In this document: piece by piece, positions 1-64,000 of the stretch | Layout: the number at the start of each line of letters is the position of its first letter | How positions within the stretch are numbered: position 1 is the stretch's first letter | From: Candidatus Promineifilum breve | GTDB taxonomy: Bacteria > Chloroflexota > Anaerolineae > Promineifilales > Promineifilaceae | Assembly: GCF_900066015.1 (NCBI RefSeq) | Contig: NZ_LN890655.1 | Span: 3,636,726 to 3,700,725 of the forward strand | DNA length: 64,000 nt | Direction: 5' to 3' | Notes under the pieces: model-generated | Told to the model about the DNA's origin: nothing | Seen by the model: only the letters and a program-made list of their open reading frames with translations | The model's database searches: none | Position numbers and translations under genes: made by a program

Positions 1-1135
1 TCTCCAACCCGTCGTAGCTGCGATAGCGGAGGTGTTCGGGGGTCACCAAATCGCGCGAGGCCAGGGCGGGCGGCATGGAAAATGTCAATTGGGTCATGCG
101 CCCGCCGTCGATCGCCACCCGGTAAATGTCGGGCGGCGTCGTGGCGTTCTCATACTCGACGGTCAGAAAACGGCCATCGGGCGACCATTGCGGTGTGGCG
201 AAGTAGCCTGGCCCGGCAACCAGATCACGGGCTTCGCCGGTGGTGGCGTCGATGAGCAGCAGATCGACCGCTCCGTCGCGGCAGACCGTCGCCGCCAGCG
301 TGCGGCCGCCGGGCGACCAGGCGAACTCGAGCACGTCCCGGCCGAGGTGGGTCAGTTGGTGCAACCCTTCGCCGTCGGGCCGGATGAGCCAGATTTCGGT
401 GTAGCCGGAGCGCTGCGAGAGAAAGGCAATGATCGCCCCGTCGGGCGACCAGGCGGCGGCCCAATCCTTCTCTTGCGGCGCGCCGGTCAGTTGTCGCGTC
501 TGCCCGGTCTCGATCTCGACCAGGCGCAACTCCCAGCGGTTGAGGTCGTCGAACGGCCGGTGGGTATAGGCCACGTAGCGATCATCGGGTGATGGGGATG
601 CCTCCATATTGTCGCCGCCGTTGTCGTCGGCCAGGGCGCGCGGCCAGCGGCCGTCGCGGTCGGTCAGCAGCAGGGAAAACCCATCGCGCCGCGCCACGCC
701 GACGATGAGGCCGCGGCTGTCGGGCAGCCACACCGGCGAGAATGCGCCGCCGGTGAAATCGGTGAGAGTCCGCGGTAACCCGCGGCCATCGGCCGGGGTG
801 ACCTGAACGTGGCCGTTGCTCGTGAAGGCCAGCCACCGGCCATCGGGCGACCAGCGCGGCGGCCCGTCCCACCAGTAGATCGTTTTGGCCCGGTCGGGTG
901 ACATACGGGTGGGCCAACCGCCGGCCGCCGGCATGGTGAAAATGTCGGAGCGGCCGTCGCGCTCCCAGACGAAAGCCACGCGCTCGCCATCGGGCGATAG
1001 CTCGTGGTGGTGGATGAGGTTGAGCGAGTTGATGAGGTCGAGGCTCCAGCCGGCGGGGGGGTGGAGGTCGGGGCGGTCGACGGAGGGCCAGCCGTTGCGC
1101 TCGTATATTTCGGTGATGACGACTTTGTTATTCAT
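1..1135 (-). CDS. S9 family peptidase (acylaminoacyl-peptidase/DPP-like), N-terminal part
   Basis: The frame is open from the ATG at 1135 to the window edge, about 378 codons, so the C-terminal hydrolase part lies outside. The visible part is a beta-propeller with repeated W-S-P-D/G-G blades (for example at about 843-851, 439-447 and 174-182), as in TolB/DPP IV-type propellers that gate an alpha/beta hydrolase. The family cleaves dipeptides or acylated amino acids from short peptides. The gene follows the peptide importer by 22 bases on the same strand, so a role in digesting imported peptides is a fair inference. I see no clear ribosome binding site before the ATG. The catalytic triad cannot be checked. 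Confidence 0.8.
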   Translation of the reverse strand, partial: MNNKVVITEIYERNGWPSVDRPDLHPPAGWSLDLINSLNLIHHHELSPDGERVAFVWERDGRSDIFTMPAAGGWPTRMSPDRAKTIYWWDGPPRWSPDGRWLAFTSNGHVQVTPADGRGLPRTLTDFTGGAFSPVWLPDSRGLIVGVARRDGFSLLLTDRDGRWPRALADDNGGDNMEASPSPDDRYVAYTHRPFDDLNRWELRLVEIETGQTRQLTGAPQEKDWAAAWSPDGAIIAFLSQRSGYTEIWLIRPDGEGLHQLTHLGRDVLEFAWSPGGRTLAATVCRDGAVDLLLIDATTGEARDLVAGPGYFATPQWSPDGRFLTVEYENATTPPDIYRVAIDGGRMTQLTFSMPPALASRDLVTPEHLRYRSYDGLE

Positions 1136-1157
1136 GGGTGGCACAGACCAGACAGGT

Positions 1158-2192
1158 CTAGACGGGCGGCCGAAACTTCGGCTCCACCTCATGGCAAGCC
1201 ACCCAATGCCCCGCCTGTATCTCGCGCCACTCCGGCACGTAGGTGGTGCAGTGCGGCTGGGCGATGGGGCAGCGCGTATGGAAGCGGCAACCGGAGGGCG
1301 GATTGATCGGGCTGGGCACGTCGCCTTCCAGGACGATGCGGCGGCGGCGGCGGGCGGCCTTGGGGTCGGGCACGGGCACGGCCGACAGCAGCGCCTGTGT
1401 ATACGGGTGCAACGGCTCCTCGTACAGGTCGTCCTTGGGGGCCATCTCGACGATGACGCCCAAATACATGACCGCCACCCGGTCGCAGATGTGGCGCACC
1501 ATGCTCAGGTCGTGGGCGATGAACAGATAGGTCAGGCCGAGACGATCCTGCAACTCCTCCAGCAGATTGACCACCTGGGCCTGAATCGACACATCAAGGG
1601 CCGAGATCGGCTCGTCGCACACGAGGAAAATGGGGTCGGAGGCCAGGGAGCGGGCAATGCCGATGCGCTGCCGTTGGCCGCCGGAGAATTCGTGCGGGAA
1701 GCGATTGACGTAGCGCGCATCCAGCCCGACGAGGGCCATCAGTTCCTTGACCCGCTCGGAACGGCCCGCCTCGTCGTCGATGAGGTGATGGACGCGCAGC
1801 GGCTCGCCGATAATGGCGTTGACCGTCCAGCGCGGGTTGAGCGAGGCGTAGGGGTCCTGGAAGATCATCTGCGCCTGGCGACGAATCGCCAGCCACTCGT
1901 CCCCCTTGGCCGCCTGCACGTGATGCCCGTCGATGATCGTCTCGCCGGACGTGGCCGGATAGAGGCCCAACAGGGTGCGCCCGGCGGTCGATTTGCCGCA
2001 GCCGCTCTCGCCCACCAGCCCCAGCGTTTCGCCGCGGGCGATGTCGAACGAGATGCCGTCCACGGCGCGCACGTGGCCGGTCACGCGCTGGATGAGCAAA
2101 CCCTGCCGAATGGGGAAGTGCTTCTTCAGATCGACGACGCGCACCAGTGGTTCGTCGTGGCCGTTGGTTGGGGAGGTGGCGTTGGTCGTCAT
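1158..2192 (-). CDS. Dipeptide/oligopeptide ABC transporter ATP-binding protein, DppF/OppF type
   Basis: A 344-residue ATPase of the peptide/nickel importer family. Walker [10 protein letters not shown] is at 61-69, the Q-loop FQDP at about 111, the signature SGGQRQR at 170-176 and Walker B FLVCDE at 189-194. The C-terminal region carries the family's Cys-containing oligopeptide/dipeptide extension ([12 protein letters not shown]). It should pair with the neighbouring DppD-type ATPase to drive uptake through the two permeases encoded upstream. The gene is fourth of the four cytoplasmic or membrane components in an operon running lipoprotein, DppB, DppC, DppD, DppF. Substrate cannot be told from the sequence. 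Confidence 0.93.
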
Positions 2193-2280
2193 GTCAGTCA
2201 GTATCCAGTAGGTCAGTGGTCAGTGGTCAGTGGTCGCCCTCTGATACTCGTCACTCTTCATTCGTACCTCGTCACTCGCC
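2193..2280. repeat. CAGTGGT tandem repeat tract between dpp ATPase genes
   Basis: About 3.5 units of the 7-base motif CAGTGGT (2213-2236), followed by degenerate GTCACTC/CATTCGT units. The repeat runs into the end of the upstream ATPase gene and encodes its last residues. Confidence 0.8.
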
Positions 2281-3350
2281 GTGACCCAACAGGCGGCGCG
2301 CTGCGTGGGCGAGACGGGGAAAAGCGGCGGCCGTTCATTCAGGCAGCGCTCGATAACGTATTCGCAGCGCGGCGCGAACGGACAGCCGCGCGGCGGGATC
2401 AGCAGATTGGGCGGCGCGCCGGGGATGGACTTCAGCCGCTCCTCGCGCCGCCGGTCGACGCGCGGCAGGGCGGCCAACAGGGCCATCGTGTACGGATGGT
2501 GGGGATTGTCGAACAGGCTGTCCACGTCGGCTTCCTCGACGATCATCCCGGCGTACATGACGATCACCCGTTCGGCTAGCCCGGCCACCACGCCCAGATC
2601 GTGGGTGATCCAGATGAGGGCCATGCCCAGATGCTCGCGCATCCGCACCACCAGCTCGACGATCTGGGCCTGGATGGTCACGTCGAGGGCCGTCGTCGGC
2701 TCGTCGGCGATGAGCAGGCTGGGGTTACAGGCCAGCATCATGGCGATCATCACCCGCTGGCGCATACCGCCGGAGAACTGGTGGGGGTAGTCGCCCAGGC
2801 GGCGGGCCGGGTCGGGGATGCCGACCAGTTCCAGCAATTCGATGGCCCGCCGGGCGGCCTGCTCCGTGGTCATGTTGTAATGGCGGCGCAACGCCTCGGT
2901 CATCTGGCGCTTGACGCTGAGCACCGGGTTGAGCGAGGTCATGGGGTCCTGGAAGACCATGGCGATCTCGCTGCCGCGCACGTTGCCCAACTCATCATCG
3001 CTCATCGCCAGCAGGTCGCGCCCCAGGAAGACGGCCCGGCCGCCGGCGATCTCGCCCGGCGGGATGGGGATGAGACCCAGGATCGACATCATGCTGACCG
3101 ACTTGCCGCAGCCGCTCTCGCCGACCACGGCCACCACCTCACCCTCATGGATGTTGTAGGAGATGCCATTCACGGCGTAGACGACACCTTCCGGCGTGTT
3201 GAAGCGGACTTCCAGGTTTTCAATCGTGAGCAAGCGCCGGCTGGGGTCATGCTCGCGGATGTGGAAACCGTCGGGCGATGGATCGGGCGGCCGTTCCAGC
3301 GCGCGATCACGGGTATAGAGCGTGGACGAGGGGCGGTGTATGGCGCTCAT
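2220..3350 (-). CDS. Dipeptide/oligopeptide ABC transporter ATP-binding protein, DppD/OppD type
   Basis: A 376-residue ABC ATPase with Walker A GESGCGKS at 77-84, signature SGGMRQR at 193-199 and Walker B LLIADE at 212-217, then the peptide-importer C-terminal extension with Cys residues near 327 and 335. Its ATG at 3350 overlaps the TGA of the upstream permease by one base, so the two are translationally coupled. The last 20 or so residues, ending ATTDH, are encoded by intergenic repeat sequence (CAGTGGT and related units) and look like a neutral tail acquired when the repeat invaded the 3' end. The N-terminal 40 residues before the ABC domain are unusually long. Confidence 0.93.
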
Positions 3351-4258
3351 CAGGCGTTGCGGCTCCGGGGGTCGAGGGCGTCACGCAGGCCGTCACCCAC
3401 AAAATTGATGCTCAATACGGTCAGCAAAATGAGTAGGCCGGGGAAAATCCATAGCCACGGGGCGGTTTCGATGTAGTTGTAAGAACCATCGAGCATGTTG
3501 CCCCAGGTGGCCGTCGGCGGCTGGACGCCCATGCCCAGAAAGCTGATGTACGCCTCGGACAAAATGGCCGTGGCGACGGCCAGCGTGGCCGAGACGACGA
3601 TGGGGGCCATGCTGTTGGGCAGGATGTGGCGGAAAATGATCTCGCTCGTCGGCGTACCGATGGAGCGCGCCGCCAGCACGAAATCATTCTCCTTGAGCGA
3701 CAGGAATTGAGCGCGAACGATGCGGGCCACGTACATCCAACTCGTCAGGGCGAAGATGATGACGATCCAGAAGACGCTGCCGCCGACGATGCGCGCGGCG
3801 ACGATCAGCAGGAAGAGCGAGGGGATGATGAGCATGGCCTCGGTAAAGCGCATCAACAAGCCATCGATCCAGCCGCCATTGAAGCCGGCCACCGCGCCGA
3901 TGAGGACGCCGATGATGATCTCCAGCACGGCTGCCGTCAGGCCGATCATCAGCGAGATACGGCCGCCTTGGATGGTGCGGGCGAAGACGTCACGGCCGAC
4001 GGTGTCGGTGCCGAATATATGCTCGGCCGACGGCGGCGACAGGCGTTGGCTGGTGTCGGTGAAGTTGGCCCGCTCGGCGGTGAAAATCAGGCCGCCGCCG
4101 AAGGCGTAGACGAACAACAGGATGAGCGTGATGGCCCCGAACATCGCCATGCGGTGGCGGCGGAAGCGCCGCCAGGCCATCTGGCGGAACGTCAGCGGCG
4201 GGGCCAGTTCGTCGGCGCCGGGGGCCAGGGTGACGGGGGGGGCGTTGAGGGTGGTCAT
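3350..4258 (-). CDS. Peptide ABC transporter permease, DppC/OppC type
   Basis: A 302-residue inner-membrane permease. The short cytoplasmic N-terminus has the RQMAWRRFRRHR block that usually precedes the first membrane helix of DppC/OppC proteins. Around residues 75-95 lies the family segment HIFGTDTVGRDVF, followed by five further hydrophobic helices and the EAA-type loop with the AARSIGT segment at about 200, which docks on the ATPase. It forms the channel with the DppB protein encoded just upstream; a low-complexity inverted repeat of about 70 bases separates the two genes. Confidence 0.92.
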   Translation of the reverse strand: MTTLNAPPVTLAPGADELAPPLTFRQMAWRRFRRHRMAMFGAITLILLFVYAFGGGLIFTAERANFTDTSQRLSPPSAEHIFGTDTVGRDVFARTIQGGRISLMIGLTAAVLEIIIGVLIGAVAGFNGGWIDGLLMRFTEAMLIIPSLFLLIVAARIVGGSVFWIVIIFALTSWMYVARIVRAQFLSLKENDFVLAARSIGTPTSEIIFRHILPNSMAPIVVSATLAVATAILSEAYISFLGMGVQPPTATWGNMLDGSYNYIETAPWLWIFPGLLILLTVLSINFVGDGLRDALDPRSRNA

Positions 4259-4271
4259 GCAGCCTTCTCCA

Positions 4272-4347
4272 GAAGCAGGGGGGCGGGGGAGCAGGGGGGC
4301 AGGGGAGAATGATGCTCCCCCGCTCCCCTGCTCCCTTTCTCCCCTGC
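4272..4347. repeat. Inverted GGGGAGCA repeat (hairpin) between dppB and dppC
   Basis: Units of GGGGAGCAGGGG on the left are mirrored by CTCCCCTGCTCCC on the right, around a short centre near 4310. The transcript would fold into a long GC-rich hairpin between the two permease genes. It has no T-tract, so it may act as an mRNA-stability element rather than a terminator. Confidence 0.75.
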
Positions 4348-4348
4348 G

Positions 4349-5383
4349 CTACTCATACCGAATCCTCGGGTCCAGCACCGCATACGTCAGATCGGTCAAA
4401 ATCTGAAAGACGACGACCGTGATGGATAAGATGATCAGGATGCCCATGACCACGGGCACGTCGAAGCGCTGCATGTGGTCGAGGAACAGCCGGCCCATGC
4501 CCGGCCAGGCAAAGATGCGCTCCGTGACCAGCGCGCCGCCCAGCAGCAGGGCCAAATCGAGGCCGATCAGGGTGACGATGGGCAGCGAGGCGTTTTTGAG
4601 GGCGTGGACTAACAGAATATAACGACCGCGCAGCCCCTTGGCCCGCGCCGTGCGGATGTAGTCCTGATTGAGCACCTCCAGCATGGTGCTGCGGATGTAG
4701 CGGCTGTAGGCGGCGATGCTGACGAAGGCGATGGTCATCACCGGCAGGATCATGTGTAGCGCCACCTGGCCGACGGTCTTGCCGACCTGCGGGTCGAACA
4801 TGCCCACGGCGGGCAAGTAGGGCAGCCCCCAGCGTTTGAAATTGACCGAAAAAATATAAATAGACAGCAGGGCGAAGAAAAAGATGGGGGTCGAGAAGCC
4901 GATGAACGACACGGCGGTGATGACGTGATCGGCCACCGTGTATTGGCGCATGGCCGAAAAGATGCCGATGAGCAGGGCGAAGATGACGATGACGACCTCG
5001 GCCGTCACCATGAGCAGCAAGGTGTTGGGCACGCGGTCCCAAATCACCTCCCAGGCCGTCTGGCCGCGTTTCATCAGCGAGTTGCCGAAGTCGCCGCGCA
5101 GGATGCCGCGCCGCGTGCCCGTCGTTTCGGCCACGCCGTCGCCGTCCACATCGATCTGCTGCCAATCGTTGCCGATGAGCCAGTAGAGATATTGCCTGTG
5201 GAAAGGCTGGTCGAGCCCCAACTGGCGCGTCAGACGCTCGCGGTCGGCCGGGCGGGTCACGCGACGGCCGCCCATCGTCGCCACCGGATCGCCCATCTGA
5301 CCCATCAGAAAGAACAGGATGATGCTGACGAAGAACAGCAGCGGGATGGCCTGCAAGATGCGGCGGATGATGTAGCGGGTCAT
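4349..5383 (-). CDS. Peptide ABC transporter permease, DppB/OppB type
   Basis: A 344-residue permease beginning MTRYIIRRILQAIPLLFF, a typical DppB first helix. I chose the ATG at 5383, which has an AAGGAG ribosome binding site 8 bases upstream, over an in-frame TTG at 5389. Family hallmarks are the long extracytoplasmic loop after helix 1 and the EAA-like loop with YIRTARAKGL at about 238. The C-terminus PRIRYE is characteristic. It is the second gene of the importer operon, after the lipoprotein gene. Confidence 0.92.
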   Translation of the reverse strand: MTRYIIRRILQAIPLLFFVSIILFFLMGQMGDPVATMGGRRVTRPADRERLTRQLGLDQPFHRQYLYWLIGNDWQQIDVDGDGVAETTGTRRGILRGDFGNSLMKRGQTAWEVIWDRVPNTLLLMVTAEVVIVIFALLIGIFSAMRQYTVADHVITAVSFIGFSTPIFFFALLSIYIFSVNFKRWGLPYLPAVGMFDPQVGKTVGQVALHMILPVMTIAFVSIAAYSRYIRSTMLEVLNQDYIRTARAKGLRGRYILLVHALKNASLPIVTLIGLDLALLLGGALVTERIFAWPGMGRLFLDHMQRFDVPVVMGILIILSITVVVFQILTDLTYAVLDPRIRYE

Positions 5384-5403
5384 GGGCAACGCTCCTTAGG
5401 AGC

Positions 5404-5476
5404 GCAGGGGAGCAGGGGAGCAGGGGAGCAGGGGTGATCTTTCTCCCCTGCTCCCCTGCTCCCTTTCTCCCCTGCT
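5404..5476. repeat. Inverted GGGGAGCA repeat (hairpin) between the lipoprotein gene and dppB
   Basis: Four tandem AGCAGGGG units at 5404-5434 face reverse-complement units at 5444-5476 around the centre TGATCTTT. It follows the solute-binding-protein gene directly. This is where 3'-protecting hairpins commonly sit in importer operons that need excess binding protein; that role is inferred. Confidence 0.78.
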
Positions 5477-7264
5477 CTATTCCACTATATCCCACTCAGC
5501 GACGGAGAACAGTGGCGTCGCGCCGGAGAAACGCACGTTGGTCAGGCGCGGGCTGACGGCCCACACGTCCGGGTCTTCCCACATACCCAGCCAGTAGACC
5601 TGGTCATGCATCAGCTTACTGATTTGATGGAAGGTGGCCTGGCGCTCCTCGACGTTGGTCTGGGTGCGCTGCAAAGTGAACAGCGCGTCCAGCTCTTCGT
5701 CGCAGATGCGTTGGAAGTTGCCGCCATCCGGGGCCTCGTCGGTGGGGATTTGGGCGCAATCCCAGTAGTAATGGTCGGGATCCGGGAAGGAGGGCGCGTC
5801 CGACCATTCGGCGATGTCCAACTCGCCGGTGTAGGGCGGGCCGCCCTCGGCGAAGCTGGCGAAGAAGACATTGGAGTCGAAGCTCGCCAACTCCAGCGTA
5901 ATGCCGACCTCGGCCAGTTGTTGCTGGGCCACGGCCTGAGCGTCCTGGCGAATTTCGCGCGTCGTCGTGCCGTGAACCAGGACCAGCTCTTCGCCGTCCT
6001 TGTCGCGGGTTCCGTCGCCGTTGCTGTCCACCCAGCCGGCCTCGTCGAGCAGCGCGTTGGCCGCCGCGGGATCATAGGGCCACGGCTCGATATCGGGGCT
6101 GACGTAGGCCGGCAGCGAGGCCCAGACGGTGTCGGGCACATTCGTCAGGCCCAGCAGCAAGTCCTGGTTCAGCGTCTCGCGGTCGAGGGCCATGGCGATG
6201 GCCTGCCGCACGCGTACATCCTGCATGGCCGGGTGGCCGGGGACGTCCTCATCGCCCAGGATGAGGAACCAGCCTTCGTTGTAGCCTGACGGCTGGGTCA
6301 CGATGCCGATGCCCGCGTCGGTGAGGGTGGGCACGTCGGAATAGGCGATGAACGTGCCCAGATCGCCTTCGCCATTCTGTAAGGCGGCGACCTGCGAGGC
6401 GTCGTCGGGGACAAAGCGGAAGAAGATCTCGTCGATGATCGCCGGTTCGCCGTGCCAGTTCTCATTGCGCACGAAGCGGGCGAAGCTGCCCGATTCCCAT
6501 TCCTCGAAGCGGTAGGGGCCGACTCCCACGGTGGGGGCCAGGTTCCACTCGGCCTCATCCAGCGTGCCGTCAGCCTCGAAGACGGGCCGCAGGACGTGGG
6601 CGGGCAGCACGTAGTGCCACAGCGTCGCCAGCCAGGGGGCGAACGGCTCGGCGAAATTAATCACCACGGTCTGCGGATCGGGCGCTTCCATGGAGGCGAC
6701 CGAATCATACGGATAGGTCGAGCCGACCGTATTGGCCGGGTCGATCGACATCTCGTAGGTGAAGACGAAATCTTCGGACGTGACGGGCGTGCCGTCGGAC
6801 CAGACGATGTCATCGCGCAGGGTCATGGTAATCGTGCGGCCGTCTTCGGAGATGCCGCCGTTTTCGGCCGAGGGCATCTCCGTCACCAGCACCGGTATCG
6901 GGTTGCTTTCCTCATCGAAGTGCCAGGCCCAGACGTTCCACAGGCCGTAGGTGGTCGTGGTGAACCACATGCCGGTGTAGAGCGGGCTGAGGGTATCAAA
7001 TTCCTGGGTCCAGATGAAGGTGGCGATCTTGCGGTCGCCCTCGGCCGCCGGTTCTTCGGCCGCCGGCTCCTCGGTTGCTGCTTCTTCCTCGGCTGCCGGC
7101 TCCTCGGCCGGGGCTTCTTCCTCGGTGACCGGCTCCTCGACCGCCGGCTCTTCGGTGGCCGATGGTTGCTCGGTCGTTTGCCCGCCGCCGGCCGTGCAGG
7201 CGGCCAGGGCCAGGCAGAGAATCAGGATCAGGGCCGGCCAGGCCGGCGATTTTAATAAACGCAT
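5477..7264 (-). CDS. Peptide ABC transporter substrate-binding lipoprotein (SBP family 5)
   Basis: A 595-residue exported lipoprotein. The signal peptide ends in the lipobox LAAC at about 20-23, so the mature protein is probably lipid-anchored. It is followed by about 50 residues of Glu/Ala/Pro repeats (EEPAAEE-type), a flexible acidic tether. The binding domain has family-5 landmarks such as SDGTPVTSEDFVFTYE (about 155), the GPYRFEEW segment and DRETLNQDLLLG. The start at 7264 is preceded by a purine-rich GGAGAAGGAGAAGAAG site. It heads the dpp-type operon and delivers peptides or other substrates to the DppBC channel. Confidence 0.93.
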   Translation of the reverse strand: MRLLKSPAWPALILILCLALAACTAGGGQTTEQPSATEEPAVEEPVTEEEAPAEEPAAEEEAATEEPAAEEPAAEGDRKIATFIWTQEFDTLSPLYTGMWFTTTTYGLWNVWAWHFDEESNPIPVLVTEMPSAENGGISEDGRTITMTLRDDIVWSDGTPVTSEDFVFTYEMSIDPANTVGSTYPYDSVASMEAPDPQTVVINFAEPFAPWLATLWHYVLPAHVLRPVFEADGTLDEAEWNLAPTVGVGPYRFEEWESGSFARFVRNENWHGEPAIIDEIFFRFVPDDASQVAALQNGEGDLGTFIAYSDVPTLTDAGIGIVTQPSGYNEGWFLILGDEDVPGHPAMQDVRVRQAIAMALDRETLNQDLLLGLTNVPDTVWASLPAYVSPDIEPWPYDPAAANALLDEAGWVDSNGDGTRDKDGEELVLVHGTTTREIRQDAQAVAQQQLAEVGITLELASFDSNVFFASFAEGGPPYTGELDIAEWSDAPSFPDPDHYYWDCAQIPTDEAPDGGNFQRICDEELDALFTLQRTQTNVEERQATFHQISKLMHDQVYWLGMWEDPDVWAVSPRLTNVRFSGATPLFSVAEWDIVE

Positions 7265-7621
7265 CTCTTCTTCTCCTTCTCCACTTGTGTAGGGGACAAC
7301 AATAGAATCGCGGAACCAACGAACGGCGTCAAAGCAGACGTCATCACCTCCGGCGTGTCTTGGGATTTTTCGGCCAGGCTAGACAGCGGATTAGTCTCTC
7401 TATTTAGTTGTGGTCGGGGTGGTCGGGTAGCAGCCAAAGTTGCGTCGTTGAGCCGGCCCGCTGGCGGCGGGTGCAACGGCTGTCCGGGAGGCTCCGTCAA
7501 CGGCGCGCTTGTTTGTGGCATCATGTCAAATCTGCGCAGTCGGTTGAACTGAGGCGGTATTGTACAAAGGTGAGGGGGTGGTGTCAACGAGAGAATGGTG
7601 GGGGTGGGGGAGTGGGGGGCT
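7265..7621. other. Gene-free stretch upstream of the peptide importer
   Basis: No coding frame is convincing here. The region should hold the promoter of the importer operon (minus strand). A TTGACG-like -35 is visible on the minus strand near 7326, but no matching -10 at normal spacing, so I do not call a promoter. Confidence 0.4.
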
Positions 7622-7667
7622 AGGGAGCAGGGGAGCAGGGGAGCAGGGGGGCAGGGGGGCAGGGGAG
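7622..7667. repeat. Tandem AGCAGGGG repeats (single arm)
   Basis: About five direct copies of AGCAGGGG or GGCAGGGG with no opposing arm. They abut the palindrome at 7668-7703. Confidence 0.8.
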
Positions 7668-7703
7668 TAGGTGCAACCCACTTCGGAAAGTGGGTCGCAC
7701 CTA
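7668..7703. repeat. GGTGC-type palindrome, copy 1
   Basis: Sixteen-base arms (7668-7683 and 7688-7703, one mismatch) around a CGGA loop, beginning TAGGTGC and ending GCACCTA. It is related to the palindromes at 16332-16373 and 35377-35410. Its terminal CTA is the TAG stop codon of the DUF5996 gene. Confidence 0.85.
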
Positions 7704-8516
7704 GGGGGTGGTTAGTAGGGGGGAGGCGATGTCGAAGACGGCCGCGGCGAAGGCCAGCAGTTGCTCTTCGTCCTCGACGGCGGTATACGGCAGCATGGCC
7801 CCCTGCCAGCCCTCGGTGTGCCAGACGGCTCCGTCGGGCAGCGAGCGGCCGAGCAGCTTATCGGCCTCGAACGGCCACGGGTTGGAGTAGAAATAGGACG
7901 TGTCGTCGTCTTCGCCGGGGTAGAAGCCGAGATTGAGTTGGGCGGGCAATTCCATCTCTTGGCCGCCCTCGTTGTAGCGCTCCACCCGCGAGCCGAACCA
8001 CTCCAGCGACAGATCGAAGCCGTGGGGCCACAGGCGCGCCGGGCCGGCCTTTTCGCCCAGCCGCGCCCCGTGCCGCTTGAGCACGCGGTCGGCGCGGACG
8101 AGGGCGGTGAAGAAGCGGCCGACGGCCTCGCTATCGTAGACGCCCGGCTCATCGTCGGCAAAACGGCCGCGGTCGATGGCCCCGTTCAGTCCCGCTTCGG
8201 CCGCGGCGGCGATGACCCGCTCGCCCATGATGCGCCCGCTGAGGCCCGCGTCCATCGGCAGCTCCCACTGGCGGCCGTCGCTGCTCTCCATGACGATGGC
8301 CCGGCGGTGGAAGTCCATGCGCCCGGCCAAAATGCCGCCCCCGGCGCAGGGCAGGTTATCGGTGACCAGCCCAACCGGCGTCACCTTGAGGCTGATGTGC
8401 CACCACTTGGGATGGGCCGGCGCATAGACGCGAGCCAACGCCCCCAGCGCGCGGGCATAGAGTTGCAGCGTGCGCCGCGTGGGGCCGAAGCCGTTGAGAG
8501 TGGGAAATTGTGTCAT
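7701..8516 (-). CDS. DUF5996 family protein
   Basis: A 271-residue soluble protein resembling DUF5996. Landmarks are the tryptophan-rich WWHISLKVTPVGL near 35, LWPHGFDLSLEWF near 155 and GFYPGEDD near 190. No function is established and I do not propose one. The start at 8516 (MTQFPTLNG) is preceded by AAGGAATCC about 8 bases upstream; the open frame extends further upstream only through repeat sequence. It is the last gene after yebC-ruvC-ruvA. Its stop codon lies inside a palindromic repeat, so the original C-terminus may have been altered. Confidence 0.7.
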   Translation of the reverse strand: MTQFPTLNGFGPTRRTLQLYARALGALARVYAPAHPKWWHISLKVTPVGLVTDNLPCAGGGILAGRMDFHRRAIVMESSDGRQWELPMDAGLSGRIMGERVIAAAAEAGLNGAIDRGRFADDEPGVYDSEAVGRFFTALVRADRVLKRHGARLGEKAGPARLWPHGFDLSLEWFGSRVERYNEGGQEMELPAQLNLGFYPGEDDDTSYFYSNPWPFEADKLLGRSLPDGAVWHTEGWQGAMLPYTAVEDEEQLLAFAAAVFDIASPLLTTP

Positions 8517-8536
8517 TGGTGGATTCCTTTGTGTTG

Positions 8537-8607
8537 CAGGGGAGCAGGGGCGCAGGGGCGCAGGGGAAAACCCGCCACTCGCCACACGCCACTCGCTACC
8601 CGCCACC
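8537..8607. repeat. Mixed tandem repeats between ruvA and DUF5996
   Basis: A short AGCAGGGG/CGCAGGGG run (8537-8566) is followed by degenerate CGCCACT units (8570-8607). Both lie directly after the ruvA stop. Confidence 0.7.
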
Positions 8608-8610
8608 CCC

Positions 8611-9192
8611 TCACGCCTGATCCAGATATTGCAACGCCGCCGCGACACGCTCATCGATGGCCGCCACCTCGCGGGGGACGTGTTGCAGGGCGGCCTGGGC
8701 TTCAATGATGCTGAAACCGAGGCCGGTCAGGATGTCGATCACGTCGGCGTCCACGTCGCTGACCAGCGGCAAGGCGGTGGCCGGGCCGCCCAGGTCGAGT
8801 TTGTCGCGCAGGTGGAACATCATGCGCTCGGCCGTCTTCTTGCCGATGCCGGGCACGCGCTGCAAGATGGCCGTTTCCTCGCGCATGATGGCGCTCTTGA
8901 GCAGTTCGGGGCTGAGCGTGCCCAGGATCGACAACGCCACCCGCGGCCCCACGCCGTTGACGCCTAGCAGCACCTCGAACAGTTGCAGGTCTTCCTCGCT
9001 CTCGAAGCCAAAGAGTGACAGATCGTCCTCGCGCACCTGCAAATGGGTGTGGAGCGTAATCCGTCGCCCCACGCCGCCCACGTCCTCCAGCACCGTCCGC
9101 GGCACGTTGACGCGCACGCCCACCCCACCCACCTGGATGACCAGACTGTTAGGCTCGATTTTCTGTATGGTTCCGCTGAGTGAGGCAATCAT
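8611..9192 (-). CDS. ruvA: Holliday junction branch migration protein RuvA
   Basis: A 193-residue RuvA with all three domains. The N-terminal OB fold (MIASLSGTIQKI, residues 1-62) and two helix-hairpin-helix motifs bind four-way DNA junctions: FEVLLGVNGVGPRVAL near 75-95 and LQRVPGIGKKTAERM near 110-125. A C-terminal three-helix domain (VIDILTGLGFSIIEAQ) contacts the RuvB motor. RuvB is not in this window. It follows ruvC on the same strand, separated by about 125 bases of tandem repeat. Length is normal for the family. Confidence 0.96.
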   Translation of the reverse strand: MIASLSGTIQKIEPNSLVIQVGGVGVRVNVPRTVLEDVGGVGRRITLHTHLQVREDDLSLFGFESEEDLQLFEVLLGVNGVGPRVALSILGTLSPELLKSAIMREETAILQRVPGIGKKTAERMMFHLRDKLDLGGPATALPLVSDVDADVIDILTGLGFSIIEAQAALQHVPREVAAIDERVAAALQYLDQA

Positions 9193-9312
9193 TTCAAGTT
9201 ACGGGTGGCGAGTGGCAAGTAGCGTGTTGCGAGTGGCGGGTTGCGTGTGGCAAGTCATCAATGACGAGCTAAGTCTGAATTCCTAATTCGTAATTCGTAA
9301 TTCGTAATTATC
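9193..9312. repeat. Tandem repeats between ruvC and ruvA (GAGTGGC and GTAATTC families)
   Basis: Left part: degenerate GAGTGGCAAGT/GTGGCGA units (9193-9259). Right part: three to four copies of the 7-base unit TAATTCG (9283-9311). The second family recurs, inverted, at 58349-58380. Confidence 0.8.
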
Positions 9313-9317
9313 TTCCG

Positions 9318-9914
9318 TCATTTCTCTATCGCTTCTTCAAAGGCGACGTAACGGGCATGGGTTAGGGCGACGGCCAGGGCGTCGGCGGCGTCGTCGGGGT
9401 GGGGCGACTCCTCCAGATTGAGCAGGTGACGCACCATCAGTTGCATCTGCGCTTTCTCGGCCTTGCCGTAGCCGGTGATGGCTTCCTTGACCTTGGGCGG
9501 CGAGTATTCGCTGATGGGGATGCCGGCTTCGGCCAGGGCCAGCAGCAGCACCCCGCGCGCCTGCCCGACGGCGATGGCGGTGGTGATGTTGCGGCCGAAA
9601 AAGAGTTGCTCCACGGCGGCGCGGGTCGGCTGGTGGCGGGTCAGCAGGTCATTGAGCTGGCGGTAGATTGAGAGCAGCCGCGTTTCCGGCGCGTCCCCGG
9701 CCGGCGTCTCGATGACCCCAAAATCGACGAGATGGACATCACCATCTACCACGTCGATGACGCCATAGCCGGTCGTGGCTGTGCCGGGATCAAGGCCGAG
9801 GATGCGCAGGGGGGCAGGGGAGAAAGGGAGCAGGGGAGAAAGGGCGATCTTTTCTCCCGCGCTCCCCTGCCCCCCTGCTCCCTGACTCCTGTCAGGCCCC
9901 TGCATCCCCTGCAT
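9318..9914 (-). CDS. ruvC: Crossover junction endodeoxyribonuclease RuvC
   Basis: RuvC resolves Holliday junctions with RuvAB. The core starts [16 protein letters not shown], carrying the first catalytic Asp. [10 protein letters not shown] carries the catalytic Glu and [15 protein letters not shown] the C-terminal Asp pair. The usual Met of M-R-I-L-G is here a CTG codon at 9809. The first ATG in frame is 105 bases upstream at 9914, 4 bases after the yebC stop, with AGGAAG just before it (a second ATG is at 9905). If that ATG is used, the protein carries a 35-residue N-terminal extension encoded by intergenic GGGGAGCA repeat. Identity is certain; the start is not. Confidence 0.93.
9807..9887. 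repeat. Inverted GGGGAGCA repeat overlapping the ruvC 5' end
   Basis: The left arm has GGGGGGCAGGGGAGAAAGGGAGCAGGGG units, the right arm the reverse complement, and the centre is CGATCTTT. It sits between the ATG at 9914 and the first conserved RuvC residue. Confidence 0.8.
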
Positions 9915-9918
9915 CTTC

Positions 9919-10668
9919 CTACGCTTCCTCCATCGCTGCCAGGAGTTCGTCGCTCATCTCCAGCGCCGAATAGACGTTCTGCACGTCGTCCAGTTCCTCG
10001 ATGCGCTCGATGAGGTTCATCACCTGCATCGATTCGGCGTGGCTCAATTCCATGCGGTTGGTCGGGTCGAAGATGAGCGAGGACTCGTCCATCTTGTAGC
10101 CGGCCTCTTCCAAAGCTTCCTGGACGGCGCGGAACGACTCCAGTTCGACGTAGATCTCGGTGATGCCGTCGTTGAACTGCACGTCCTCGGCCCCGGCCTC
10201 GGCCGCCACCATGAACAGTTCGTCCTGATCGACCTCGTCGACAATGCTGATGTAGCCCTTGCGCTTGAATTGCCACGAGACGGCCCCGGCCTCGGCCATG
10301 TTGCCGCCGTATTTGCTGACGGCGTGGCGCACGTCGGCGATGGCCCGGTTGCGGTTGTCGGTGACGACCTCGACCAGCAGCCCCACGCTGTGCGGCGCGT
10401 AGGCTTCGTAGACAATATCGACCAGTTCGCCGCCCTCGATCTCGCCCGTGCCGCGCTTGATGGACTTTTCTATGTTGTCCTTGGGCATGTTGGCTTCTTT
10501 GGCCTTGGCTATGGCCAGACGCAAGGCGGTATTGGACACCGGATCGCCGCCCCCCTCGCGCGCGGCGATGGTGAGTTCCTTGGCGATGCGGGTGAAGACT
10601 TTGCCGCGTTTGGCGTCGCTGGCGGCCTTCTTGTGTTTAATGGTGGACCATTTGGAATGTCCGGACAT
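9919..10668 (-). CDS. yebC: YebC/PmpR family protein
   Basis: A 249-residue YebC-family protein beginning [23 protein letters not shown], the diagnostic N-terminus. Further landmarks are [17 protein letters not shown] near 70 and the acidic C-terminal domain. Family members act as transcription regulators or in translation of difficult sequences; the role here is unproven. I chose the ATG at 10668, preceded by GGAGAAGAG; the open frame upstream lacks conservation. It heads the yebC-ruvC-ruvA cluster, a common bacterial arrangement. Confidence 0.95.
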
Positions 10669-10726
10669 ATGCTCTTCTCCAAAAGGCGGTGACGCGCCGA
10701 TTTTGAGGTTGTGGTTTACAGCGAGT

Positions 10727-10732
10727 GAATTA
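10727..10732 (-). promoter_or_regulatory. Probable -10 element upstream of yebC
   Basis: The minus strand reads TGCTATAATTC here, a perfect TATAAT about 60 bases before the yebC ATG. No good -35 is visible, as at many promoters in this window. Confidence 0.5.
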
Positions 10733-10765
10733 TAGCACAGCAGGGACAAGGTGGCAGGTGGCAAG

Positions 10766-11860
10766 TTATTGATGCACCGGCCCCCGCCGATAGCGCCGCT
10801 CCTCGTCCGTCCGGTAGCCGGCCATGATGCGCGCCAGTTCGTCGCGCGGCAGGCCATGGGCCGTGCGCCCCCGCCAGCCGGTCATCGTCTCGGCGGCGAC
10901 CACGGCATTGAGGATCGACTCCTCCACCGCCTCGGCCGCGGCCACGAACATCGGGTTCAGATGGTGGTTGGGAACCATGCGCAGCACCGGCAAGCCGTCG
11001 CCGTCGGCCAGTTGGTTGCCGGTGGCGAAGGCCAGGAAGATGTCGCCGCTGCCGTTATGGCCCACGCCCCCGGCGCGGGCAAAGCCGACCGTCGCCCGTT
11101 TCGCCAGCCGGCGGCACTGATATGGCAGCAGCGGCGCGTCGGTGGCGATGACGATGAGGATGGAACTGCTACCGGCCGCCTCGTCCCAGGGCGTGGGCGT
11201 GGCGATCAGACGGCCGACGGGCACGCCATCCACCCGGAAATCCTCGCGCGAGCCGTGATTGGCCTGCACGAGCGCCCCGATCGTATAGGTGCCGCTCTTG
11301 GTCTCGACAATGCGCGACGACGTGCCGATACCCCCCTTGAACTCGTGGCAGATCATCCCCGTGCCGCCGCCGACGTTGCCCTCGGCCACCGGCCCATCGG
11401 CCGCGCCTTCCAGCGCGGTGTAGACGTGGGCGGCCCGCAGATGAAAGCCGTCCATGTCGTTGAGCCAGCCGTCCCACGTCTCGCCCACCACCGGCAGGCT
11501 GGAAGTTTCGGTGTAGCCGCGCTCCTGGGCATAGGCCACCAGCGCCTCGTGCACCGTGCCGACCTGATTGGTATTGGTCAGGGCGATGGGGTGGCTCAAC
11601 TGGCCCGACTCCTCGATCCACAGCAGGCCGGTCATCTCGCCGCAGCCGTTGAAGGAGTGATGGGCGGCAAAGGACGGGTTGCGCCAGCTCTCGCCGCCGT
11701 CGCGCGGCATGATGACCGTGACCCCCGTGCGGGCCACGCGCGGCTCGTCGTGGATGATCGTCGTGTGCCCGACGCGCACGCCGGCCACGTCGGTGATGGC
11801 ATTATGCGGCCCGGTGGGAAATTCGCCAATGGTGATGTTGAGGTCTCGTAGACGGGTCAT
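10766..11860 (-). CDS. P1 family peptidase (DmpA/L-aminopeptidase D-esterase type)
   Basis: A 364-residue member of the DmpA family, N-terminal-nucleophile enzymes that cleave themselves into two chains and then remove N-terminal residues from small peptides. The N-terminus DLNITIGEFPTGPHNAITDVAGVRVGHTT is typical up to the VRVGH segment. The GSSSILIVIATDAPLLP region near 235-250 is where I expect the autoproteolytic Gly-Ser site and the new nucleophile Ser; exact position is inferred by memory of the family. The ATG at 11860 has AGGAG 6 bases upstream. No signal peptide is seen. Confidence 0.88.
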   Translation of the reverse strand: MTRLRDLNITIGEFPTGPHNAITDVAGVRVGHTTIIHDEPRVARTGVTVIMPRDGGESWRNPSFAAHHSFNGCGEMTGLLWIEESGQLSHPIALTNTNQVGTVHEALVAYAQERGYTETSSLPVVGETWDGWLNDMDGFHLRAAHVYTALEGAADGPVAEGNVGGGTGMICHEFKGGIGTSSRIVETKSGTYTIGALVQANHGSREDFRVDGVPVGRLIATPTPWDEAAGSSSILIVIATDAPLLPYQCRRLAKRATVGFARAGGVGHNGSGDIFLAFATGNQLADGDGLPVLRMVPNHHLNPMFVAAAEAVEESILNAVVAAETMTGWRGRTAHGLPRDELARIMAGYRTDEERRYRRGPVHQ

Positions 11861-11885
11861 AATTTCTCCTGTGGTGCTTCGGAGA

Positions 11886-11891
11886 ATTATA
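11886..11891 (-). promoter_or_regulatory. Probable -10 element for the P1 peptidase gene
   Basis: The minus strand has GCTATAATTC, with the hexamer TATAAT 26 bases before the ATG. This gives a short leader just long enough for the AGGAG site. Confidence 0.5.
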
Positions 11892-11921
11892 GCAGAGGAG
11901 CCGGGAGCGACGCCCACCGGA

Positions 11922-11959
11922 CAAAAAAAACGAGTTCAGAGGCGCGCCCCTGAACTCGT
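11922..11959 (-). terminator. Rho-independent terminator after the multicopper oxidase gene
   Basis: Perfect 10-base arms (11930-11939 and 11950-11959, ACGAGTTCAG) enclose GC-rich sequence with GGCGCGCC. On the minus strand an eight-T run follows. It lies about 30 bases after the oxidase stop. Confidence 0.88.
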
Positions 11960-11988
11960 ATTGCGTATCGCGTATCGCGTAGCCGCGC

Positions 11989-13071
11989 TTACTCTTGGAC
12001 TATGACGGCCGTCACCATACCAAACATACCGTGGGCGCTCTCGGCGTGGGTCAGGATGTGGCAATGGAAGGCCCAGATGCCGGGCGTGTGGGCCGTGACG
12101 ATGACGTCATACCGTTCGCCGGGGGCGATATTGAGCGTGTCGCACAGATAAGGCTGCGGCAGATTCCAGCCGTCCTTGGCGAAGACCAGTTGCTCCAGCC
12201 CGTGCAGATGCATCGGGTGGATGACCAGCCCTTCGTTCAGGTAGCGAATGCGAATCCTCTCGCCCAGTTTGGCGACGATGGGTTGGGTATAGGGGAAGCC
12301 CTTGGCGTTCAGGCTGAAGCCCGTGGCGGCGTCGTTGAGCACCAGCGAATAGTCGGAATCGAATTCGGGGTCTTGCGTTTTATCCTTCGGCTCGACGATG
12401 AACGCGCCGAACAACCCGCGCGTCACCTGCTCGGCGGCGTTGTGGTGCGAATGGTAGATGTGGGTGCCGGAGTTCTTGAGCTGGAATTCGTAGGTAAACG
12501 TTTCGCCGGGTCTGATCGGCGGTTGGGTGATGTAGGGCACGCCGTCCATATTGTTGGGCAGGATTACGCCGTGCCAATGGATGCTGGTGCTTTGCGTCAT
12601 GTCGTTCTTGACATTCACCCGAATCTTGTCGCCCTCGGTTACACGGATTTCCGGCCCGGGCACAATACCGTTGTAGCTCATGGCGTCGATGACCAGGTCG
12701 GGCGTCACTTCCCACGGCGTCTCGGCGCAGGTCAGTTCAAAGACCTTCACGTCGCCGTCCATGGTGAACTCCAGCGGCGTGCCCCAGAAGCCGGGGTTCT
12801 GGCCGATGCCGTCGACGAAGATCTTGATACCCGCTTCGTGCATGGCATCCATCTCGGCGGCAACGTCGGCGGCCGTCGTCGGCGCGGCTTCGGTCATCTC
12901 GTGCCCTACGGCCGTCGGCGGGACGGCCGTGGCCTGGGCCGCGGACTCCACGGCCGCCGGCAGCTCTTCCGGGGGGATGGCGCAGGCGGCCAGACCAACG
13001 CTCACGCCGGTCAATCCGGCGACCTTCAGAAAATTGCGGCGGGAAATACCCTCTTCAAGTACCTTGTTCAT
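11989..13071 (-). CDS. Two-domain multicopper oxidase, Tat-exported lipoprotein
   Basis: A 360-residue multicopper oxidase. The N-terminus has the twin-arginine motif SRRNFLK (10-16) and a Cys at 30 in a lipobox-like GLAAC, suggesting Tat export and lipid anchoring. Copper ligands are HWHG and HSHH in domain 1 and HPMHLHG and HCHILTHAESAHGMFGM in domain 2. The Cys of the type 1 copper site is found only in domain 2, the layout of type B two-domain laccase-like oxidases. About 100 residues between signal and cupredoxin domain 1 are Ala/Thr-rich. Substrate may be metal ions, phenols or nitrite-like compounds; I cannot tell. It is monocistronic, with a terminator behind it. Confidence 0.88.
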   Translation of the reverse strand: MNKVLEEGISRRNFLKVAGLTGVSVGLAACAIPPEELPAAVESAAQATAVPPTAVGHEMTEAAPTTAADVAAEMDAMHEAGIKIFVDGIGQNPGFWGTPLEFTMDGDVKVFELTCAETPWEVTPDLVIDAMSYNGIVPGPEIRVTEGDKIRVNVKNDMTQSTSIHWHGVILPNNMDGVPYITQPPIRPGETFTYEFQLKNSGTHIYHSHHNAAEQVTRGLFGAFIVEPKDKTQDPEFDSDYSLVLNDAATGFSLNAKGFPYTQPIVAKLGERIRIRYLNEGLVIHPMHLHGLEQLVFAKDGWNLPQPYLCDTLNIAPGERYDVIVTAHTPGIWAFHCHILTHAESAHGMFGMVTAVIVQE

Positions 13072-13163
13072 GTGGTCTCTTTTCCTCAAATAGATTGAAT
13101 CGAACGTTGGGATTGTATGATTGTCGAACAAGATTGGCTAGTGTTAAATTTCACAAATAGAAG

Positions 13164-13175
13164 TGACAAATGTCA
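13164..13175. promoter_or_regulatory. Possible operator: TGACA-AA-TGTCA dyad
   Basis: A 12-base dyad 92 bases before the oxidase ATG, in the gap between the CocE and oxidase genes. Its shape resembles sites of CRP/FNR-type dimers, but one short dyad is weak evidence. Confidence 0.25.
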
Positions 13176-13188
13176 TGCGTTGTGCTGC

Positions 13189-15219
13189 CTATACCAGCCG
13201 GCGCGGAATGGCCTTTGTCCAGGCGCGGGTGAATACGGCCGTGCCCCCCTCGTAGGCGTCCAGCCAATTGCTGACGTGAAAGTGACCGGCGTCGGCCGTC
13301 ATCGCGCACCGGGCCTCGATCCGCACCCGCCATTCATCGCGCTGCAATTCCAATGTTCGCTCAATCTCCACCCGCAGCGAGAGGGGCGCGCCGTCGCGGA
13401 CGGTATAGCGCTCCACCAGCCGGTCATCGACAACCATGCCCGAATCGACGTGGCGGCCGCGGCCGGCGTCGTCCGCAAGGTGATACTCAGTCACACCGTC
13501 GATCAGATTGTGGCTAATTATCTTGCGCGTCGCCGCCGGGCGAAACGCCTCCATCCGCGGCGGCGCGGCCGTCTCGGCCGGGGCAAACGGCGGCAGGGTC
13601 TCGTCGCCGGGGTGGGGCATCCGAATGGGCAAGCGCAAGCGGCTGCTATCGCCGCACACGATGGTCAGCGTCACCGGCTCCGGCGACGGCCAGGCGTGGC
13701 GCGTGTAGGTCGGCGACAAGGCCACCCGCCAGCGATGCCCGGTGGCCAACCGATGGCCGGTGACATTCAGGCGCACCGTCACCCGGTAGTGGCGGCCCGG
13801 CTCCAGCGCTTCCGGGAACTCGTGGCTATCTCGGTGGGTCAGGTTGAGCAGCCCCCAACTGACCAGCGTTGACGCGCCGTCGGGCGCCACGTCGCACAGC
13901 CGCGCGCTTACCAGGGCCAGCGGCCGGTCGGCGCTCAGCAGCAGATCGACCTCAGGGTAGCCAAGAATGTCCACCGGCTCGCGCAGCGGTTGGCTGTCGA
14001 AGGTCAGCGCCTCGCCGTCGGCCGCGCGCTGGTCGCCCGGCCATTCGCCCGGCGTGCCGTAAGCCCCCCACTGGCCCACGTCGAAGCCATACCCCTCCCG
14101 GCCGCGAATCGACTGGGCAACGTCCGGGCCGGGTTGCTCATCGAGCCAATTGCCCGCGCCGTTGCTACGCAGATGGAGCGTCTGCTCGCCCACGTGGGGC
14201 GACGGCCACGCCGGGTCGGCCACCCAGCGGCCGGGCCGCGCGGCATAGAACGTGGCCGGCGGGGCGCTGTCCTGAATCCAGCAGCGCAATAGCGGCTCAG
14301 CCATGATGCCCGTGTCCCTGCCCTTCAGCCAATGATCCCACCAGCGCAGGCTTTCCTGCAAAAAGCCGATGGCCGGCGCGGGGCTGCCCATCTCCGGGTA
14401 CATATGCGCCCAGGGGCCGATCAGCCCCTTGCGCGGCCCCGCTAGCCCGGCCAGCAGGCGCGGCACGGAGTTGTTGTAGCTGTCGGCCCAGCCGCCGACG
14501 GCATAGACCGGGACGCGGATGGCGGCGTAATCCTCGGCGGCCGAGCCGTGCTGCCAATAGGCGTCGCGCGTCTGATGCGCCAGCCACTCCTCCACAAACG
14601 GCGGCGACCCCTCCAGCCGCTCGAACCACATAGCGCGCCAGCGCTCGCCTACCCAGCGCGGATCGGGCGGCAAGGCGTTGTAGGCCAGCATGACCGCTCC
14701 CCAGGACAGCATCTGCGAGGTGATGACGCAGCCGCCCATGTAGTGGACGTCGTCGGCGTAGCGGTCATCGGTGAAGCCGATGATCAGGATGGCCTTCAGC
14801 GCCGGCGGTTGGCGCGCCGCCACCTGCAAGCTGTTGAAGCCGCCCCAGGAGATGCCCATCATGCCCACGTTGCCGTCGCACCACGGTTGGGCGGCGATCC
14901 AGGCGATGCAGGCCACGGCGTCGTCGTGCTCCTGGGTGGTGTACTCGTCGGTCAGCACGCCGTCGGAGTCGCCACTGCCGCGCAGATCGACGCGCAGGAC
15001 GGCGTAGCCATGCCCGGCGAAGTAGGGCGCGCGCATGGCGTCGCGCCGGGTCGTGCCGTCGCTCTTGCGATAGGGCAGGAACTCGAACAGCGCCGGGACG
15101 GGGGCGCGCTCGGCATCCTCGGGCAGCCAGACGCGGGCCGCCAACCGCGCGCCGTCGGGCATGGGAATCCATAGATTTTCGATTTCGCGGACGGGGTGGG
15201 GGAAGGTGGTGCGGATCAT
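13189..15219 (-). CDS. CocE/NonD family hydrolase (X-Pro dipeptidyl-peptidase-like)
   Basis: A 676-residue serine hydrolase. The N-terminal alpha/beta hydrolase domain has the nucleophile motif GISWGG (Ser124), oxyanion-region FLPYRKSD near 48, GGWADSY with the likely catalytic Asp, and GPWAHMYP with the likely catalytic His. A C-terminal jelly-roll domain, typical of CocE and X-Pro dipeptidases, covers roughly 330-560. The start at 15219 (MIRTTFPHP) follows a TATAAT hexamer by only 6 bases and has no ribosome binding site, so the mRNA may be leaderless. No signal peptide. It may cleave amide or ester bonds; substrate unknown. Confidence 0.88.
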   Translation of the reverse strand: MIRTTFPHPVREIENLWIPMPDGARLAARVWLPEDAERAPVPALFEFLPYRKSDGTTRRDAMRAPYFAGHGYAVLRVDLRGSGDSDGVLTDEYTTQEHDDAVACIAWIAAQPWCDGNVGMMGISWGGFNSLQVAARQPPALKAILIIGFTDDRYADDVHYMGGCVITSQMLSWGAVMLAYNALPPDPRWVGERWRAMWFERLEGSPPFVEEWLAHQTRDAYWQHGSAAEDYAAIRVPVYAVGGWADSYNNSVPRLLAGLAGPRKGLIGPWAHMYPEMGSPAPAIGFLQESLRWWDHWLKGRDTGIMAEPLLRCWIQDSAPPATFYAARPGRWVADPAWPSPHVGEQTLHLRSNGAGNWLDEQPGPDVAQSIRGREGYGFDVGQWGAYGTPGEWPGDQRAADGEALTFDSQPLREPVDILGYPEVDLLLSADRPLALVSARLCDVAPDGASTLVSWGLLNLTHRDSHEFPEALEPGRHYRVTVRLNVTGHRLATGHRWRVALSPTYTRHAWPSPEPVTLTIVCGDSSRLRLPIRMPHPGDETLPPFAPAETAAPPRMEAFRPAATRKIISHNLIDGVTEYHLADDAGRGRHVDSGMVVDDRLVERYTVRDGAPLSLRVEIERTLELQRDEWRVRIEARCAMTADAGHFHVSNWLDAYEGGTAVFTRAWTKAIPRRLV

Positions 15220-15225
15220 GGGTTT

Positions 15226-15231
15226 ATTATA
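15226..15231 (-). promoter_or_regulatory. -10 element immediately before the CocE-type gene
   Basis: TATAAT on the minus strand ends 6 bases upstream of the ATG, so transcription should begin at or next to the start codon. Confidence 0.5.
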
Positions 15232-15262
15232 GCAGGGGAGCAGGGGAGCGGGGGAGCAGGGG
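15232..15262. repeat. AGCAGGGG tandem repeat upstream of the CocE-type gene
   Basis: Three to four direct AGCAGGGG/AGCGGGGG units with no facing arm. They occupy the position where a -35 element would be expected. Confidence 0.7.
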
Positions 15263-15328
15263 AGATAGTCCCTCTCCCCGTGGGAGAGGTCAGGAGAGGG
15301 TCTGCTCAGGAGTGAAGAAAGAACATGG

Positions 15329-15334
15329 TATAAT
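15329..15334 (+). promoter_or_regulatory. Extended -10 promoter of the yitT-type gene
   Basis: TGG-TATAAT: a perfect hexamer with the extended TG dinucleotide, 33 bases before the gene start. A short open frame at 15347-15370 (ATG, seven codons, TGA) begins about where the message should start. Its TGA overlaps the main ATG. Confidence 0.55.
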
Positions 15335-15366
15335 CCCCACCACCTAATGAACAACACGTTCACAAT

Positions 15367-16332
15367 ATGAACATCAACCACGAGAACGATATGAACGACA
15401 ACCCGAAAGCGAACGGCCGCCTCCATCAGGCCCGCCAACGCATCCGCCAATTGCGCCAACACCGCCGCGCTGAGAGCGTGGCACGCATCGCCCGCGATTA
15501 CGCCTTGATCATCATGGGCAGCCTCCTGCTGGCCCTCAGCATGCACCTCTTCTTCATCCCCCATCAACTGGTCGCCGGCGGACTGAGCGGCACGGCCCAG
15601 ATCATCAACAAATTTACCGGCTGGCCCATCGGGATGCTGAGCTTCGTGCTCAATATCCCCCTGTTTATCGTGGGTTGGCGCTATCTGGGCGGCTATCGCT
15701 TTCTGGCGCGCACGGTCCTGGCCTCATTTGTCTTCTCGGCCGCGCTCGATGGGCTGCAACATTTCTGGTCAAATGCCAATCTGACCGACGACCTGGCCCT
15801 CAACGCGCTGTATGGCGGCATCACCGCCGGGGTGGCCGTGGGGCTGCTCTTTCGCGCCCGCGCCACCAGCGGCGGCACCGACATCCTGGCCCGCATCCTG
15901 GAGCGGCGCTTCGGCACGCCCCTGTCGCAAGCCTATCTCTATACTGACGGTATTGTCGTCTTCCTGGCCGGGCTGGCTTTCGGCTGGGAGCGGGCGCTCT
16001 ATGCCGTCATCGCTCTCTACGTCGGCGGGGTGCTGGTCGAGGTGACGCTCAACGGCTCCAACGTCATGCGCGTGGCGACGATCATCACCAACGAACCGAC
16101 GGCCGTGGCCGACCGCATCATGGCCGACCTGGATCGTGGCGTCACCGACTGGAGCGGCCGGGGCATGTATACCGGGGCCGAGCGTCACGTGCTGCTGTGC
16201 GCCGTCAGCCGCGCCGATACGGTGCTCCTCAAGCACATCATCCACGAGGCCGACCCGCAGGCGTTCGTCATCATCGGCCAGGCCCAGGAAGTGTTCGGCG
16301 AGGGGTTTCGGAAGTTGCGTGAACCGAAGTGA
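15367..16332 (+). CDS. YitT family membrane protein
   Basis: A 321-residue membrane protein of the YitT/DUF161-DUF2179 family. After about 50 charged residues there are five to six hydrophobic helices between about 50 and 210. Landmarks are LFFIPHQLVAGGLSGTAQI near 62-80 and TSGGTDILARIL near 165-176. A cytoplasmic DUF2179 domain follows (about 225-320, including GRGMYTGAERHVLLC). The family's function is not established. The gene is on its own on the plus strand and converges on aspS across a palindrome. Confidence 0.9.
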   Translation: MNINHENDMNDNPKANGRLHQARQRIRQLRQHRRAESVARIARDYALIIMGSLLLALSMHLFFIPHQLVAGGLSGTAQIINKFTGWPIGMLSFVLNIPLFIVGWRYLGGYRFLARTVLASFVFSAALDGLQHFWSNANLTDDLALNALYGGITAGVAVGLLFRARATSGGTDILARILERRFGTPLSQAYLYTDGIVVFLAGLAFGWERALYAVIALYVGGVLVEVTLNGSNVMRVATIITNEPTAVADRIMADLDRGVTDWSGRGMYTGAERHVLLCAVSRADTVLLKHIIHEADPQAFVIIGQAQEVFGEGFRKLREPK

Positions 16333-16373
16333 ATCAGGTGCGACGCACTTTCTGAAGTGCGTCGCACCTGATT
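16332..16373. repeat. GGTGCGACGCACTT palindrome, copy 2 (longest)
   Basis: Perfect 19-base arms (16332-16350 and 16355-16373) around a TCTG loop. It fills the whole gap between the convergent stops of the YitT gene and aspS and touches both stop codons. Position suggests a bidirectional transcript end. Confidence 0.9.
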
Positions 16374-17698
16374 TACGGCGAGACCCGGTTCAAGTCGCGT
16401 GGAAAAAGCGTCGCCAGCCGCAGATTGGGCAGGCCCAGCAATTGCATCAGCAGCCGCTCCAGCCCGATGGCGAAGCCGCCATGCGGCGGCATCCCGTAGC
16501 GAAACGCTTCCAGATAGGCCGTGAACGGTTCCGGGGAGTGGCCGGCCCGCGCCAGCGCGGCCAGGTAGTCGTCATAGCGATGCAGCCGCTGGCCGCCGGT
16601 CACCAGTTCCGTGCCGCGAAAGAGCAGGTCGAAGGAGTTGGAATAGGCCGGTCGCTGGGGGTCGGGGTGGGTGTAGAACGGCCGCTTGACCATCGGGTAG
16701 CCGCTGACGAAGAGGAAGTCGCTGCCATACTCCTGCCAGGCCCACTCGCCCAGCCGGCGCTCGTCCTGAGGCGACAGGTCCGGCTCACCGGCCGCGACGC
16801 TGCCCGCGTCGGCTCCATGCCGGGCCAGGATCAACTGTTGGGCGTCGGCGAAGTGGATGTGGGGGATTTGCGGCAGGATGACCGGCAGATTGGCCTCCAG
16901 CAGCGCCAGGTCGGCGGCGTAATGGGTCGTCAGATGGTCGAATATGCCGGCAATGACTTCCCGCAGGAGAGCCATCACAGTGAAGTGATCGTCGATGAAG
17001 CCGAACTCCACGTCCAGACTGACGTATTCGTTGATGTGGCGCACGGTGTCGTGCGGTTCGGCGCGGAAGACGGGGCCGACCTCGAAGACGCGCTCGAATA
17101 CGCCGACCATGATCTGCTTGTAGAATTGCGGGCTTTGGGCCAGATAGGCCGGGCGGCCGAAGTAATCGAGCTTGAAGACGTTGGCCCCGCTCTCGGTGGC
17201 CGAGGCGACGATTTTGGGCGTCTGCACTTCGGTGAAGTGGCGGGCGCTCAACGTAGCCCGAAAGCCGGCCATCGTCCCCGCCGCCAGCCGGAAGATGGCC
17301 CGTCGCGCCGGGTGGCGGTTGGCGACCACGGCATGATCCAGCAACGTGGGCAGGGCCGCGTTGAGCCGCTTCTTGGCCAGCGGCAGCGGCGACGCTTCCA
17401 GTACCGGCGTGACGACTTCCACCACCGGCTGTTGTAGCTCCAGCCCGTCGGGGGCCTGGGCGTTGGCGATGACCTGGCCGGTCAGGCGGATCACACTGCC
17501 CAGCGCCAAATCGGTCAGCGGCGCGAGATCGGCCTCGTTTTCGGTCACGGCCTGAATCGTGCCCCAGCCGTCGCGCAGCACGATGAAGTTGACCCCGCCC
17601 AACCGCCGCAGGTTGTGCAGCCAGCCTTGCAAACGGACTTGCTGCCCGATAAATTCATTGGCCTCAACGGTGCGGATGTCGTTCATGGGTGTTCTCAT
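16373..17698 (-). CDS. aspS: Aspartyl-tRNA synthetase, archaeal/short type
   Basis: A 441-residue class II synthetase that charges tRNA-Asp. The N-terminal OB fold (VRLQGWLHNLRRLGG, about 21-35) binds the anticodon. Motif 2 carries the FRAEPHDTVRHINEY segment and motif 3 the GIGLERLL-type arginine in FAIGLERLLMQLLGLPN. The C-terminus LFPRDLNRVSP fits AspRS rather than AsnRS. At about 440 residues it is the short archaeal type, lacking the insertion of the 590-residue bacterial enzyme; such enzymes may also mischarge tRNA-Asn, which the sequence alone does not settle. The start may be 17698 or the ATG at 17686; neither has a clear ribosome site. It follows greA. Confidence 0.92.
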   Translation of the reverse strand: MRTPMNDIRTVEANEFIGQQVRLQGWLHNLRRLGGVNFIVLRDGWGTIQAVTENEADLAPLTDLALGSVIRLTGQVIANAQAPDGLELQQPVVEVVTPVLEASPLPLAKKRLNAALPTLLDHAVVANRHPARRAIFRLAAGTMAGFRATLSARHFTEVQTPKIVASATESGANVFKLDYFGRPAYLAQSPQFYKQIMVGVFERVFEVGPVFRAEPHDTVRHINEYVSLDVEFGFIDDHFTVMALLREVIAGIFDHLTTHYAADLALLEANLPVILPQIPHIHFADAQQLILARHGADAGSVAAGEPDLSPQDERRLGEWAWQEYGSDFLFVSGYPMVKRPFYTHPDPQRPAYSNSFDLLFRGTELVTGGQRLHRYDDYLAALARAGHSPEPFTAYLEAFRYGMPPHGGFAIGLERLLMQLLGLPNLRLATLFPRDLNRVSP

Positions 17699-17717
17699 TT
17701 AGGCGAGGGCTGTGTAA

Positions 17718-17796
17718 GGGAGCAGGGGTGCAGGGGAGCAGGGGTGCAGGGGAGATTACGGCTCCCCTGCACCCCTGCTCCCCCGCTCCCCTGCGC
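17718..17796. repeat. Inverted AGCAGGGG repeat (hairpin) between greA and aspS
   Basis: Left arm units AGCAGGGGTGCAGGGG; the right arm is the reverse complement; the centre is AGATTACGGC. It starts directly after the greA stop. Confidence 0.78.
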
Positions 17797-17797
17797 C

Positions 17798-18271
17798 TCA
17801 AGCAATCTCATGTATCGTAAACCGAATCTCTCCCGCGGGCGTCATGGCCCTGACCGTCTGGCCCTTCTTGGCCCCCAGCAGCGCGCTGCCGATGGGCGAC
17901 TCGTTGGAGATGCGCCCCTTCGTCGGGTCGGCTTCGTGCGCCCCAACGATGGTGTAGGTTTCCATTTCGTCGATGCCGTCCTCGGAGACGGTCACGGTGT
18001 TGCCCACGCGAACGATGTTGGATGGCCCCTGGGCCTCGATCAGCTTGGCGCGGCCCAGCATACTCTCCAGTTGGCGGATGCGGGCCTCGATGAAGCCTTG
18101 TTCTTCCTTGGCGTCGTGATAATCGGCGTTTTCCTTCAGGTCGCCCTGCTTGATGGCGATCTCCAGCTTTTGGGCAACCTCTTCGCGGCGCGTCGTCTTC
18201 AGGTTTTTTAGTTCCTCGTTGATTTGTTTCAGCCCTTCGGCCGTCACGTACAGAATATCTTCTTCTACCAT
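17798..18271 (-). CDS. greA: Transcription elongation factor GreA
   Basis: A 157-residue GreA, which enters the RNA polymerase secondary channel to stimulate cleavage of backtracked transcripts. The N-terminal coiled coil (about 10-75) ends in the tip DLKENADYHDAKEEQGF, with the acidic residues that position the catalytic metal. The C-terminal FKBP-like domain has GRISNESPIGSALLGAKKG. It overlaps no neighbour. A strong terminator for the upstream ABC operon lies about 50 bases before its start, and I see no good promoter between them. Confidence 0.96.
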   Translation of the reverse strand: MVEEDILYVTAEGLKQINEELKNLKTTRREEVAQKLEIAIKQGDLKENADYHDAKEEQGFIEARIRQLESMLGRAKLIEAQGPSNIVRVGNTVTVSEDGIDEMETYTIVGAHEADPTKGRISNESPIGSALLGAKKGQTVRAMTPAGEIRFTIHEIA

Positions 18272-18318
18272 AATCGTTCTTCTCCGCGTTCCTCTCAGGA
18301 TAGTTCCTAGCCAATGGC

Positions 18319-18353
18319 AAAATTAAAAGACCCAGCCGGAGGATGCGGCTGGG
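18319..18353 (-). terminator. Rho-independent terminator upstream of greA
   Basis: On the minus strand a perfect 8-base stem CCCAGCCG/CGGCTGGG with a 7-base loop is followed by TCTTTTAATTTT. It would end transcripts coming from the BMP-type ABC operon before they reach greA. Confidence 0.85.
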
Positions 18354-18526
18354 CGACCTACCCACATGATGCTTTGACGGTGGGAATTTACGAATCGCCG
18401 GCCGCTGCCGGGGAGTTATCCACCGGACGCCGTGCGTAGTTGGAGTTGGAATTATCGCAGTCGAGGTTCATCATTGACCTATCGCGGCCAGTATAGCGCA
18501 AACCGGGCCGTGTGTCTATTGCTCTG
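18354..18526. other. Gene-free gap after the BMP-type ABC operon
   Basis: Contains short GC-rich inverted segments but no convincing frame. It separates the ATPase stop from the terminator. Confidence 0.4.
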
Positions 18527-20053
18527 TCAGGCCTCGGAACCGGCCATGAGCAGGCCGACACGCTCGCGCGTAGCCTCTTCGATGGGCAGCGTCTTGACGA
18601 TACGGCCATCGAACATGACCGCCACCCGGTCGGCCAGGCTCAGCACCTCGTCCAATTCGGCCGACACCACCAGCACGGCCACGCCCGCGTCGCGCTGGGC
18701 GACGATCTGGTTGTGGATGAACTCGATGGAGCCGACGTCGATGCCGCGCGTGGGCTGGTTGGCGATGAGCAGCTTCACCGGCCGGGAGAATTCGCGAGCG
18801 ACGATGACTTTCTGCTTGTTGCCGCCCGACAGATTGCCGGCATGGGTGTAGATGGACGGGGTGCGCACGTCGTATTGTTTCACCAGATTGCGGCCGTTCT
18901 CGGCGATCACCTCCCGGTCGAGCACGGCGTTGCGCGAATAGGGGGCACGGTAATAGCGGTTGAGCACCATATTGTCGGCGATGCTGTAGGACATCACCAG
19001 CCCATGCTTCTCGCGGTCTTCGGGGATGTGGGCCACGTCCAGTTCGGTGATACGGCGCGGCGTGTAATGGGTGGACTCTTCGCCGGCGATGCGGATATGG
19101 CCGGCGACGATCGACCGTAGGCCGGTCAGGGCCTCCACAAATTCGCGCTGGCCGTTGCCCTGCACGCCGGCCACGCCCAGAATCTCCCCGGCGCGCACTT
19201 CCAGGCTCAGCCCCTTGACAACCTTCTGCTTGCGATCATCCAGCACTTCCAGATTGTCGATTTGCAGCACCGGCGCGCCGGGCTTGGCCTCATCCTTATC
19301 GACTTGCAGGATCACCTTGCGGCCGACCATCAATTCGGCCAGGCTGGCCTCGGTCGATTCGGCCGGCAGCGCGGCGCCGACGCTACGGCCGCCGCGCAAC
19401 ACGACGATACGGTCGGCCACGGCCAGCACTTCCTTTAGCTTATGGGTGATGAAGATGATCGACACGCCCCGGTCGGTCAGGTCGCGCATGATGCGGAATA
19501 GCTCGTTGGCTTCCTGCGGCGTCAGCACGGCCGTCGGCTCGTCGAGGATGAGGATGTCGGCGTGGCGATAGAGGGCCTTGATGATCTCCACCCGCTGTTG
19601 CAGGCCGACGGGCAGGTCATCCACTTCGGCCGTCGGGTCGATCTCCAGGCCGTACTGCTCGGACAATTCGCGCACGCGCTGGTTGGCGGCGCGCTTGTCG
19701 ATGTAGCCGCCGGCCCGCGTCACTTCCTGGCCCAGGATGACGTTCTCAGCGACGGTCATCACCGGCACGAGCTGGAAATGCTGGTGAACCATGCCCACGC
19801 CACGGGCGATGGCGTCGCCTGGATTGTGGAGTTCCGCCTTCTCGCCCTTGATCCAGATCTCGCCCGCGTCGGGGTGATAGAGGCCGTAGAGGATGTTCAT
19901 CAGCGTGCTTTTGCCTGCGCCGTTCTCGCCCAACATGGCCAGAATCTCGCCCCGCCGCAGCGTCAGATCGACGCGGTCATTGGCCAGCACGCCCGGAAAT
20001 TTCTTGGTGATGCCTTTGGCTTCCAGCACGATGGGAGCTTGGTTGTCGCTCAT
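18527..20053 (-). CDS. BMP/nucleoside-type ABC transporter ATP-binding protein (two ABC domains)
   Basis: A 508-residue tandem ABC ATPase of the sugar/nucleoside importer class. The first domain has Walker A GENGAGKST (42-50) and Walker B DILILDE near 160. The second has a degenerate P-loop (GVQGNGQREF near 297) but an intact LSGGNKQKV signature near 405, as is usual for this class. It works with the two permeases and the BMP lipoprotein encoded upstream on the same strand, and so powers uptake of purine nucleosides or related solutes. The order here is lipoprotein, permease, permease, ATPase. A terminator follows. Confidence 0.93.
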   Translation of the reverse strand: MSDNQAPIVLEAKGITKKFPGVLANDRVDLTLRRGEILAMLGENGAGKSTLMNILYGLYHPDAGEIWIKGEKAELHNPGDAIARGVGMVHQHFQLVPVMTVAENVILGQEVTRAGGYIDKRAANQRVRELSEQYGLEIDPTAEVDDLPVGLQQRVEIIKALYRHADILILDEPTAVLTPQEANELFRIMRDLTDRGVSIIFITHKLKEVLAVADRIVVLRGGRSVGAALPAESTEASLAELMVGRKVILQVDKDEAKPGAPVLQIDNLEVLDDRKQKVVKGLSLEVRAGEILGVAGVQGNGQREFVEALTGLRSIVAGHIRIAGEESTHYTPRRITELDVAHIPEDREKHGLVMSYSIADNMVLNRYYRAPYSRNAVLDREVIAENGRNLVKQYDVRTPSIYTHAGNLSGGNKQKVIVAREFSRPVKLLIANQPTRGIDVGSIEFIHNQIVAQRDAGVAVLVVSAELDEVLSLADRVAVMFDGRIVKTLPIEEATRERVGLLMAGSEA

Positions 20054-20121
20054 CCGTCACTCCATAAAATCACTGACGCCCAGACGCCAACAGGCGCCGG
20101 CGTGTGGTGTTGCGTTCTGTC

Positions 20122-21162
20122 TCAGCCTTCGGTCTCGTAGGGCTGCCCGGCGGCGGCCGGCCCACGCGAGCGGCCGACGAAGCCGGCCAGAACGATGATC
20201 GTCGCCACGTAAGGGATGCTCCCAATGAGTTGTGGCGGCAGATTCACCCCTTCAAAATTGAGCTGGTTTTGCAAGGCATAGAGGAAGCCGAACAACAATG
20301 CCGCCCCCCACGCGCCCAAGGGCGTCCATTTGCCGAAGATCATGATCGCCAGCGCCAGAAACCCGCGGCCGTTGGTCATCTGCCGCTCGAAGGAACCCAC
20401 TCCTTCCAGCGTCAGGAACGCGCCGCCCAGCCCGGCAATGGCCCCGGCCAGGATGACGTTGAGATAGCGCATGCGAGCGACGTTGATGCCCACGGTGTCG
20501 GCCGCGCGCGGGTGCTCGCCAACGGCTCGGCTGCGCAATCCCCAACGGGTATAAAATAAGGTGTAGTGGATGACAAAGACCAGGATGATGGCTAAATAGG
20601 TGATCGGCGGGTTATCGAACAATACCGGGCCAATCAGCGGGATGTCGGCCAATGGCCCCAGGGGGATGGGCGCGAATTTGCCTCTGGTTGTCAATCCGGT
20701 TGTATAGAAGTAGCCGGTCAGACCCAGGGCCAGGATGTTGATCACCGTACCGCCGATGATCTGATCCATTTTCAGCGTGACGGCCATGAAGGCCAACAAA
20801 CCGCCGACCAAGGCCCCGGTCAACGCGCCGACCACCGTCGCCAGCGCTAAGGTCAACCACATCGGCATTCCCAGGTTGCCGATGAACACGTTAGCCAGAA
20901 AGGCGAAGAAAGCGGCCAGCAGCATTTGCCCTTCGATGCCGATGTTGACCACGCCGGTGCGCTCGCCGATGAGACCGCACAGCGCGCCGAGGATGAGCGG
21001 CGTCGAAAGGCGAATCGTCGTCGCCAGCACGGCTTCCGTTGGGTCATAAATATTGTTAGCGACTATGATGACGCCGGTCAAAAGCGCGCCGATGAGAAGC
21101 AGCCACTTATTTTTCAGGACCCATCGGGTCGATGTGGAACGAGGGTTCGCTGTCAGTTCCAT
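20122..21162 (-). CDS. BMP-type ABC transporter permease, second subunit
   Basis: A 346-residue permease with eight or more hydrophobic helices. Landmarks are the GALCGLIGERTGVVNIGIEGQ block near 80-100 and YLNVILAGAIAGLGGAF near 255-271, both typical of the branched-chain/nucleoside permease superfamily. The chosen ATG at 21162 (MELTANPRS) lies 13 bases after the preceding permease's stop and is preceded by AGGAG. The open frame upstream of this ATG is an overlap with the previous gene in another frame. It pairs with the next gene upstream. Confidence 0.9.
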   Translation of the reverse strand: MELTANPRSTSTRWVLKNKWLLLIGALLTGVIIVANNIYDPTEAVLATTIRLSTPLILGALCGLIGERTGVVNIGIEGQMLLAAFFAFLANVFIGNLGMPMWLTLALATVVGALTGALVGGLLAFMAVTLKMDQIIGGTVINILALGLTGYFYTTGLTTRGKFAPIPLGPLADIPLIGPVLFDNPPITYLAIILVFVIHYTLFYTRWGLRSRAVGEHPRAADTVGINVARMRYLNVILAGAIAGLGGAFLTLEGVGSFERQMTNGRGFLALAIMIFGKWTPLGAWGAALLFGFLYALQNQLNFEGVNLPPQLIGSIPYVATIIVLAGFVGRSRGPAAAGQPYETEG

Positions 21163-21175
21163 GAGTTTGCTTCTC

Positions 21176-22288
21176 CTAGCCGCCCCAGCCCTTGGACAGG
21201 ATGACCTTGTCGTCATCGCTCTCGCGCTGGCGGATGATCCACTTGACGATGACGTCGGCGGCGACGAAGAACAGGATAAAGGCCGTGATGATGTCGATAA
21301 TCTCTTTGGCAACGCCGGCTTCGAGTTGCATGACGTTGGAACCGGCGCGCATGGCTCCCAACAACAAGGCCGCCGGAATGACGCCAAAGGGGCTCGTCTT
21401 GCCCAGCAGCGCCACGGTAATGCCGTCGAAGCCGAGACCGATGTTGAAGCCCGGTTCATAGCGGCGAACGATGCCCAGTGTTTCGACTGAGCCACCGAAG
21501 CCGGCCAGGAAACCGCTGATCATCATGCTCAAGATGATCATTTGCGCCACGCGTATACCGGCGTATTGGGCCGCGCTGGGGTTCAGGCCGACGGTGCGGA
21601 TCTCATAGCCCAATGTGGTGCGATAGAGCACCCACCAGACGATAACCGCGGCGATGAGCGCGACAATGAAGCCGATGGGAACGTTGCCGATAATGGGCAA
21701 TTCGGCCGAAGGCAGAATCCGGGCCGTGCGGGCGACCACATTCGTGGGCGACGGATCCTTCCACGGCCCATTCACCAGGTAGTTGGTGATGTTATAGGCG
21801 ACGTAGTTCAGCATGATGGTGACAATGACCTCATGCGCCCCGGTGAAGGCTTTGAGCGCGCCGGGGATAAAGCCATAGAGGGCGCCGGCCAGGCCGCCGG
21901 CCATTAGCGCCAGGGGGACGTGGATGATCGCCGGCAAGCCGTCAAGGCTAAGACCGACATAGGCCGCGACGATGGCCCCGATGATTAGCTGCCCCTGCGC
22001 GCCGATGTTGAAGAGGCCGGCCTTGAAGGCGAAGGCGACGGCCAGACCGCTGAAGATGAGAGGCGTGGCTTTCTCCAATGTGCGCTGGAACGCCTGTGGC
22101 GAACCAAACGCGCCATCAATCAAGGCCCCATAAGCATCCAGGGGATTGACGCCGGAGAAGAGCAAGAGTACCGCGCCAATGAGAGCGCCCAGTAGCACGG
22201 CGACCAGGGGCACGCTGGCGCTACGCCAGATCCGCTGTAAAACCGCTCTGGCCTGATTCCCGCCGCCTGTCGCAGAGTCTGTCGCCAT
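21176..22288 (-). CDS. BMP-type ABC transporter permease, first subunit
   Basis: A 370-residue permease of the sugar/nucleoside type. After about 30 polar residues, helices begin with SVPLVAVLLGALIGAVLLL. The FKAGLFNIGAQGQLIIGA block near 88-105 is the family signature. The ATG at 22288 (MATDSATGG) has a near-perfect AGGAGG site 6 bases upstream, preferred to the longer frame. It is separated from the BMP gene by about 195 bases containing a palindrome. Confidence 0.91.
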   Translation of the reverse strand: MATDSATGGGNQARAVLQRIWRSASVPLVAVLLGALIGAVLLLFSGVNPLDAYGALIDGAFGSPQAFQRTLEKATPLIFSGLAVAFAFKAGLFNIGAQGQLIIGAIVAAYVGLSLDGLPAIIHVPLALMAGGLAGALYGFIPGALKAFTGAHEVIVTIMLNYVAYNITNYLVNGPWKDPSPTNVVARTARILPSAELPIIGNVPIGFIVALIAAVIVWWVLYRTTLGYEIRTVGLNPSAAQYAGIRVAQMIILSMMISGFLAGFGGSVETLGIVRRYEPGFNIGLGFDGITVALLGKTSPFGVIPAALLLGAMRAGSNVMQLEAGVAKEIIDIITAFILFFVAADVIVKWIIRQRESDDDKVILSKGWGG

Positions 22289-22380
22289 GCTCGCCTCCTG
22301 CAAGACATCGGTCGATCGAGACAACGGTCCGAGTCGTCAGGAACAAACCGCTGTCTAGATCTCGACCATTTCAATTTAGA

Positions 22381-22418
22381 CAATGTGCGACGTACCGCGT
22401 CGGGCACGTCGCACATTG
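22381..22418. repeat. GTGCGACGT palindrome, divergent relative
   Basis: Thirteen-base arms (22381-22393 and 22406-22418) reading CAATGTGCGACGT and its complement, with a partly paired GC-rich centre. It shares the GTGCGACG core with the 16332 and 35377 palindromes. It lies between the BMP lipoprotein gene and its permeases. Confidence 0.7.
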
Positions 22419-22483
22419 GTTACACGTATCGATGGACTAAGACGTACACTAGATCAACTTCGTCACCGAAGTGCTAATGGATG

Positions 22484-23611
22484 TTAGTCGGTGGCCGCAT
22501 CCCAGCCGGTCGAAATGGAGCCGTCCATCAGACCGGTATTGGTGGTGTCCAGCAAGTCCTTGACTTCTTGCGGCACGGCGTCGGCATGATCGTGGAAGGG
22601 GGCCAGGCCGACCGCACCGAAGTAGTTGCCACCGGGGAATTCACCGTTGACCGACATAGTCGCCAGGTCAATTACGCCGGGGGTGATGAGCTTCATGGCG
22701 CTGGAGATAAGGCAGGCATGGGCCTCGGGGACAGTCTCCCACTGGTCGCTGTCCACGCCGATGCACCACAGCCCTTCGTGGGCGGCCGTCTCGATCAACG
22801 CGCCGTTGCCCGTCTTGCCACCGGCGCCGAAGACCACATCGGCACCCTGATCAATCGCCTGCTGGGCGAAGGTCGCGCCGTCTTCCGGCGAGGTGAAACC
22901 GGTCTCAAACCCACCGGGGTGATAGGTGGCGATGATCTCGATGTCGGGATTGACCGACTTCGCGCCGTTCTGGTAGCCAATGTTGAAAGCGCGAACCGCC
23001 GGAACCAGGTCAGTGCCCAGGATAGCGGCGATGACGCCACTCTCGCTCATCGACCCGGCCAACACGCCCGCCAGGAAGCCCGCCTTGTCCTCATTGAAGA
23101 CCAGCCCGGTGACATTGGCGACAGGTGTTTCGGGACCGAATTGGTCAACACCGATGAAGTCGATGTCCGGGTAGGTGGCCGCGGCGGCCAGCGTCGCCTC
23201 GCCCATGGCGAAGCCGACGGTGACGATGATGTCATACCCCTGGTCAGCGAACAGGGCGATGTTGGCGGCGTAGTCGGTGGCCGCGGCGGTCTCGATGAAG
23301 TTCACCTCGGCCGCGCCCAGGGCTTCGGCGGCTTGCTGCGCGCCTTCCCAGGCCGACTGGTTGAACGACTTGTCGTCCACTTCGCCCACGTCGGTAACCA
23401 GGCCGATGCACAGCACGTCCTCAGCGGAGCAATCGCCCGAGGCTTCTTCCTCGGCCGGGGCTTCGGTCGCCACTTCTTCGGCCGGGGCTTCGGTGGCTAC
23501 TTCTTCCACGGCCGCGGCCGTCGGCTCGGTGGCCGCGCCGCCGCCGCCGCACGCCACCGCCAGCAGAGCCAGCAACAGCAATCCGGTAATCAACAGCATG
23601 TTACGTTTCAT
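22484..23611 (-). CDS. BMP family substrate-binding lipoprotein
   Basis: A 375-residue lipoprotein. The signal peptide MKRNMLLITGLLLLALLAVAC ends at the lipobox Cys near 21, followed by a Glu/Ala/Thr repeat tether (VATEAPAEE). The BMP domain begins IGLVTDVGEVDDKSFNQSAW, the family's characteristic start, and continues with IIVTVGFAMGEA and FIGVDQF. BMP proteins bind purine nucleosides or similar molecules for ABC import; the ligand here is unknown. The start at 23611 has AAGGAGAAGAG upstream. Confidence 0.93.
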   Translation of the reverse strand: MKRNMLLITGLLLLALLAVACGGGGAATEPTAAAVEEVATEAPAEEVATEAPAEEEASGDCSAEDVLCIGLVTDVGEVDDKSFNQSAWEGAQQAAEALGAAEVNFIETAAATDYAANIALFADQGYDIIVTVGFAMGEATLAAAATYPDIDFIGVDQFGPETPVANVTGLVFNEDKAGFLAGVLAGSMSESGVIAAILGTDLVPAVRAFNIGYQNGAKSVNPDIEIIATYHPGGFETGFTSPEDGATFAQQAIDQGADVVFGAGGKTGNGALIETAAHEGLWCIGVDSDQWETVPEAHACLISSAMKLITPGVIDLATMSVNGEFPGGNYFGAVGLAPFHDHADAVPQEVKDLLDTTNTGLMDGSISTGWDAATD

Positions 23612-23934
23612 ATCTATCTCTTCTCCTTGCAATTACGGAACGTTAAGGTAAGCAGGGGCAATTCGTTGGGTGGAAAGGTCGGGTATTTTGTCAATAACTA
23701 AGCATCCGGCGTACCACGGACTTTCCTTCACCCCATCCTCTGCCCGCACTTCCAAAGTCTATTGTGGCGCAAGATGCGGGAAATGACAACAAATATTCAC
23801 TAAATGTAGGGCGGGTTGGCAACCCGCCCTCTGCCATTGCTATCGTGCCGGGATACCATCGCGCCGACCAAAATGTAGGGCGGGTTGGCAACCCGCCCTC
23901 TTCCGTTGCTGCCGGGGCGGGATACCATCCCGCC
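23612..23934. repeat. Gap with two GTAGGGCGGGTTGGCAACC hairpins
   Basis: No gene. Two near-identical copies (23806-23831 and 23875-23900) each form a GGGCGGGTT-GGC-AACCCGCCC hairpin. A third, larger dyad pairs AATGTAGGGCGGG with CCCGCCCTACATT at 23928-23942. The last unit supplies the TAG stop of the esterase gene. The BMP promoter should lie near 23640-23700; a TTGACA is visible there on the minus strand without a clear -10. Confidence 0.75.
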
Positions 23935-24804
23935 CTACATTTTCGCCGGTTGAGGCGTTGTGACGTGGGTCTCAATAAATGTGGCGATCGACTCCCAGAC
24001 AGTGGCATGGATCGGTTCAAACGGCCGCATCAGCTCATGACCGACGCGGGGGTAGACGGTCAGTTCTTTATCCTTGCCGGGCAATAGGGCGTAGATCTGG
24101 CGGGCGTTATCGGGCGGGGCGGCGGTGTCGTCTTCGCCGGCATGGATGCGCACGGGCACATCCAGCCGCGGCCACAGCTTGCGCCCCTGCTCGATCGTGC
24201 TGACCATCTCGTGCATCCCGGAGATAGGCACGCGGCTGACGTGGGGCAGTTGGGCCTGGAACTCCGGGCTGTCGAAATCGATGGTCGGATCGAAATCGAG
24301 GACGCGCTCGCGCACCAGATGTTGCATACTCTCGCGCTTGCTCTTGTGGGGGTAGTACCAGGGCATGAAAAAACGGGCATACTTGACATAACGTAGCCGT
24401 GGATCGGGCACGTCGATGACCGGGGCCAGCATCGCCACGCCGCGCACCCCGCCGAACTTCAGGGCGACGTGGGCGGCCAGGACGTTGCCCATCGAATGGC
24501 CGATGAGGAACAGGTCGTCGCATTGCTCGCGGGCCAGGCGAAACCCTTCCTCGGCCTCGGCCAGCCACGATCGGCGGCTCGCGCCGCGCAGCGCGCCGGG
24601 ATAGCTGCCGTGGCCGGGCAGCAGCGGGCAATGGACGAACAGGCCCCGGTCGTTCAGATAGTGGGCCAACGGCCGCGAACTGAGCGGGCTGCCCATGAAC
24701 CCATGCAGGACGAGCGCGCCCACCCGGCGGCCATCTTCCGACCGGCCCGCCAGCGTATAGGGCCGCCGATCCGCGTGTACATCGTAATCAGGTTGAAACG
24801 GCAT
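23935..24804 (-). CDS. Alpha/beta hydrolase (carboxylesterase/lipase-like)
   Basis: A 289-residue alpha/beta hydrolase close to the Est30/monoacylglycerol-lipase type. It shows the oxyanion segment VLHGFMGSP (about 32-40), nucleophile LIGHSMGN near 98-105, catalytic Asp in AGEDDTAAP and His in VGHELM near 265. It likely cleaves short-chain esters in the cytoplasm; no signal peptide. The ATG at 24804 (MPFQPDYD) has GAGG 7 bases upstream and a TATACT -10 at 24823-24828. The final residues and stop codon come from a repeat unit. Confidence 0.88.
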   Translation of the reverse strand: MPFQPDYDVHADRRPYTLAGRSEDGRRVGALVLHGFMGSPLSSRPLAHYLNDRGLFVHCPLLPGHGSYPGALRGASRRSWLAEAEEGFRLAREQCDDLFLIGHSMGNVLAAHVALKFGGVRGVAMLAPVIDVPDPRLRYVKYARFFMPWYYPHKSKRESMQHLVRERVLDFDPTIDFDSPEFQAQLPHVSRVPISGMHEMVSTIEQGRKLWPRLDVPVRIHAGEDDTAAPPDNARQIYALLPGKDKELTVYPRVGHELMRPFEPIHATVWESIATFIETHVTTPQPAKM

Positions 24805-24822
24805 AGTGAAACCTCGTGGCGA

Positions 24823-24828
24823 AGTATA
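24823..24828 (-). promoter_or_regulatory. -10 element of the esterase gene
   Basis: TATACT on the minus strand, 18 bases before the ATG. Confidence 0.4.
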
Positions 24829-24871
24829 AGGTCTGGCGCGCCGGGCGGCAATCATCCTGAGCGGAATCTGA

Positions 24872-24877
24872 TACAAT
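24872..24877 (+). promoter_or_regulatory. Extended -10 of mutL; probable leaderless start
   Basis: TGA-TACAAT ends 6 bases before the mutL ATG, so the transcript should begin close to the start codon. There is no -35 match and no ribosome binding site. Confidence 0.5.
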
Positions 24878-24883
24878 GGGGGC

Positions 24884-26683
24884 ATGACGATTCACGTATT
24901 GTCCGACCAACTGGCCTCGCAGATCGCCGCCGGCGAAGTGGTCGAGCGGCCGTCGTCGGTGGTCAAGGAGCTGGTCGAGAACGCCATCGACGCCGGGGCG
25001 ACGGCCATCACCATCGACGTGCGCGGCGGCGGCCGGGAACTGGTGCAGGTGGCCGACAACGGCGCGGGCATCGCCGCCGACGAGATTGAGACCGCCTTCC
25101 TGCGCCATGCCACTTCGAAGCTGACCTCGGCCGATGACCTGTGGGCCATCCGCACCCTCGGCTTTCGCGGCGAGGCGTTGGCGTCCATCGCCGCCGTCAG
25201 CCGCCTGACGGTGGTCAGCCGGGCGCGCGAGGCCACGGCCGGCATTCGCCTGGTGCTCGATGGCGGCGCGGTGCTGGCCCGCGAGACCATCGGCGCGCCG
25301 GCGGGCACGGTCATCGCCGTCGAGAATTTGTTCTACAACGTCCCGGCGCGGCTCAAGTTTCTCAAGAGTATCACCACCGAGAAGCGCCTCATCGACGAAT
25401 TCGTCACCCGCTACGCCCTGGCCTATCCGGCGATTCGCTTTCGCCTGAGCCATGACGGCCGCGTGACCTTCCAGACCGCCGGCAGCGGCCAGACGGCCGA
25501 CGTGCTGTTGGCTGCCTATGGCCCCGACACGGCCCGGCAACTGATCGAACTCCGGCCGCCCGAACCTGCTGCCGACCCTTCGACAGCGAGCGGGCCGGCA
25601 GCGGTCGCCGTCCGTGGCTACGTCAGCGACCCGGCCCTCACCTATTCGGCCCGCAACCACATCCAGTTGTTCGTCAACGGCCGGGCCATCCGCGACACGC
25701 GCCTGACGTTTGCCGTGGTGCAGGCCTATCACACCCTGTTGCCCGTCGGCCGCTTTCCGCTGGCGCTGCTGTTCATCGACATGCCGCCGGATGAAGTGGA
25801 CGTCAACGTCCATCCCACCAAGATCGAAGTGCGCTTCCGCGACGACGGCGCGGTGTTTGGCGCGGTGCAGCGGGCCGTGCGCGCGGCCATCCTGGAGACG
25901 GCCCCGGCGCGCGGCCTGGGCGGCTGGCCGGCGATGGGCCAATCGGCGGCGGGCTGGGGCGGCTTCGGCGCGGCGGCCGATGGGCGCGATCTGCCCCACA
26001 CGCAACTGGATATCCCCTGGCAATTGCGCGGCCCGGCCCCCGATGACGAAGGACTGGACGAGGCTGCCCCCGCCGCGCCGACCCTGCCGGGCGCGGCCGA
26101 GACGCGCCTGCCGCTTATGCGGGTCATCGGTCAGGTGGGCGCGGCCTACATCGTGGCCGAAGGGCCGGAGGGGCTATACCTCATCGACCAGCACGCCGCC
26201 CACGAGCGCATCCTCTATGAGCAATTGCTGGCCCAGCGGCGCGGCCAACAGGTGGCGTCGCAAAGGTTGATGGCTGCGGCCACGGTCTACCTGTCGCCGT
26301 CGCAGGCCCATCTGGTGGAGGAGAACTTGCCGTTGCTGGCGTCGTTGGGCTTTGAGATCGAACCATTCGGGCCGAACGCCTTCCGGCTGCGGGCCGTGCC
26401 GGCCATCCTCGGCCGCGCCGATCCGGCCCAGGCGCTGGCCGCCGTGGTCATCGATCTGGAGAACGAGACCGCGCCGCTGAAGTCGGAGACGGAGGCGCTG
26501 GTCATCAAGCGGGTGTGCAAGACGGCGGCGGTGAAGGCCGGGCAGACGCTCGCCCGCCCGGAGATGGAGGCGCTGATCGCCCAACTGGAGGCCTGCGACG
26601 TGCCCCACACCTGCCCCCACGGCCGGCCGACGCTGATCCACCTGTCGGCGACGTTGTTGGCCCGCCAATTCGGCCGCACGTGA
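24884..26683 (+). CDS. mutL: DNA mismatch repair endonuclease MutL
   Basis: A 599-residue MutL. The N-terminal GHKL ATPase has QIAAGEVVERPSSVVKELVENAIDAG (catalytic Glu in the last segment), DNGAGI near 68 and GFRGEAL near 94. The C-terminal dimerisation domain has the endonuclease metal motif DQHAAHERILYE near 434 and the late CPHGRP zinc motif near 577. MutL should therefore nick DNA itself, as in bacteria without MutH. No mutS is in the window. It is divergent from the esterase gene. Confidence 0.96.
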   Translation: MTIHVLSDQLASQIAAGEVVERPSSVVKELVENAIDAGATAITIDVRGGGRELVQVADNGAGIAADEIETAFLRHATSKLTSADDLWAIRTLGFRGEALASIAAVSRLTVVSRAREATAGIRLVLDGGAVLARETIGAPAGTVIAVENLFYNVPARLKFLKSITTEKRLIDEFVTRYALAYPAIRFRLSHDGRVTFQTAGSGQTADVLLAAYGPDTARQLIELRPPEPAADPSTASGPAAVAVRGYVSDPALTYSARNHIQLFVNGRAIRDTRLTFAVVQAYHTLLPVGRFPLALLFIDMPPDEVDVNVHPTKIEVRFRDDGAVFGAVQRAVRAAILETAPARGLGGWPAMGQSAAGWGGFGAAADGRDLPHTQLDIPWQLRGPAPDDEGLDEAAPAAPTLPGAAETRLPLMRVIGQVGAAYIVAEGPEGLYLIDQHAAHERILYEQLLAQRRGQQVASQRLMAAATVYLSPSQAHLVEENLPLLASLGFEIEPFGPNAFRLRAVPAILGRADPAQALAAVVIDLENETAPLKSETEALVIKRVCKTAAVKAGQTLARPEMEALIAQLEACDVPHTCPHGRPTLIHLSATLLARQFGRT

Positions 26684-26754
26684 TGAGCACTCTCGCCCTG
26701 CTGCGCATCCATCTGTGAAATCTGTGCAATCTGTGGATTCCCTTTCTCACTCCC

Positions 26755-26785
26755 CAACAAAAATGGCTCCGCTAATGGGAGCCAT
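26755..26785 (-). terminator. Rho-independent terminator of tRNA-Leu
   Basis: Minus-strand stem ATGGCTCC/GGAGCCAT (arms 26763-26770 and 26778-26785) followed by TTTTTGTT, about 45 bases after the tRNA 3' end. Confidence 0.85.
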
Positions 26786-26828
26786 CGCTTGCCCGCCTTT
26801 CGGGCCAGACCTATAATCCACTGATGGA

Positions 26829-26912
<84 letters not shown>

Positions 26913-26928
26913 CTGTAAACTAGAGCGG

Positions 26929-26957
26929 AGTATAGTCCAAGGGCTGTTTTCTGTCAA
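26929..26957 (-). promoter_or_regulatory. Consensus sigma-70 promoter of tRNA-Leu
   Basis: On the minus strand: TTGACA (26952-26957), a 17-base spacer and TATACT (26929-26934), placing the start about 12 bases before the tRNA. Confidence 0.9.
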
Positions 26958-27005
26958 TTTCGACTGGGCCTGACACAGGTTTAGTACAAGTCGTCTGCAA
27001 GATGT

Positions 27006-27088
27006 TACACAGAGGACACAGAGAAGTCACAGAGATTCATAGCGGAAGCATGTGGATGATTTTCTATGTGCTTTCTGTGTTCTTCTGG
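27006..27088. repeat. ACACAGAG-type inverted tandem repeat
   Basis: ACAGAGGACACAGAGAAGTCACAGAG units are mirrored by the TATGTGCTTTCTGTGTTCTTCTG side. It lies upstream of the sigma factor gene, in a 200-base gap without genes. Confidence 0.65.
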
Positions 27089-27121
27089 ACGACTGAAGAA
27101 TCCTGAGACCTGTTAGATAGT

Positions 27122-27721
27122 ATGAACGAAGAGACCCTCATCCGTCAGGCTCAGGGCGGCGACATCGTCGCCTTCAATCGGTTGGTGGTGCAATACCAGG
27201 AACTGGTTTTCAACGTGGCCTACCGCATTATGAACGACCCGGCCGTGGCCGAGGACGTGGCCCAGGAGACCTTCATCACCGCCTACCAGAGCCTGAAGAC
27301 CTTTCGCGGCGGCAGCTTCAAATCGTGGCTCATGCGCGTGGCCACCAACCGCTGCTACGACGAACTGCGCCGCCGCAAGCGCCGCCCCCAGACCTCGCTG
27401 GATGAGATCATGGATGAGAATGAGTCGTTCGCCTTCCTGCGCAGCCCCAACGATGGGCCGGAAGACCACCGGCAGCGGGTCGAGTTGGCCCTGGCGATTG
27501 AGCATTGCCTGAAGGAACTGCCCGACGATCAGCGCATCGTCACCGTGCTGGGCGACGTGGAGGGCTACGACTACCAGGAGATCGCTACCATCACCCACGT
27601 GTCGCTGGGCACGGTGAAATCGCGCCTGAGCCGGGCGCGGGCCAAGCTGCGCGATTGCCTGCTGGCCGTCGGCGGGGAACTATTACCCCCGGCCTATCGT
27701 CTTACTACCAAAGGAACGTAG
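27122..27721 (+). CDS. RNA polymerase ECF sigma factor (sigma-70 family, SigE-like)
   Basis: A 199-residue group IV sigma factor. Region 2 (about 10-95) includes DPAVAEDVAQETFITAYQ and the basic FKSWLMRVATNRCYDELRRRKR segment that melts and contacts the -10. Region 4 (about 130-185) has the helix-turn-helix YDYQEIATITHVSLGTVKSRLSRAR up to the recognition helix. Twelve bases separate its stop from the next gene, a membrane protein that is probably its anti-sigma factor. Its signal is unknown. Confidence 0.93.
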   Translation: MNEETLIRQAQGGDIVAFNRLVVQYQELVFNVAYRIMNDPAVAEDVAQETFITAYQSLKTFRGGSFKSWLMRVATNRCYDELRRRKRRPQTSLDEIMDENESFAFLRSPNDGPEDHRQRVELALAIEHCLKELPDDQRIVTVLGDVEGYDYQEIATITHVSLGTVKSRLSRARAKLRDCLLAVGGELLPPAYRLTTKGT

Positions 27722-27732
27722 GCGGAACCATC

Positions 27733-28608
27733 ATGTTTAATTTTTTGGGAGATCGCGGAACGACGGGCGAGGACAAACGCCGGGAAACGCTGAATGCGTA
27801 CCTGGACAATGCCCTCACGCCGGCCGAACGCGACCGCCTGGAGGGCCAACTGGCCCGCGACGCCAACCTGCGGGCCGAACTGGAGCAGTTGCGCGTGGTG
27901 AAGCTCCAACTGCGGGCCATGCCGCGCCGCCGCGTGCCGCGCAGCTTTGCGCTGAACCCGGCCCTCTACGGCCGCCCCAAGGCCCAGCCGATGCTGCAAC
28001 TCTATCCCGTCTTGCGCGGGGCCACGGCCATGGCCGCCTTCCTGCTGATCTTCGTCTTCGCTCTGGGCGCTTTCAGAGGCCAGTTTGGCGGCGTCGGCGC
28101 GCCCGTCCCGGCGGCCGAGGTGTCGATGGCGACCAACGAGGAAGCAGCCGCTCCGGTCGGCGGGGCGGATGAGTCCGCGCCACTCCTGGCGACGGTGCCG
28201 GCCGCGGAAGAGCGCGCCGCCGCCGAAGAGGCGGCCGCCGATTCGTCGGCCGAAATTGCCGCCCCGCAACCCCTCACCGAGACCATGACCATTGCCGGCG
28301 CATACCCGCCGCCTGAAGGCACGGTCGCTGCCGAAAGCGTGCCTGCGCCGGAAGGTGAGTTGCAGTTCGAGAGTACGGAAGCCGTCGCCGAGCCGACCGT
28401 CACGACTATTGCCGAAGTGATGGCAACCGAAGTAGCGGCGATTGAAGAGCCGGTGGCCGAGCAATCGGCGGCCGAGAATGACGCCGTCCAAACGACCGAG
28501 GACACGGACAACGAGATTCTGCGTATCATTCAGATCGCCCTGGGCGTAGCCTTTCTGCTCTTGCTCATCTTGTGGTTGATCGCTCGCCGGGGCGTCCGCT
28601 CCTTATAA
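27733..28608 (+). CDS. Probable anti-sigma factor, membrane protein
   Basis: A 291-residue protein directly downstream of the ECF sigma gene. The N-terminal 75 residues (LNAYLDNALTPAERDRLEGQL) match the shape of anti-sigma domains, but the HxxxCxxC zinc ligands of ZAS domains are absent. A membrane helix spans about 95-115 (GATAMAAFLLIFVFALGAF). About 150 Ala/Glu/Pro-rich residues follow, then a second helix near 265-285 (IALGVAFLLLLILWLIARR), leaving both ends cytoplasmic if both helices span. It presumably holds the sigma factor inactive; that is inference from context and layout. Confidence 0.72.
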   Translation: MFNFLGDRGTTGEDKRRETLNAYLDNALTPAERDRLEGQLARDANLRAELEQLRVVKLQLRAMPRRRVPRSFALNPALYGRPKAQPMLQLYPVLRGATAMAAFLLIFVFALGAFRGQFGGVGAPVPAAEVSMATNEEAAAPVGGADESAPLLATVPAAEERAAAEEAAADSSAEIAAPQPLTETMTIAGAYPPPEGTVAAESVPAPEGELQFESTEAVAEPTVTTIAEVMATEVAAIEEPVAEQSAAENDAVQTTEDTDNEILRIIQIALGVAFLLLLILWLIARRGVRSL

Positions 28609-28675
28609 CCGCGTTCCCTTTCACCGCCAACCACATAAGTCCTGCCCCGGCCCATTGCCGATACGTCGGGTATGC

Positions 28676-28681
28676 TATAAT
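28676..28681 (+). promoter_or_regulatory. -10 element of the Uma2 gene
   Basis: TATAAT, 36 bases upstream of the chosen ATG. Confidence 0.45.
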
Positions 28682-28716
28682 GGATGCCATCTATTAAGCG
28701 CAGCCATAGGACACGC

Positions 28717-29430
28717 ATGACGACGGAAAAGGTAATTCCTCGCCGTAAACGAACCGGTGCCCATCGGGTACCGGCGACTTACGCTGAATATTTGGCGTGG
28801 GAGGATGAGTCCGCGCTCGTCGAATGGCGCGATGAGGAGCTTATTGTCTACATGCCGCCGACTGACCGCCACCAGGATATTACCGGCTTCCTTTTCGGCT
28901 TATTGAAGGATTTCGTCCGCTTGCTAAACCTGGGCGTCGTACGCATTGCCCCATTGGAAGTGAAACTATGGCCCGATGGCCCTTCGCGTGAGCCGGATAT
29001 CCTTTTCATTAGCCATGACCAGCTCGGACGGTTGACGCCCCAGCGCTTCGAGGGTGGCCCGGATCTGGTGGTCGAGATCGTTTCGACAAGCAGCGCCCGC
29101 GCCGACCGGGTGGAAAAGTTCATCGAATATGAGCGGGCCGGTGTGCGCGAATATTGGTTAATCGACCCACGGCGCGGCAAAGAGCAGGCTGATTTCTACC
29201 AGGTGGACGCCGTCGGCCGCTTCGTCTCGATTGGTCTGAACGAGGATGGGCTTTATCACTCAGCCGTGCTGCCGGGGCTGAAACTTGATCCCACGATGCT
29301 GCGCACCCGTGACTTACCGCATTCCCAGTTGGTGCTGGCCGCGCTCGCCAAGGATTTACCCCAACTCGCCGACGACGTTCGCGCCGCGTATCGCGCCCTG
29401 TATGATGCCCTCGCCCGAGGGACAGATTAA
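28717..29430 (+). CDS. Uma2 family endonuclease-like protein
   Basis: A 237-residue member of the Uma2/DUF820 family with a PD-(D/E)xK nuclease fold. Visible motifs are REPDILFI near 90, DLVVEIVSTSS near 117 and the Lys in DRVEKFIEYERAGVREYW near 131-148, ending WLIDP. These proteins are abundant in Chloroflexota and Cyanobacteria; their DNA target and role are not known. The ATG at 28717 has AGGA 6 bases upstream and is preferred to 28684. Its end overlaps the NUDIX gene by 29 bases in a different frame. Confidence 0.88.
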   Translation: MTTEKVIPRRKRTGAHRVPATYAEYLAWEDESALVEWRDEELIVYMPPTDRHQDITGFLFGLLKDFVRLLNLGVVRIAPLEVKLWPDGPSREPDILFISHDQLGRLTPQRFEGGPDLVVEIVSTSSARADRVEKFIEYERAGVREYWLIDPRRGKEQADFYQVDAVGRFVSIGLNEDGLYHSAVLPGLKLDPTMLRTRDLPHSQLVLAALAKDLPQLADDVRAAYRALYDALARGTD

Positions 29431-29935
29431 CGCCGACAGCGCCCCCACCTGGTTCGCCTACTGCCCGCGCTGCGCCACGCCGATGCAGACCGCGCCGGTC
29501 ATCGACAAGCCGCGCCGGGTGTGTCCGGGCTGCGGCTACGTGTACTTCACCGACCCCAAGGTGGGCGTTGGCGTGGCCGTGGTGGCGAGCGGCCGGCTGC
29601 TGCTGGTGCGCCGGGCCATCAATCCGGAGCGCGGCAAGTGGAGCCTGCCGGCCGGCTACCTCGACCACGGCGAAGACCCGCGTGAGGCGGCGGCGCGGGA
29701 GGCGTTGGAGGAAACCGGGCTGGTGGTGGCGGTCGATGAGCTGCTGGACGTGATCTTCAACCCACCGGGCCACGGCGGAGCCAGCATCTTTATCCTCTAC
29801 CGGGCGCGCCAAACCGGGGGAACGCTGCAAGCGGGCGACGACGCCGACGCGGCCGACTTCTTCCCCCTCGACGACCTGCCCGAACTGGCCTTCGCCAGCA
29901 CTCACGCCGCCGTCGCGCGCATCCTAAGAAGTTGA
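29402..29935 (+). CDS. NUDIX hydrolase with N-terminal zinc ribbon
   Basis: A 177-residue NUDIX enzyme. A zinc ribbon precedes the fold: YCPRC near 20-24 and CPGCG near 42-46. The NUDIX box follows the pattern G-x5-E-x7-REALEETGL near 84-106. Members hydrolyse nucleoside diphosphates linked to another group; the ribbon is shared with NudC-like NADH/NAD-cap pyrophosphatases, so a dinucleotide substrate is possible. The start (ATG 29402 or 29405) overlaps the end of the Uma2 gene, implying co-translation. Confidence 0.88.
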   Translation: MMPSPEGQINADSAPTWFAYCPRCATPMQTAPVIDKPRRVCPGCGYVYFTDPKVGVGVAVVASGRLLLVRRAINPERGKWSLPAGYLDHGEDPREAAAREALEETGLVVAVDELLDVIFNPPGHGGASIFILYRARQTGGTLQAGDDADAADFFPLDDLPELAFASTHAAVARILRS

Positions 29936-30031
29936 TCCGCAGATTTCGAAGAGGATAATCCGCAGATTTCGCAGATTACGCAGATAATTGAAAGTTTTGT
30001 CTCCCCTGCACCCCTGCTCCCCCGCCCCCCT
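29936..30031. repeat. CGCAGATTT and AGCAGGGG-family tandem repeats
   Basis: Five units of the 10-base CGCAGATTWC type (29939-29985), then CTCCCCTGCACCCCTGCTCCC (30001-30031 region). It lies between convergent genes. Confidence 0.75.
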
Positions 30032-30032
30032 G

Positions 30033-31148
30033 CTACAATCGATACACATAATGCCGATGCCGCTTATACCACTCCACCCCCAGCGTCTCATGGTCCGACG
30101 TGCTGTTGAAGTTGGTTTCATTGGCCTGCACGGTGTCGATATGCTTGAAGCCGTGGGCGGCGATGGTGTCGCGCAGCTCGGTGTAGAGCATAGCGTTGGC
30201 CCCCAGCCCGCGATACTGCGGCAGCAGCCCCAACCCGTTGACGTTGACCCACTCCGTCCGCCGGCGGTCGATCAGGATGTGAACCCAGCCGAACGGGAAC
30301 AGCCGCCCTTTGGCTTTCTGTAGCCCGGCCGACACGTCATGGTAGGCCAGGATGAACCCGGCGATGTCGTCCCCCTTCATCACCAGCTTGATGAGCGACG
30401 GGTCGGCAATGGCTAACAGCGAGCCGATGACCTCGCGTGTCTCGGCCTCGGTCGGTGGGTAATAGGTGTGGAGGGTGCTCATCGCCTGGCGGTGAATCTC
30501 CAGCGCGCGCGGGATCCATTCGCGAATCTCGGCCCGCGACTGGAACGTCTTGATCCAGAAGCCGCGCTTTTCCTTGACGCGGGCGGCGATGTCGTAGAGG
30601 CGTGGGGATAGCACGATGTCGCCCCGCGCATAGCCGGACAGATAGTCGGTATCCTTCACGAAGCCGGAATCCTTGATAAAGGCGTCGTAATAGGGATAGT
30701 TCCAGGGGATGCCGATGGCCGGGCGATGCTCGAAGCCGTCAACCAGGACGCTGCCGTCGATGCCGATGACGCCGCGCGGGCCGATGATGGTGTCCAGGCC
30801 GTGGGCCGCCGTCCACTCCTTGGCCGTGCGCAGCAGTGCCCGCGCCACCTCGATGTCTTCGACCGTCTCAAAATAGCCGAAGAAGGCCGCTTTACTCTGA
30901 TGGTAGGCGTTGTAATTGCGATTCTCCAGCATGGCGACGCGGCCGACCACCCGCCCATCCTGCTCGGCCACGTAGAAATCGGCGTAGGAGTGCTCGTAGA
31001 AGGGATGCTTCGTCCCGTCGAGTATCTTCATCGCGTCGCCGCGCAGTGGCGGAACCCATAGCGGCGCATCCCGGTACAGGTCGAAAGCAAAATCAACGAA
31101 CAGCGCCCGCTCGCGCTTCTGGGTCGTGTCGAGTTTACGAATGTGCAT
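30033..31148 (-). CDS. GNAT-like N-acetyltransferase fold protein, last gene of the sugar cluster
   Basis: A 371-residue soluble protein that appears to hold two acetyltransferase-like halves. The N-terminal half has FYVAEQDGRVVGRVAMLENRN to about residue 80. The C-terminal half has VNGLGLLPQYRGLGANAMLYTEL near 310-332, resembling the acetyl-CoA pyrophosphate loop Q/R-x-x-G-x-G/A. The end NETNFNSTSDHETLGV is also GNAT-like. Its start overlaps the synthase gene by 14 bases, so it belongs to the cluster. It could N-acylate the amino sugar, like SpsD in the Bacillus spore-coat pathway. This assignment is moderate. Confidence 0.6.
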   Translation of the reverse strand: MHIRKLDTTQKRERALFVDFAFDLYRDAPLWVPPLRGDAMKILDGTKHPFYEHSYADFYVAEQDGRVVGRVAMLENRNYNAYHQSKAAFFGYFETVEDIEVARALLRTAKEWTAAHGLDTIIGPRGVIGIDGSVLVDGFEHRPAIGIPWNYPYYDAFIKDSGFVKDTDYLSGYARGDIVLSPRLYDIAARVKEKRGFWIKTFQSRAEIREWIPRALEIHRQAMSTLHTYYPPTEAETREVIGSLLAIADPSLIKLVMKGDDIAGFILAYHDVSAGLQKAKGRLFPFGWVHILIDRRRTEWVNVNGLGLLPQYRGLGANAMLYTELRDTIAAHGFKHIDTVQANETNFNSTSDHETLGVEWYKRHRHYVYRL

Positions 31149-32043
31149 GGTCGGGTTGGGTGCTATCGATGCGGCGCAACTTTTTCATTACCGGCAGTTC
31201 GCTGGGATAAATGCGCTTCACGCCGTCGCCCAGCGCCTGCTCGATGTCGCGGATGTTGCGCACCAGATTGTGAAAGCCCATCACCTCGACCGAAGCGGCC
31301 TGGTCGGAACCCCACATGGCCCGGTCGAGGGTGATGTGGCGCTCGACGAACGTCGCCCCCAGGGCCACGGCCGCCCACGTGGGGGCCAGCCCGACCTCGT
31401 GACCGGAGTAGCCGATGGGGATGGTGGGGTAGAGCGCCTTCAGCGTCGGGATCATGCGCAGGTTCAGCTCTTCCGGCGGGCAGGGGTAGGAGGACGTGGC
31501 GTGGGCCAGCAGCAGATTGTCCGGCCCGGCGACAGCGACGGCAGCCTGGATTTGGCGCATATCCGACATGCCGGTGGAGAGCATCAGCGGCCGGCCGGTG
31601 GCCTTCATCTTTTGCACCAGCGCCAGGTCGGTCAGCGTGGCCGAGGCGACCTTGTAGAGCGGCGTGTCGAATTGCTCCATAAAATCGACCGCCTCTTCGT
31701 CCCAGCAGGAGGCGAACCAGTCCAGATTGCGCGCCCGGCAGTAGCGGTCGATGGAGCGAAACTGCTCGTAGGTGAACTCCATCTTGTAGCGGTACTCCAG
31801 GTAGGTGATCCGCCCCCAGGGGGTATCCCGTTCGAGGTGCCACTGGTCGCGCGGCACGCATAACTCCGGCGTGCGCTTCTGGAACTTCACCGCGTCGGCC
31901 CCGGCGAAGATGGCCCCATCGATGAGCTTGCGGGCCAGTTCGAGCGAGCCGTTGTGATTGATGCCGATTTCGGCGATGATGTACACCGGTTGGCCGTCGC
32001 CGATGGTGCGGCGGCCGGCCTTAATTGTCGTTGAACTTGTCAT
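31135..32043 (-). CDS. NeuB/SpsE-like sialic acid synthase family protein (short form)
   Basis: A 302-residue PEP-condensing aldolase-type synthase. The TIM barrel has IIAEIGINHNG near 22-32, GADAVKFQKR near 49-58, KVASATLTDL and PIGYSGHEVG near 214-223, all NeuB landmarks. Family members join PEP to a six-carbon N-acylated sugar to form nine-carbon nonulosonic acids. Full-length NeuB (about 345 residues) ends in a SAF/antifreeze-like domain; this protein stops just after the barrel, so the SAF domain is missing. Five bases separate it from the phosphatase gene. Product identity is unknown. Confidence 0.85.
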   Translation of the reverse strand: MTSSTTIKAGRRTIGDGQPVYIIAEIGINHNGSLELARKLIDGAIFAGADAVKFQKRTPELCVPRDQWHLERDTPWGRITYLEYRYKMEFTYEQFRSIDRYCRARNLDWFASCWDEEAVDFMEQFDTPLYKVASATLTDLALVQKMKATGRPLMLSTGMSDMRQIQAAVAVAGPDNLLLAHATSSYPCPPEELNLRMIPTLKALYPTIPIGYSGHEVGLAPTWAAVALGATFVERHITLDRAMWGSDQAASVEVMGFHNLVRNIRDIEQALGDGVKRIYPSELPVMKKLRRIDSTQPDHAHS

Positions 32044-32047
32044 AATG

Positions 32048-32560
32048 TCATCCCTGCGTGGCCTGGCCCTCGTGGGCGGCGATGATCAATTCGGCGAAAT
32101 CCCGAAACGCGCCATAGCCGCCGCGGCTGGGGCAGACGTAATGGGCCACTGCCCGCGCAAACGGCGTGGCGTCGGCCGGGCAGGCGGCCAGCCCGACCTG
32201 TTGCATGATCGCCACGTCGTTCGTATCGTCGCCGATATAGGCCACTTGATCCAATGTCAGATTGCGGCGGGCCAGGATGTCGCCCAGGACGGCCGGCTTG
32301 TCGCGGATGCCCAGGTGCAACTCGGTGATGTTCAGCTTCTCGGCCCGCATCCGCACCGCGCCGGAGTGCTCGCCGGTGATGATGCCGACATCGACATTGG
32401 CGAAGCGGCGCAACCGCTCGACGCCCATGCCGTCGCGAATGGAAAAGCGTTTCATCTCCTCGCCCGCGGCCGAGTAGTATACCCCGTTGTCGGTCAACAC
32501 GCCGTCGCTATCGGTCAGCAGGAAGCGGATGGCGCGGGCGCGGCTGTGGACATCGACCAC
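32048..32560 (-). CDS. KdsC-like HAD phosphatase
   Basis: A 170-residue haloacid-dehalogenase phosphatase of the KdsC type, which releases phosphate from 8- or 9-phosphorylated ulosonic acids. Motif I is LLTDSDGVLTDNG near 14-26 (DxD with Ser between), then IITGEHSGAV near 64-73 and the motif IV segment AYIGDDTNDV near 106-115. I chose a GTG at 32560: the open frame continues to 32698, but the extra 46 residues are encoded by GGTGGTCGGTCG repeats. It precedes the NeuB-like gene and could act on its product or precursor. Confidence 0.85.
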   Translation of the reverse strand: MVDVHSRARAIRFLLTDSDGVLTDNGVYYSAAGEEMKRFSIRDGMGVERLRRFANVDVGIITGEHSGAVRMRAEKLNITELHLGIRDKPAVLGDILARRNLTLDQVAYIGDDTNDVAIMQQVGLAACPADATPFARAVAHYVCPSRGGYGAFRDFAELIIAAHEGQATQG

Positions 32561-32682
32561 TGACCGCTGACCGCCGACCACCGCACCGCTTTCAACGGGG
32601 ATCGGTAGCTCAGCCGCCGCCTGTGACCTATCCGCGGACGGTTGTCGGCGGTCGGTGGTCGGTCGTCGGTGGTCGTCTTCCC
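32548..32682. repeat. GGTGGTCGGTC-type repeats around the KdsC-like start
   Basis: GACCACTGACCGCTGACCGCCGACCACCG at its left end faces GTCGGCGGTCGGTGGTCGG units at its right end (32641-32680). The start codon of the phosphatase appears to lie inside the left unit. Confidence 0.7.
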
Positions 32683-33492
32683 CTACCACGCCGTCCACCC
32701 CCCATCCACCACCAGATTAGCCCCGGTCATGTAGGCCGAGGCGTCGGAGGCCAGGAAGACGAGCGCCCCCTGATAGTCGGTGGGGGCGGCCATGCGGCCG
32801 AGCATCGTCCGCGCCGCGTACTTCTGCACGAAATACGCCTGCTGGTTGTTCTCCACGCCGCCGGGCGAGAGCGTATTGACCCGCACCCCGGCCTGACCCC
32901 AATAGGCGGCCAGAAAGCGGGTGAAGGCGATGACCGCCCCCTTGGTGGTGGGGTAGGCGGGCGATTTGTAGAACGGCTGGCGGCCGTCGGGCGTCAGGTA
33001 AAGCGACTGGTCGGGGGCGACCATGCCGTAGGTCGAGGCGACGTTGATGATGCTGCCCCGCCCCTGGGCGGCCATCGGCGCGCCCAGGATTTGGGCGCAG
33101 AGGAAGACGCCGGTCACGTTGGCCTCCAGCGACTTCTGCCACATCGCCAGCGGGTAGTTCTCGAAGCGCGATTGCTCGGCGGCCAGGAGCGGCGACTCGA
33201 ACATGTCGTTGATGGCCGCGTTGTTCACCAGCACGTCCAGGTGGCCGAACTGGGCCAGGGCGGCATCGCGCGCGGCCTGGATCGATTCCGGGCTGGTCAC
33301 GTCGAGGGCCAGGCCGAGGGCGGGTGTAGGCAGCGTGGCGGCGAAGTCGGCCGCCGCCGCCGCGTCCAGGTCGGCCACGATGACGTTGGCCCCATGAGCG
33401 GCCAATGCCTCGCAATGCCGTCGGCCAATCAGCCCCAGCGCGCCGGTGACAACGGCCGTGCGGCCGGAGAGAGAGAAGAGGTTATCGTTCAT
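32683..33492 (-). CDS. Short-chain dehydrogenase/reductase
   Basis: A 269-residue SDR. The Rossmann motif is [10 protein letters not shown] near 15-24 (a variant of TGxxxGIG), then NNAAIN near 88-93, the catalytic Ser in INVASTYG near 142 and Tyr-x3-Lys in YPTTKGA near 171-177. The protein ends in VDGGWTAW. It would oxidise or reduce a sugar hydroxyl/keto group, possibly preparing the keto group for the aminotransferase. An in-frame GTG at 33510 overlaps the upstream stop as GTGA, so translation might begin there instead, adding six residues. Confidence 0.9.
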
Positions 33493-33506
33493 TGTGTGCT
33501 TTGCAT

Positions 33507-34841
<1,335 letters not shown>

Positions 34842-34867
34842 AGTGTTATCTCCTCAAAGATTAAGGA

Positions 34868-34984
34868 GAATCCACAGATTACACAGATTTCACAGATTTG
34901 AAGAAGTGGTTAGTCCAAATACTGATCAGTGTCCACTGTCTACTCTCTTCAATCTGAGAAATCTGTGAAATCTGTGGTTTCTCT
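34868..34984. repeat. ACAGATTT-type inverted repeat between transketolase-C and aminotransferase genes
   Basis: AATCCACAGATTACACAGATTTC... at the left is mirrored by AATCTGTGAAATCTGTGG at the right, with a CAGTGTCCACTGTC segment in the centre. Confidence 0.8.
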
Positions 34985-34988
34985 TTTC

Positions 34989-35927
34989 TTAAGCGCGCAC
35001 GGGCAGGTATTCCAGGATGCGCGCCGCAATCTGGTCGGCGGTGAAACCCTCGAAGCGCAGCACGTCGGCCAGCAGCGCCGGGCGGAACCAGCGCTCATCG
35101 AGGGCGAAGGGCAGCACGTCGGCCGTCTGACCGTGGCGCAGCAGCGTCTCGGCCACGATGGAATAGAGGCCGCCGGTCAGGAAGTGATCCTCCAGCGTCA
35201 CCAGTAGATTGCATTCGCGGGCGGCGCTGAGCACAGCTTCCTCATCGATGGGCTTGGGCGTGCGCACGTTGATGAGCCGCACCGCCAGCCCCTCGGCCTC
35301 CAGCAGCGCCTTGGCCTCCCACGCCTGGGCGAAGAGCATCCCATAGACGAGGATCGCCACGTCGTCGCGCTCTCTCAGGTGCGACGCACTTTCCGAAGTG
35401 CGTCGCACCTCGGCCCGGCCAATCTCAAAATGCGGGTCATGCGCCACCATCGGCTTCAAACCATTGTAGCGGATGTAGGTCGGGTGGGGGCTGTTGATGA
35501 TGTGCGGCAGGCCGAGCAGCATATCCTCCTCGTCGGCCGGGCAGAAGACGTGCATGTGGGGGATGCCGCGCATGAGGGCCACGTCCTCGATGGCCTGGTG
35601 CGTCGGCCCGTTGCCGTCGGACAGGAAGCCGGGCACGCCGCCGACCAGCTTCACCGGCAGGTTGCCGATGCCCACGTCGGTGCGCACAAACTCAAAGGCG
35701 CGCAGCGTGAGGAAGGTCGCCAGCGCGTGGAGCACCGGCACGCGCCCGCGCAAAGCCAGCCCGGCCGCCGCGCCGACCATGGTCATCTCAGTGATGCCGG
35801 TATCGATGAATCGCTCGGGGGCCAGATTGGGCAGGTTGCGGATGGCCGCCCGGTTCTCGGCCGTCATCACCACGATGCGCTCATCGGCGGCCATCAGTTC
35901 CAATAAGGTTTGTTCGTAATTCTTCAT
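34989..35927 (-). CDS. Transketolase C-terminal subunit with in-frame palindrome insertion
   Basis: A 312-residue protein with the pyrimidine-binding and C-terminal domains of split transketolases. Landmarks are MTAENRAAIRNLP, FIDTGITEMTMVGAAAGLALRG near 40-61 (catalytic Glu in the TEM segment) and RYNGLKPM. It pairs with the N-terminal subunit encoded upstream. Residues 174-184 (VRRTSESASHL) are encoded by the palindrome at 35377-35410 and interrupt the expected run AEV/LREGDDVAILVYG that starts the C-terminal domain. The frame stays open, so the protein carries a 10-residue insert at a domain junction. Confidence 0.9.
   Translation of the reverse strand: MKNYEQTLLELMAADERIVVMTAENRAAIRNLPNLAPERFIDTGITEMTMVGAAAGLALRGRVPVLHALATFLTLRAFEFVRTDVGIGNLPVKLVGGVPGFLSDGNGPTHQAIEDVALMRGIPHMHVFCPADEEDMLLGLPHIINSPHPTYIRYNGLKPMVAHDPHFEIGRAEVRRTSESASHLRERDDVAILVYGMLFAQAWEAKALLEAEGLAVRLINVRTPKPIDEEAVLSAARECNLLVTLEDHFLTGGLYSIVAETLLRHGQTADVLPFALDERWFRPALLADVLRFEGFTADQIAARILEYLPVRA
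35377..35410. repeat. GGTGCGACGCACTT palindrome, copy 3, inside a coding region
   Basis: Perfect 15-base arms (35377-35391 and 35396-35410) around TCCG, identical in both arms to copy 2 at 16336-16350 and 16355-16369. It lies within the transketolase C-terminal gene without breaking the frame. Confidence 0.93.
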
Positions 35928-35942
35928 AATAAATCCCAGATT

Positions 35943-36017
35943 TTTGATCCGCAGATTACGCAGATTTCGCAGATTTCAATTCTGTAATCTGCGAAATCTG
36001 CGTAATCTGCGGATCAT
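35943..36017. repeat. GATCCGCAGATTACGCAGATTTC palindrome between the transketolase genes
   Basis: Three CGCAGATT units (35948-35978) are followed by their near-perfect mirror (35984-36014), giving arms of about 30 bases, between the two transketolase subunit genes. Confidence 0.88.
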
Positions 36018-36026
36018 ATCTTCTCT

Positions 36027-36896
36027 TTATCTGACCATCAGGGCCTCGGATTCGATCTCGGCCCGGCGCGCGCCGTGGAGTTCGTCCAGCAGCGCCGCCA
36101 CTTCGTCGTGGGTGAAGTTGCAGAACCAGCGGTCAGCGCGCTCCTGGATGCTGGGCAGCCCCCGGCCGCGCACCGTGTCGGCGATGAGGACGCGCGGCCC
36201 CGCTTTGCCGGGGGTCGTATCCGCCAGCAGGTCGGCCAGCCCTTCTTCCAGCGCCGCGAAGTCATGGCCGTCAACGCGCCGCACCCGGCAGCCGAAGGCC
36301 TCGAACTTGGGGGCCAGCGGCTCCAGCGGGATCAGGTCCTCGGTGCGCACGTTGGCCTGAAAGTGGTTGCGGTCGACGATGAAGAGCAGGTTATCCAGCT
36401 TGTGGGCGTTGGCGACGAGCAGCGCCTCCCACACCGAGCCTTCGTTCAATTCGCCGTCGCCGGTGATGACGACGATGCGATTGGACAGGCCGCGCATCTT
36501 GCAATCGAGGGCCACGCCCACGGCCACCGCCGGCAGATGCCCCAGCGAGCCGGAATGGAACTCGATGCCGGGCACGTTGCGGTTGGGATGCCAGTAGATG
36601 GTGTCGTTGGTCTTCAGATGGTTAGCCAGCCGTTCGCGCGGCAGCCAGCCCAATTCGACAAACGTGCCATAGAGCGCGGGCACGTCATGCCCTTTCGACA
36701 GAAACAGATAGTCGCGGTCGGCCGCGTCGAAATTGTGCGGGCCGACGTTGAGGAAGCGGTTATAGAGATAGACGATCAGATCGGCGCAGGACAGGGACGC
36801 GCCGGTGAAGCAGCCGCCATCGGTCGATAGGCGGATGATGTGCTCCCGGACGCGCAGCGCCATGTTTTCCAGTTCGGTTTGTTCTTCGCGGTTCAT
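36027..36896 (-). CDS. Transketolase N-terminal subunit (thiamine diphosphate-binding)
   Basis: A 289-residue protein corresponding to the diphosphate-binding domain of transketolase. The ThDP motif GDGELNEG is followed by WEALLVANAHKLDNL and IVDRNH (about 152-185). FLSKGHDVPALYG near 72-84 and HPNRNVPGIEFHSGSLGH near 103-120 carry the family's conserved His residues. With the C-terminal subunit it forms a split enzyme that moves two-carbon units between sugars. In this cluster it likely makes a dedicated ketose precursor rather than serving the pentose pathway; that is inference. Confidence 0.92.
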   Translation of the reverse strand: MNREEQTELENMALRVREHIIRLSTDGGCFTGASLSCADLIVYLYNRFLNVGPHNFDAADRDYLFLSKGHDVPALYGTFVELGWLPRERLANHLKTNDTIYWHPNRNVPGIEFHSGSLGHLPAVAVGVALDCKMRGLSNRIVVITGDGELNEGSVWEALLVANAHKLDNLLFIVDRNHFQANVRTEDLIPLEPLAPKFEAFGCRVRRVDGHDFAALEEGLADLLADTTPGKAGPRVLIADTVRGRGLPSIQERADRWFCNFTHDEVAALLDELHGARRAEIESEALMVR

Positions 36897-36907
36897 GGTT
36901 ATTGTCC

Positions 36908-36996
36908 CGAAAACGAGTTTTTTCTTGAAAACTCGGTTTCTAATAGACTCATCAGTTCTAGAAACCGAGTTTTCAAGAAAAAACTCGGTTTCTAGA
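36908..36996. repeat. GAAACCGAGTTTT inverted repeat between spsF-like and transketolase genes
   Basis: Left arm 36908-36942 (CGAAAACGAGTTTTTTCTTG onward); right arm 36959-36996 reads its complement. The right end contributes the CTA that is the stop codon of the cytidylyltransferase gene. Confidence 0.88.
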
Positions 36997-37804
36997 GTTG
37001 ACGGGTCTGCCCCGGCGACACGCTTTTCAATTCGTCCAGATGATGGCGATACCAGTTGACCCCGGCATACTGGCTGTTGATGTCGGCCACGTCCGGGTGC
37101 AGCGCCAGATAGTCCAGTATGTCATCGAGGCTGAACAGACGGTCGGTGGGGTAGAGAGCGTCATAGACGGCGGCGATAAAGCGGTAATCCTCTTCGTAGT
37201 CGATGGTCCAGCGGTGGCTCATCGAATAGTCCAGGCCCGACTCCCAGAAGACGTTGCCCAGGCGAAAGCGTTCCGGGTTCTCCCAGAAGAAGGGCGTTGT
37301 ATGCTCGCGCTCCAGCGGCCGGGTCGCCTCGCGCCAGGCCGTCTCCAGCGCGGCCATGGTCATCATCTCCACGTCGTTGCCGTCGGGATAGCTGGGCGGG
37401 TGCAGATTGCTGACGAAATCGAACTCATCGGGCTGGGCCAGATAGTAAGCGATGACCCGGTCGATGACACGCGGGTCGATGAGCGGGCAATCGGATGGAA
37501 TTTTGATGACCGTGGCCGCGTTATATTCACGCCCGGTCTGGAAGTGGCGGTCGAGCACGTCCTCGGCGTCGCCCCGGTAACACAGGAAGCCTTCGGCGCG
37601 GCACAACTCGGCGATGGGGTCATCGGCGGCGTCGGTGGTGGTCGCCACGACGACCGTGCCGGCCAGTTCGGCGGCCAGCACCCGCTCGACCATCCGCGTC
37701 AGCAACGGCTTGCCGGCCAACGGCCGCAATACTTTGTTGGGCAGGCGCGTCGAGCTGGTGCGCGCCTGGATGACGGTGACGATCCCGCCGCTAAGCCGGG
37801 GCAT
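36992..37804 (-). CDS. SpsF-like cytidylyltransferase family protein
   Basis: A 270-residue nucleotidyltransferase. The N-terminal VTVIQARTSSTRLPNKVL is the pyrophosphorylase-type phosphate loop of the SpsF/KdsB group, with the pair SDCPLIDP near 98-105 holding a metal-binding Asp. Such enzymes activate sugars, typically as CMP derivatives, so this is the best candidate for activating the cluster's nonulosonate-like product. It overlaps the GT-B-like gene by 14 bases. The stop codon is provided by the adjacent repeat. Confidence 0.88.
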   Translation of the reverse strand: MPRLSGGIVTVIQARTSSTRLPNKVLRPLAGKPLLTRMVERVLAAELAGTVVVATTTDAADDPIAELCRAEGFLCYRGDAEDVLDRHFQTGREYNAATVIKIPSDCPLIDPRVIDRVIAYYLAQPDEFDFVSNLHPPSYPDGNDVEMMTMAALETAWREATRPLEREHTTPFFWENPERFRLGNVFWESGLDYSMSHRWTIDYEEDYRFIAAVYDALYPTDRLFSLDDILDYLALHPDVADINSQYAGVNWYRHHLDELKSVSPGQTRQL

Positions 37805-38801
37805 AAGTCAGAAACTCCTCCCACTCCACCGGCTCACCCAGCAGGATGTGGCGGCAGACGCGGGCGATATTGTGGCCGGAGACGCCGCCGTTTTGCATGG
37901 GGGCCAGTTCGTGCAACATATTCAGATCGAAATAGGAGTGGACTTCCTTGCCCAGGGCGATGCCGGCATAGACGACGGTTGAGTATTGGCAGATGAGGGC
38001 CTGGCAATTGGCGATCATATGGTCGATATTGCCGTCGGTGTAGATGGGCGGCCCGTCGCCTACCACCTCGCGTATCTCGCGGATGGCCCGCTCGAATTTC
38101 TCGTTGGGGTGCAGCTTGAAGATCATCGGCCGGCCGTCGGCCAGCGCGACCGCCTGCCGCAGGAACTTCCGGCGATTGTCGCGCTTGTACGTCTCGCGGG
38201 CGTCGGAGGTGGCGATCAGCACGTAGTCGCGCAGGGGAAAATTGTTCTCCAAATAAGCGGCGCAATTGTCATAGTTGGGGATGCCGGTCACGACCAGCTT
38301 TTCCGGCCGCATCCCCTTGCGGATGAAGAAGTCGCGATACCCCTCGGAGGCGACGCAGAAGAAACGATATTGGTTCGACAGGCCATTGGTCGAGGTGCTG
38401 GCCAGATAGCGCGGCAGCTTGAAGCGCCGCACGAGGTGGTACATGAACCCTTCCGGGTCGGTCATGCCCTCCTGGATGAGGATGAACGGCCGATTGCGCA
38501 GATTCTTGGGCACGTAGAGGTCGGTGGTGGCGACGTAGAGGTCGTACTCCCGCGCATCGCCGCGATAGTCGATGGGCAGGTTGTGCAGATGCAGATAGGC
38601 GTCGGTCTGTCGCCGGAAGTTGCCGCCCAGCACGGTGAAATCGAGCATGTTGGAATGGCTGGCCAGGATATTATAGAGGCCGTCGGAGTAGAAGGGACTG
38701 AACCAGCAGTCGAATTCATCTTGCAGATGGCGGCCGACGGCATGGATCATGCGCGTCATGTTGAGCGACCCGCCGATGAACAATATCTTCTTACGCGCCA
38801 T
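37791..38801 (-). CDS. GT-B-like protein (CDP-glycerol glycerophosphotransferase/SpsB-like)
   Basis: A 336-residue soluble protein starting KKILFIGGSLN, a Rossmann-like N-terminal domain. The second half has LVVTGIPNYDN near 171-181, MIFKLHPNEKFERA near 222-235 and ICQYSTVVYAGIALGKEV near 262-279. The HPNE and QYST-type segments resemble the nucleotide-binding halves of CDP-glycerol transferases and UDP-GlcNAc 2-epimerases. It may be a transferase for the cluster's sugar. No membrane segment. The assignment is at superfamily level only. Confidence 0.6.
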   Translation of the reverse strand: MARKKILFIGGSLNMTRMIHAVGRHLQDEFDCWFSPFYSDGLYNILASHSNMLDFTVLGGNFRRQTDAYLHLHNLPIDYRGDAREYDLYVATTDLYVPKNLRNRPFILIQEGMTDPEGFMYHLVRRFKLPRYLASTSTNGLSNQYRFFCVASEGYRDFFIRKGMRPEKLVVTGIPNYDNCAAYLENNFPLRDYVLIATSDARETYKRDNRRKFLRQAVALADGRPMIFKLHPNEKFERAIREIREVVGDGPPIYTDGNIDHMIANCQALICQYSTVVYAGIALGKEVHSYFDLNMLHELAPMQNGGVSGHNIARVCRHILLGEPVEWEEFLTYAPA

Positions 38802-38896
38802 AACCGCTTTAGTTTACATCCTTTGGCCGGGGCTTCCAATCGTGGGCTTGTAAACGATTTGTTACGATTACCCCAACACCTGCCTATTGACGCTGT

Positions 38897-39637
38897 CTAT
38901 ATTTCCGGCTGCGCGGTCGCCGGCGTATCGAGTGACTGAAGCGTGATGCGATAGAACCCCTCGGCATAGGCGAAGCCGACCTTCTTGCCCGTGTCGGCCG
39001 CCCATTGGCGGATCATATCGGCCGGGTTCCACTGGCCCAACTGGCTGACGTGCTTCTGGAGCGCCTCGATCTTCAGGTCGATGGTATCGGTAATATCGAC
39101 GAAATGGTTGACCCGTTCGCCGAAAGAGACGAAGACGTAATTCACCTTGTGGCCCACCAACCCCTCGGCGGCCAGGTCGGGGTAGAGCAGCGTCATCTCG
39201 GCCGCCGGGAAGACGGCGTCGAGCGCTGCCTGGGCCGCGGCGCGGTGGTCGGGGTGGTTGATGTAATCCTCGGCCGGAAAGTAGTTGGACGGGTCACCGC
39301 AGACGACGGCGTCCGGCCGGTATTGGCGGATGAGCCGCACCAGGTCCTTGCGCAGTTCCAGCGTCGGCTGCAAGAAGCCGTCGTGATAGCCCAGGAAGAG
39401 GCACTCGGCCCCGGCCACCTGCCCGGCGGCCGTCTGCTCGGCCCGCCGAATTTCGGCCAGCCGCTCCGGCGTCATGCCGTCCTCGTGGCTGCCCACGTTG
39501 CCGTCGGTGATGACCACGTAGATGACGCGGCTGCCGGCCCGCGCCCATTTGGCTGCTGTGCCGGCCACGCCGAATTCGATATCGTCCGGGTGGGCAAAAA
39601 TAAACATCGCCGTCTGGGGAGTATAAGCGCCACTCAT
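38897..39637 (-). CDS. PIG-L family deacetylase
   Basis: A 246-residue LmbE/PIG-L zinc hydrolase, first gene of the sugar cluster. The zinc motif is FAHPDDIEFG near 14-23 and the second site NHPDHRAAAQA near 126-136. These enzymes remove N-acetyl groups from GlcNAc-type sugars. The ATG at 39637 (MSGAYTPQ) precedes the conserved strand by 11 residues and is preferred to an upstream frame extension. It is divergent from the P-type ATPase gene across 130 bases. Confidence 0.9.
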   Translation of the reverse strand: MSGAYTPQTAMFIFAHPDDIEFGVAGTAAKWARAGSRVIYVVITDGNVGSHEDGMTPERLAEIRRAEQTAAGQVAGAECLFLGYHDGFLQPTLELRKDLVRLIRQYRPDAVVCGDPSNYFPAEDYINHPDHRAAAQAALDAVFPAAEMTLLYPDLAAEGLVGHKVNYVFVSFGERVNHFVDITDTIDLKIEALQKHVSQLGQWNPADMIRQWAADTGKKVGFAYAEGFYRITLQSLDTPATAQPEI

Positions 39638-39702
39638 CGATTGCCTCTTGATTGCGGTGGATTGCTTTGGGTCGGTTTCTACCGGGTTAGAACCCAATAT
39701 GA

Positions 39703-39708
39703 TATAAA
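39703..39708 (+). promoter_or_regulatory. Extended -10 of the P-type ATPase gene
   Basis: TGA-TATAAA, 60 bases before the ATG. No clear -35. Confidence 0.4.
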
Positions 39709-39768
39709 ACGGTTCGCATCGGGATCATCCGCGATGATGCGCGGCGCGTCAAGGAAATAATCAACCTT

Positions 39769-42492
39769 ATGAGTGACTGGTATCAACTGGAAGTCGAAGC
39801 CGCGTTGCGCGAACTGAACAGTTCCAGCGAACTGGGCTTGTCGTCGGCCGAAGCCGCCGCCCGCCTGGAGAAGTTCGGGCCGAACGAACTCGTCGAGAAG
39901 GGCGCTAAAAGCCCCCTGGCTATCTTCGCCGATCAGTTCAAGGACCTGATGGTCATCATCCTGATCGTGGCCGCCATCGCCTCGGCCGTGTTGGGCGAGG
40001 TGGAAGAGGTGGTCATCATCATGGCTATCGTCGCCCTGAACGCCGTCATCGGTTTCTCGCAGGAGTACCGCGCCGAAAAGGCCATCGCCGCCCTGAAGAA
40101 GCTGGCCGTGCCCACCGTGCGGGTGCTGCGCGACGGCCGGCTGGCCGACATCTCCGCCCGCTGGCTGGTGCCGGGCGACATCGTGCGGCTGGAAACGGGC
40201 GATCTCATCCCCGCCGACGGCCGCCTGTTGGAGAGCATCAACCTGCGCGCCCAGGAAGCGGCCCTGACCGGCGAATCGGAGCCGATCAGCAAGTTCATCA
40301 CGCCGCTGGCCGCGCGCAACGGCCAGGCCCCGCCCCTGGGCGACCGGCGCAATATGGTCTACATGGGCACGGCCGTCAGCTACGGCCGCGGCACGGCCCT
40401 CATCACCGAGACGGGGATGCAGACCGAGCTGGGCAACATCGCCGAACTCATCCAGGGCGTGGAGGAAGACCAGACCCCCTTGCAGCGCCGCCTCGATCAT
40501 CTGGGCAAAATCCTGGGCTACATCGCCATCGCCATCATCGTGTTTGTGGTTGGCCTGGGGCTGTTGCGCGGCGAACATTTCAGCAACCTGTTCCTCGTCG
40601 GCGTCAGTCTGGCCGTGGCCGCCGTGCCGGAGGGACTGCCGGCCGTCGTCGCCATCACCCTGGCCCTGGGCGCGCAACGGATGCTCAAGCGCAACGCGCT
40701 CATCCGCCGCCTGCCGGCCGTGGAAACCCTCGGTTCGGTGACCGTCATCTGCTCCGACAAGACCGGCACGCTGACCCAGAACCGCATGACCGTGACCGTG
40801 CTGGACGTGGCCGGCCACTCGCGCGAGTTGGCGACGCTGGTCGATAGCGCCGGCTACATCCACAACGCCGTGCTGAAGCCGGAAGCCGCCCCCGAGGAGC
40901 GCTCGCTCGACCTGCTGCTCATTGCCGGGGCGCTGTGCAACGATGCCTTGTTGCAGGACGAACCGGAGGGCGGGCGGCGCGTCATGGGCGACCCGACGGA
41001 AGGCGCGCTGGTCCTGGCCGCCGACGAAATCGGCCATAGCAAGGCAGAACTGGAAACGCGCTGGCCGCGGCTGGCCGAGGTGCCCTTCACGTCGGAGCGC
41101 AAGCGCATGACGACCATCCACCACAGCCCGCCGGAAGACGAGTTTGCCCAGGCCCCCTGGGGCCGGCAGCCTTACGTCGCCTTCACCAAGGGCGCGGCCG
41201 ACGGCCTGCTCGAGAGTTGCGGCCACTACTGGACCGGCGATGAGATCAAGCCCCTCGACGAGGCGGCGCGGGCGCTTATATTGGCGGCCAACGCCCGTTC
41301 GGCCCAAGCCGGCCAGCGCGTGTTGGGCGTGGCCTTTCGCGGCCTGGACGAGTTGCCCGACACGGCCGACGAGAGCGCCGTCGAGCGGGAGATGTGCTTC
41401 GTGGGGCTAATCAGCATGATCGATCCGCCGCGGCCGGAGGTGAAGGCGGCGGTGCGAACGGCCCGCGAGGCCGGCATTCAGTCGATCATGATCACCGGCG
41501 ATCACCCGCTGACGGCCCAAACTATCGCCCGTGACCTGGCGATCACGACCGGCGACCGCCATCTGACCGGCCACGATCTGGCGGAGATGCCGGCCGGGGC
41601 GCTGCAACAGATCGTGCAGGACGTGCCCGTCTATGCCCGCGTCTCGCCGGAGCACAAGCTCGACATCGTGCAGGCGCTGCAAGATCGGGGGCAGGTCGTG
41701 GCGATGACCGGCGACGGGGTGAACGACGCCCCGGCCCTGAAAAAGGCCGAGATCGGTGTGGCGATGGGCATCGCCGGCACCGATGTGTCCAAGGAAGCGG
41801 CCGACATGGTGCTGCTCGATGACAACTACGCCACCATCGTCGCCGCCATCGAGGAAGGGCGCAACATCTACGACAACATCCGCAAGTTCGTCACCTACAT
41901 CCTGTCGAGCAACACCGGCGAGTTGTTCGTCATGTTCATCGGGCCATTCCTGGGGTTGCCGCTGCCGCTGCTGGCGGTGCAAATCCTGTGGATCAATCTG
42001 GTGACCGACGGCCTGCCGGGGTTGGCCCTGGCTGTGGAGCCGGCCGAAAAGGGCATTATGAAGCGGCCGCCCTACCATCCCGACGAGAGCATCCTCAGCC
42101 GCGGCGTGGGCCAGCGCATCGTCTGGATCGGCCTGTTGATGGGCGCGGTCTCGTTGTTGGTGGGGCTGTTCTACTACCGGCAAGACCCCAATGGGCCGTG
42201 GCAGACGATGATCTTCACCACGTTGACCCTGGCCCAGATGGGCAACGCTTTGGCCTTGCGGGCGCATGAGGATTCGGTGCTGCGGATTGGCCCCTTCTCC
42301 AATCGGCTGATGGTCATCGCCATCGCTCTGACCGTCGTGCTGCAACTGGCGCTGCTCTATACGTCGATCGGCCGCCGCTTCTTCGGCGTGGTCGCCCTGT
42401 CGCCGGCCGATCTGGCGATTGGCCTGGCGGCCAGCGCGCTGGTGTTCGTGGCCGTGGAAATCGAAAAGTGGCTGCGTAGGAGAAAGAATTAA
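39769..42492 (+). CDS. Cation-transporting P-type ATPase, calcium type (P2A-like)
   Basis: A 907-residue P-type pump. An N-terminal cation-ATPase domain (about 5-75), the actuator motif [10 protein letters not shown] near 166, the phosphorylated Asp in [12 protein letters not shown] near 330 and the hinge [14 protein letters not shown] near 647 are all present. Helix 4 has [10 protein letters not shown] and helix 6 has NLVTDGLPG, the calcium site II residues of SERCA-like pumps. It likely exports Ca2+, perhaps Mn2+, from the cytoplasm. Ten membrane helices are expected. Confidence 0.93.
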
Positions 42493-42587
42493 ACACGGAT
42501 AGGACACGGATAAAACGGATGAAACGGATTGATCGATCCGCTCAATCCGTCACATCCGTGTAATCCGTGTCCTATCCGTGTTTAATT
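42487..42587. repeat. ACACGGAT-type long palindrome between convergent genes
   Basis: About 45-base imperfect arms built from ACGGAT units (AATTAAACACGGATAGGACAC at the outer left, complement at the outer right) with TGATCGATC at the centre. It begins in the stop region of the pump gene and ends before the DUF309 gene, so it may end transcription in both directions. Confidence 0.88.
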
Positions 42588-42608
42588 TCTTTATCGCCCA
42601 CAGCCATC

Positions 42609-43448
42609 CTATTCCACAACGATGACGCCCAGTAGCGCCCGGTCGAATGAGGCGATGCGCTCCGGGCCGAGGGCGGTGAGGGCCTGATAGACGCGCTCCA
42701 CGTCGGCCCGCAGCCCGGCCACGTCGACGCCGCGACAGACGGCCGGCAACGGGTCGAGCCATTGGCGCACCCGCAGCAGCATCTTGACCGCGCCGCGATA
42801 ATTGCCCTGCTCAATCTGATAGTAGGCGATGCCCACCTGAAGGATGCCCCGGTAGAGATCGCGCCCCGGGCCGCTGTCGTCCATCCACGCTTCTTCCAGC
42901 GCGTCGTGGGCGGCGTAGAACTCGCCGCGATTGAAGCGTTCGATGCCGGTGCGGGCCAACGCCGCCAGCGGCTCGGCGCACACGGCGTCGAGGGCCGGGC
43001 GGTCGGGGATGCGGGCGTAGCGCTGGAACAGGGCGGGCATGTCGGCCGTGAAGCGCGACCGGGCCAGCACCGCATCGGCCCCGGCGGCCTTGGCGGCGGT
43101 CATCACGGCAACATCCTCGTGGGGGCCAAAGCACAGGACGGGGATGCGGCGCGTGGCCGCCGACGATTTGAGCGCGGCGATCCACTCGCGCCAGGGGATG
43201 GCGTCGTTGTTCAGGTCGAACAGCAGCAGCGCCGGCTGGCGGCGGACGATGGCCTCGAACAGTCGCCCCGCGCGGCCGTGGAGCGCCTCGCCCGGCCTCT
43301 CCGGCGCGGCCTCAGCGTCGGGCGCGCCAACCTGATCGGCCGACTCGATCCACTCCACGCGATAGCCCAGATGCTCGGCCACCAGGGCAATGCGCGTCGT
43401 AAACATTAGGTCGGCCACGAAGGCGATGATCAGTGGGGAAGTAGTCAT
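42609..43448 (-). CDS. Receiver-like domain fused to a DUF309 domain
   Basis: A 279-residue protein. The C-terminal 115 residues match DUF309: FNRGEFYAAHDALEEAW near 165-181, then YRGILQVGIAYYQIEQGN near 192-209. The N-terminal 130 residues (IIAFVADLMFTTRIALVAEHLGY, LLLFDLNND, PVLCFGPHED, AAKAAGADAVLARSRF) follow the alternating strand/helix pattern of a response-regulator receiver domain, with Asp in LLFDLN at the usual phosphorylation position. Neither partner function is known. The start is the ATG at 43448; the frame upstream is repeat. Confidence 0.72.
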   Translation of the reverse strand: MTTSPLIIAFVADLMFTTRIALVAEHLGYRVEWIESADQVGAPDAEAAPERPGEALHGRAGRLFEAIVRRQPALLLFDLNNDAIPWREWIAALKSSAATRRIPVLCFGPHEDVAVMTAAKAAGADAVLARSRFTADMPALFQRYARIPDRPALDAVCAEPLAALARTGIERFNRGEFYAAHDALEEAWMDDSGPGRDLYRGILQVGIAYYQIEQGNYRGAVKMLLRVRQWLDPLPAVCRGVDVAGLRADVERVYQALTALGPERIASFDRALLGVIVVE

Positions 43449-43585
43449 ATAGTGGTCAGTGGGCAGTGGACAGTGGGCAGTGGGTCGCTGTCGCAATCGC
43501 AATCGCTATCGTTCTTCAGCATTCAGCAGTGAGTGGCCTCTTCATTCGTCATTCGTCATTCGTCATTCGTCATTCGTCATTGCCA
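43449..43585. repeat. CAGTGGG and CATTCGT 7-base tandem repeats
   Basis: Four CAGTGGG/CAGTGGA units (43453-43484), an ATCGCA-type run, then five perfect copies of CATTCGT (43545-43579). It lies directly after the isochorismatase stop. Confidence 0.85.
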
Positions 43586-44617
43586 TTACGCAAACGGATT
43601 CACCACCGGCACACCCGGGGCCAGCCATACCAGAAAAATGTAGCGCCGTTCGCGGCCGTCCTGGTCGGTCGTCACGTGGGGGACGTAGAACAGACGCAAA
43701 TCCCGCGATTCGTATAGCCACAAGAACTCATCGAGCGGGCGGATCATGTTGGAGAGCGGGTTGCGCGGATTCTGCAACAGATGATCGACGGCCGCTTTCA
43801 CCGCTTGCAGGTTGCCCTTGCGAAAGGCGGCGGGGATGTTCTCCAACGGTTGCAGAAAAGCGTGGGCCAGACCCGCTTCCCAGCGCGGCGGGTCAAGATA
43901 GCGGTCGCGCGGGTGAAAGGACGGCTCCCACAGGCGGCGCAACGTGTCGGCGATGCGGTTGGGGTGGGTGTGGGGCCAGAACGGCCGTCCCTGTCCGGTA
44001 GACAGCCAGCCGTCATAGACCGGCCACTCGGCCAGACTGCGCCGGATGCCCGCCTGATCGACCGTGGTCAGCGCGTCCAGTTCGACACGCGGCAGCGGCT
44101 GGCTCGTAAACTCGACCTGGGCCGCGGGGCGCACGTCGGCGAAAACGGTCAATATCTGATTATGATGGGCGATGATTTGCGCGGCCGAGAGGCCGCCGGG
44201 CAGCGTGCTATGGCCGTCGGCGACGAGCGTCACGTCGTAATCGAGGCTGTTGGCCCGGCGCGTGGTCGTGTCGATACAACACTCGGTTTGCATCCCGGCG
44301 ATGATCAGCCGCCGGATGCCGCGCTCGGTCAGCACAGCGTCCAGACCGGTGCGGTAAAAGGCATCGGGCCGGTACTTGTCGATGATGAGTTCCGACGGCA
44401 ACGGGGCCAGTTGGGGATGGATGGCCCAGCCGGGGCTGTGGGCCTCGTCCGGTTCGCCCGCGCCGCCGTTGTGGCGCACGAAGATGACCGGCGCGGCGGC
44501 GGCGCGGGCACGGTCGAGCAACTCGCGTAACGTCGCCAGCACTTCGGCCGCCTGATAAACCGGCTCCGGCTCAAACATATTCACCTGGGCGTCGATTAGC
44601 AGAAGAGCAGTGTCCAT
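43586..44617 (-). CDS. Isochorismatase-family hydrolase with C-terminal extra domain
   Basis: A 343-residue cysteine hydrolase. The N-terminal half (about 1-180) has the family triad: Asp in LLLIDAQVNMF (residue 8), Lys in IIDKYRPDAF and Cys in GMQTECCIDT. It may act on amides such as nicotinamide. Family members are usually 180-220 residues; here about 150 further residues follow. This extension (from about 190) is unlike the fold. Its end, DLRLFYVPHVT...RRYIFLVWLAPG, has the rhythm of a RelE/ParE-type beta sheet, but this is only a resemblance. The ATG at 44617 lies 23 bases after a TATAAT. Confidence 0.75.
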   Translation of the reverse strand: MDTALLLIDAQVNMFEPEPVYQAAEVLATLRELLDRARAAAAPVIFVRHNGGAGEPDEAHSPGWAIHPQLAPLPSELIIDKYRPDAFYRTGLDAVLTERGIRRLIIAGMQTECCIDTTTRRANSLDYDVTLVADGHSTLPGGLSAAQIIAHHNQILTVFADVRPAAQVEFTSQPLPRVELDALTTVDQAGIRRSLAEWPVYDGWLSTGQGRPFWPHTHPNRIADTLRRLWEPSFHPRDRYLDPPRWEAGLAHAFLQPLENIPAAFRKGNLQAVKAAVDHLLQNPRNPLSNMIRPLDEFLWLYESRDLRLFYVPHVTTDQDGRERRYIFLVWLAPGVPVVNPFA

Positions 44618-44639
44618 GATGGGTTCCTTCTCGCGCCTC

Positions 44640-44645
44640 ATTATA
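44640..44645 (-). promoter_or_regulatory. -10 element of the isochorismatase-type gene
   Basis: TATAAT on the minus strand in the divergent gap with the GH31 gene. Confidence 0.45.
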
Positions 44646-44694
44646 ACCCGGTTTGACCGATGGGCATGAACTAATCGCCCGGCGCGGGCTGCGC

Positions 44695-44700
44695 TATAAT
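44695..44700 (+). promoter_or_regulatory. -10 element of the GH31 gene
   Basis: CTATAAT, 64 bases before the TTG start. No convincing -35. Confidence 0.45.
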
Positions 44701-44764
44701 CTATTGATGAGCCGCGGGCTGATGCGGCCGGCGCTTTCTACCAATCAATCAACGAGGTTCGTCC

Positions 44765-47413
44765 TTGACCGAGCAACCTGCCTATACTCGCCTGACGTTT
44801 GATCCCCTGGCCGATCCGGCGGCCGTGATCGTGGCCGGCGCGGCCCGCTTCACGGTGCTGGCCTCGCGCCTGATCCGCCTGGAATATGACCCCGCCGGCC
44901 GCTTCGAGGATCGGCCCAGCCAGGTCTTCTGGTTCCGCCGCCGCCCAGTGCCGGCCTTCACTGTTGAGCGGGAAGGGGAGCGCCTTATCCTGACGACCGA
45001 TCACCTGCGGCTGGAATATGCCGGAGATGACGCGCCATTCGCCGCATCTACTCTGTCGATAACCTTGCTGCCCGACGGCCCAATGTGGCGCTACGGCGAC
45101 CCGGACACCGGCAACCTGTTGGGCACGGCGCGCACGCTGGATCGGGTCAGCGGGGCGACGCAGTTGGAGCCGGGTCTGCTGTCGCGCGACGGCTGGGCGG
45201 TGGTCGATGACAGTCGCACGCTGGTGTTCGACGAGTCGGCCTGGCCGGTCGATCGGGCGGCCGACCCGCGCGTCCGCGACCTCTACTTTTTCGGCTACGG
45301 CCGGCGCTATGGCGACGCCCTGCGCGACTACGAGACGATCAGCGGCGGCGTGCCGCTCATGCCGCGGTGGGTACTGGGCAACTGGTGGAGCCGCTACTGG
45401 GAGTATCGCGACGGGGAATTGCTGGCCCTGATGGACGAATTTCGGGCCAACGACGTGCCGCTGGCGGTGTGTATCGTGGACATGGATTGGCACCTGGTCA
45501 ATGTCGGCCAGGGCATCAGCGGTTGGACGGGCTACACCTGGAATCGCGAGTTCTTTCCCGACCCGGCCGGCTTCTTCGCCCGGCTCCATGAGCAGGGGTT
45601 ACGCACGGCGCTCAATCTGCATCCGGCGCTGGGCATCCGTCCCTACGAGGCCGATTATGCGGCGATGGCCGAGCGCCTGGGGCTTGACCCAGCGTCCGGC
45701 GTGGCCATCCCCTTCGACATCGCCAACCGCCGCTTCGCCGACGCCTACTTTGAGGTATTGCACCATCCGCAGGAGGCGATCGGCGTCGATTTCTGGTGGA
45801 TCGACTGGCAGCAGGGCACGCAGACCGCCCTAGCCGGATTGGATCCGTTGTGGCAGTTGAACCATCTGCATTTCCACGACCTGGGGCGCGACGGCAAGCG
45901 GCCGTTCATCTTCTCGCGCTGGGGCGGGCTGGGCAATCACCGCTATCCCATCGGCTTTTCCGGCGATACGGTCGTCTCGTGGGAGTCGCTCGACTTCCAG
46001 CCCTACTTCACGGCCACGGCGGCCAATGTCGGTTACGGCTGGTGGAGCCACGACATCGGCGGCCACATGCAGGGCATCGAAGACCGCGAACTGTATACCC
46101 GCTGGGTGCAGTTCGGCGTCTTCAGCCCCATCTTCCGGCTGCACAGCACCAAGAACCCGTTCCACGAGCGGCGGCCGTGGGGCTACGACGCCGAGGTGCT
46201 GCATATTACCCGCGAGGTCATGCAACTGCGCCACGCCCTGATCCCGTATCTCTACACCATGTCGCGCCTGAACGAGACCGACGGTATCGCCCCGGTGCGG
46301 CCGATGTATCAGGACTACCCCGACCACGAGGCGGCCTACGCCTGCCCGCAGCAATACCTGTTCGGGGCCGATCTCATCGTTGCCCCCTACACCGCGCCGG
46401 CCGACCCGGATACCCGCTTGGCGCGGCAGGTCGTCTGGCTGCCGCCGGGCGACTGGTATCATTTCTTCAGCGGCGAGTATTATCCGGGCGATGCCTGGTA
46501 CGCCTGCTACGGCGGGCTGGACGACGTGCCCGTCTTCGCCCGCGCCGGGGCGATTATCCCGCTGGGGCCGCGGGTGGGCTGGGGTGGGCTGGACAACCCG
46601 GCCGAATTGCATCTCCACGTCTTCGCCGGGGCCGACGGCCGCTTCACCCTCTATGAGGATGACGGCCAGACGTTGGCCTATCGGGAGGGGGCGTTCGCCC
46701 TGTCGCGCTTTGAGCAGCGTTGGGAGGAGAACCGCCTGCGCCTGACCATTTCCCCGCCGAGCGGCGACGCCACGGTCGTACCCGCCGAGCGCGTCTATCA
46801 CCTGCACCTGCATGGTCTGGCCGCGCCGGGCGAGGTGGTGGTTATGGTCGATGGCCTCTCCCGCCCGCTGGCCTTCGAGGTGGACGAAGGGCGGGAGGTC
46901 GTCCATCTGGCGGCGCTGTCGTTGAGCGCGTCGGCGACGGCCCGGATCACCATCACCGCCAGGGCCGCGCCATTGGCCGCCCGGCGCGACCGCACGGCGG
47001 AGAAGGTCGAGCAACTGGTGAAAGCGTTCCGCATGGATTCGCTGGCCAAGCTGTGGCTGGTGTCGCGGCTGGACGAGCTGGCCGCCGCGCCGGAGCGGCT
47101 GGCCGATTTCGGCGTAGACGTTTCGCCGGCCCAGATGCGGGCCTTGCTGGAGACGACCCAGGGCGTCGGGGCGCACTACGTGGCCGACCGGGCCGAGCCG
47201 CACTTGCTGGTATTGTGGAACAATCGCGAGTCGCCCGGCTTTCGCCACCACTTCGCCCAGCTTCGGCCGCACAAATGGGCCGCCCACGAGCGCTACGGTT
47301 CGTCGTGGGGGGCCACGCCGCGCTTCCGGGCCATCCGGCCGGAGGGCGCGCGCTGGCGACTGGCGGTCGATTACTTCGGCCTCCACATCGATAACTATGG
47401 CCCGGGGCGGTGA
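44765..47413 (+). CDS. Glycoside hydrolase family 31 (alpha-glucosidase/alpha-xylosidase-like)
   Basis: An 882-residue GH31 enzyme. The N-terminal beta-sandwich (about 1-190) is followed by the barrel. The nucleophile Asp is expected in FWWIDWQQ near 346 and the acid/base Asp in GFSGDTV near 401, then the GYGWWSHDIGG and FSPIFRLHS landmarks. It hydrolyses terminal alpha-linked sugars. The start is a TTG at 44765 with AGG 8 bases upstream; no ATG is near. There is no signal peptide, so it is probably cytoplasmic. After the usual C-terminal sheets (to about 735) about 150 extra residues follow, which I do not recognise. Confidence 0.9.
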   Translation: MTEQPAYTRLTFDPLADPAAVIVAGAARFTVLASRLIRLEYDPAGRFEDRPSQVFWFRRRPVPAFTVEREGERLILTTDHLRLEYAGDDAPFAASTLSITLLPDGPMWRYGDPDTGNLLGTARTLDRVSGATQLEPGLLSRDGWAVVDDSRTLVFDESAWPVDRAADPRVRDLYFFGYGRRYGDALRDYETISGGVPLMPRWVLGNWWSRYWEYRDGELLALMDEFRANDVPLAVCIVDMDWHLVNVGQGISGWTGYTWNREFFPDPAGFFARLHEQGLRTALNLHPALGIRPYEADYAAMAERLGLDPASGVAIPFDIANRRFADAYFEVLHHPQEAIGVDFWWIDWQQGTQTALAGLDPLWQLNHLHFHDLGRDGKRPFIFSRWGGLGNHRYPIGFSGDTVVSWESLDFQPYFTATAANVGYGWWSHDIGGHMQGIEDRELYTRWVQFGVFSPIFRLHSTKNPFHERRPWGYDAEVLHITREVMQLRHALIPYLYTMSRLNETDGIAPVRPMYQDYPDHEAAYACPQQYLFGADLIVAPYTAPADPDTRLARQVVWLPPGDWYHFFSGEYYPGDAWYACYGGLDDVPVFARAGAIIPLGPRVGWGGLDNPAELHLHVFAGADGRFTLYEDDGQTLAYREGAFALSRFEQRWEENRLRLTISPPSGDATVVPAERVYHLHLHGLAAPGEVVVMVDGLSRPLAFEVDEGREVVHLAALSLSASATARITITARAAPLAARRDRTAEKVEQLVKAFRMDSLAKLWLVSRLDELAAAPERLADFGVDVSPAQMRALLETTQGVGAHYVADRAEPHLLVLWNNRESPGFRHHFAQLRPHKWAAHERYGSSWGATPRFRAIRPEGARWRLAVDYFGLHIDNYGPGR

Positions 47414-47441
47414 TTGACATTTAACCGGGCATTACTATAAT
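47414..47441 (+). promoter_or_regulatory. Sigma-70 promoter of the CNNM operon
   Basis: TTGACA (47414-47419), a 16-base spacer and TATAAT (47436-47441). The start should be near 47449, leaving a leader of about 310 bases before the first gene. Confidence 0.82.
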
Positions 47442-47448
47442 TCATTGG

Positions 47449-47762
47449 TCAACTAGCCACTGTTTCATGCTGATGGGAACCGTCATCAGCGTCATAACTG
47501 AGCAATAGAACGATACCGGTGATAATTACCTTAGCAGACGCGCGTCAGGCGATGAGACCTGACCGGGGGGTACATTAGTCTTGTCCGCCCCGCGCTCGGA
47601 ACCTCCGAGTCCTTGCCCCCTACCTCTCCAACGGATGGCTAACCCATGTCGGCTTTCGTCCAATCGGTCAGGCGACCGGCGCCGGGCGAATGTGGCCGCG
47701 CGTCTGGTCGTAGCCGCCGGGGTCGAACGATCCTGCCCGACGACCAGGCATAAGAGCACGGT
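47449..47762 (+). promoter_or_regulatory. Long structured 5' leader of the CNNM/CorC operon, possible riboswitch
   Basis: No gene is present between promoter and ATG. Several perfect stems can be drawn: GCTGATG/CATCAGC at 47469-47490, TCAGG/CCTGA near 47546-47563, CTCGG/CCGAG near 47595-47609 and CGGTC/GACCG near 47667-47680. Long leaders on metal-transport operons are often ion-sensing riboswitches. I could not match it to the M-box, yybP-ykoY or cobalamin consensus. Confidence 0.45.
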
Positions 47763-49127
47763 ATGATCTTCCTGGTATCTTTCGCCACCATCGGCCTGAT
47801 GATCCTGTTGACGGCTCTCTACGTGGGGGCCGAGTTCGCCACCGTCTCCGCGCGGCGAACGAAGGTCAGTCAGATGGCCGCCCAGAACGATTCCTTGGCC
47901 AAGATGTTGTTGCCCATCCTGGAAGACAACCGCAAGCTGGATCGCTACGTGGCCGCCTGCCAGGTGGGCATCACCATCTCCTCGCTGATTCTGGGCGCTT
48001 ATGCTCAGGAAGCCATCGCCACCCGCCTGGTCGAGCCGTTGACGCAACTGTTTGGCTCGTGGCTGTCGGTGCAGGCCGCCGGCCGCGTGGCCCAATCCGT
48101 TTCGGTCATCGGCGTACTCGTTTTCATCACCGCCTTGCAGGTGATTTTGGGCGAGTTGTTCCCCAAGTCGCTGGCTATCCAGTATCCGGAGGACATCGCC
48201 CGCGCCGTCGTCTGGCCGATGCGCATCTCCCAGTTCTTATTCGCCATCCCGATCTGGTTTTTCAACGGCAGCGCCAACATATTATTGCGCCTGGCGGGGC
48301 GCAACACCCACGTCGCCGTCGGCCGCGCCCATTCGCCGGAGGAGATCGAGCTGCTGGTGACCGAGAGCCACGAGGGCGGCCTGCTCGATGACAACGAGCG
48401 CCGCCTGTTGCGCAACGCCTTGCGCCTGCGCGACCTGACGGCCCGCCAGGTGATGGTGCATCGCACCCGAATCGTCGCCGCGCCGGTCACTGCCACGACC
48501 AACGACCTGATGCAGATGGCCCTGGAGGCCGGCTATTCGCGCATTCCCCTCTATCGCGATTCCATCGATGAGATCGTCGGCATCGTCCACGTCAAGGATG
48601 TCTTCCGGCTGCACAACCAGGGCATCCACGAGGTAGAAAGTGTCGTGCGCGATGTTGTCTACGTGCCCGAAACGCTGCCGATTACCGACGTGTGGGAGCA
48701 ACTCAACACCCGTCACCGCTATCTGGCGATGGTCTTTGACGAGTTCGGCGGCACGGCCGGGCTGCTGACGCTGGAAGACCTCATCGAGGAGATCTTCGGC
48801 GAGCTACAGGACGAATTTGACGACGAGGCGGCCATGATCGCCCGCGACAAGGAGGGGCGCATCTATCTGCGCGGCGACCTGTTGATTACCGACGTGAATG
48901 AGTATCTCGATCTGGAGTTGCCGGAGGACACGGCCGACACATTGAGTGGCCTGGTCTTCAGCCTGTTGGGCCGCCCGCCGCTGGCCGGCGACGAGACGCG
49001 CATCGGCGACGTGGCGATCCGCGTGGAGAACATGGAAGACCTGGGCGTGGGCGAGTTGTCGCTGCTGTTGCCGCCCAGCGACGCCGATTCGTACTTCACC
49101 GAATGGGATATGGCCGACCATGATTAA
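47763..49127 (+). CDS. CNNM/CorC family transport protein (hemolysin C-like), first paralogue
   Basis: A 454-residue membrane protein. The DUF21/CNNM domain (about 1-190) starts MIFLVSFATIGLMILLTALYVGAEFA. Two CBS domains follow (about 220-335; VMVHRTRIVAAP, IVGIVHVKDVF). A CorC/HlyC C-terminal domain (about 355-445) includes GLVFSLLGRPPLAGDE. The family is linked to Mg2+ or Co2+ efflux; older 'hemolysin' naming is misleading. It is the first of two overlapping paralogous genes behind a long leader. Confidence 0.93.
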   Translation: MIFLVSFATIGLMILLTALYVGAEFATVSARRTKVSQMAAQNDSLAKMLLPILEDNRKLDRYVAACQVGITISSLILGAYAQEAIATRLVEPLTQLFGSWLSVQAAGRVAQSVSVIGVLVFITALQVILGELFPKSLAIQYPEDIARAVVWPMRISQFLFAIPIWFFNGSANILLRLAGRNTHVAVGRAHSPEEIELLVTESHEGGLLDDNERRLLRNALRLRDLTARQVMVHRTRIVAAPVTATTNDLMQMALEAGYSRIPLYRDSIDEIVGIVHVKDVFRLHNQGIHEVESVVRDVVYVPETLPITDVWEQLNTRHRYLAMVFDEFGGTAGLLTLEDLIEEIFGELQDEFDDEAAMIARDKEGRIYLRGDLLITDVNEYLDLELPEDTADTLSGLVFSLLGRPPLAGDETRIGDVAIRVENMEDLGVGELSLLLPPSDADSYFTEWDMADHD

Positions 49128-50571
49128 GCTCGTGCTGCTGGGGCTGGGGTTGCCCGGCATTGGCCTGTTCATGGCCTCGCTGGCGGCGGCCGAGTCGCTG
49201 CCGTCGGTGGTCGATCTGATCGTCCCGATGCTCATTATCCTGTTGCTGGTCATCATCAATGGCGTGTTTGTGGCCGCCGAGTTCGCCATCATCGGCGTGC
49301 GCGATACGCAGATGGAGCAGATGGCCGACGAGGGCAACGCCGTGGCCGGCAACGTATTGCGCATTTTGGAGCTACGGCCGCAACTCGATCACTACATCGC
49401 CACCGCCCAACTGGGCATCACCCTGGCCTCGTTGGGGCTGGCGATGTATGGCGAGCCGGCCATCGGCCATTTCGTCGAGCCGTATCTGGAGACGCTGGGC
49501 GGTGTAACCCCGTCCACCGCCGCCACCATCAGCTATATCATCGCCCTGGCCCTCCTGACCTATCTCCACGTCGTCCTGGGCGAGATGGTGCCCAAGGCGC
49601 TGGCCCTGGCGAACCCGTCGGCCATGGCCCTCTCCCTCGACCGGATGATGCGCCTCACGGGCAGCCTGTTCGGCTATCCGGTGCGGTTTCTGAACCACGT
49701 TGGTAATCTGCTGTTGCGCCTGTTCCGCATCCCCCCCGCCCAGGGCCACGAGCGCCTGATGGCCGCCGAGGAGCTGGAACTGATCGTGGCCGAGAGCACC
49801 GAGGGCGGCCTGATCGAAGCCGACGAGCAGAAGATCATTCGCAACATTTTCGACTTCAGCGAGCGGATTGTGGGGCAGGTGATGACCCCCCGCCGCCGCG
49901 TCCAGGCGCTGGCCGTCAACTATGAGCAGGCGGAACTGATCCGCGTGGTGACCGAGAGCCGCCATAGCCGTTTCCCGGTCTATGACACCGACTTCGACCA
50001 CATCGTCGGCATTTTGCATCTGAAGGATCTCTTGCGGCTGACGCTGCGGCCGAACGGCCCGTTCGATCTGCGCCTCATCCTGCGTACCGCGCCGGAAGTG
50101 CCGGAGGATTATCGGGTTGACCGGCTGCTGGCCGCGTTCAAGAAAGAGCGCCTCCACATGGCGATTGTGCGTGATGAGTTCGGCGGGCTGGCCGGCGTGG
50201 TGACGCTGGAAGACCTGGTGGAAGAGATCGTCGGCGAGGTGCGCGACGAGTTCGACGTGGAGCGCGAGCCGTATGACAAGAAAGGCCCCGGCCATCTGGA
50301 AGTCTCCGGCGATTATCTGCTGGACGACCTGTCCGATGACGTCTATCTGGGTGAGGATGACGAACTGCCGGACGTGGAGACGGTCGGCGGCCTCATCGTG
50401 GCCTTATTGGGGCGGCCGCCGGTGAATGGTGATATAGTCACTTTCCAGAACAATATCCGGTTCACGATCCTGGATACGGATAATCTGGCCGTCATGCGCG
50501 CCCGCGTCGAATATCCCACAGCGGGCAAGGCTGCCGGGCCGGCGCGTGACGACGATAAAGAAGAGGAGTGA
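49120..50571 (+). CDS. CNNM/CorC family transport protein, second paralogue
   Basis: A 483-residue paralogue of the preceding protein. The ATG at 49120 overlaps the end of the first gene by 8 bases, so translation is coupled. DUF21/CNNM helices occur from about 20 (IVPMLIILLLVIINGVFVAAEFA). CBS domains lie near 225-340 (VMTPRRRVQALA, IVGILHLKDLL) and the CorC/HlyC domain near 360-450 (GLIVALLGRPPVNGD). It may form a heteromeric transporter with the first protein. The acidic tail DDDKEEE is unusual. Confidence 0.93.
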   Translation: MIKLVLLGLGLPGIGLFMASLAAAESLPSVVDLIVPMLIILLLVIINGVFVAAEFAIIGVRDTQMEQMADEGNAVAGNVLRILELRPQLDHYIATAQLGITLASLGLAMYGEPAIGHFVEPYLETLGGVTPSTAATISYIIALALLTYLHVVLGEMVPKALALANPSAMALSLDRMMRLTGSLFGYPVRFLNHVGNLLLRLFRIPPAQGHERLMAAEELELIVAESTEGGLIEADEQKIIRNIFDFSERIVGQVMTPRRRVQALAVNYEQAELIRVVTESRHSRFPVYDTDFDHIVGILHLKDLLRLTLRPNGPFDLRLILRTAPEVPEDYRVDRLLAAFKKERLHMAIVRDEFGGLAGVVTLEDLVEEIVGEVRDEFDVEREPYDKKGPGHLEVSGDYLLDDLSDDVYLGEDDELPDVETVGGLIVALLGRPPVNGDIVTFQNNIRFTILDTDNLAVMRARVEYPTAGKAAGPARDDDKEEE

Positions 50572-50619
50572 GACGGCCCGGCGGTCACCCATTCCCGCAA
50601 GCAAAGGAGAGATTTTTCG

Positions 50620-51009
50620 ATGTCATTATTAACGACGATCCACGGCGAATTGAGATGGCTGGTGGCCCTGGCGGCCCTCGTCGTCGTCGTCAAGTTCCTG
50701 ATCGGCTGGCTCGGCAAACGCGACTATACCGCGCTGGATCGCAGCCTGCTGACCGTCTTAACGATTACGCTGGACATCAACGTCCTGTTGGGGTTGATTT
50801 TGCTCTTCTTCGGCGGCGGGTTTAGCGGCCCGCGGCTGGAGCATGCCACGACGATGCTGCTGGCGGCCGTGGCCGCCCACATGACGGCCGTTTGGCGCCG
50901 CTCGACCGATTCCCCGACCAAGTACCGCAATCAACTGATGCTGGTGCTGCTGGCCCTGGCGCTCGTTTTCATGGGCGTCATCCGCTTGCAGGGCAGCTTC
51001 ATGTTTTAG
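50620..51009 (+). CDS. Small four-helix membrane protein, unknown function
   Basis: A 129-residue integral membrane protein. Four hydrophobic segments lie near 13-29, 45-65, 75-91 and 105-123, with a conserved-looking LEHATTMLLAAVAAH containing two His 13 residues apart. A clear AAAGGAG site precedes the ATG. It is the last gene after the CNNM pair (48-base gap). I do not recognise the family. The paired histidines could bind haem or metal, but that is a guess. Confidence 0.6.
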   Translation: MSLLTTIHGELRWLVALAALVVVVKFLIGWLGKRDYTALDRSLLTVLTITLDINVLLGLILLFFGGGFSGPRLEHATTMLLAAVAAHMTAVWRRSTDSPTKYRNQLMLVLLALALVFMGVIRLQGSFMF

Positions 51010-51017
51010 TTTGAAGA

Positions 51018-51066
51018 AGTGGACAGTGGGCAGTGGTCAGTTACTGACCACTGCCCACTGTCCACT
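51018..51066. repeat. CAGTGGT-family perfect palindrome between convergent genes
   Basis: Perfect 24-base arms (51018-51041 and 51043-51066) around a single T. It sits between the small membrane-protein gene and the M32 gene, a likely bidirectional transcript end. Confidence 0.9.
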
Positions 51067-51077
51067 GCCCACTATTC

Positions 51078-52583
51078 TCACGCCAGAGAATACAGATCCC
51101 CAAATTTGGCCCAGGCGTAGCGCATGAACGCCGCGTGGCTTAGCGGTTGCCCGGTGACGCGCACCACCAGTTCGCCGGGGGTAAACTTCTTGCCGTGCTG
51201 GTGGATGTTCTCCCGTAGCCAGGCCACCAGCGCGTCCGTCCGGCCCTGGGCCATCTCCTCGGCGATAGTCGGGTTCTGGGCCACGGCCGTTTCATAGAAC
51301 TGCGCCGCGTACAGGTTGCCCAGGGCATAGGTGGGGAAGTAGCCGAAGCTCGGCCGCGACCAGTGCACGTCCTGGAGACAGCCCTCGCGGTCGTTGGGCG
51401 GGGTGATGCCCAGCAGACCGCGCATCTTGTCGTTCCAGGCGGCGGGCAGGTCGGCCACGGCCAGATCGCCGTTCAGCAGCGCCTGCTCCAGTTCAAAGCG
51501 CAATATGATGTGGAAGTTGTAGGTCAGTTCGTCGGCCTCGACGCGAATGAACGACGGCTGGGTCTTGTTGATGGCCCGGTAGAAATCCTCGGCCGTGCTG
51601 TGGCCCAGCGCCTCGGGGAAGTGGCGTTGCAGGGTGGGGAAGTGGGCTTGCCAGAAGCCGCGGCTGCGGCCGACAATATTCTCCATCATGCGCGACTGGG
51701 ACTCGTGGATGCCCAGCGACGTGCCGCGGGCCAACGGCGTGCGCGCCAGATCGGCATGGGTTCCCTGCTCATACATGGCGTGGCCGCATTCGTGCAGCGT
51801 GCCGAAGAGGGACGGGTTCAGGAAATCGGGATACCAGCGGGTGGTGATGCGCGCGTCGTTGCGGCTGAAGCTGGTGGCGAAGGGGTGAATGACCGTCCCC
51901 AGATGGCCGCGCTCCAAATCGTAGCCAATGGCCGTGGCGATGGTGCGGGCAAAGGCCTTTTGCCGGTCAACGTCGTAGGGCTGATGGGTCAGCGCGTCGT
52001 CCAGGGCGACGGGGCTGCGGTCGATGGCCTCGCGTAGGGGCACCAGTTCAGCCTTCACGGCCTCGAAGATGGCCCGCACCTCGGCCGTTTTCATGTTGGT
52101 CTCGTACTTGTCCAACAGGGCGTCGTAGCGCTCGTCCTCGTAGCCGTAGTAGTCGGCCATCTCCTGGCACAGCCTGACGATCTGCTCCAGCCACGGCTGG
52201 AAATGGGCGAAGTCGTCCTCGGCGCGCGCCCGCACCCAGGCCTCGCGGGCCTGGCCGCTGACGGCCGCCGAGCGGGCGACGTAATCCGGCGGCAGCTTGC
52301 GGGCGTCGGCGTAGGTGCGGCGCAGCAGGCGGATGAGAGCGGCCTCGTTGCTGTCGTAGGGCGCGCCGTCCAGCTCGGCCGCGGCGCTCTCGATCAGCTC
52401 GCCCATCTCGTCCGAAGTGGACAGGCGGTGGATGAGGCTGCTCAGGGTCGTCATCTGGGCGATGCGCTCCGGCGCGCCGGCGCGGGGCATGTTGACCTCG
52501 CGATCCCACGAGAGCAGGGCGGCGGCCTTGTTGAGGTCGTCGAGTTCGTGAACTTTTGCCAGCAAGGAATGATAGGAAGACAT
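51078..52583 (-). CDS. Carboxypeptidase M32 (Taq family)
   Basis: A 501-residue zinc metallocarboxypeptidase. The active-site helix HECGHAMYEQG (HExxH) lies near 268-278, followed by GIHESQSRMMEN near 297-308, with the third zinc-ligand Glu. The N-terminus LLAKVHELDDLNKAAALLSWD is typical. It removes C-terminal residues from peptides in the cytoplasm. The chosen ATG at 52583 (MSSYHSLL) lies close to an AGGAAG site. It is 35 bases downstream of the RING-like gene and might be co-transcribed with the conjugation locus, but it is also common as a stand-alone gene. Confidence 0.93.
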   Translation of the reverse strand: MSSYHSLLAKVHELDDLNKAAALLSWDREVNMPRAGAPERIAQMTTLSSLIHRLSTSDEMGELIESAAAELDGAPYDSNEAALIRLLRRTYADARKLPPDYVARSAAVSGQAREAWVRARAEDDFAHFQPWLEQIVRLCQEMADYYGYEDERYDALLDKYETNMKTAEVRAIFEAVKAELVPLREAIDRSPVALDDALTHQPYDVDRQKAFARTIATAIGYDLERGHLGTVIHPFATSFSRNDARITTRWYPDFLNPSLFGTLHECGHAMYEQGTHADLARTPLARGTSLGIHESQSRMMENIVGRSRGFWQAHFPTLQRHFPEALGHSTAEDFYRAINKTQPSFIRVEADELTYNFHIILRFELEQALLNGDLAVADLPAAWNDKMRGLLGITPPNDREGCLQDVHWSRPSFGYFPTYALGNLYAAQFYETAVAQNPTIAEEMAQGRTDALVAWLRENIHQHGKKFTPGELVVRVTGQPLSHAAFMRYAWAKFGDLYSLA

Positions 52584-52617
52584 GATTGGTTTTCGCTCCA
52601 AAATCTCGTACTACCGT

Positions 52618-53169
52618 CTAGAAGCGCAAGAACGTAGCCGTTAGCATCAACCCAGAAGCTAACGGCGCGCCATTCGATATTTCCCCCACCTGCGTCATCA
52701 AAAAATCGGCAATAGCCCACAGGCCAAAGCAACCACCGACCAGGAGCAGGATCGCCAGAATGATGGCAAACACCAGGCAACTCCGGCCGCAGCCGAAACT
52801 GCCGGCGGGCAGCGTGCGCACTTTGGAGCCGGGGGCGTTGGGGATGGGCCGGGCGGCGGCCGGGGTGGGGGAGGGCGATTCGGCCGGCATGGTGACGACC
52901 CGCGGCCGGCGTGAGCGCTCGCGGGGAAGTTGGTTCCTGGGTCGCGGCACGGCAGGGTCGCCAAGGCCCGGCGCGCCCACCACTCCCGTGCCGGTGCAGC
53001 CGTAGGCGGTGCATTTGTTGTCGTTGGCCTGCCAGCAATGGACGTGGTGGCGGCTGCCGTCGGCCGGGCAGACGACGATCTCATCCCCGGCCACGAACGC
53101 CTGCTTGCAGAGCGCGCACGTCTGCTCCAGGAAGACCGAGGTTTCGTCGATGCGGTGGGCGCGAATCAT
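52618..53169 (-). CDS. RING-like (Prok-RING) protein with C-terminal membrane anchor
   Basis: A 183-residue protein. The treble-clef/RING-like module uses CALC (18-21), C34, RHHVHCW (41-46), C53 and C58. A Pro/Arg-rich linker (about 70-125) leads to a membrane helix near 131-153 (CLVFAIILAILLLVGGCFG), so the RING would face the cytoplasm if the N-terminus is inside. In prokaryotic ubiquitin-like operons such modules are candidate E3 ligases that bind E2. It ends the conjugation gene series. The ATG at 53169 is chosen by the start of conserved sequence. Confidence 0.78.
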   Translation of the reverse strand: MIRAHRIDETSVFLEQTCALCKQAFVAGDEIVVCPADGSRHHVHCWQANDNKCTAYGCTGTGVVGAPGLGDPAVPRPRNQLPRERSRRPRVVTMPAESPSPTPAAARPIPNAPGSKVRTLPAGSFGCGRSCLVFAIILAILLLVGGCFGLWAIADFLMTQVGEISNGAPLASGLMLTATFLRF

Positions 53170-53186
53170 GGCGTCAAACAATAACA

Positions 53187-53256
53187 AGACCTGACAGGTG
53201 GGCGGCGATAGGTCTGATACGAGTCAAAGCGATTTAGCCGCCCACCTGTCAGGTCT
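53187..53256. repeat. AGACCTGACAGGT hairpin between the two RING-like genes
   Basis: Perfect 20-base arms (53187-53206 and 53237-53256) around a 30-base centre. The core AGACCTGACAGGT recurs at 56749-56799. Confidence 0.92.
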
Positions 53257-53267
53257 AATGAATAGAA

Positions 53268-53792
53268 CTAGGGGTTGATTTTGATCTGATCCAGCAGCCA
53301 GCGCCAGAAGCGCTCGAAGAGGGTCATGTTGCGCACCTGCCGCCGCTGTTCTTCCTTCAGCCGCCGGTTCTGGGCGCTGGGGGAGGGGCCGCCGTTGGCC
53401 GAGGGCGCGGGCAGGTCGGTATAGCGAACCTTCAGTACCGGCCGGGTGTCCTGGCCGTGAACGTGGAACTTGTCGCTGCCGCAACCGAGCACGGCGCATT
53501 TGCCGCCGCTGCGATCCCAGCACGCTTTATGATAGAGCGTGTCGCACTTGTCGCAGATGACGGGCACGAGGGCCGCGCCGTCGGTGTGTTCCTCGACGGC
53601 GTTGCCGCATATCGGGCACGACAGGCTCAGCTGGTTGGCCTCGGTAATGTCGCTCGCGGTGATCCGGATCGAGGGTTGTTCTTGTGCGTCCATGGGTCGA
53701 AAATCGAAAGCGCCAACCCGACCGTTGTGGCGGGCGATATCTTCGCCGGTCGATGTGCCGGGTCGCGCTTCCAAGCTTTGATTATACAACAT
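53268..53792 (-). CDS. RING-like (Prok-RING) protein, soluble paralogue
   Basis: A 174-residue protein with a complete cross-brace candidate: CPIC (59-62), CDKC (80-83), YHKAC (87-91), C99 and C104. This is the same spacing style as the neighbouring RING-like protein, so the two are paralogues. The C-terminus is basic and ends in an amphipathic helix rich in Trp/Phe (FERFWRWLLDQI, 159-170), which might bind membrane. It is a candidate E3 or adaptor. The ATG at 53792 has AGAGGG 7 bases upstream; a later ATG (53693) is possible. Confidence 0.78.
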   Translation of the reverse strand: MLYNQSLEARPGTSTGEDIARHNGRVGAFDFRPMDAQEQPSIRITASDITEANQLSLSCPICGNAVEEHTDGAALVPVICDKCDTLYHKACWDRSGGKCAVLGCGSDKFHVHGQDTRPVLKVRYTDLPAPSANGGPSPSAQNRRLKEEQRRQVRNMTLFERFWRWLLDQIKINP

Positions 53793-53832
53793 TTTCAGAC
53801 CCTCTTCCCATCTCAATCATATTCTCAGATAG

Positions 53833-54888
53833 CTACCATGATCCGCCGGCCCAGTCGGGCCATTGGAAATCATAGCGGTTGACCTTCGTCTTCTGCCGGT
53901 TCCAGCAGAAAAAGCCGCTGGTGCGCGCCCGGGGGTCGAGCACGTAGGCCACGTGCCAGATCTGGGTGAAAAAGTTCTGGTGAATGAACAAGTCCATGCC
54001 CGACAGGAAGATGCCGAATCCCGGATGGGTGTGATACCAGCCGACCATGACCGCGCTCTCGTCGGGGTAGCGCTCCCAGAGGGTGTCGTTCATATAGCGC
54101 CAGCTTTCCGGCGTATAGGTGACGCTGGCCCCGTGCATGACGGTGTGTTTGGCGACGATGCTGTCGATGACGTGGACAATGTAGCGGCCGTCGGGCTGCT
54201 TCTCCGGCCGCCGGCCGATCATCACCCCGGCTACCTCGCGATCGAGGCTGCTCAGGGCGTGGGCCTGCATGGCCCGCAAGGCTGACTCATCGAGCAGGAT
54301 GTCTACCGCCGCGCCGCCGGATTCGCTGAGGGGCAGTCGGTCGCCGGCCACGCGCACCCGCGCTTCGCTGGGGATGATGGTGGGGCGGTCGGCCGGTGCT
54401 TCGGGCGCGATTTCCGGCGTGATGGTGACTGGCTCGGCCGCCGGCTCGGTTGGAACGGGCGCGGCCGGTTCCGGCGCGGGCTCGGCCGGGGCGTCGGGTA
54501 TGGCCTCGGCGGCCACCGATTGTTCGGCCATGACGGGCGATGGCTGCGGGGCGGCGGCCGAGTCGAGGATGATCAGGTGGTTGGCCCAATCCTCAACCTC
54601 ATCGACCGCCTGGCCCGCTTTGTCCAGGGCCATGACGCGGATGCCGATCTCGGCCGCGTCGCGCAGTTCCAGCAGGCTGATCGCCTCGTAGGTGTCCCAG
54701 ACTTCGGCTTCCAGCGTCCGGCCATAGGCGGCCAGCTCGGCCAGCGTGCAGTCGGACAGCGGCTTGGCGGTTTGGCCGACAGTCAGTTGATCGGCCGGGG
54801 CCAGGGTGACGATGGCGGTGGCCGTGTCCGGTTTGCCCGGCAGCGACAAGCTGATCTGGGCCACGTAGGTGGTGGTTGATTCGGTCAT
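53833..54888 (-). CDS. JAB/JAMM metallopeptidase (Mov34/MPN family), soluble
   Basis: A 351-residue protein. The N-terminal 110 residues form an unknown domain, then an Ala/Pro/Glu linker (about 112-170), then the JAMM domain. Metal-site residues are complete: Glu218, His286 and His288 (HTHPG), Ser296 and Asp299 in the H-x-H-x7-S-x2-D pattern. Such enzymes cleave isopeptide bonds or trim ubiquitin-like tails, so it should reverse or mature the conjugates of this locus. The ATG lies 2 bases after the second JAMM gene's stop. Confidence 0.9.
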   Translation of the reverse strand: MTESTTTYVAQISLSLPGKPDTATAIVTLAPADQLTVGQTAKPLSDCTLAELAAYGRTLEAEVWDTYEAISLLELRDAAEIGIRVMALDKAGQAVDEVEDWANHLIILDSAAAPQPSPVMAEQSVAAEAIPDAPAEPAPEPAAPVPTEPAAEPVTITPEIAPEAPADRPTIIPSEARVRVAGDRLPLSESGGAAVDILLDESALRAMQAHALSSLDREVAGVMIGRRPEKQPDGRYIVHVIDSIVAKHTVMHGASVTYTPESWRYMNDTLWERYPDESAVMVGWYHTHPGFGIFLSGMDLFIHQNFFTQIWHVAYVLDPRARTSGFFCWNRQKTKVNRYDFQWPDWAGGSW

Positions 54889-54890
54889 AG

Positions 54891-56141
54891 TCAGGGTTGG
54901 GCCGTGGCCGGCGACAGGCTAATGCTGACGGCGCAGGGGCTGCTGTCGGCCAAACGGATATTATTGAGGTCAACCGGCGACAGGCGCAATTCGTAGTCGC
55001 CGGGCGGCAAGTCGGTCGTGACCCAATCGGCCAGCGGCCCCAGCCGCGTATCGGCTCGCAGGCGGTCGATGAGCAGCCACGTCTCGCTGCCCGCCGGGCG
55101 ATATTCGGTCTGATAGCGGCGCGCGTCGGGATATTCGGCCGTGCCGATGAGTTGGATAGTCGCCCCGGCGACGTAGGCCTGACCGTTCAGCGGTACCAGG
55201 ATGCGCAGGCGCGGGTCGGGGCAGCTCTGGGCGTTGCTCGCGCTCAGCGAGACCTGGGCCAGATTAAGGAGTGTCGTCTCCAGCAGTTCCACCCGCCGCA
55301 TCAGAGGCAGAACGCCGCCGACGACCAAAAAAAAAGACAGCAACAACGCCGCGGCCGACGCCGCCAGCCCCAATTCGCGCCCCGAAAAGCGCGGCCGGCC
55401 ATTGCGGGCCAGCACGACGCGGCTATCGGCCTCGGCCATCTGTTGGGCTTCGTAGGGCTTATCCCAGACCGTCGTGGCGACGGCGCGCCAGGGAATCACC
55501 GTCTGCGGCTGGCGCTCCGGCAATTCGTAGAAACCGGCCAGTGGCGACAGCGCGCCGCCGACCCAGCCGAAAAACGCCGCCTCGTCGCGCAGCGGATCGA
55601 CCACCAGGCCGACGTGCCACGGTTGGGTGAAGGCCGCGGAGTGGACAACCACGTCGTCGCCGGAGTAGAACACGCCGAGGTCGGGATGGGTATGGAACCA
55701 GCCGATGATGTCGAGGTTGGCGTAGTGGGCGGCGCGGTCGCGGTGGAGGCTCGACCAGGAATCGGCCGAGAAGGTGAAATGCACCGGCCCGTGGTCGGAA
55801 CTGGTGGCCGGCAGCGCGGCCTTCACCTCGACCACCACGCCGCTTTTGTAGCGATAAACCTGGCCCAGCAGCGCGCCGCCCAACTCGACGTTGGTGTTGC
55901 TGCGGCTGTGGGCGATGATTTGCAGCAGCGCCGTCTGGTGCATCAGCACCAGCGGCTGGCCGTCGCCGGGAACCTGGCCGTGGTGCAGCCATTGGGCCGG
56001 CGGCGCGGGCAGTTGGCGCAGCGGCAAAGCGGCCAACGCCTGGCGATGCGCGGCCACGACGGCGGTTAGCGCTTCATCGCGCGCCGTTTCGCCCGGCGGC
56101 AGCGGTGCGCCCTGACTAACCGAACTTGATGCCGAGGTCAT
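54891..56141 (-). CDS. JAB/JAMM metallopeptidase with membrane anchor and extracytoplasmic domain
   Basis: A 416-residue protein. The JAMM domain (about 65-205) has Glu86, His150, His152, Ser160 and Asp163, all ligands intact. A membrane helix spans about 257-280 (LGLAASAAALLLSFFLVVGGVL). The last 110 residues form a beta-rich domain with Ig/FN3-like rhythm (RILVPLNGQAYVAGATIQLIGTA), expected outside. The peptidase would thus work at the inner face of the membrane with an outside sensor or anchor. The ATG overlaps the E2 gene's end by 26 bases. Confidence 0.88.
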   Translation of the reverse strand: MTSASSSVSQGAPLPPGETARDEALTAVVAAHRQALAALPLRQLPAPPAQWLHHGQVPGDGQPLVLMHQTALLQIIAHSRSNTNVELGGALLGQVYRYKSGVVVEVKAALPATSSDHGPVHFTFSADSWSSLHRDRAAHYANLDIIGWFHTHPDLGVFYSGDDVVVHSAAFTQPWHVGLVVDPLRDEAAFFGWVGGALSPLAGFYELPERQPQTVIPWRAVATTVWDKPYEAQQMAEADSRVVLARNGRPRFSGRELGLAASAAALLLSFFLVVGGVLPLMRRVELLETTLLNLAQVSLSASNAQSCPDPRLRILVPLNGQAYVAGATIQLIGTAEYPDARRYQTEYRPAGSETWLLIDRLRADTRLGPLADWVTTDLPPGDYELRLSPVDLNNIRLADSSPCAVSISLSPATAQP

Positions 56142-56649
56142 CGGACTCCTCGTCGCGGATGACGATCAGGTCGGCCACCGACTGACCTTTCAGTTCGCGG
56201 CGGTCGATGGGGAATAACGATTTGCGCTGGATGGCCCAGGCCGCGGCCTTGGAGTTCATCGGGTCGCGCGGTTCGTAGTTCTTGTACTGCACCATTTCGC
56301 CCAGGGTCAGGAGCAACTCATCCAGCGTCTTGGCCGGCCACCACGCGCCGATGCACACCGCCCCGGTGATGTGGATGTTGGGGTGGAAGATGGGCGTGAT
56401 CCACTTCAGCTGGGGTTGTTTCAGAGGATACTCGGCGTGCAGGTAGATGGTCACCTCGTGCTGCTCACGATAGATGGGCTGGTTGGCCCCGGAGATGCCC
56501 TCGACGCCACGGCAGGTATAGCGGATCAGGTACTTCTCGGGCGGTTCGCCCTCGGTCCTGACGATATGGATGAACTCGCTCCGATTCGCCAGATCGCGCA
56601 CGCGCTGGTAGTCGTTGCGCAACCGGGTTTCACGAATGTCGAAAGACAT
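56116..56649 (-). CDS. E2 ubiquitin-conjugating enzyme-like protein
   Basis: A 177-residue UBC-fold protein. It has YPLKQPQLKWITPIFHPN, with the HPN motif at 89-91, the probable catalytic Cys99 (GAVCIG) and the downstream WWPAKTLDELLLTLGEM helix, followed by EPRDPMNSKAAA, which parallels the eukaryotic PxDPxNxxAA segment. It should accept the ubiquitin-like protein from the E1 as a thioester. Compared with many bacterial E2-like proteins it is strikingly close to eukaryotic E2 architecture. The ATG at 56649 has GAGG 7 bases upstream. Confidence 0.92.
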   Translation of the reverse strand: MSFDIRETRLRNDYQRVRDLANRSEFIHIVRTEGEPPEKYLIRYTCRGVEGISGANQPIYREQHEVTIYLHAEYPLKQPQLKWITPIFHPNIHITGAVCIGAWWPAKTLDELLLTLGEMVQYKNYEPRDPMNSKAAAWAIQRKSLFPIDRRELKGQSVADLIVIRDEESDDLGIKFG

Positions 56650-56673
56650 GTTAGCCTCGCTGACAATAATCAA

Positions 56674-56799
56674 GCGCCCTTCGTGTCGGCCGGATTACGT
56701 TGCTTACCGGCATCCGGCCGGAAGGGCGCGGGTTGTGCTGTTGTCTAATAGACCTGACAGGTCGGCCGACAGGAGTCGGCTTAAGACCTGTCAGGTCTA
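56674..56799. repeat. Two consecutive hairpins between the ubl and E2 genes
   Basis: Hairpin A: GCGCCCTTC (56674-56682) with GAAGGGCGC (56721-56729), and inner GGCCGGA/TCCGGCC. Hairpin B: 15-base arms TAGACCTGACAGGTC (56749-56763) and complement (56785-56799), with inner GCCGAC/GTCGGC. No T-run follows on the minus strand, so these look like stability or processing elements. Confidence 0.88.
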
Positions 56800-56813
56800 G
56801 ATGTTTCAGTTCA

Positions 56814-57080
56814 TCAGCCGGCGGTGACTTCGGGGAACAGGCTGAGAATGTCGTCTTCCTTGACGCTGGCGTCCCGCAACGATTCGTCGTCGCCGAGCCG
56901 CTTACCGGACGTGCGGTGATCCAAGCGGTAGGTGATCGGATTCGCGCCCTGCGTCGTCGGCAGACCCATCTTGCTCACCAGAGCGGGGATCAGCCGGCGC
57001 ATCGGCACATCGTCCGGCAACTCGACCGGGGTCTTCTTGGACCCGGTGGGATCGTAAATGATTACCTTTGTACTCGCCAT
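56814..57080 (-). CDS. Ubiquitin-like protein (Ubl)
   Basis: An 88-residue beta-grasp protein, starting MASTKVIIYDPTG and ending LFPEVTAG. The strand/helix order (VIIYD, a helix near 27-38, YRLDHRTSGKRLG, DDILSLFPEV) matches ubiquitin-like folds of the YukD/small Ubl type. The C-terminus is a single Ala-Gly with no tail beyond it, so it could be activated without processing. It lies between the E1 and E2 genes. Family membership is inferred from fold pattern and context, not from a search. Confidence 0.85.
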   Translation of the reverse strand: MASTKVIIYDPTGSKKTPVELPDDVPMRRLIPALVSKMGLPTTQGANPITYRLDHRTSGKRLGDDESLRDASVKEDDILSLFPEVTAG

Positions 57081-57150
57081 CTTATTAATAGCCTCCATGC
57101 TAATATTCGTAACACATTACGCAAATAGATTAAAACGGTTGCAGTCGGGC

Positions 57151-58332
57151 TTAGGCGAACTGCAAAAAGGTCGCCTTGTCGCCCGTCAACTCGTAGTACA
57201 CGCGCTCGCCGCCGTTGCGCGCCCGGATGATGCCCAGTGGCGGCACGTCAACGCCGGCCAGCGTGCGGTCGAGGAACTCCTCCTCGCCGCTGATGCGATG
57301 GGTCAGGCGCATCTCGCGCTTGGCCCCGCAGTTGGGGCAGACGGCCGCGTCTTCGTATAGACGGGCCATCCGCTGGAATATCGGCTCATTCTGACCACAC
57401 GCGCCGCAGTCCATCGACACGACGAGTTCGCTGTCGAACTCCAGCACGGCCTCCGGGCCGAGCCGTTCGCGGGCCGTCGCCAGCAGTCCGGCCAGGGTTG
57501 TGCCCTCGGCCGTGGCCTCCGGCAACTCAACGATCGGCTCCAGCCGGGAGTGGCTCATGCAAAACTCCTTGACCGGATATTCGGTGATGTAAATGTCGTT
57601 GGTCAGGCCGTTGATCATCAGCGCCTTGCCCGGCTGCACTTCCATATCGTGCAGCAGCTTCAGCGCTTCCTGCGTCTGGAAGGCGGCCACGATCGACGCG
57701 CTGGTCGGCGTCGTCGGCACCTTGCCCATCAGTATATCCTGTCGCGCCAATAGCGGGCAGGAGTAGCGCAGATTGATGATTTGGTAGTCCAGATCGGTCA
57801 GGGTGCACTCGTAACACGCCCCCTCGCCGGGCCGGAAGACGCGCACGATGCCCATCAACTCCTGGATGGCCCCATCGACCCACGGCCGGTCGACCGCCCA
57901 ACTGAAGCGGTTGATCGACAGGCGCGCCTCGCGGTTGTCGAGGCAGCCGATGATGGCATCGACGTGGCGAAACACGCCCAGCCCCATCTCGAAATTGATG
58001 TCGCCGTGCCACGCCTTGACCTTCACGTCGGGGTTGATGGCCTTGGCCGCCTCGGCCGCGGCATCGACCTTGCGCCGGCCGCGGTCGCCGGCGCGAAACA
58101 GCACCGAGCGGCTCAGGTTGCTGTCCTCGATGGTGTCGAAGTCGGCGATCAGGAGGTTGCCGATGCCCATCAGGGTCAGGTTCTTGATGACCTCGTTGCC
58201 CAGCGCCCCGGCCCCGATGACCAGCACCGTGGCGTTGCGCACGACTTCCTGCTGCCACCAACTGATGTAGCCGAAGGTATGATACCGATCGCTGTCGGGG
58301 TCGGTGATGACAATGGTTTCCGCTTCTGTCAT
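57151..58332 (-). CDS. E1-like ubiquitin-activating enzyme (ThiF/MoeB/UBA family)
   Basis: A 393-residue adenylating enzyme. The nucleotide loop GAGALGNE is at 40-47, the ribose-binding acid in ADFDTIEDSNLSR at 63-75, and CLDN at 130-133. CYEC (173-176) is the first zinc half-site, and Cys192 (SCPLL) falls where UBA3/SAE2-type E1s carry the thioester cysteine. PTTPTSASIVAAFQTQEALK closes the core. The last 100 residues add CGAC (309-312) and CPNC (332-335), a zinc ribbon, which may complete the zinc site or bind E2/Ubl. It activates the Ubl encoded 70 bases downstream. Confidence 0.92.
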   Translation of the reverse strand: MTEAETIVITDPDSDRYHTFGYISWWQQEVVRNATVLVIGAGALGNEVIKNLTLMGIGNLLIADFDTIEDSNLSRSVLFRAGDRGRRKVDAAAEAAKAINPDVKVKAWHGDINFEMGLGVFRHVDAIIGCLDNREARLSINRFSWAVDRPWVDGAIQELMGIVRVFRPGEGACYECTLTDLDYQIINLRYSCPLLARQDILMGKVPTTPTSASIVAAFQTQEALKLLHDMEVQPGKALMINGLTNDIYITEYPVKEFCMSHSRLEPIVELPEATAEGTTLAGLLATARERLGPEAVLEFDSELVVSMDCGACGQNEPIFQRMARLYEDAAVCPNCGAKREMRLTHRISGEEEFLDRTLAGVDVPPLGIIRARNGGERVYYELTGDKATFLQFA

Positions 58333-58348
58333 AATTACCCTGTGAAAA

Positions 58349-58457
58349 TTACGAATTACGAATTACGAATTACGAATGAAGAACGTTGTTCGCGGGCGGG
58401 CGATTCTTTTTTACTGACCACAGACCACTGACCACAGACCACTACCCACTGTCCACT
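58349..58457. repeat. AATTACG tandem repeats and CAGTGGT-family repeats
   Basis: Four perfect copies of the 7-base unit AATTACG (58349-58376), then CTGACCACAGACCACTGACCAC units (58414-58457). They separate the CAP gene from the E1 gene. Confidence 0.88.
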
Positions 58458-59103
58458 AAACCGGCTTTGTCAGCGTCGCGATAAAATTCTGGGTCACGAT
58501 CAATTGGCCTTCGGGCGCGTAGGCCACGCCGATGCCCACGTGGCTCCAGACTGGATTCAGGATATTGCCGCGATGGTTGCTCACGCGGCGCGGCTGGTTC
58601 ATAAAGGCGGCGTGCACTTCGCGCACGCCGCGCTCGCCGCGGCTGGCCGGGCCATAGACCACGCCGATATTCTCGCCGCAGGCCAGATAGCTGATGCCGT
58701 CGCGGTTCAGCCGCTGGGCCACGGTGAACCCTTCCGGCGTGGTGTGGGCCACGTAGCGGCGCTCAAGCATGTCGGCCGCGTGGCGGCGGGCCGTGGCCGC
58801 CAGCGCCGGATGCCAGCGCAGCGGCCCGCGCCCCATCCAGCCGGGAATAAACTCCGCCCGCGCCTCGTTGACCAGTTGCAACACCACTTGTTCCAGCGCG
58901 CCCACGACCTCTTCGCCGGCCGGTTCGAAGGCGGCCACGTCCTCGGGCGTGATCAGCAGCAGGTGGCGTGTCGGGGTCGCCGGCGTGGGCGGCGCGTCGG
59001 GTATCTCCTCCGGCCGGATCGCCAGCACCGGCGGGGCCGTCACCCGCCCGTTTTGCGCCTCGATGTCGGCCGTGGTCAGCCGCAGCCGTTCCTCGTCGGT
59101 CAT
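58456..59103 (-). CDS. CAP-domain protein (SCP/PR1/Tpx-1 family), no signal peptide
   Basis: A 215-residue protein with a CAP domain from about 72 to 213. Landmarks are LRWHPALAATARRHAADM near 95-112, GENIG and HRGNILNPVWSHVGIGVA near 176-193, including the conserved His/Glu residues of CAP. Bacterial CAP proteins are usually secreted; this one begins MTDEERLRLTTADIEA with no signal sequence, which suits a cytoplasmic partner. It is 10 bases downstream of the preceding gene. Its role in the conjugation locus is unknown. Confidence 0.82.
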   Translation of the reverse strand: MTDEERLRLTTADIEAQNGRVTAPPVLAIRPEEIPDAPPTPATPTRHLLLITPEDVAAFEPAGEEVVGALEQVVLQLVNEARAEFIPGWMGRGPLRWHPALAATARRHAADMLERRYVAHTTPEGFTVAQRLNRDGISYLACGENIGVVYGPASRGERGVREVHAAFMNQPRRVSNHRGNILNPVWSHVGIGVAYAPEGQLIVTQNFIATLTKPV

Positions 59104-59113
59104 CGCGCAAGCC

Positions 59114-60340
59114 TCAGGCCTTCAGCGTGCGATAGAAGGGCAGATTGAAATGGGTACGGTCGGCGTTCAACGTGATCGACTTGCGCTCCACTTCGCCGCC
59201 GAAATCGCGCGGCCAGGTCACGTCCACGTCGTAGGTCAGGCCCGCGTCCACCTGCACCGGCAATTCACAGACAAACTCGCCGTCCTTGTTCGTGGTGCCA
59301 GCCACGTAGCGGCGAATACCGCGTGAACTGACCCGCACCTGTAGCCCGTAGAGGCCGGGGCCGTCGGGATGCTCCTGCACCACGACGTGGAGCTTGGTCG
59401 CCTTCATCGCTCCCCGACCGCGTCCCATGCGGCGGGCCGCGTCGGTGGCCCCGGCGGTGTTGGCCGCGGCCGTGGCGTTTGGCATCACGACGTTGGCTCT
59501 GGGGGCGGCCGGCGGGCGCGGGGCGGGGCGCTGGGTCGCCGGCTGGGCGGGCGGCTCCAGTTGCGAGGCGTCGATGCGCAACGGCGGCTGTGGCTGCGGC
59601 GCGGACGGCGCCGGCGGCGACAGATCGGCGTCGCTGATGCTGATCGGCTCCTCGCGTCGCGGGGTGGCCGGCGTCTCCACCTCGCCCGAAGAGAGTTGCA
59701 AGCCGGGCGTGTATTCCGGATAGCGTTCCGGCACGGGCGGGCGGAAGTAGGGCGGCAACGGCGCGATAGGCGCATCGGGGCGCATACTGTCCAGCGTCGG
59801 CGGGCCGGCGGCGGCGTGGGCCAGCTTGCGGCCGAGCTTGTCGCGCTCCGTGGCGCTGCGCTGCACTTCCTGGCGCACGTAGTAGGCCGCGCGCTTGAGC
59901 ACCTGCCCGGCCGGGCTATACGGGTCGGGCGGCGCGGCCGGATCGAGCCGGTCGAGCAGGAAGTCGCTGCGCCAGGCGTGGGCGGCCACGGCCAGCGCCA
60001 GCCACTCGGCCGAAGCCGGGGCGGCCGGCGCGCTGAGTCCGGCCGTAGCCGTCGCCAGCGCGGCGATCTCTTCCTTGTCCGCCAGCCCGCTCTCGCGCAA
60101 CAGGTCATAGAGCGCCAGGCGCATGCCCTGTTCCGATTCGAGCGCCTGGGCAAAGCTGTGGCGCGTCGGCTCGTCGAGCACGTTGGCCGCCAGCAGCATG
60201 GCCCGGGCGCGCGACTCGCTCAGCGGCTCGCCGCGCGGGTTCAGATCGCGGTTCAGCCATTCCAGCAGGCGGCCGGCAAAGGTGATAAGCTGCTCTTTGC
60301 CGGGCAGCGCCTGAATTTGCCTCTGGGCGGATTCGTGCAT
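59114..60340 (-). CDS. Protein with helical N-terminus and C-terminal transthyretin/Ig-like domain
   Basis: A 408-residue soluble protein I do not recognise as a whole. Residues 1-180 are helical and Ala/Leu-rich (LLEWLNRDLNPRGEPLSESRA, EIAALATATAGLS). Residues 185-300 are a Pro-rich linker. The last 95 residues form a beta-sandwich (LHVVVQEHPDGPGLYGLQVRV, VAGTTNKDGEFVCELP) like carboxypeptidase-regulatory or transthyretin-like modules. A strong GAGGAG site precedes the ATG at 60340. It lies between the dynamin-like and CAP genes. Confidence 0.7.
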   Translation of the reverse strand: MHESAQRQIQALPGKEQLITFAGRLLEWLNRDLNPRGEPLSESRARAMLLAANVLDEPTRHSFAQALESEQGMRLALYDLLRESGLADKEEIAALATATAGLSAPAAPASAEWLALAVAAHAWRSDFLLDRLDPAAPPDPYSPAGQVLKRAAYYVRQEVQRSATERDKLGRKLAHAAAGPPTLDSMRPDAPIAPLPPYFRPPVPERYPEYTPGLQLSSGEVETPATPRREEPISISDADLSPPAPSAPQPQPPLRIDASQLEPPAQPATQRPAPRPPAAPRANVVMPNATAAANTAGATDAARRMGRGRGAMKATKLHVVVQEHPDGPGLYGLQVRVSSRGIRRYVAGTTNKDGEFVCELPVQVDAGLTYDVDVTWPRDFGGEVERKSITLNADRTHFNLPFYRTLKA

Positions 60341-60356
60341 GGTGTGCTCCTCTAAG

Positions 60357-60440
60357 GCGACCACGGACGACGGACCACAGACACTTGCTTTTATGTGGCC
60401 TGTGGTCCGTCGGTCGTCTGTCGTCCGTGGTCCGTCGTCG
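60357..60440. repeat. GACCACGGACGACGGACC inverted repeat
   Basis: Units of GACGGACCACAGAC face GTGGTCCGTCGGTCGTC units around a CTTGCTTTTATGTGG centre, between the dynamin-like gene and the next gene. Confidence 0.8.
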
Positions 60441-60443
60441 CTC

Positions 60444-63095
60444 CTAGATCGCCAGCCCGGTCTCCAGATGATGCAGTCCGTCCCAGACGCGCATCAGTTC
60501 TTCCATGTCGGACACGGACTCCAGATCGGCCTCCAGCGCCTTGCGTAGTTCGGGCTTATGGAGGTTGCGATCGTGCTGGCGCAGCATGGGCTTGACCAGC
60601 AGGTTGTTGAAATCGCGCTCCGACTTGGTGGCTTCCAGCCAGTACAGGCGGCGCAGGCGCGGCAGCAGATCGTCATCGCTGAACAGATCATCGATGATGG
60701 CGGCGAAGATGCGGTTGACCTTGACGGCCACGTTGTCCAGCAGGTCGGCGTAGCTCGGCTCCAGCTCGGCCGCCGGGGCCGCGGGCCGGTTCTCGCCCAG
60801 GAAGCTGATGTCGATGTCGGGCAGCGTCTCGCCGCCGGAGGTATCGAGGATGTTGATCTCGATTGGCTCCTCGATTGCCGGGGCCGGGGCCTGGCCGCTG
60901 TTGTTCGAGGCGGCCATGACTTGCGGCATGGCCGCGGCGATCTCGCGGGCCACCCGTTCGGGGCCATAGAGGGCCACGTCGAGCAGGCGTTCGTTGGTCG
61001 GCAGGGCCAGTTCCTTTTCGCCGGCATCGAGGCGCGAGTGAACCGAGCGATCGGCCCGCATCAGTTCGTACATCGTGGCCTGCTGGCAGGTGTGGCGGAA
61101 GTTGCGGTTGACGCGATCCACCAGCGCCCGATAAGCGGCTTCCAGCGTCACGGCATTTTCCCCTTCGCCGGGGATGATGTAGCTGTATTCCTGCCCATAG
61201 GCGGCGCGCTCCACCCGGGAGTAAATCTCGTGCGCCTCCAGCGTGCGCTGCAACTCGGCGCCCATGATGTCGGCCGCTTCGGGCATGAACTTAGACACGG
61301 CGTCCTGCATCACCAGTTCCACCTGGAACAGGATGCGCTTGATGGGCACTTCAATGCCGCTCGTGCCCCAGATCAGGTTGTCATAGGTCACGTCGCGGCC
61401 GTCCCAATACTCGGTGCCGTAGTTCTCCAATAGCATCTCAACTTCGCGCTGCACGGCGTCCTGCACCATGCCCTTGATGCCGTTCAGCGTCGGCCGCAAC
61501 ATCTGGCGGAAGCGCTCGTCGCTGTTGGTGCGGCTGCTCAGCTCCAGCAAGGCGTTGTGGAAGGCGCGCGGCAGCTCCTTCTGTTGGCGGGTCAGCACGT
61601 TCTCGTAGCGCCGCTCCTGCAATTGCTCCCAACTGGTGGAGAAGGGCGGCTGGACGCCACGGGCGGCCAGTTGTTTCTCATAGTAGAAGCGCAGGGCTTG
61701 CAGGGCATTGCGGGTGCGGGTGGCCGCCTCGCGCAACTGGCTGCGGACGCGCTCGTGCTGAATGAAATGGATGAGGCTCTCGCGCAATAGCGGCACTTCG
61801 CTCAGCTTCAGCAGGGCCTCTTTCGTCTCCGGCTCCAGCGGGTCTTTGGTCGGAACCGTGCCCATCTGATCCTTGAAGACTTTCAGAATGCGCTCGGTCT
61901 CGCTGGCGAACTCGTGAGGCGCGTTTTCGGGGTCTTGCACGTAGAGGGCCGACGGGGCCATGACCAGGAAGTAGGGCCGGTTGTGGCCGCGATTGCTGTA
62001 GCGCTCCCAATAGTTGGGGGCGATGTAGCGGGTGACGTCCTTCACTTCCAGTTCTGCCTCGGGCAGGCCGGAGTTCAGGCGGTCGAACGCCTGGCGCACG
62101 TTGGCCCCGTTGACGGCCAGGAAGATCTTGGAAGCGGCTTCATCCAGGTCGCCGCCACTGAGGCCGAACAGGCGGTTCTCCTTGATCCAGTTGACGGCCG
62201 AGAGGGACTTCATCTCGTCCACGCGCTGGCGACCGGCATCGGTGACGAGCACGACCATGGCGTCCTCGCGCTTCATCTCTTCCAGGGTGATGGCCTCGTG
62301 CAGCCGCATCCCCGCGCCCAGACCGGGCACATCGACGATGCGCAGATAGCCGTTCATCAACAGGTTGGGCACGCCCGGCTTGGGGTGAACGCGGAAGGTG
62401 GCCGCCTTGATGAGCCGGATTTGGCGGCGGTCGCTGCCCTTGAAGCCGTCCTCGCGCAGATGCTTGAGCGATTCCTCGTTCTCCAGGGCCAGGTTGACCG
62501 GCGGCGGCGAACCAGCCTTGAACAGTTCCTTGTTATTCTCGTAGGAGTCGATGCAGTCGAGCAGGATTTCCAGGAATTCGTCCCGTTCGGTCTTGGCCTG
62601 ATCCTTGCGCGACTCTTGCAGCGCGGTGATGTCCTTGCGGGCCTGCTCGCGCTCGCCGCTGTTGGTGATGTCGAAGCCGTCGATCTCGGCCAACTGGCAC
62701 AGCCGGCGCACGCGCTCGGCGAATTCGTCCTTGCTCCAATAGTTGAGCACCAACGACTCGGCCTCGCCTTCGGCCGCCTGCTCGATGTAGACGATGGTGC
62801 CGGTGACGGCCGTGACCGCGCCGGTGGGCAGCAGGTTGCGGCCCAGCAGGGCGTTGATCAGCGTGCTCTTGCCCACGCCCGTGCCGCCGAAGAAGACCAG
62901 CGTATAAGTGCGCTGGGCCAAAATCTTCTGGGCTTCGTCAATGCTGAATTGCGCCTGGGGGACGGCCCGGATAAGATAATCGCGGGTGCGGTCGATGGTC
63001 TGTTGCAGATCGACCCATTGTTCGACCTGGGCCGGACTGATGAATGGCAGTTCCGCCAGGGACGTTCGTAAGGATTCGTTATCGTTTTTGCTCAT
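60444..63095 (-). CDS. Dynamin-like large GTPase
   Basis: An 883-residue GTPase. G1 is GGTGVGKST at 70-78, G2 probably the Thr in TAVTGTIVY near 95-103 and G3 DVPGLG at 255-260; a long insert separates G2 and G3. After about 430 the protein is predicted helical with heptad-like stretches, as in dynamin stalks. I see no membrane helix. Such proteins assemble on and remodel membranes. It is the first gene of the conjugation locus, with AAGGA 8 bases before the ATG. Subfamily is uncertain. Confidence 0.85.
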   Translation of the reverse strand: MSKNDNESLRTSLAELPFISPAQVEQWVDLQQTIDRTRDYLIRAVPQAQFSIDEAQKILAQRTYTLVFFGGTGVGKSTLINALLGRNLLPTGAVTAVTGTIVYIEQAAEGEAESLVLNYWSKDEFAERVRRLCQLAEIDGFDITNSGEREQARKDITALQESRKDQAKTERDEFLEILLDCIDSYENNKELFKAGSPPPVNLALENEESLKHLREDGFKGSDRRQIRLIKAATFRVHPKPGVPNLLMNGYLRIVDVPGLGAGMRLHEAITLEEMKREDAMVVLVTDAGRQRVDEMKSLSAVNWIKENRLFGLSGGDLDEAASKIFLAVNGANVRQAFDRLNSGLPEAELEVKDVTRYIAPNYWERYSNRGHNRPYFLVMAPSALYVQDPENAPHEFASETERILKVFKDQMGTVPTKDPLEPETKEALLKLSEVPLLRESLIHFIQHERVRSQLREAATRTRNALQALRFYYEKQLAARGVQPPFSTSWEQLQERRYENVLTRQQKELPRAFHNALLELSSRTNSDERFRQMLRPTLNGIKGMVQDAVQREVEMLLENYGTEYWDGRDVTYDNLIWGTSGIEVPIKRILFQVELVMQDAVSKFMPEAADIMGAELQRTLEAHEIYSRVERAAYGQEYSYIIPGEGENAVTLEAAYRALVDRVNRNFRHTCQQATMYELMRADRSVHSRLDAGEKELALPTNERLLDVALYGPERVAREIAAAMPQVMAASNNSGQAPAPAIEEPIEINILDTSGGETLPDIDISFLGENRPAAPAAELEPSYADLLDNVAVKVNRIFAAIIDDLFSDDDLLPRLRRLYWLEATKSERDFNNLLVKPMLRQHDRNLHKPELRKALEADLESVSDMEELMRVWDGLHHLETGLAI

Positions 63096-63234
63096 GTTCT
63101 ATTCCTTGCTTTGCCAAAACCAATGCCGATGCTGTTGACCAACGGGGGTGAGCGTTGTCGCCGACACGCGGTGATATGTTCAATTCGTTATCTACATTAC
63201 GCGGCGTGGCGGCCAGGGTTGCAGGGTTAACCAC

Positions 63235-63240
63235 ATTATA
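63235..63240 (-). promoter_or_regulatory. Possible -10 of the conjugation locus
   Basis: TATAAT on the minus strand (GGCTATAATGTG), 139 bases before the dynamin-like ATG. The -35 is weak. Confidence 0.4.
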
Positions 63241-63325
63241 GCCGATCCAACGCGCATGTTTGTAATGCGGCAAGGATAAGGCTCATTTGTAAGTATTACG
63301 TCAAAACTTCTCAAAAGGAGAACTT

Positions 63326-63354
63326 TTGACATTTCAGACCGAACAATTTATAAT
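63326..63354 (+). promoter_or_regulatory. Consensus sigma-70 promoter of rplU-rpmA
   Basis: TTGACA (63326-63331), a 17-base spacer and TATAAT (63349-63354): a perfect match in both elements. The leader is about 110 bases long. Confidence 0.95.
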
Positions 63355-63429
63355 CCTACTTCGCGCGACGCAGGTACACCAACCACACCGGCGTCGGGCA
63401 ACCATAACAACGAGTCATAACGACGCAAG

Positions 63430-63460
63430 CCGGCATCATGTACGGATGCCGGTTCTTTTT
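63430..63460 (+). promoter_or_regulatory. Leader hairpin with T-run before rplU (attenuator-like)
   Basis: Perfect 8-base stem CCGGCATC/GATGCCGG (63430-63437 and 63445-63452) with a 7-base loop, followed by TTCTTTTT. This terminator-like structure stands only a base before the GGAGG site, a position typical of ribosomal-protein autoregulation. Confidence 0.7.
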
Positions 63461-63470
63461 GGAGGTCTAC

Positions 63471-63785
63471 GTGTACGCAATTGTGGAAAGTGGTGGCCGG
63501 CAATACCGCGCCGAAGAGGGCAATACCTTCTCCGTGGAGAAGCTGCCCTATCAAGTCGGTGACCAGGTGGAACTGAATAACGTTTTGCTGATCGCCGCCG
63601 GAGATTCGTTCCAGGTGGGCCAGCCAACCGTGGCCGGCGCCGCCGTCAAAGCGACTGTCGTGGAGCAATATCGGGGCAAGAAGATTCTGGTGTGGAAATA
63701 CCATGCCAAGCTCCGCTATCGCCGGCGTCGTGGTCATCGTCAGGATTATACGCGCCTGCGCGTCGACACGATCGTGGCCGGTTAG
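63471..63785 (+). CDS. rplU: Ribosomal protein bL21
   Basis: A 104-residue bL21, component of the large ribosomal subunit. It begins at a GTG (63471), five bases after a perfect GGAGG; the N-terminus YAIVESGGRQYRAEEG is standard. The C-terminal KYHAKLRYRRRRGHRQDYTRL up to the DYTRL segment is the rRNA-binding signature. An upstream ATG at 63438 lies inside the leader hairpin and is not the start. It is co-transcribed with rpmA, 32 bases downstream. Confidence 0.97.
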   Translation: MYAIVESGGRQYRAEEGNTFSVEKLPYQVGDQVELNNVLLIAAGDSFQVGQPTVAGAAVKATVVEQYRGKKILVWKYHAKLRYRRRRGHRQDYTRLRVDTIVAG

Positions 63786-63817
63786 TCTGGTCGAAGCTAG
63801 TTTAGGAGAGTTGTAAG

Positions 63818-64000
63818 ATGGCACACAAAAAAGGTGGCGGTTCAACCCGCAACGGCCGCGACAGCAACGCCCAACGTCTGGGCATCAAGCGTTATGGCGG
63901 CGAGAAAGTCGGCCCTGGCGTGATCATCGTCCGCCAGAAAGGCACAAAATACCGTCCGGGCAACAACGTCGGGCTGGGCAGCGATTATACGATCTACGCC
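63818..64000 (+). CDS. rpmA: Ribosomal protein bL27, 5' part
   Basis: The first 61 codons of bL27 before the window ends. It begins [20 protein letters not shown], with the flexible Gly-rich N-terminus that reaches the peptidyl-transferase centre, then the [11 protein letters not shown] core. There is no Firmicute-type cleaved N-terminal extension. AGGAG stands 9 bases upstream. About 25 residues are missing at the C-terminus. Confidence 0.97.

What the first reader, a model, noticed from the sequence alone, without database searches (positions are those of the whole stretch)
9193..9312. Short tandem repeats with 7-8 base period resemble cyanobacterial STRRs
Units TAATTCG, AATTACG, CATTCGT, CAGTGGT and AGCAGGGG recur at more than a dozen junctions. 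Heptanucleotide STRR families of similar sequence are known from filamentous cyanobacteria; from memory several of these units are common in Nostoc-type genomes. Presence in a Chloroflexota-like genome would mean convergent expansion or shared mobile origin.
Basis: partly seen in the sequence, partly recalled or inferred. Interest (0 to 1): 0.6.

Follow-up and report, generated by a model that had tools for sequence, protein, structure and literature searches.

The report
Paired 7-9-base repeats between bacterial genes
Between many genes this bacterium carries short runs of repeated 7- to 9-letter words, usually as a purine-rich run followed by a pyrimidine-rich run that can fold into a hairpin; runs of this kind are known from cyanobacteria, but how they spread between sites and change their words so quickly is unexplained.

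Summary
The arrays are real. The stretch fills the ruvC-ruvA gap (9193-9317): a degenerate (GTGGCGA)n array, then (TAATTCG)3.7. In the window 19 of 45 gaps carry 7-9-nt arrays (shuffled mean 0.14). Only periods 7, 8 and 9 are enriched, in gaps, and there are few between divergent genes. (TAATTCG)3 and (AGCAGGGG)3 also occur in 13 and 10 of 117 cyanobacterial genomes, with no hit for the reversed patterns. The whole word repertoire is not clearly shared once composition is controlled (2 classes, 0.75 expected, P 0.17). So 'STRR-like' holds; 'shared origin' is unproven.

In this lineage array gaps usually fold into strong hairpins (40 of 61; cyanobacteria 3 of 24). The yebC|ruvC hairpin persists across the family although most sequences do not align. 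In Planktothrix, arrays and words turn over between close species. The genome has no RVT_1 reverse transcriptase; its best RAYT-like gene is flanked by other palindromes. Best reading: a hairpin-forming variant of known intergenic heptamer repeats; function unproven.

The parts
9193..9317 (.). ruvC|ruvA gap, filled by two arrays of unlike words; no significant hairpin in the sense orientation (z +1.3)
9197..9255 (+). degenerate (GTGGCGA)n array, purine-rich on the + strand
   Evidence: TRF
9278..9309 (+). (TAATTCG) array, 3.7 exact copies at 9284-9309, pyrimidine-leaning on the + strand; 91 overlapping genome-wide matches to AATTCGTAATTCGTAATT
8611..9192 (-). ruvA
   Evidence: Pfam RuvA_N
9318..9914 (-). 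ruvC frame; the conserved RuvC part ends near 9812 and the rest of the frame lies in the next array
   Evidence: Pfam RuvC residues 38-186; relatives
9806..9882 (.). yebC|ruvC gap: (GCAGGGGA)n facing its inverted copy, hairpin z -5.7
9919..10857 (-). yebC frame (YebC/TACO1 domains from residue 68)
   Evidence: Pfam
8517..8610 (.). gap after ruvA: (GGGGCGCA)n 8-mer array and (ACTCGCC)n 7-mer array
4259..4348 (.). hairpin of 8-mer arrays
5384..5476 (.). hairpin of (GCAGGGGA)n arrays, -76 to -81 kcal/mol
17687..17797 (.). hairpin of 8-mer arrays with alternating AGC/TGC words, -82 to -84 kcal/mol
34842..34988 (.). 9-mer (CACAGATTT) hairpin with 7-mer (AGTGGAC-type) material nested inside
35928..36026 (.). 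9-mer (CGCAGATTW) near-perfect hairpin
42493..42608 (.). 9-mer (ACGGATAAA-type) hairpin between convergent genes
43449..43585 (.). (AATGACG)n and (AGTGGGC)n arrays
51010..51077 (.). 7-mer (AGTGGNC) hairpin between convergent genes; word variants paired in order
58333..58455 (.). (AGTGGTC)n then (AATTCGT)n in gene direction, two unlike words
60365..60443 (.). degenerate GACGACG/GACCACG 7-mer hairpin

Best explanation
These are intergenic short tandem repeats of the STRR kind, in a variant in which two arrays of 7-9-nt words usually stand head to head, purine-rich array first and pyrimidine-rich array second, and in this lineage are often complementary so that the gap folds into a long hairpin. 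Each genome uses a small set of words at many sites. Arrays grow, shrink and vanish in place (inferred: replication slippage and recombination between copies), and words are copied from site to site within a genome (shown as repetition; the copying route is unknown). They persist at gene 3' ends and co-directional junctions because promoters are not there and because a hairpin after a stop codon is tolerated or useful, for example for transcript ends or mRNA stability (inferred). The ruvC-ruvA copy joins two unlike words, has no significant hairpin, and is most likely a tolerated spacer.
For: Only periods 7-9 are enriched in gaps: own p7 51, p8 16, p9 45 against 2-6 for p5, 6, 10-13 and 0-1 in shuffles; the 45 at p14 are double units. 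Share of gap bases in arrays: convergent 17.4%, co-directional 11.2%, divergent 1.5%. Identical-word array pairs 244 against a null mean of 1.8. Purine-first in 29 of 30 two-kind gaps, also with unrelated words (13 against 1). Hairpins (z<-3) in 40 of 61 array gaps of own plus family against 1 of 116 own and 3 of 57 family coding windows. At yebC|ruvC z<-2 in 15 of 19 genomes against 3 of 19 coding controls, while 171 gap pairs have a median alignment z of 0.33. Planktothrix: of 79 gap comparisons with an array in at least one genome, 60 have it in one only, 6 differ in word, 13 share, with an in-place growth series at gap 21.
Against: Plain slippage predicts neither the same words at hundreds of sites nor the 29:1 order. 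Hairpin arms match in word order only moderately better than with shuffled order (Stouffer 3.4 over 26 non-independent pairs, 2 of 26 individually at P<=0.05). Single-array gaps show no order rule. Hairpins are also frequent in gaps without arrays (own co-directional 22 of 83), so the arrays are not the only source. In divergent gaps the count with arrays differs only modestly (60 of 213 against 6 of 46, P 0.04). No expression data were available.
Confidence: 0.5

Rival explanations
1. Mobile palindromic elements (REP/REPIN or MITE) moved by a transposase, whose arms happen to be periodic.
For: The own genome has 3 Y1_Tnp genes. Many AATTCGT arrays share an inner boundary (GCGCTCTTCATTCG) and nested 9-mer/7-mer composites recur at several sites with similar centres. 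A Planktothrix composite of about 80 bp matches many other places at 80-90%.
Against: The best RAYT-like gene (L293) is flanked by other short palindromes and none of the 7-9-nt words; no such words were seen beside the other two either. Linkers between arrays vary from site to site. Same-gap word switches in Planktothrix are not what insertion of a fixed element gives. The boundary 6-mers are not significant over all words.
Confidence: 0.22
2. The arrays are selected transcription terminators or intercistronic RNA hairpins, with selection rather than mutation setting their place and shape.
For: Density follows the number of gene 3' ends (convergent over co-directional over divergent); the yebC|ruvC hairpin is kept while its sequence is replaced.
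Against: A run of four T within 15 nt of the outer end occurs in 3 of 60 flanks, so they are not ordinary intrinsic terminators; many sit inside an apparent operon; the ruvC|ruvA copy does not fold; cyanobacterial array gaps mostly do not fold.
Confidence: 0.2
3. Templated end addition: a telomerase-like reverse transcriptase adds purine-rich words to 3' ends at breaks, which are then joined head to head.
For: 7-9-nt words, fixed head-to-head purine order and genome-specific vocabulary resemble fused telomere ends.
Against: No RVT_1 match in this genome, listed as 99.96% complete, in 3 contigs; no template RNA was found or sought further.
Confidence: 0.03
4. Recent horizontal exchange of the arrays between cyanobacteria and this lineage.
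For: (TAATTCG)3 and (AGCAGGGG)3 occur in both groups and co-occur in 9 cyanobacterial genomes, with 0 reversed controls.
Against: Repertoires as a whole are not shared beyond composition; the unit is also in Bacteroidota, Acidobacteria and others; architecture differs.
Confidence: 0.05

Closest known systems
Cyanobacterial STRR (heptanucleotide short tandemly repeated repetitive sequences; Calothrix, Nostoc; recalled, and cited in the introduction of PMC4692102, read)
   Same: 7-nt tandem units, intergenic, dispersed in many copies; at least two words in common
   Different: 8- and 9-nt words are also abundant here; arrays mostly form complementary head-to-head hairpins (40 of 61 against 3 of 24 in Nostoc and Calothrix)
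GGGNATC heptamer repeats of Xanthomonas and Nostoc (Rehm 2015, PMC4692102; abstract and four sections read)
   Same: G-rich strand after stop codons and on the non-coding strand before starts, 'inverted repeat pair' type, few between divergent genes, variation between relatives
   Different: there one G-rich word family able to form quadruplexes; here the order holds for many words, including ones with no G-run such as AATTCGT
TAACTGA repeats of Beggiatoaceae, Cyanobacteria and Bacteroidetes (MacGregor 2015, PMC4679880; abstract and section 10 read)
   Same: a heptamer shared between distant phyla; copy changes in 7-nt steps; unexplained spread
   Different: direct arrays, mostly just upstream of start codons in the main genome; another word; Chloroflexota not among the groups reported in the parts read
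REP/REPIN with RAYT (PMC3733652 and PMC3116915, search listing only)
   Same: intergenic palindromes in many copies
   Different: no 7-9-nt words beside the RAYT-like genes

Membership tests
STRR (intergenic heptamer short tandem repeats) | tandem array of a 7-nt unit, intergenic | tested here: met
STRR (intergenic heptamer short tandem repeats) | same unit dispersed at many sites of the genome | tested here: met
   91 overlapping matches of AATTCGTAATTCGTAATT; 244 identical-word pairs against 1.8
STRR (intergenic heptamer short tandem repeats) | units shared with heterocystous cyanobacteria | tested here: inconclusive
   single words yes; repertoire not beyond composition
G-quadruplex heptamer repeats (Rehm 2015) | four G-runs per array | tested here: not met
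   TAATTCG has no G-run; the GCAGGGGA arrays could qualify but were not assayed
G-quadruplex heptamer repeats (Rehm 2015) | strand order relative to neighbouring genes | tested here: met
   purine-first 29 of 30 two-kind gaps
REP/REPIN-RAYT | same palindromes flank the RAYT gene | tested here: not met
   flanks of three own Y1_Tnp genes inspected; the best one has other palindromes
Intrinsic terminator | GC-rich hairpin followed by a U-run | tested here: not met
   TTTT in 3 of 60 outer flanks; hairpin present in 40 of 61
Insertion element or MITE | target-site duplication and precise empty site | tested here: inconclusive
   gaps lacking an array are common in Planktothrix (60 of 79), but target duplications were not scored
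RT-templated repeat addition | a reverse transcriptase in the genome | tested here: not met
   no RVT_1 match in G000

The most novel reading that the evidence does not exclude
A cross-phylum but genome-specific vocabulary of 7-9-nt words is written into gene junctions in a fixed head-to-head order (purine first) by a trans-acting process that is neither RVT_1 reverse transcription nor the resident RAYTs; words at a given junction are replaced wholesale between close species while the architecture, in some lineages a hairpin, is kept.
Probability: 0.2. Interest if true: 0.75.

Novelty: new variant of a known kind. Interest (0 to 1): 0.5.

Why it matters
Intergenic heptamer repeats have been described piecemeal, one word at a time (GGGNATC, TAACTGA), and the papers read call their function or spread unexplained. 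The order rule across many unlike words, the restriction to periods 7-9, and a hairpin kept at a junction while its sequence changes make the phenomenon testable as one thing: either a mutational process with a 7-9-nt step, or selection for a structure that any word can supply.

Tried and rejected
RT-templated (telomerase-like) origin: attractive because of the order rule, rejected for RVT_1 enzymes since the genome has none. RAYT mobilisation of these arrays: the best RAYT-like gene has other palindromes beside it. Intrinsic terminator: no U-run. A common boundary motif (GAAGAGC core): clear by eye for the AATTCGT arrays (26 shown) but not significant over all words, so not claimed. General sharing of words with cyanobacteria: not beyond composition. 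Order-preserving complementarity of arms: only moderate. Relation to triplex motifs (PMC4666352, abstract and one section read) was considered; no test made. Literature: no paper held at least four of five terms on heptanucleotide repeats in Chloroflexi/Anaerolineae, and a search for Promineofilum and repeats gave two papers that I did not open; the library lacks most subscription journals, so absence in print is not shown.

Caveats: genes were called by my own simple caller, which mis-sets some starts (ruvC was called from 9752), and gap edges are approximate; windows, gaps and arrays within a genome are not fully independent; hairpin z-scores use shuffles (mononucleotide, dinucleotide); conserved relatives are MAGs with gaps. 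For the ortholog gaps, 34 of 40 relatives had RuvC, 30 loci were fetched, and 20 (own, genus, family) were used; one (L015) dropped out of yebC|ruvC because its gap is 20 nt. For Planktothrix 9 of 10 genomes were used; G297 was left out because its match lies on two contigs.

Full report
Observation. The stretch fills the gap between ruvC and ruvA, in an apparent yebC-ruvC-ruvA operon on the minus strand (Pfam). On the plus strand it reads a degenerate 7-nt array of GTGGCGA type (9197-9255), a linker, and (TAATTCG)3.7. The window has 19 of 45 gaps with 7-9-nt arrays; shuffled gaps give 0.14 on average and at most 2.

Scale. I took 20 stretches of 20 kb from the window's genome and, with the window, 464 kb were analysed. 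Exact arrays: period 7, 26; period 8, 11; period 9, 9; periods 4-6 and 10-13 together 7; Markov-4 copies give almost none. Fuzzy arrays in gaps show the same (p7 51, p8 16, p9 45; others 2-6, apart from p14 = 45, which is the double unit), and coding sequence has a tenth of that or less at p7 and a sixth at p9. The share of gap bases in arrays is 17.4% between convergent genes, 11.2% between co-directional genes and 1.5% between divergent genes. By count of gaps the contrast is weaker: 60 of 213 against 6 of 46, P 0.04.

Vocabulary. The same word recurs at many sites: 112 arrays, 48 words, 244 identical-word pairs against a null mean of 1.8. The vocabulary changes between genomes. The 9-mer word CRCAGATTW has 138 overlapping matches in this genome and none in the congener G004, while G004 has 47 matches of (TAATTCG)3 to this genome's 32. 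In Chloroflexota (TAATTCG)3 is in 6 of 251 genomes and the 9-mer in 6 of 151.

Comparison with cyanobacteria. (TAATTCG)3 is in 13 and (AGCAGGGG)3 in 10 of 117 cyanobacterial genomes, 9 of them the same (P 8e-10); reversed controls are 0 throughout. When own words are compared with those in 760 kb of Nostoc, Calothrix and Planktothrix, 2 classes are shared against 0.75 expected from permuted letters (P 0.17; weighted P 0.03; with a looser array cut-off 2 against 2.3, P 0.70). So a few words are strikingly shared, but sharing is not general.

Order rule. Scoring each array by purine content on the plus strand, arrays in the left half of a gap are purine-rich and in the right half pyrimidine-rich (own 40/13 against 11/43; Calothrix 23/12 against 8/27; Nostoc 20/12 against 9/16; family not significant). 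By gap, purine-first to pyrimidine-first is 29:1 in the own genome, 15:1 in Calothrix, 9:1 in Nostoc, 4:0 in the family and 2:0 in the genus; single-array gaps show no rule. It holds for pairs of unlike words too (13 against 1 in the own genome, 13 against 3 in Calothrix), and between convergent genes of the own genome it is 16 of 16 arrays, where no start codon is present; Calothrix convergent gaps do not follow it. For one G-rich word family the same placement was reported in Xanthomonas and Nostoc (PMC4692102, sections read).

Hairpins. In this lineage the two arrays are often complementary. Gaps with arrays fold with z<-3 in 21 of 35 co-directional and 7 of 10 convergent gaps of the own genome, and in 11 of 14 and 1 of 2 of the family, together 40 of 61; in Nostoc and Calothrix 3 of 24 (P 9e-6). 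Coding windows give 1 of 116 (own) and 3 of 57 (family). Gaps without arrays also fold fairly often (22 of 83 co-directional), so hairpins are a wider feature of these junctions. Arms match in word order moderately better than with permuted order.

Orthologous junctions. The yebC|ruvC gap has z<-2 in 1 of 1 own, 2 of 5 genus and 12 of 13 family genomes, against 3 of 19 coding controls. Yet 171 pairs of these gaps have a median alignment z of 0.33, with 12 above 4: for example GTAGTGC words in one genus, AAGGATG in another, AATTATG in a third, 9-mers in a fourth. The ruvC|ruvA gap, which is the finding itself, is not a hairpin in the own genome (z +1.3), and its folding is not conserved.

Turnover. 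In Planktothrix, 253 comparisons of orthologous gaps between 9 genomes give 174 with no array, 60 with an array in one genome only, 13 with a shared word and 6 with different words (homologous genomes are counted more than once). At one gap the array is AATTCGT in two genomes and CATTACC (13 copies) in a third with the same flanks; at another, AATTCGT, ATAACTG or none; at a third, one or two copies of a CTGACTC-like seed in four genomes have grown to several in two.

Machinery. The genome has three Y1_Tnp (RAYT-like) genes, but the best of them is flanked by other short palindromes, and no 7-9-nt words were seen beside the other two. It has no RVT_1 match at all, which removes the reverse-transcriptase version of a telomere-like origin.

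Reading. Shown: the arrays, their period, place, order, folding, and rapid change. Inferred: slippage and recombination as the source of length change, copying of words between sites by an unknown route, and a role of the folded forms in transcripts.

Noticed in passing
9806-9914 and G004 (L010): The conserved start of RuvC reads CCCCTGCGC in this genome and in G004 where other relatives have ATGCGC; the array abuts the start, so ruvC may begin with CTG or inside the array.
   Followed up: partly
L293 (G000:C2:282901-286200): A RAYT-like Y1_Tnp gene is flanked by dense short palindromes (CCGTGGGATAAATCCCACG, AACCGGCTGAAGCCGGTT and a GCGGCGGATTTGAATCCGCC type), a REP-like system distinct from the 7-9-nt arrays.
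   Followed up: partly
36897-36991: Non-periodic palindrome of AAACCGAGTTT...AAACTCGGTTT type; a similar palindrome lies beside a RAYT-like gene of the congener G002 (L300), so it may be a REP of that family.
   Followed up: no
L263-L292 and window 58333-58455: Many AATTCGT arrays begin, on the side of the gap centre, with GCGCTCTTCATTCG, and the facing array often ends GAATGAAGAGCGC, as if around a palindromic core; not significant over all words.
   Followed up: partly
34842-34988; L162 about 16590-16770; L169 about 12810-12960: Composite hairpins: outer 9-mer arms (CACAGATTT) with 7-mer AGTGG-type arms nested inside, with similar centres at two of the sites.
   Followed up: no
23802-23934: Two tandem copies of a 69-nt unit holding GGCGGGTT...AACCCGCC palindromes.
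   Followed up: no
16333-16372: A 40-nt gap between convergent genes that is one palindrome, ATCAGGTGCGACGCACTT...AAGTGCGTCGCACCTGAT.
   Followed up: no

Follow-up and report, generated by a model that had tools for sequence, protein, structure and literature searches.

A probable membrane-anchored JAMM deconjugase in a ubiquitin-like conjugation operon of Candidatus Promineifilum breve

In the bacterial ubiquitin-like (Ubl) systems described here, removal of the tag seems to be linked with the cell envelope. We describe a JAMM metallopeptidase of Candidatus Promineifilum breve, JAMM1, that is probably a membrane-anchored and likely active deconjugase, encoded beside a soluble paralogue, JAMM2, in a Ubl operon; judged from sequence, membrane anchoring of the JAMMs of such operons recurs across phyla. 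The relevant features of the window, by which we mean the whole stretch of 64,000 nucleotides that was analysed, are as follows.

54891..56141, minus strand: JAMM1 (P0001), JAMM/MPN+ metallopeptidase of 416 residues with a predicted membrane anchor; ATG start
55512..55967, minus strand: JAMM catalytic domain of JAMM1, residues ~59-210 (Pfam JAB/Prok-JAB, orthologue alignment, AF2)
55299..55373, minus strand: predicted TM helix of JAMM1, residues 257-281 (hydropathy, AF2, orthologue conservation)
54906..55229, minus strand: FN3-like beta-sandwich tail of JAMM1, predicted extracytoplasmic, residues ~305-412, with C307 and C403 (AF2, structure matches)
53833..54888, minus strand: JAMM2 (P0002), soluble JAMM with an N-terminal domain and a Pro/Ala-rich linker (Pfam, comparison with JAMM1)

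The catalytic domain of JAMM1 scores above the Pfam cut-offs for JAMM/Prok-JAB (38.9 and 37.6 bits), is predicted confidently in an AF2 model of the full-length protein, and carries the JAMM/MPN+ motif (an upstream Glu, then H-x-H-x7-S-x2-D), with ligands E86, H150-x-H152, S160 and D163 that are invariant in 28 orthologues. JAMM2, 30% identical to JAMM1 over 151 residues, has the corresponding ligands E218, H286-x-H288, S296 and D299, and a membrane helix sought in it by sequence was not found; the claims of the first-pass annotation that both JAMMs keep every ligand and that the neighbour is a soluble paralogue thus hold. The closest PDB sequence match of JAMM1 is CSN5 (E 3e-10), and the ligand pattern is shared with the eukaryotic JAMM isopeptidases CSN5 and Rpn11. 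These are soluble subunits of large complexes, whereas JAMM1 has a TM helix and an FN3-like tail. The ligand set suggests that JAMM1 would function in deconjugation.

The hydrophobic segment at residues 257-281 agrees with the membrane helix that had been placed near 257-280 by the first-pass annotation. Its hydropathy is matched by 408 of 20,000 shuffles of the L/A-rich JAMM1 sequence, and with 2% of shuffles reaching that value the single sequence is only modest evidence for a TM helix. A TM segment nevertheless occupies the same position in 44 of 44 JAMM1 orthologues (38 tailed, 6 tail-less), counted where the contig reaches far enough, with 3 more that are cut by contig ends excluded. The six tail-less orthologues stop 1-8 residues past the segment, like tail anchors. 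AF2 places the segment within a helix at residues 255-302, ahead of which lies a disordered linker (230-253, pLDDT under 50). Net charge around the helix averages +0.97 before and +0.39 after it in the family, a bias too weak for the positive-inside test to serve as sole evidence of topology, and we dropped it in that role.

Modelling of residues 285-416, proposed in the first-pass annotation as a check on an Ig/FN3-like tail of ~110 residues, yielded an eight-stranded beta-sandwich with a mean pLDDT of 85 (~93 in the core), and the full-length model likewise contains a confident beta domain at 306-412. The best structural matches of the tail are FN3-like modules of secreted bacterial proteins: the cellulosomal CbhA FN3-like module (VIA Z 10.9, rmsd 2.1 over 86 residues), the Ig domain of the bifunctional enzyme CelAly (Z 9.7) and an S-layer protein (Z 9.5). 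The tail of the window JAMM1 has no Pfam match, LysM included; 7 of 24 tail homologues match Big_7 (best E 7e-4), which is weak sequence support. C307 and C403 are the only cysteines of JAMM1, exactly two tail cysteines are found in 36 of 38 tailed orthologues, and the pair may form a disulfide. On a tree of E1, Ubl, E2 and JAMM the state of the tail changes at least three times; the constant feature of the JAMM1 family is the anchor, not the tail. The same tail domain also ends many unrelated Anaerolineae proteins with two membrane helices, an uncharacterised family (L038-L042), in which it usually follows a positively charged inter-helix loop and, in most cases, a P/T-rich linker, and again carries the Cys pair.

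A profile search recovered related JAMM genes, many of them in Ubl operons, from Firmicutes, Armatimonadota, Victivallales, a Desulfonatronospira MAG, Bacteroidota and Lokiarchaeota. Many bacterial relatives have a JAMM domain that is followed by a membrane helix ~80-100 residues past H-x-H and then by a LysM domain above the Pfam cut-off, an arrangement with a strain-named host in Anoxynatronum buryatiense Su22 (L091). In operons L094, L095, L096 and L099 the anchored LysM-JAMM is accompanied by a soluble one, the RINGs of LysM-JAMM operons often have membrane helices, and their neighbours include a trypsin-like protease, an M48 protease and an FHA protein. No LysM tail was seen in Chloroflexota among 301 genomes sampled from the phylum, where the matches listed cover the JAMM domain only, and a literature search to which the 2011 work of Burroughs, Iyer and Aravind was external found no report of a JAMM-TM-LysM protein. 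In four of these operons a Trypsin_2 gene, whose product is probably secreted, lies between the first E2 and the Ubl (L094 3391-4350 and L095 7359-8297, called by Pfam; L096 4005-4922 and L099 1967-2932, called by similar start and position), and the same operons hold a second E2. Its presence suggests a theme of envelope quality control in the Ubl operons of Firmicutes and Armatimonadota.

Both JAMM1 and the LysM-tailed proteins are anchored with an outside domain, but the JAMM1 tail is without LysM and the two belong to different JAMM lineages. In the JAMM tree the window JAMM1 clade (100/99) is joined by Armatimonadota L096_8050 at 95/88, and the nearest outside relative of JAMM1 is a JAMM from Armatimonadota that is anchored and bears a TPR-like tail. 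The LysM clade (97/95) groups with the JAMM2 type at 83/86; we therefore rejected orthology between JAMM1 and the LysM-JAMMs, which the tree puts nearer the soluble type. It follows from the tree that an anchor plus an outside domain occurs on two JAMM lineages, whether by independent gain, loss or domain shuffling. The LysM-tailed proteins thus support the topology of JAMM1 as an analogy for placement, not as orthologous proof.

We infer an N-in/C-out orientation for JAMM1, with the active site inside and the tail outside, from the LysM analogues, a tail fold of secreted type, the paired cysteines in that tail and the fact that the JAMM domain has to reach cytoplasmic Ubl. The extracytoplasmic beta domain of the first-pass annotation accordingly gains support from LysM tails at the equivalent place in distant homologues, the invariant cysteines and the FN3-like fold, although FN3-like folds are found inside cells too. 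We give next to no weight to the alternative that the hydrophobic segment stays out of the membrane or that the tail is cytoplasmic: the shuffle result and the weak flanking charge bias would be in keeping with it, but it sits poorly with retention of the segment in every sufficiently complete orthologue, with the tail-anchor-like ends of the tail-less forms, with LysM at the equivalent position and with the paired cysteines.

JAMM1 belongs to a co-directional minus-strand set that runs dynamin-like GTPase, P0009, CAP, E1, Ubl, E2, JAMM1, JAMM2, RINGa, RINGb, of which the members not listed above are these.

60444..63095, minus strand: dynamin-like GTPase (P0010), accessory, candidate substrate or effector (Pfam, neighbourhood)
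59114..60364, minus strand: P0009, conserved accessory protein without an assigned family (neighbourhood conservation)
58456..59103, minus strand: CAP-domain protein (P0008), accessory, without an obvious signal peptide (Pfam, neighbourhood)
57151..58332, minus strand: E1 (P0007), ThiF/MoeB-type adenylating enzyme (Pfam, alignment)
56814..57098, minus strand: Ubl (P0006), YukD-type beta-grasp protein with C-terminal VTAG at the stop codon (Pfam, alignment)
56116..56649, minus strand: E2 (P0005), UQ_con, with HPN at 89-91 and catalytic C99 (Pfam, alignment)
53268..53816, minus strand: RINGa (P0003), Prok-RING_1, candidate E3 (Pfam, ligand alignment)
52618..53187, minus strand: RINGb (P0004), Prok-RING_1 with a C-terminal membrane helix, candidate membrane E3 (Pfam, hydropathy)

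Over 40 loci from a Promineifilum-like family within the Chloroflexota share this gene order; the closest named relatives by profile search are Promineifilum MAGs. The operon core is E1-Ubl-E2-JAMM1-JAMM2-RINGa-RINGb, within which the JAMM1 gene overlaps the E2 gene by 26 nt; the dynamin, P0009 and CAP genes are absent from some genera. Many family members have a dynamin-like GTPase gene upstream of E1, but in several others (L062, L065, L076) none was found within 10 kb. The cascade looks catalytically complete, with a Ubl ending in Gly linked to E1, E2, RING and JAMM genes. E1 C192, which is likely the catalytic Cys, the HPN and C99 of E2 and the terminal TAG of the Ubl are all conserved from the Promineifilum-like family to distant phyla. 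The eight Zn ligands of RINGa (C67 C70 C88 C91 H96 C99 C107 C112) are invariant within the family and follow the C4HC3 order reported for prokaryotic RINGs (PMC11354881). RINGb, like JAMM1, has a membrane helix (residues ~136-157, window ~52717-52782), present in the family members scanned, so that the candidate writer and the candidate eraser would both be located at the membrane.

Short acidic/hydrophobic motifs occur at flexible ends of operon proteins (LRLTTADIE, VLKVRYTDLP and DDLGIKF, in window 58456-60364, 53268-53816 and 56116-56649), and DDLDITL-like motifs at the termini of E1, E2 and JAMM in Firmicutes and Armatimonadota. They resemble SUMO-interacting motifs and may be docking sites for the Ubl. 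The motif DDLxIxL or hxhxxxDhP is enriched in operon proteins by Fisher test, with a pattern picked post hoc and orthologues that are not independent; a common short linear motif remains a lead.

Burroughs, Iyer and Aravind reportedly predicted, in 2011, bacterial RING-containing Ub systems made up of YukD-like Ubls, E1, E2, JAB and Prok-RING. The predicted systems have the same gene set as the operon described here (YukD-type Ubl, ThiF-type E1, UQ_con E2, JAB, Prok-RING_1); the FN3 tail of JAMM1 and the neighbouring dynamin and CAP genes are features of the Promineifilum-like family. Operons with an E1-E2-RING-JAMM gene set were thus already predicted, and the passages of PMC5654768 drawn on here mention complete ones in some bacteria; what this analysis would add is a conserved membrane anchor on the eraser, combined with outside domains of two unrelated kinds. 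According to the same passages, Caldiarchaeum subterraneum also has a complete E1-E2-RING cascade with a JAMM (E1/E2/srfp/Rpn11), but there a single JAMM lies beside the operon, no membrane anchor is mentioned, and the modifier is of ubiquitin type rather than YukD type (PMC5654768).

In vitro, the Caldiarchaeum JAMM (Rpn11) both trims pro-ubiquitin and removes conjugates, as those passages state (PMC5654768). JAMM1 might by that precedent be chiefly a processor of Ubl precursors, or a general membrane-protein protease, instead of a deconjugase, and a minority of family Ubls do carry 1-5 residues beyond TAG that would require trimming before activation (L012 233-616, L030 3264-3533, L036 964-1236 and L048 5736-6008). 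We consider this improbable, since in most family Ubls the stop codon directly follows TAG, which leaves nothing to process, and since trimming a soluble precursor requires no membrane anchor. The first-pass annotation gave the soluble paralogue the part of recycling Ubl; JAMM2 may recycle or mature it, with most Ubls of the family in no need of trimming. A lone JAMM gene with an intact motif was also found at L031 8043-8555 (G000 C2, ~96-100 kb), with a partial JAMM copy on the same second contig at L031 4292-4603; E1, E2 and Ubl genes had no match within 16 kb around them.

Experimentally studied bacterial Ubl systems have been linked mainly to anti-phage defence. The Bil and Bub operons, like the one in the window, unite a Ubl, E1, E2 and specific protease, and the portions of the sources used here, which regard them as immune or stress pathways, mention neither a RING pair nor a membrane-anchored JAMM (PMC12687455, PMC13373217). 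The resemblance would allow the operon to be a Bil-like anti-phage system, placed at the membrane for tagging phage-related or receptor proteins. Several observations make that very improbable: the operon is near-universal in the family with a stable gene order, unlike mobile defence loci; PADLOC matches for the window operon are to general JAB and E1-E2 models, plus a single weak one to BilD, and its proteins fall below the cut-off of the Bil/Bub-related NCBIfam 6A-MBL anti-phage model; and in Firmicutes, L091 and L092 lie among conserved housekeeping-type genes.

We think it reasonably likely that JAMM1 is a single-pass membrane zinc isopeptidase that edits local tags, with an outside domain that mainly positions it. 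E1 would adenylate the VTAG-ended Ubl and pass it to C99 of E2; conjugation would then be steered, on the inside of the membrane, by the RING proteins, of which one is itself membrane-anchored. The JAMM domain of JAMM1 would hang in the cytoplasm on a flexible linker of ~45 residues, from one helix spanning the cytoplasmic membrane to a disulfide-stabilised FN3-like domain outside. JAMM1 could then strip targets on or close to the membrane of their tag, as JAMM2 would those in the cytosol. The FN3-like domain may place or hold the enzyme in the envelope by binding surface polysaccharide or protein partners, a placing role that LysM probably fills for the corresponding JAMM elsewhere among the phyla. 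Substrates close to the membrane and a positioning role for the tail are what this arrangement suggests.

The first-pass annotation had instead proposed that the outside domain couples an envelope signal to Ubl removal, sensing a ligand or the state of the wall and allosterically switching the JAMM domain. Such a sensor would fit with the outward placement of two unrelated domains of binding type, the FN3-like one of JAMM1 and the LysM of other phyla, and with the continuation of the single helix into a stalk, but we judge it unlikely. Several lineages keep the anchor without the tail, so that the system can do without a sensing tail and positioning is favoured, and the disordered linker between helix and JAMM domain makes rigid transmission of a signal improbable. 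Holding JAMM1 at the envelope is the simpler reading.

More tentatively, and with the balance of probability against it, this positioned enzyme may belong to an ancient cross-phylum membrane Ubl system coupled to the wall, in which tags on membrane-associated proteins, the operon dynamin for example, would be written by an anchored RING and erased by an anchored JAMM, and wall-facing LysM or FN3 domains would set where or when they are erased. An operon that is stable throughout the family and encodes both a RING and a JAMM at the membrane points, together with the similar LysM layout in several other phyla, to envelope housekeeping or quality control. If an envelope role is true, the substrates of bacterial Ubl tagging would become directly testable at the membrane, and these systems would constitute a prokaryotic counterpart of the membrane-localised ubiquitin editing of eukaryotes.
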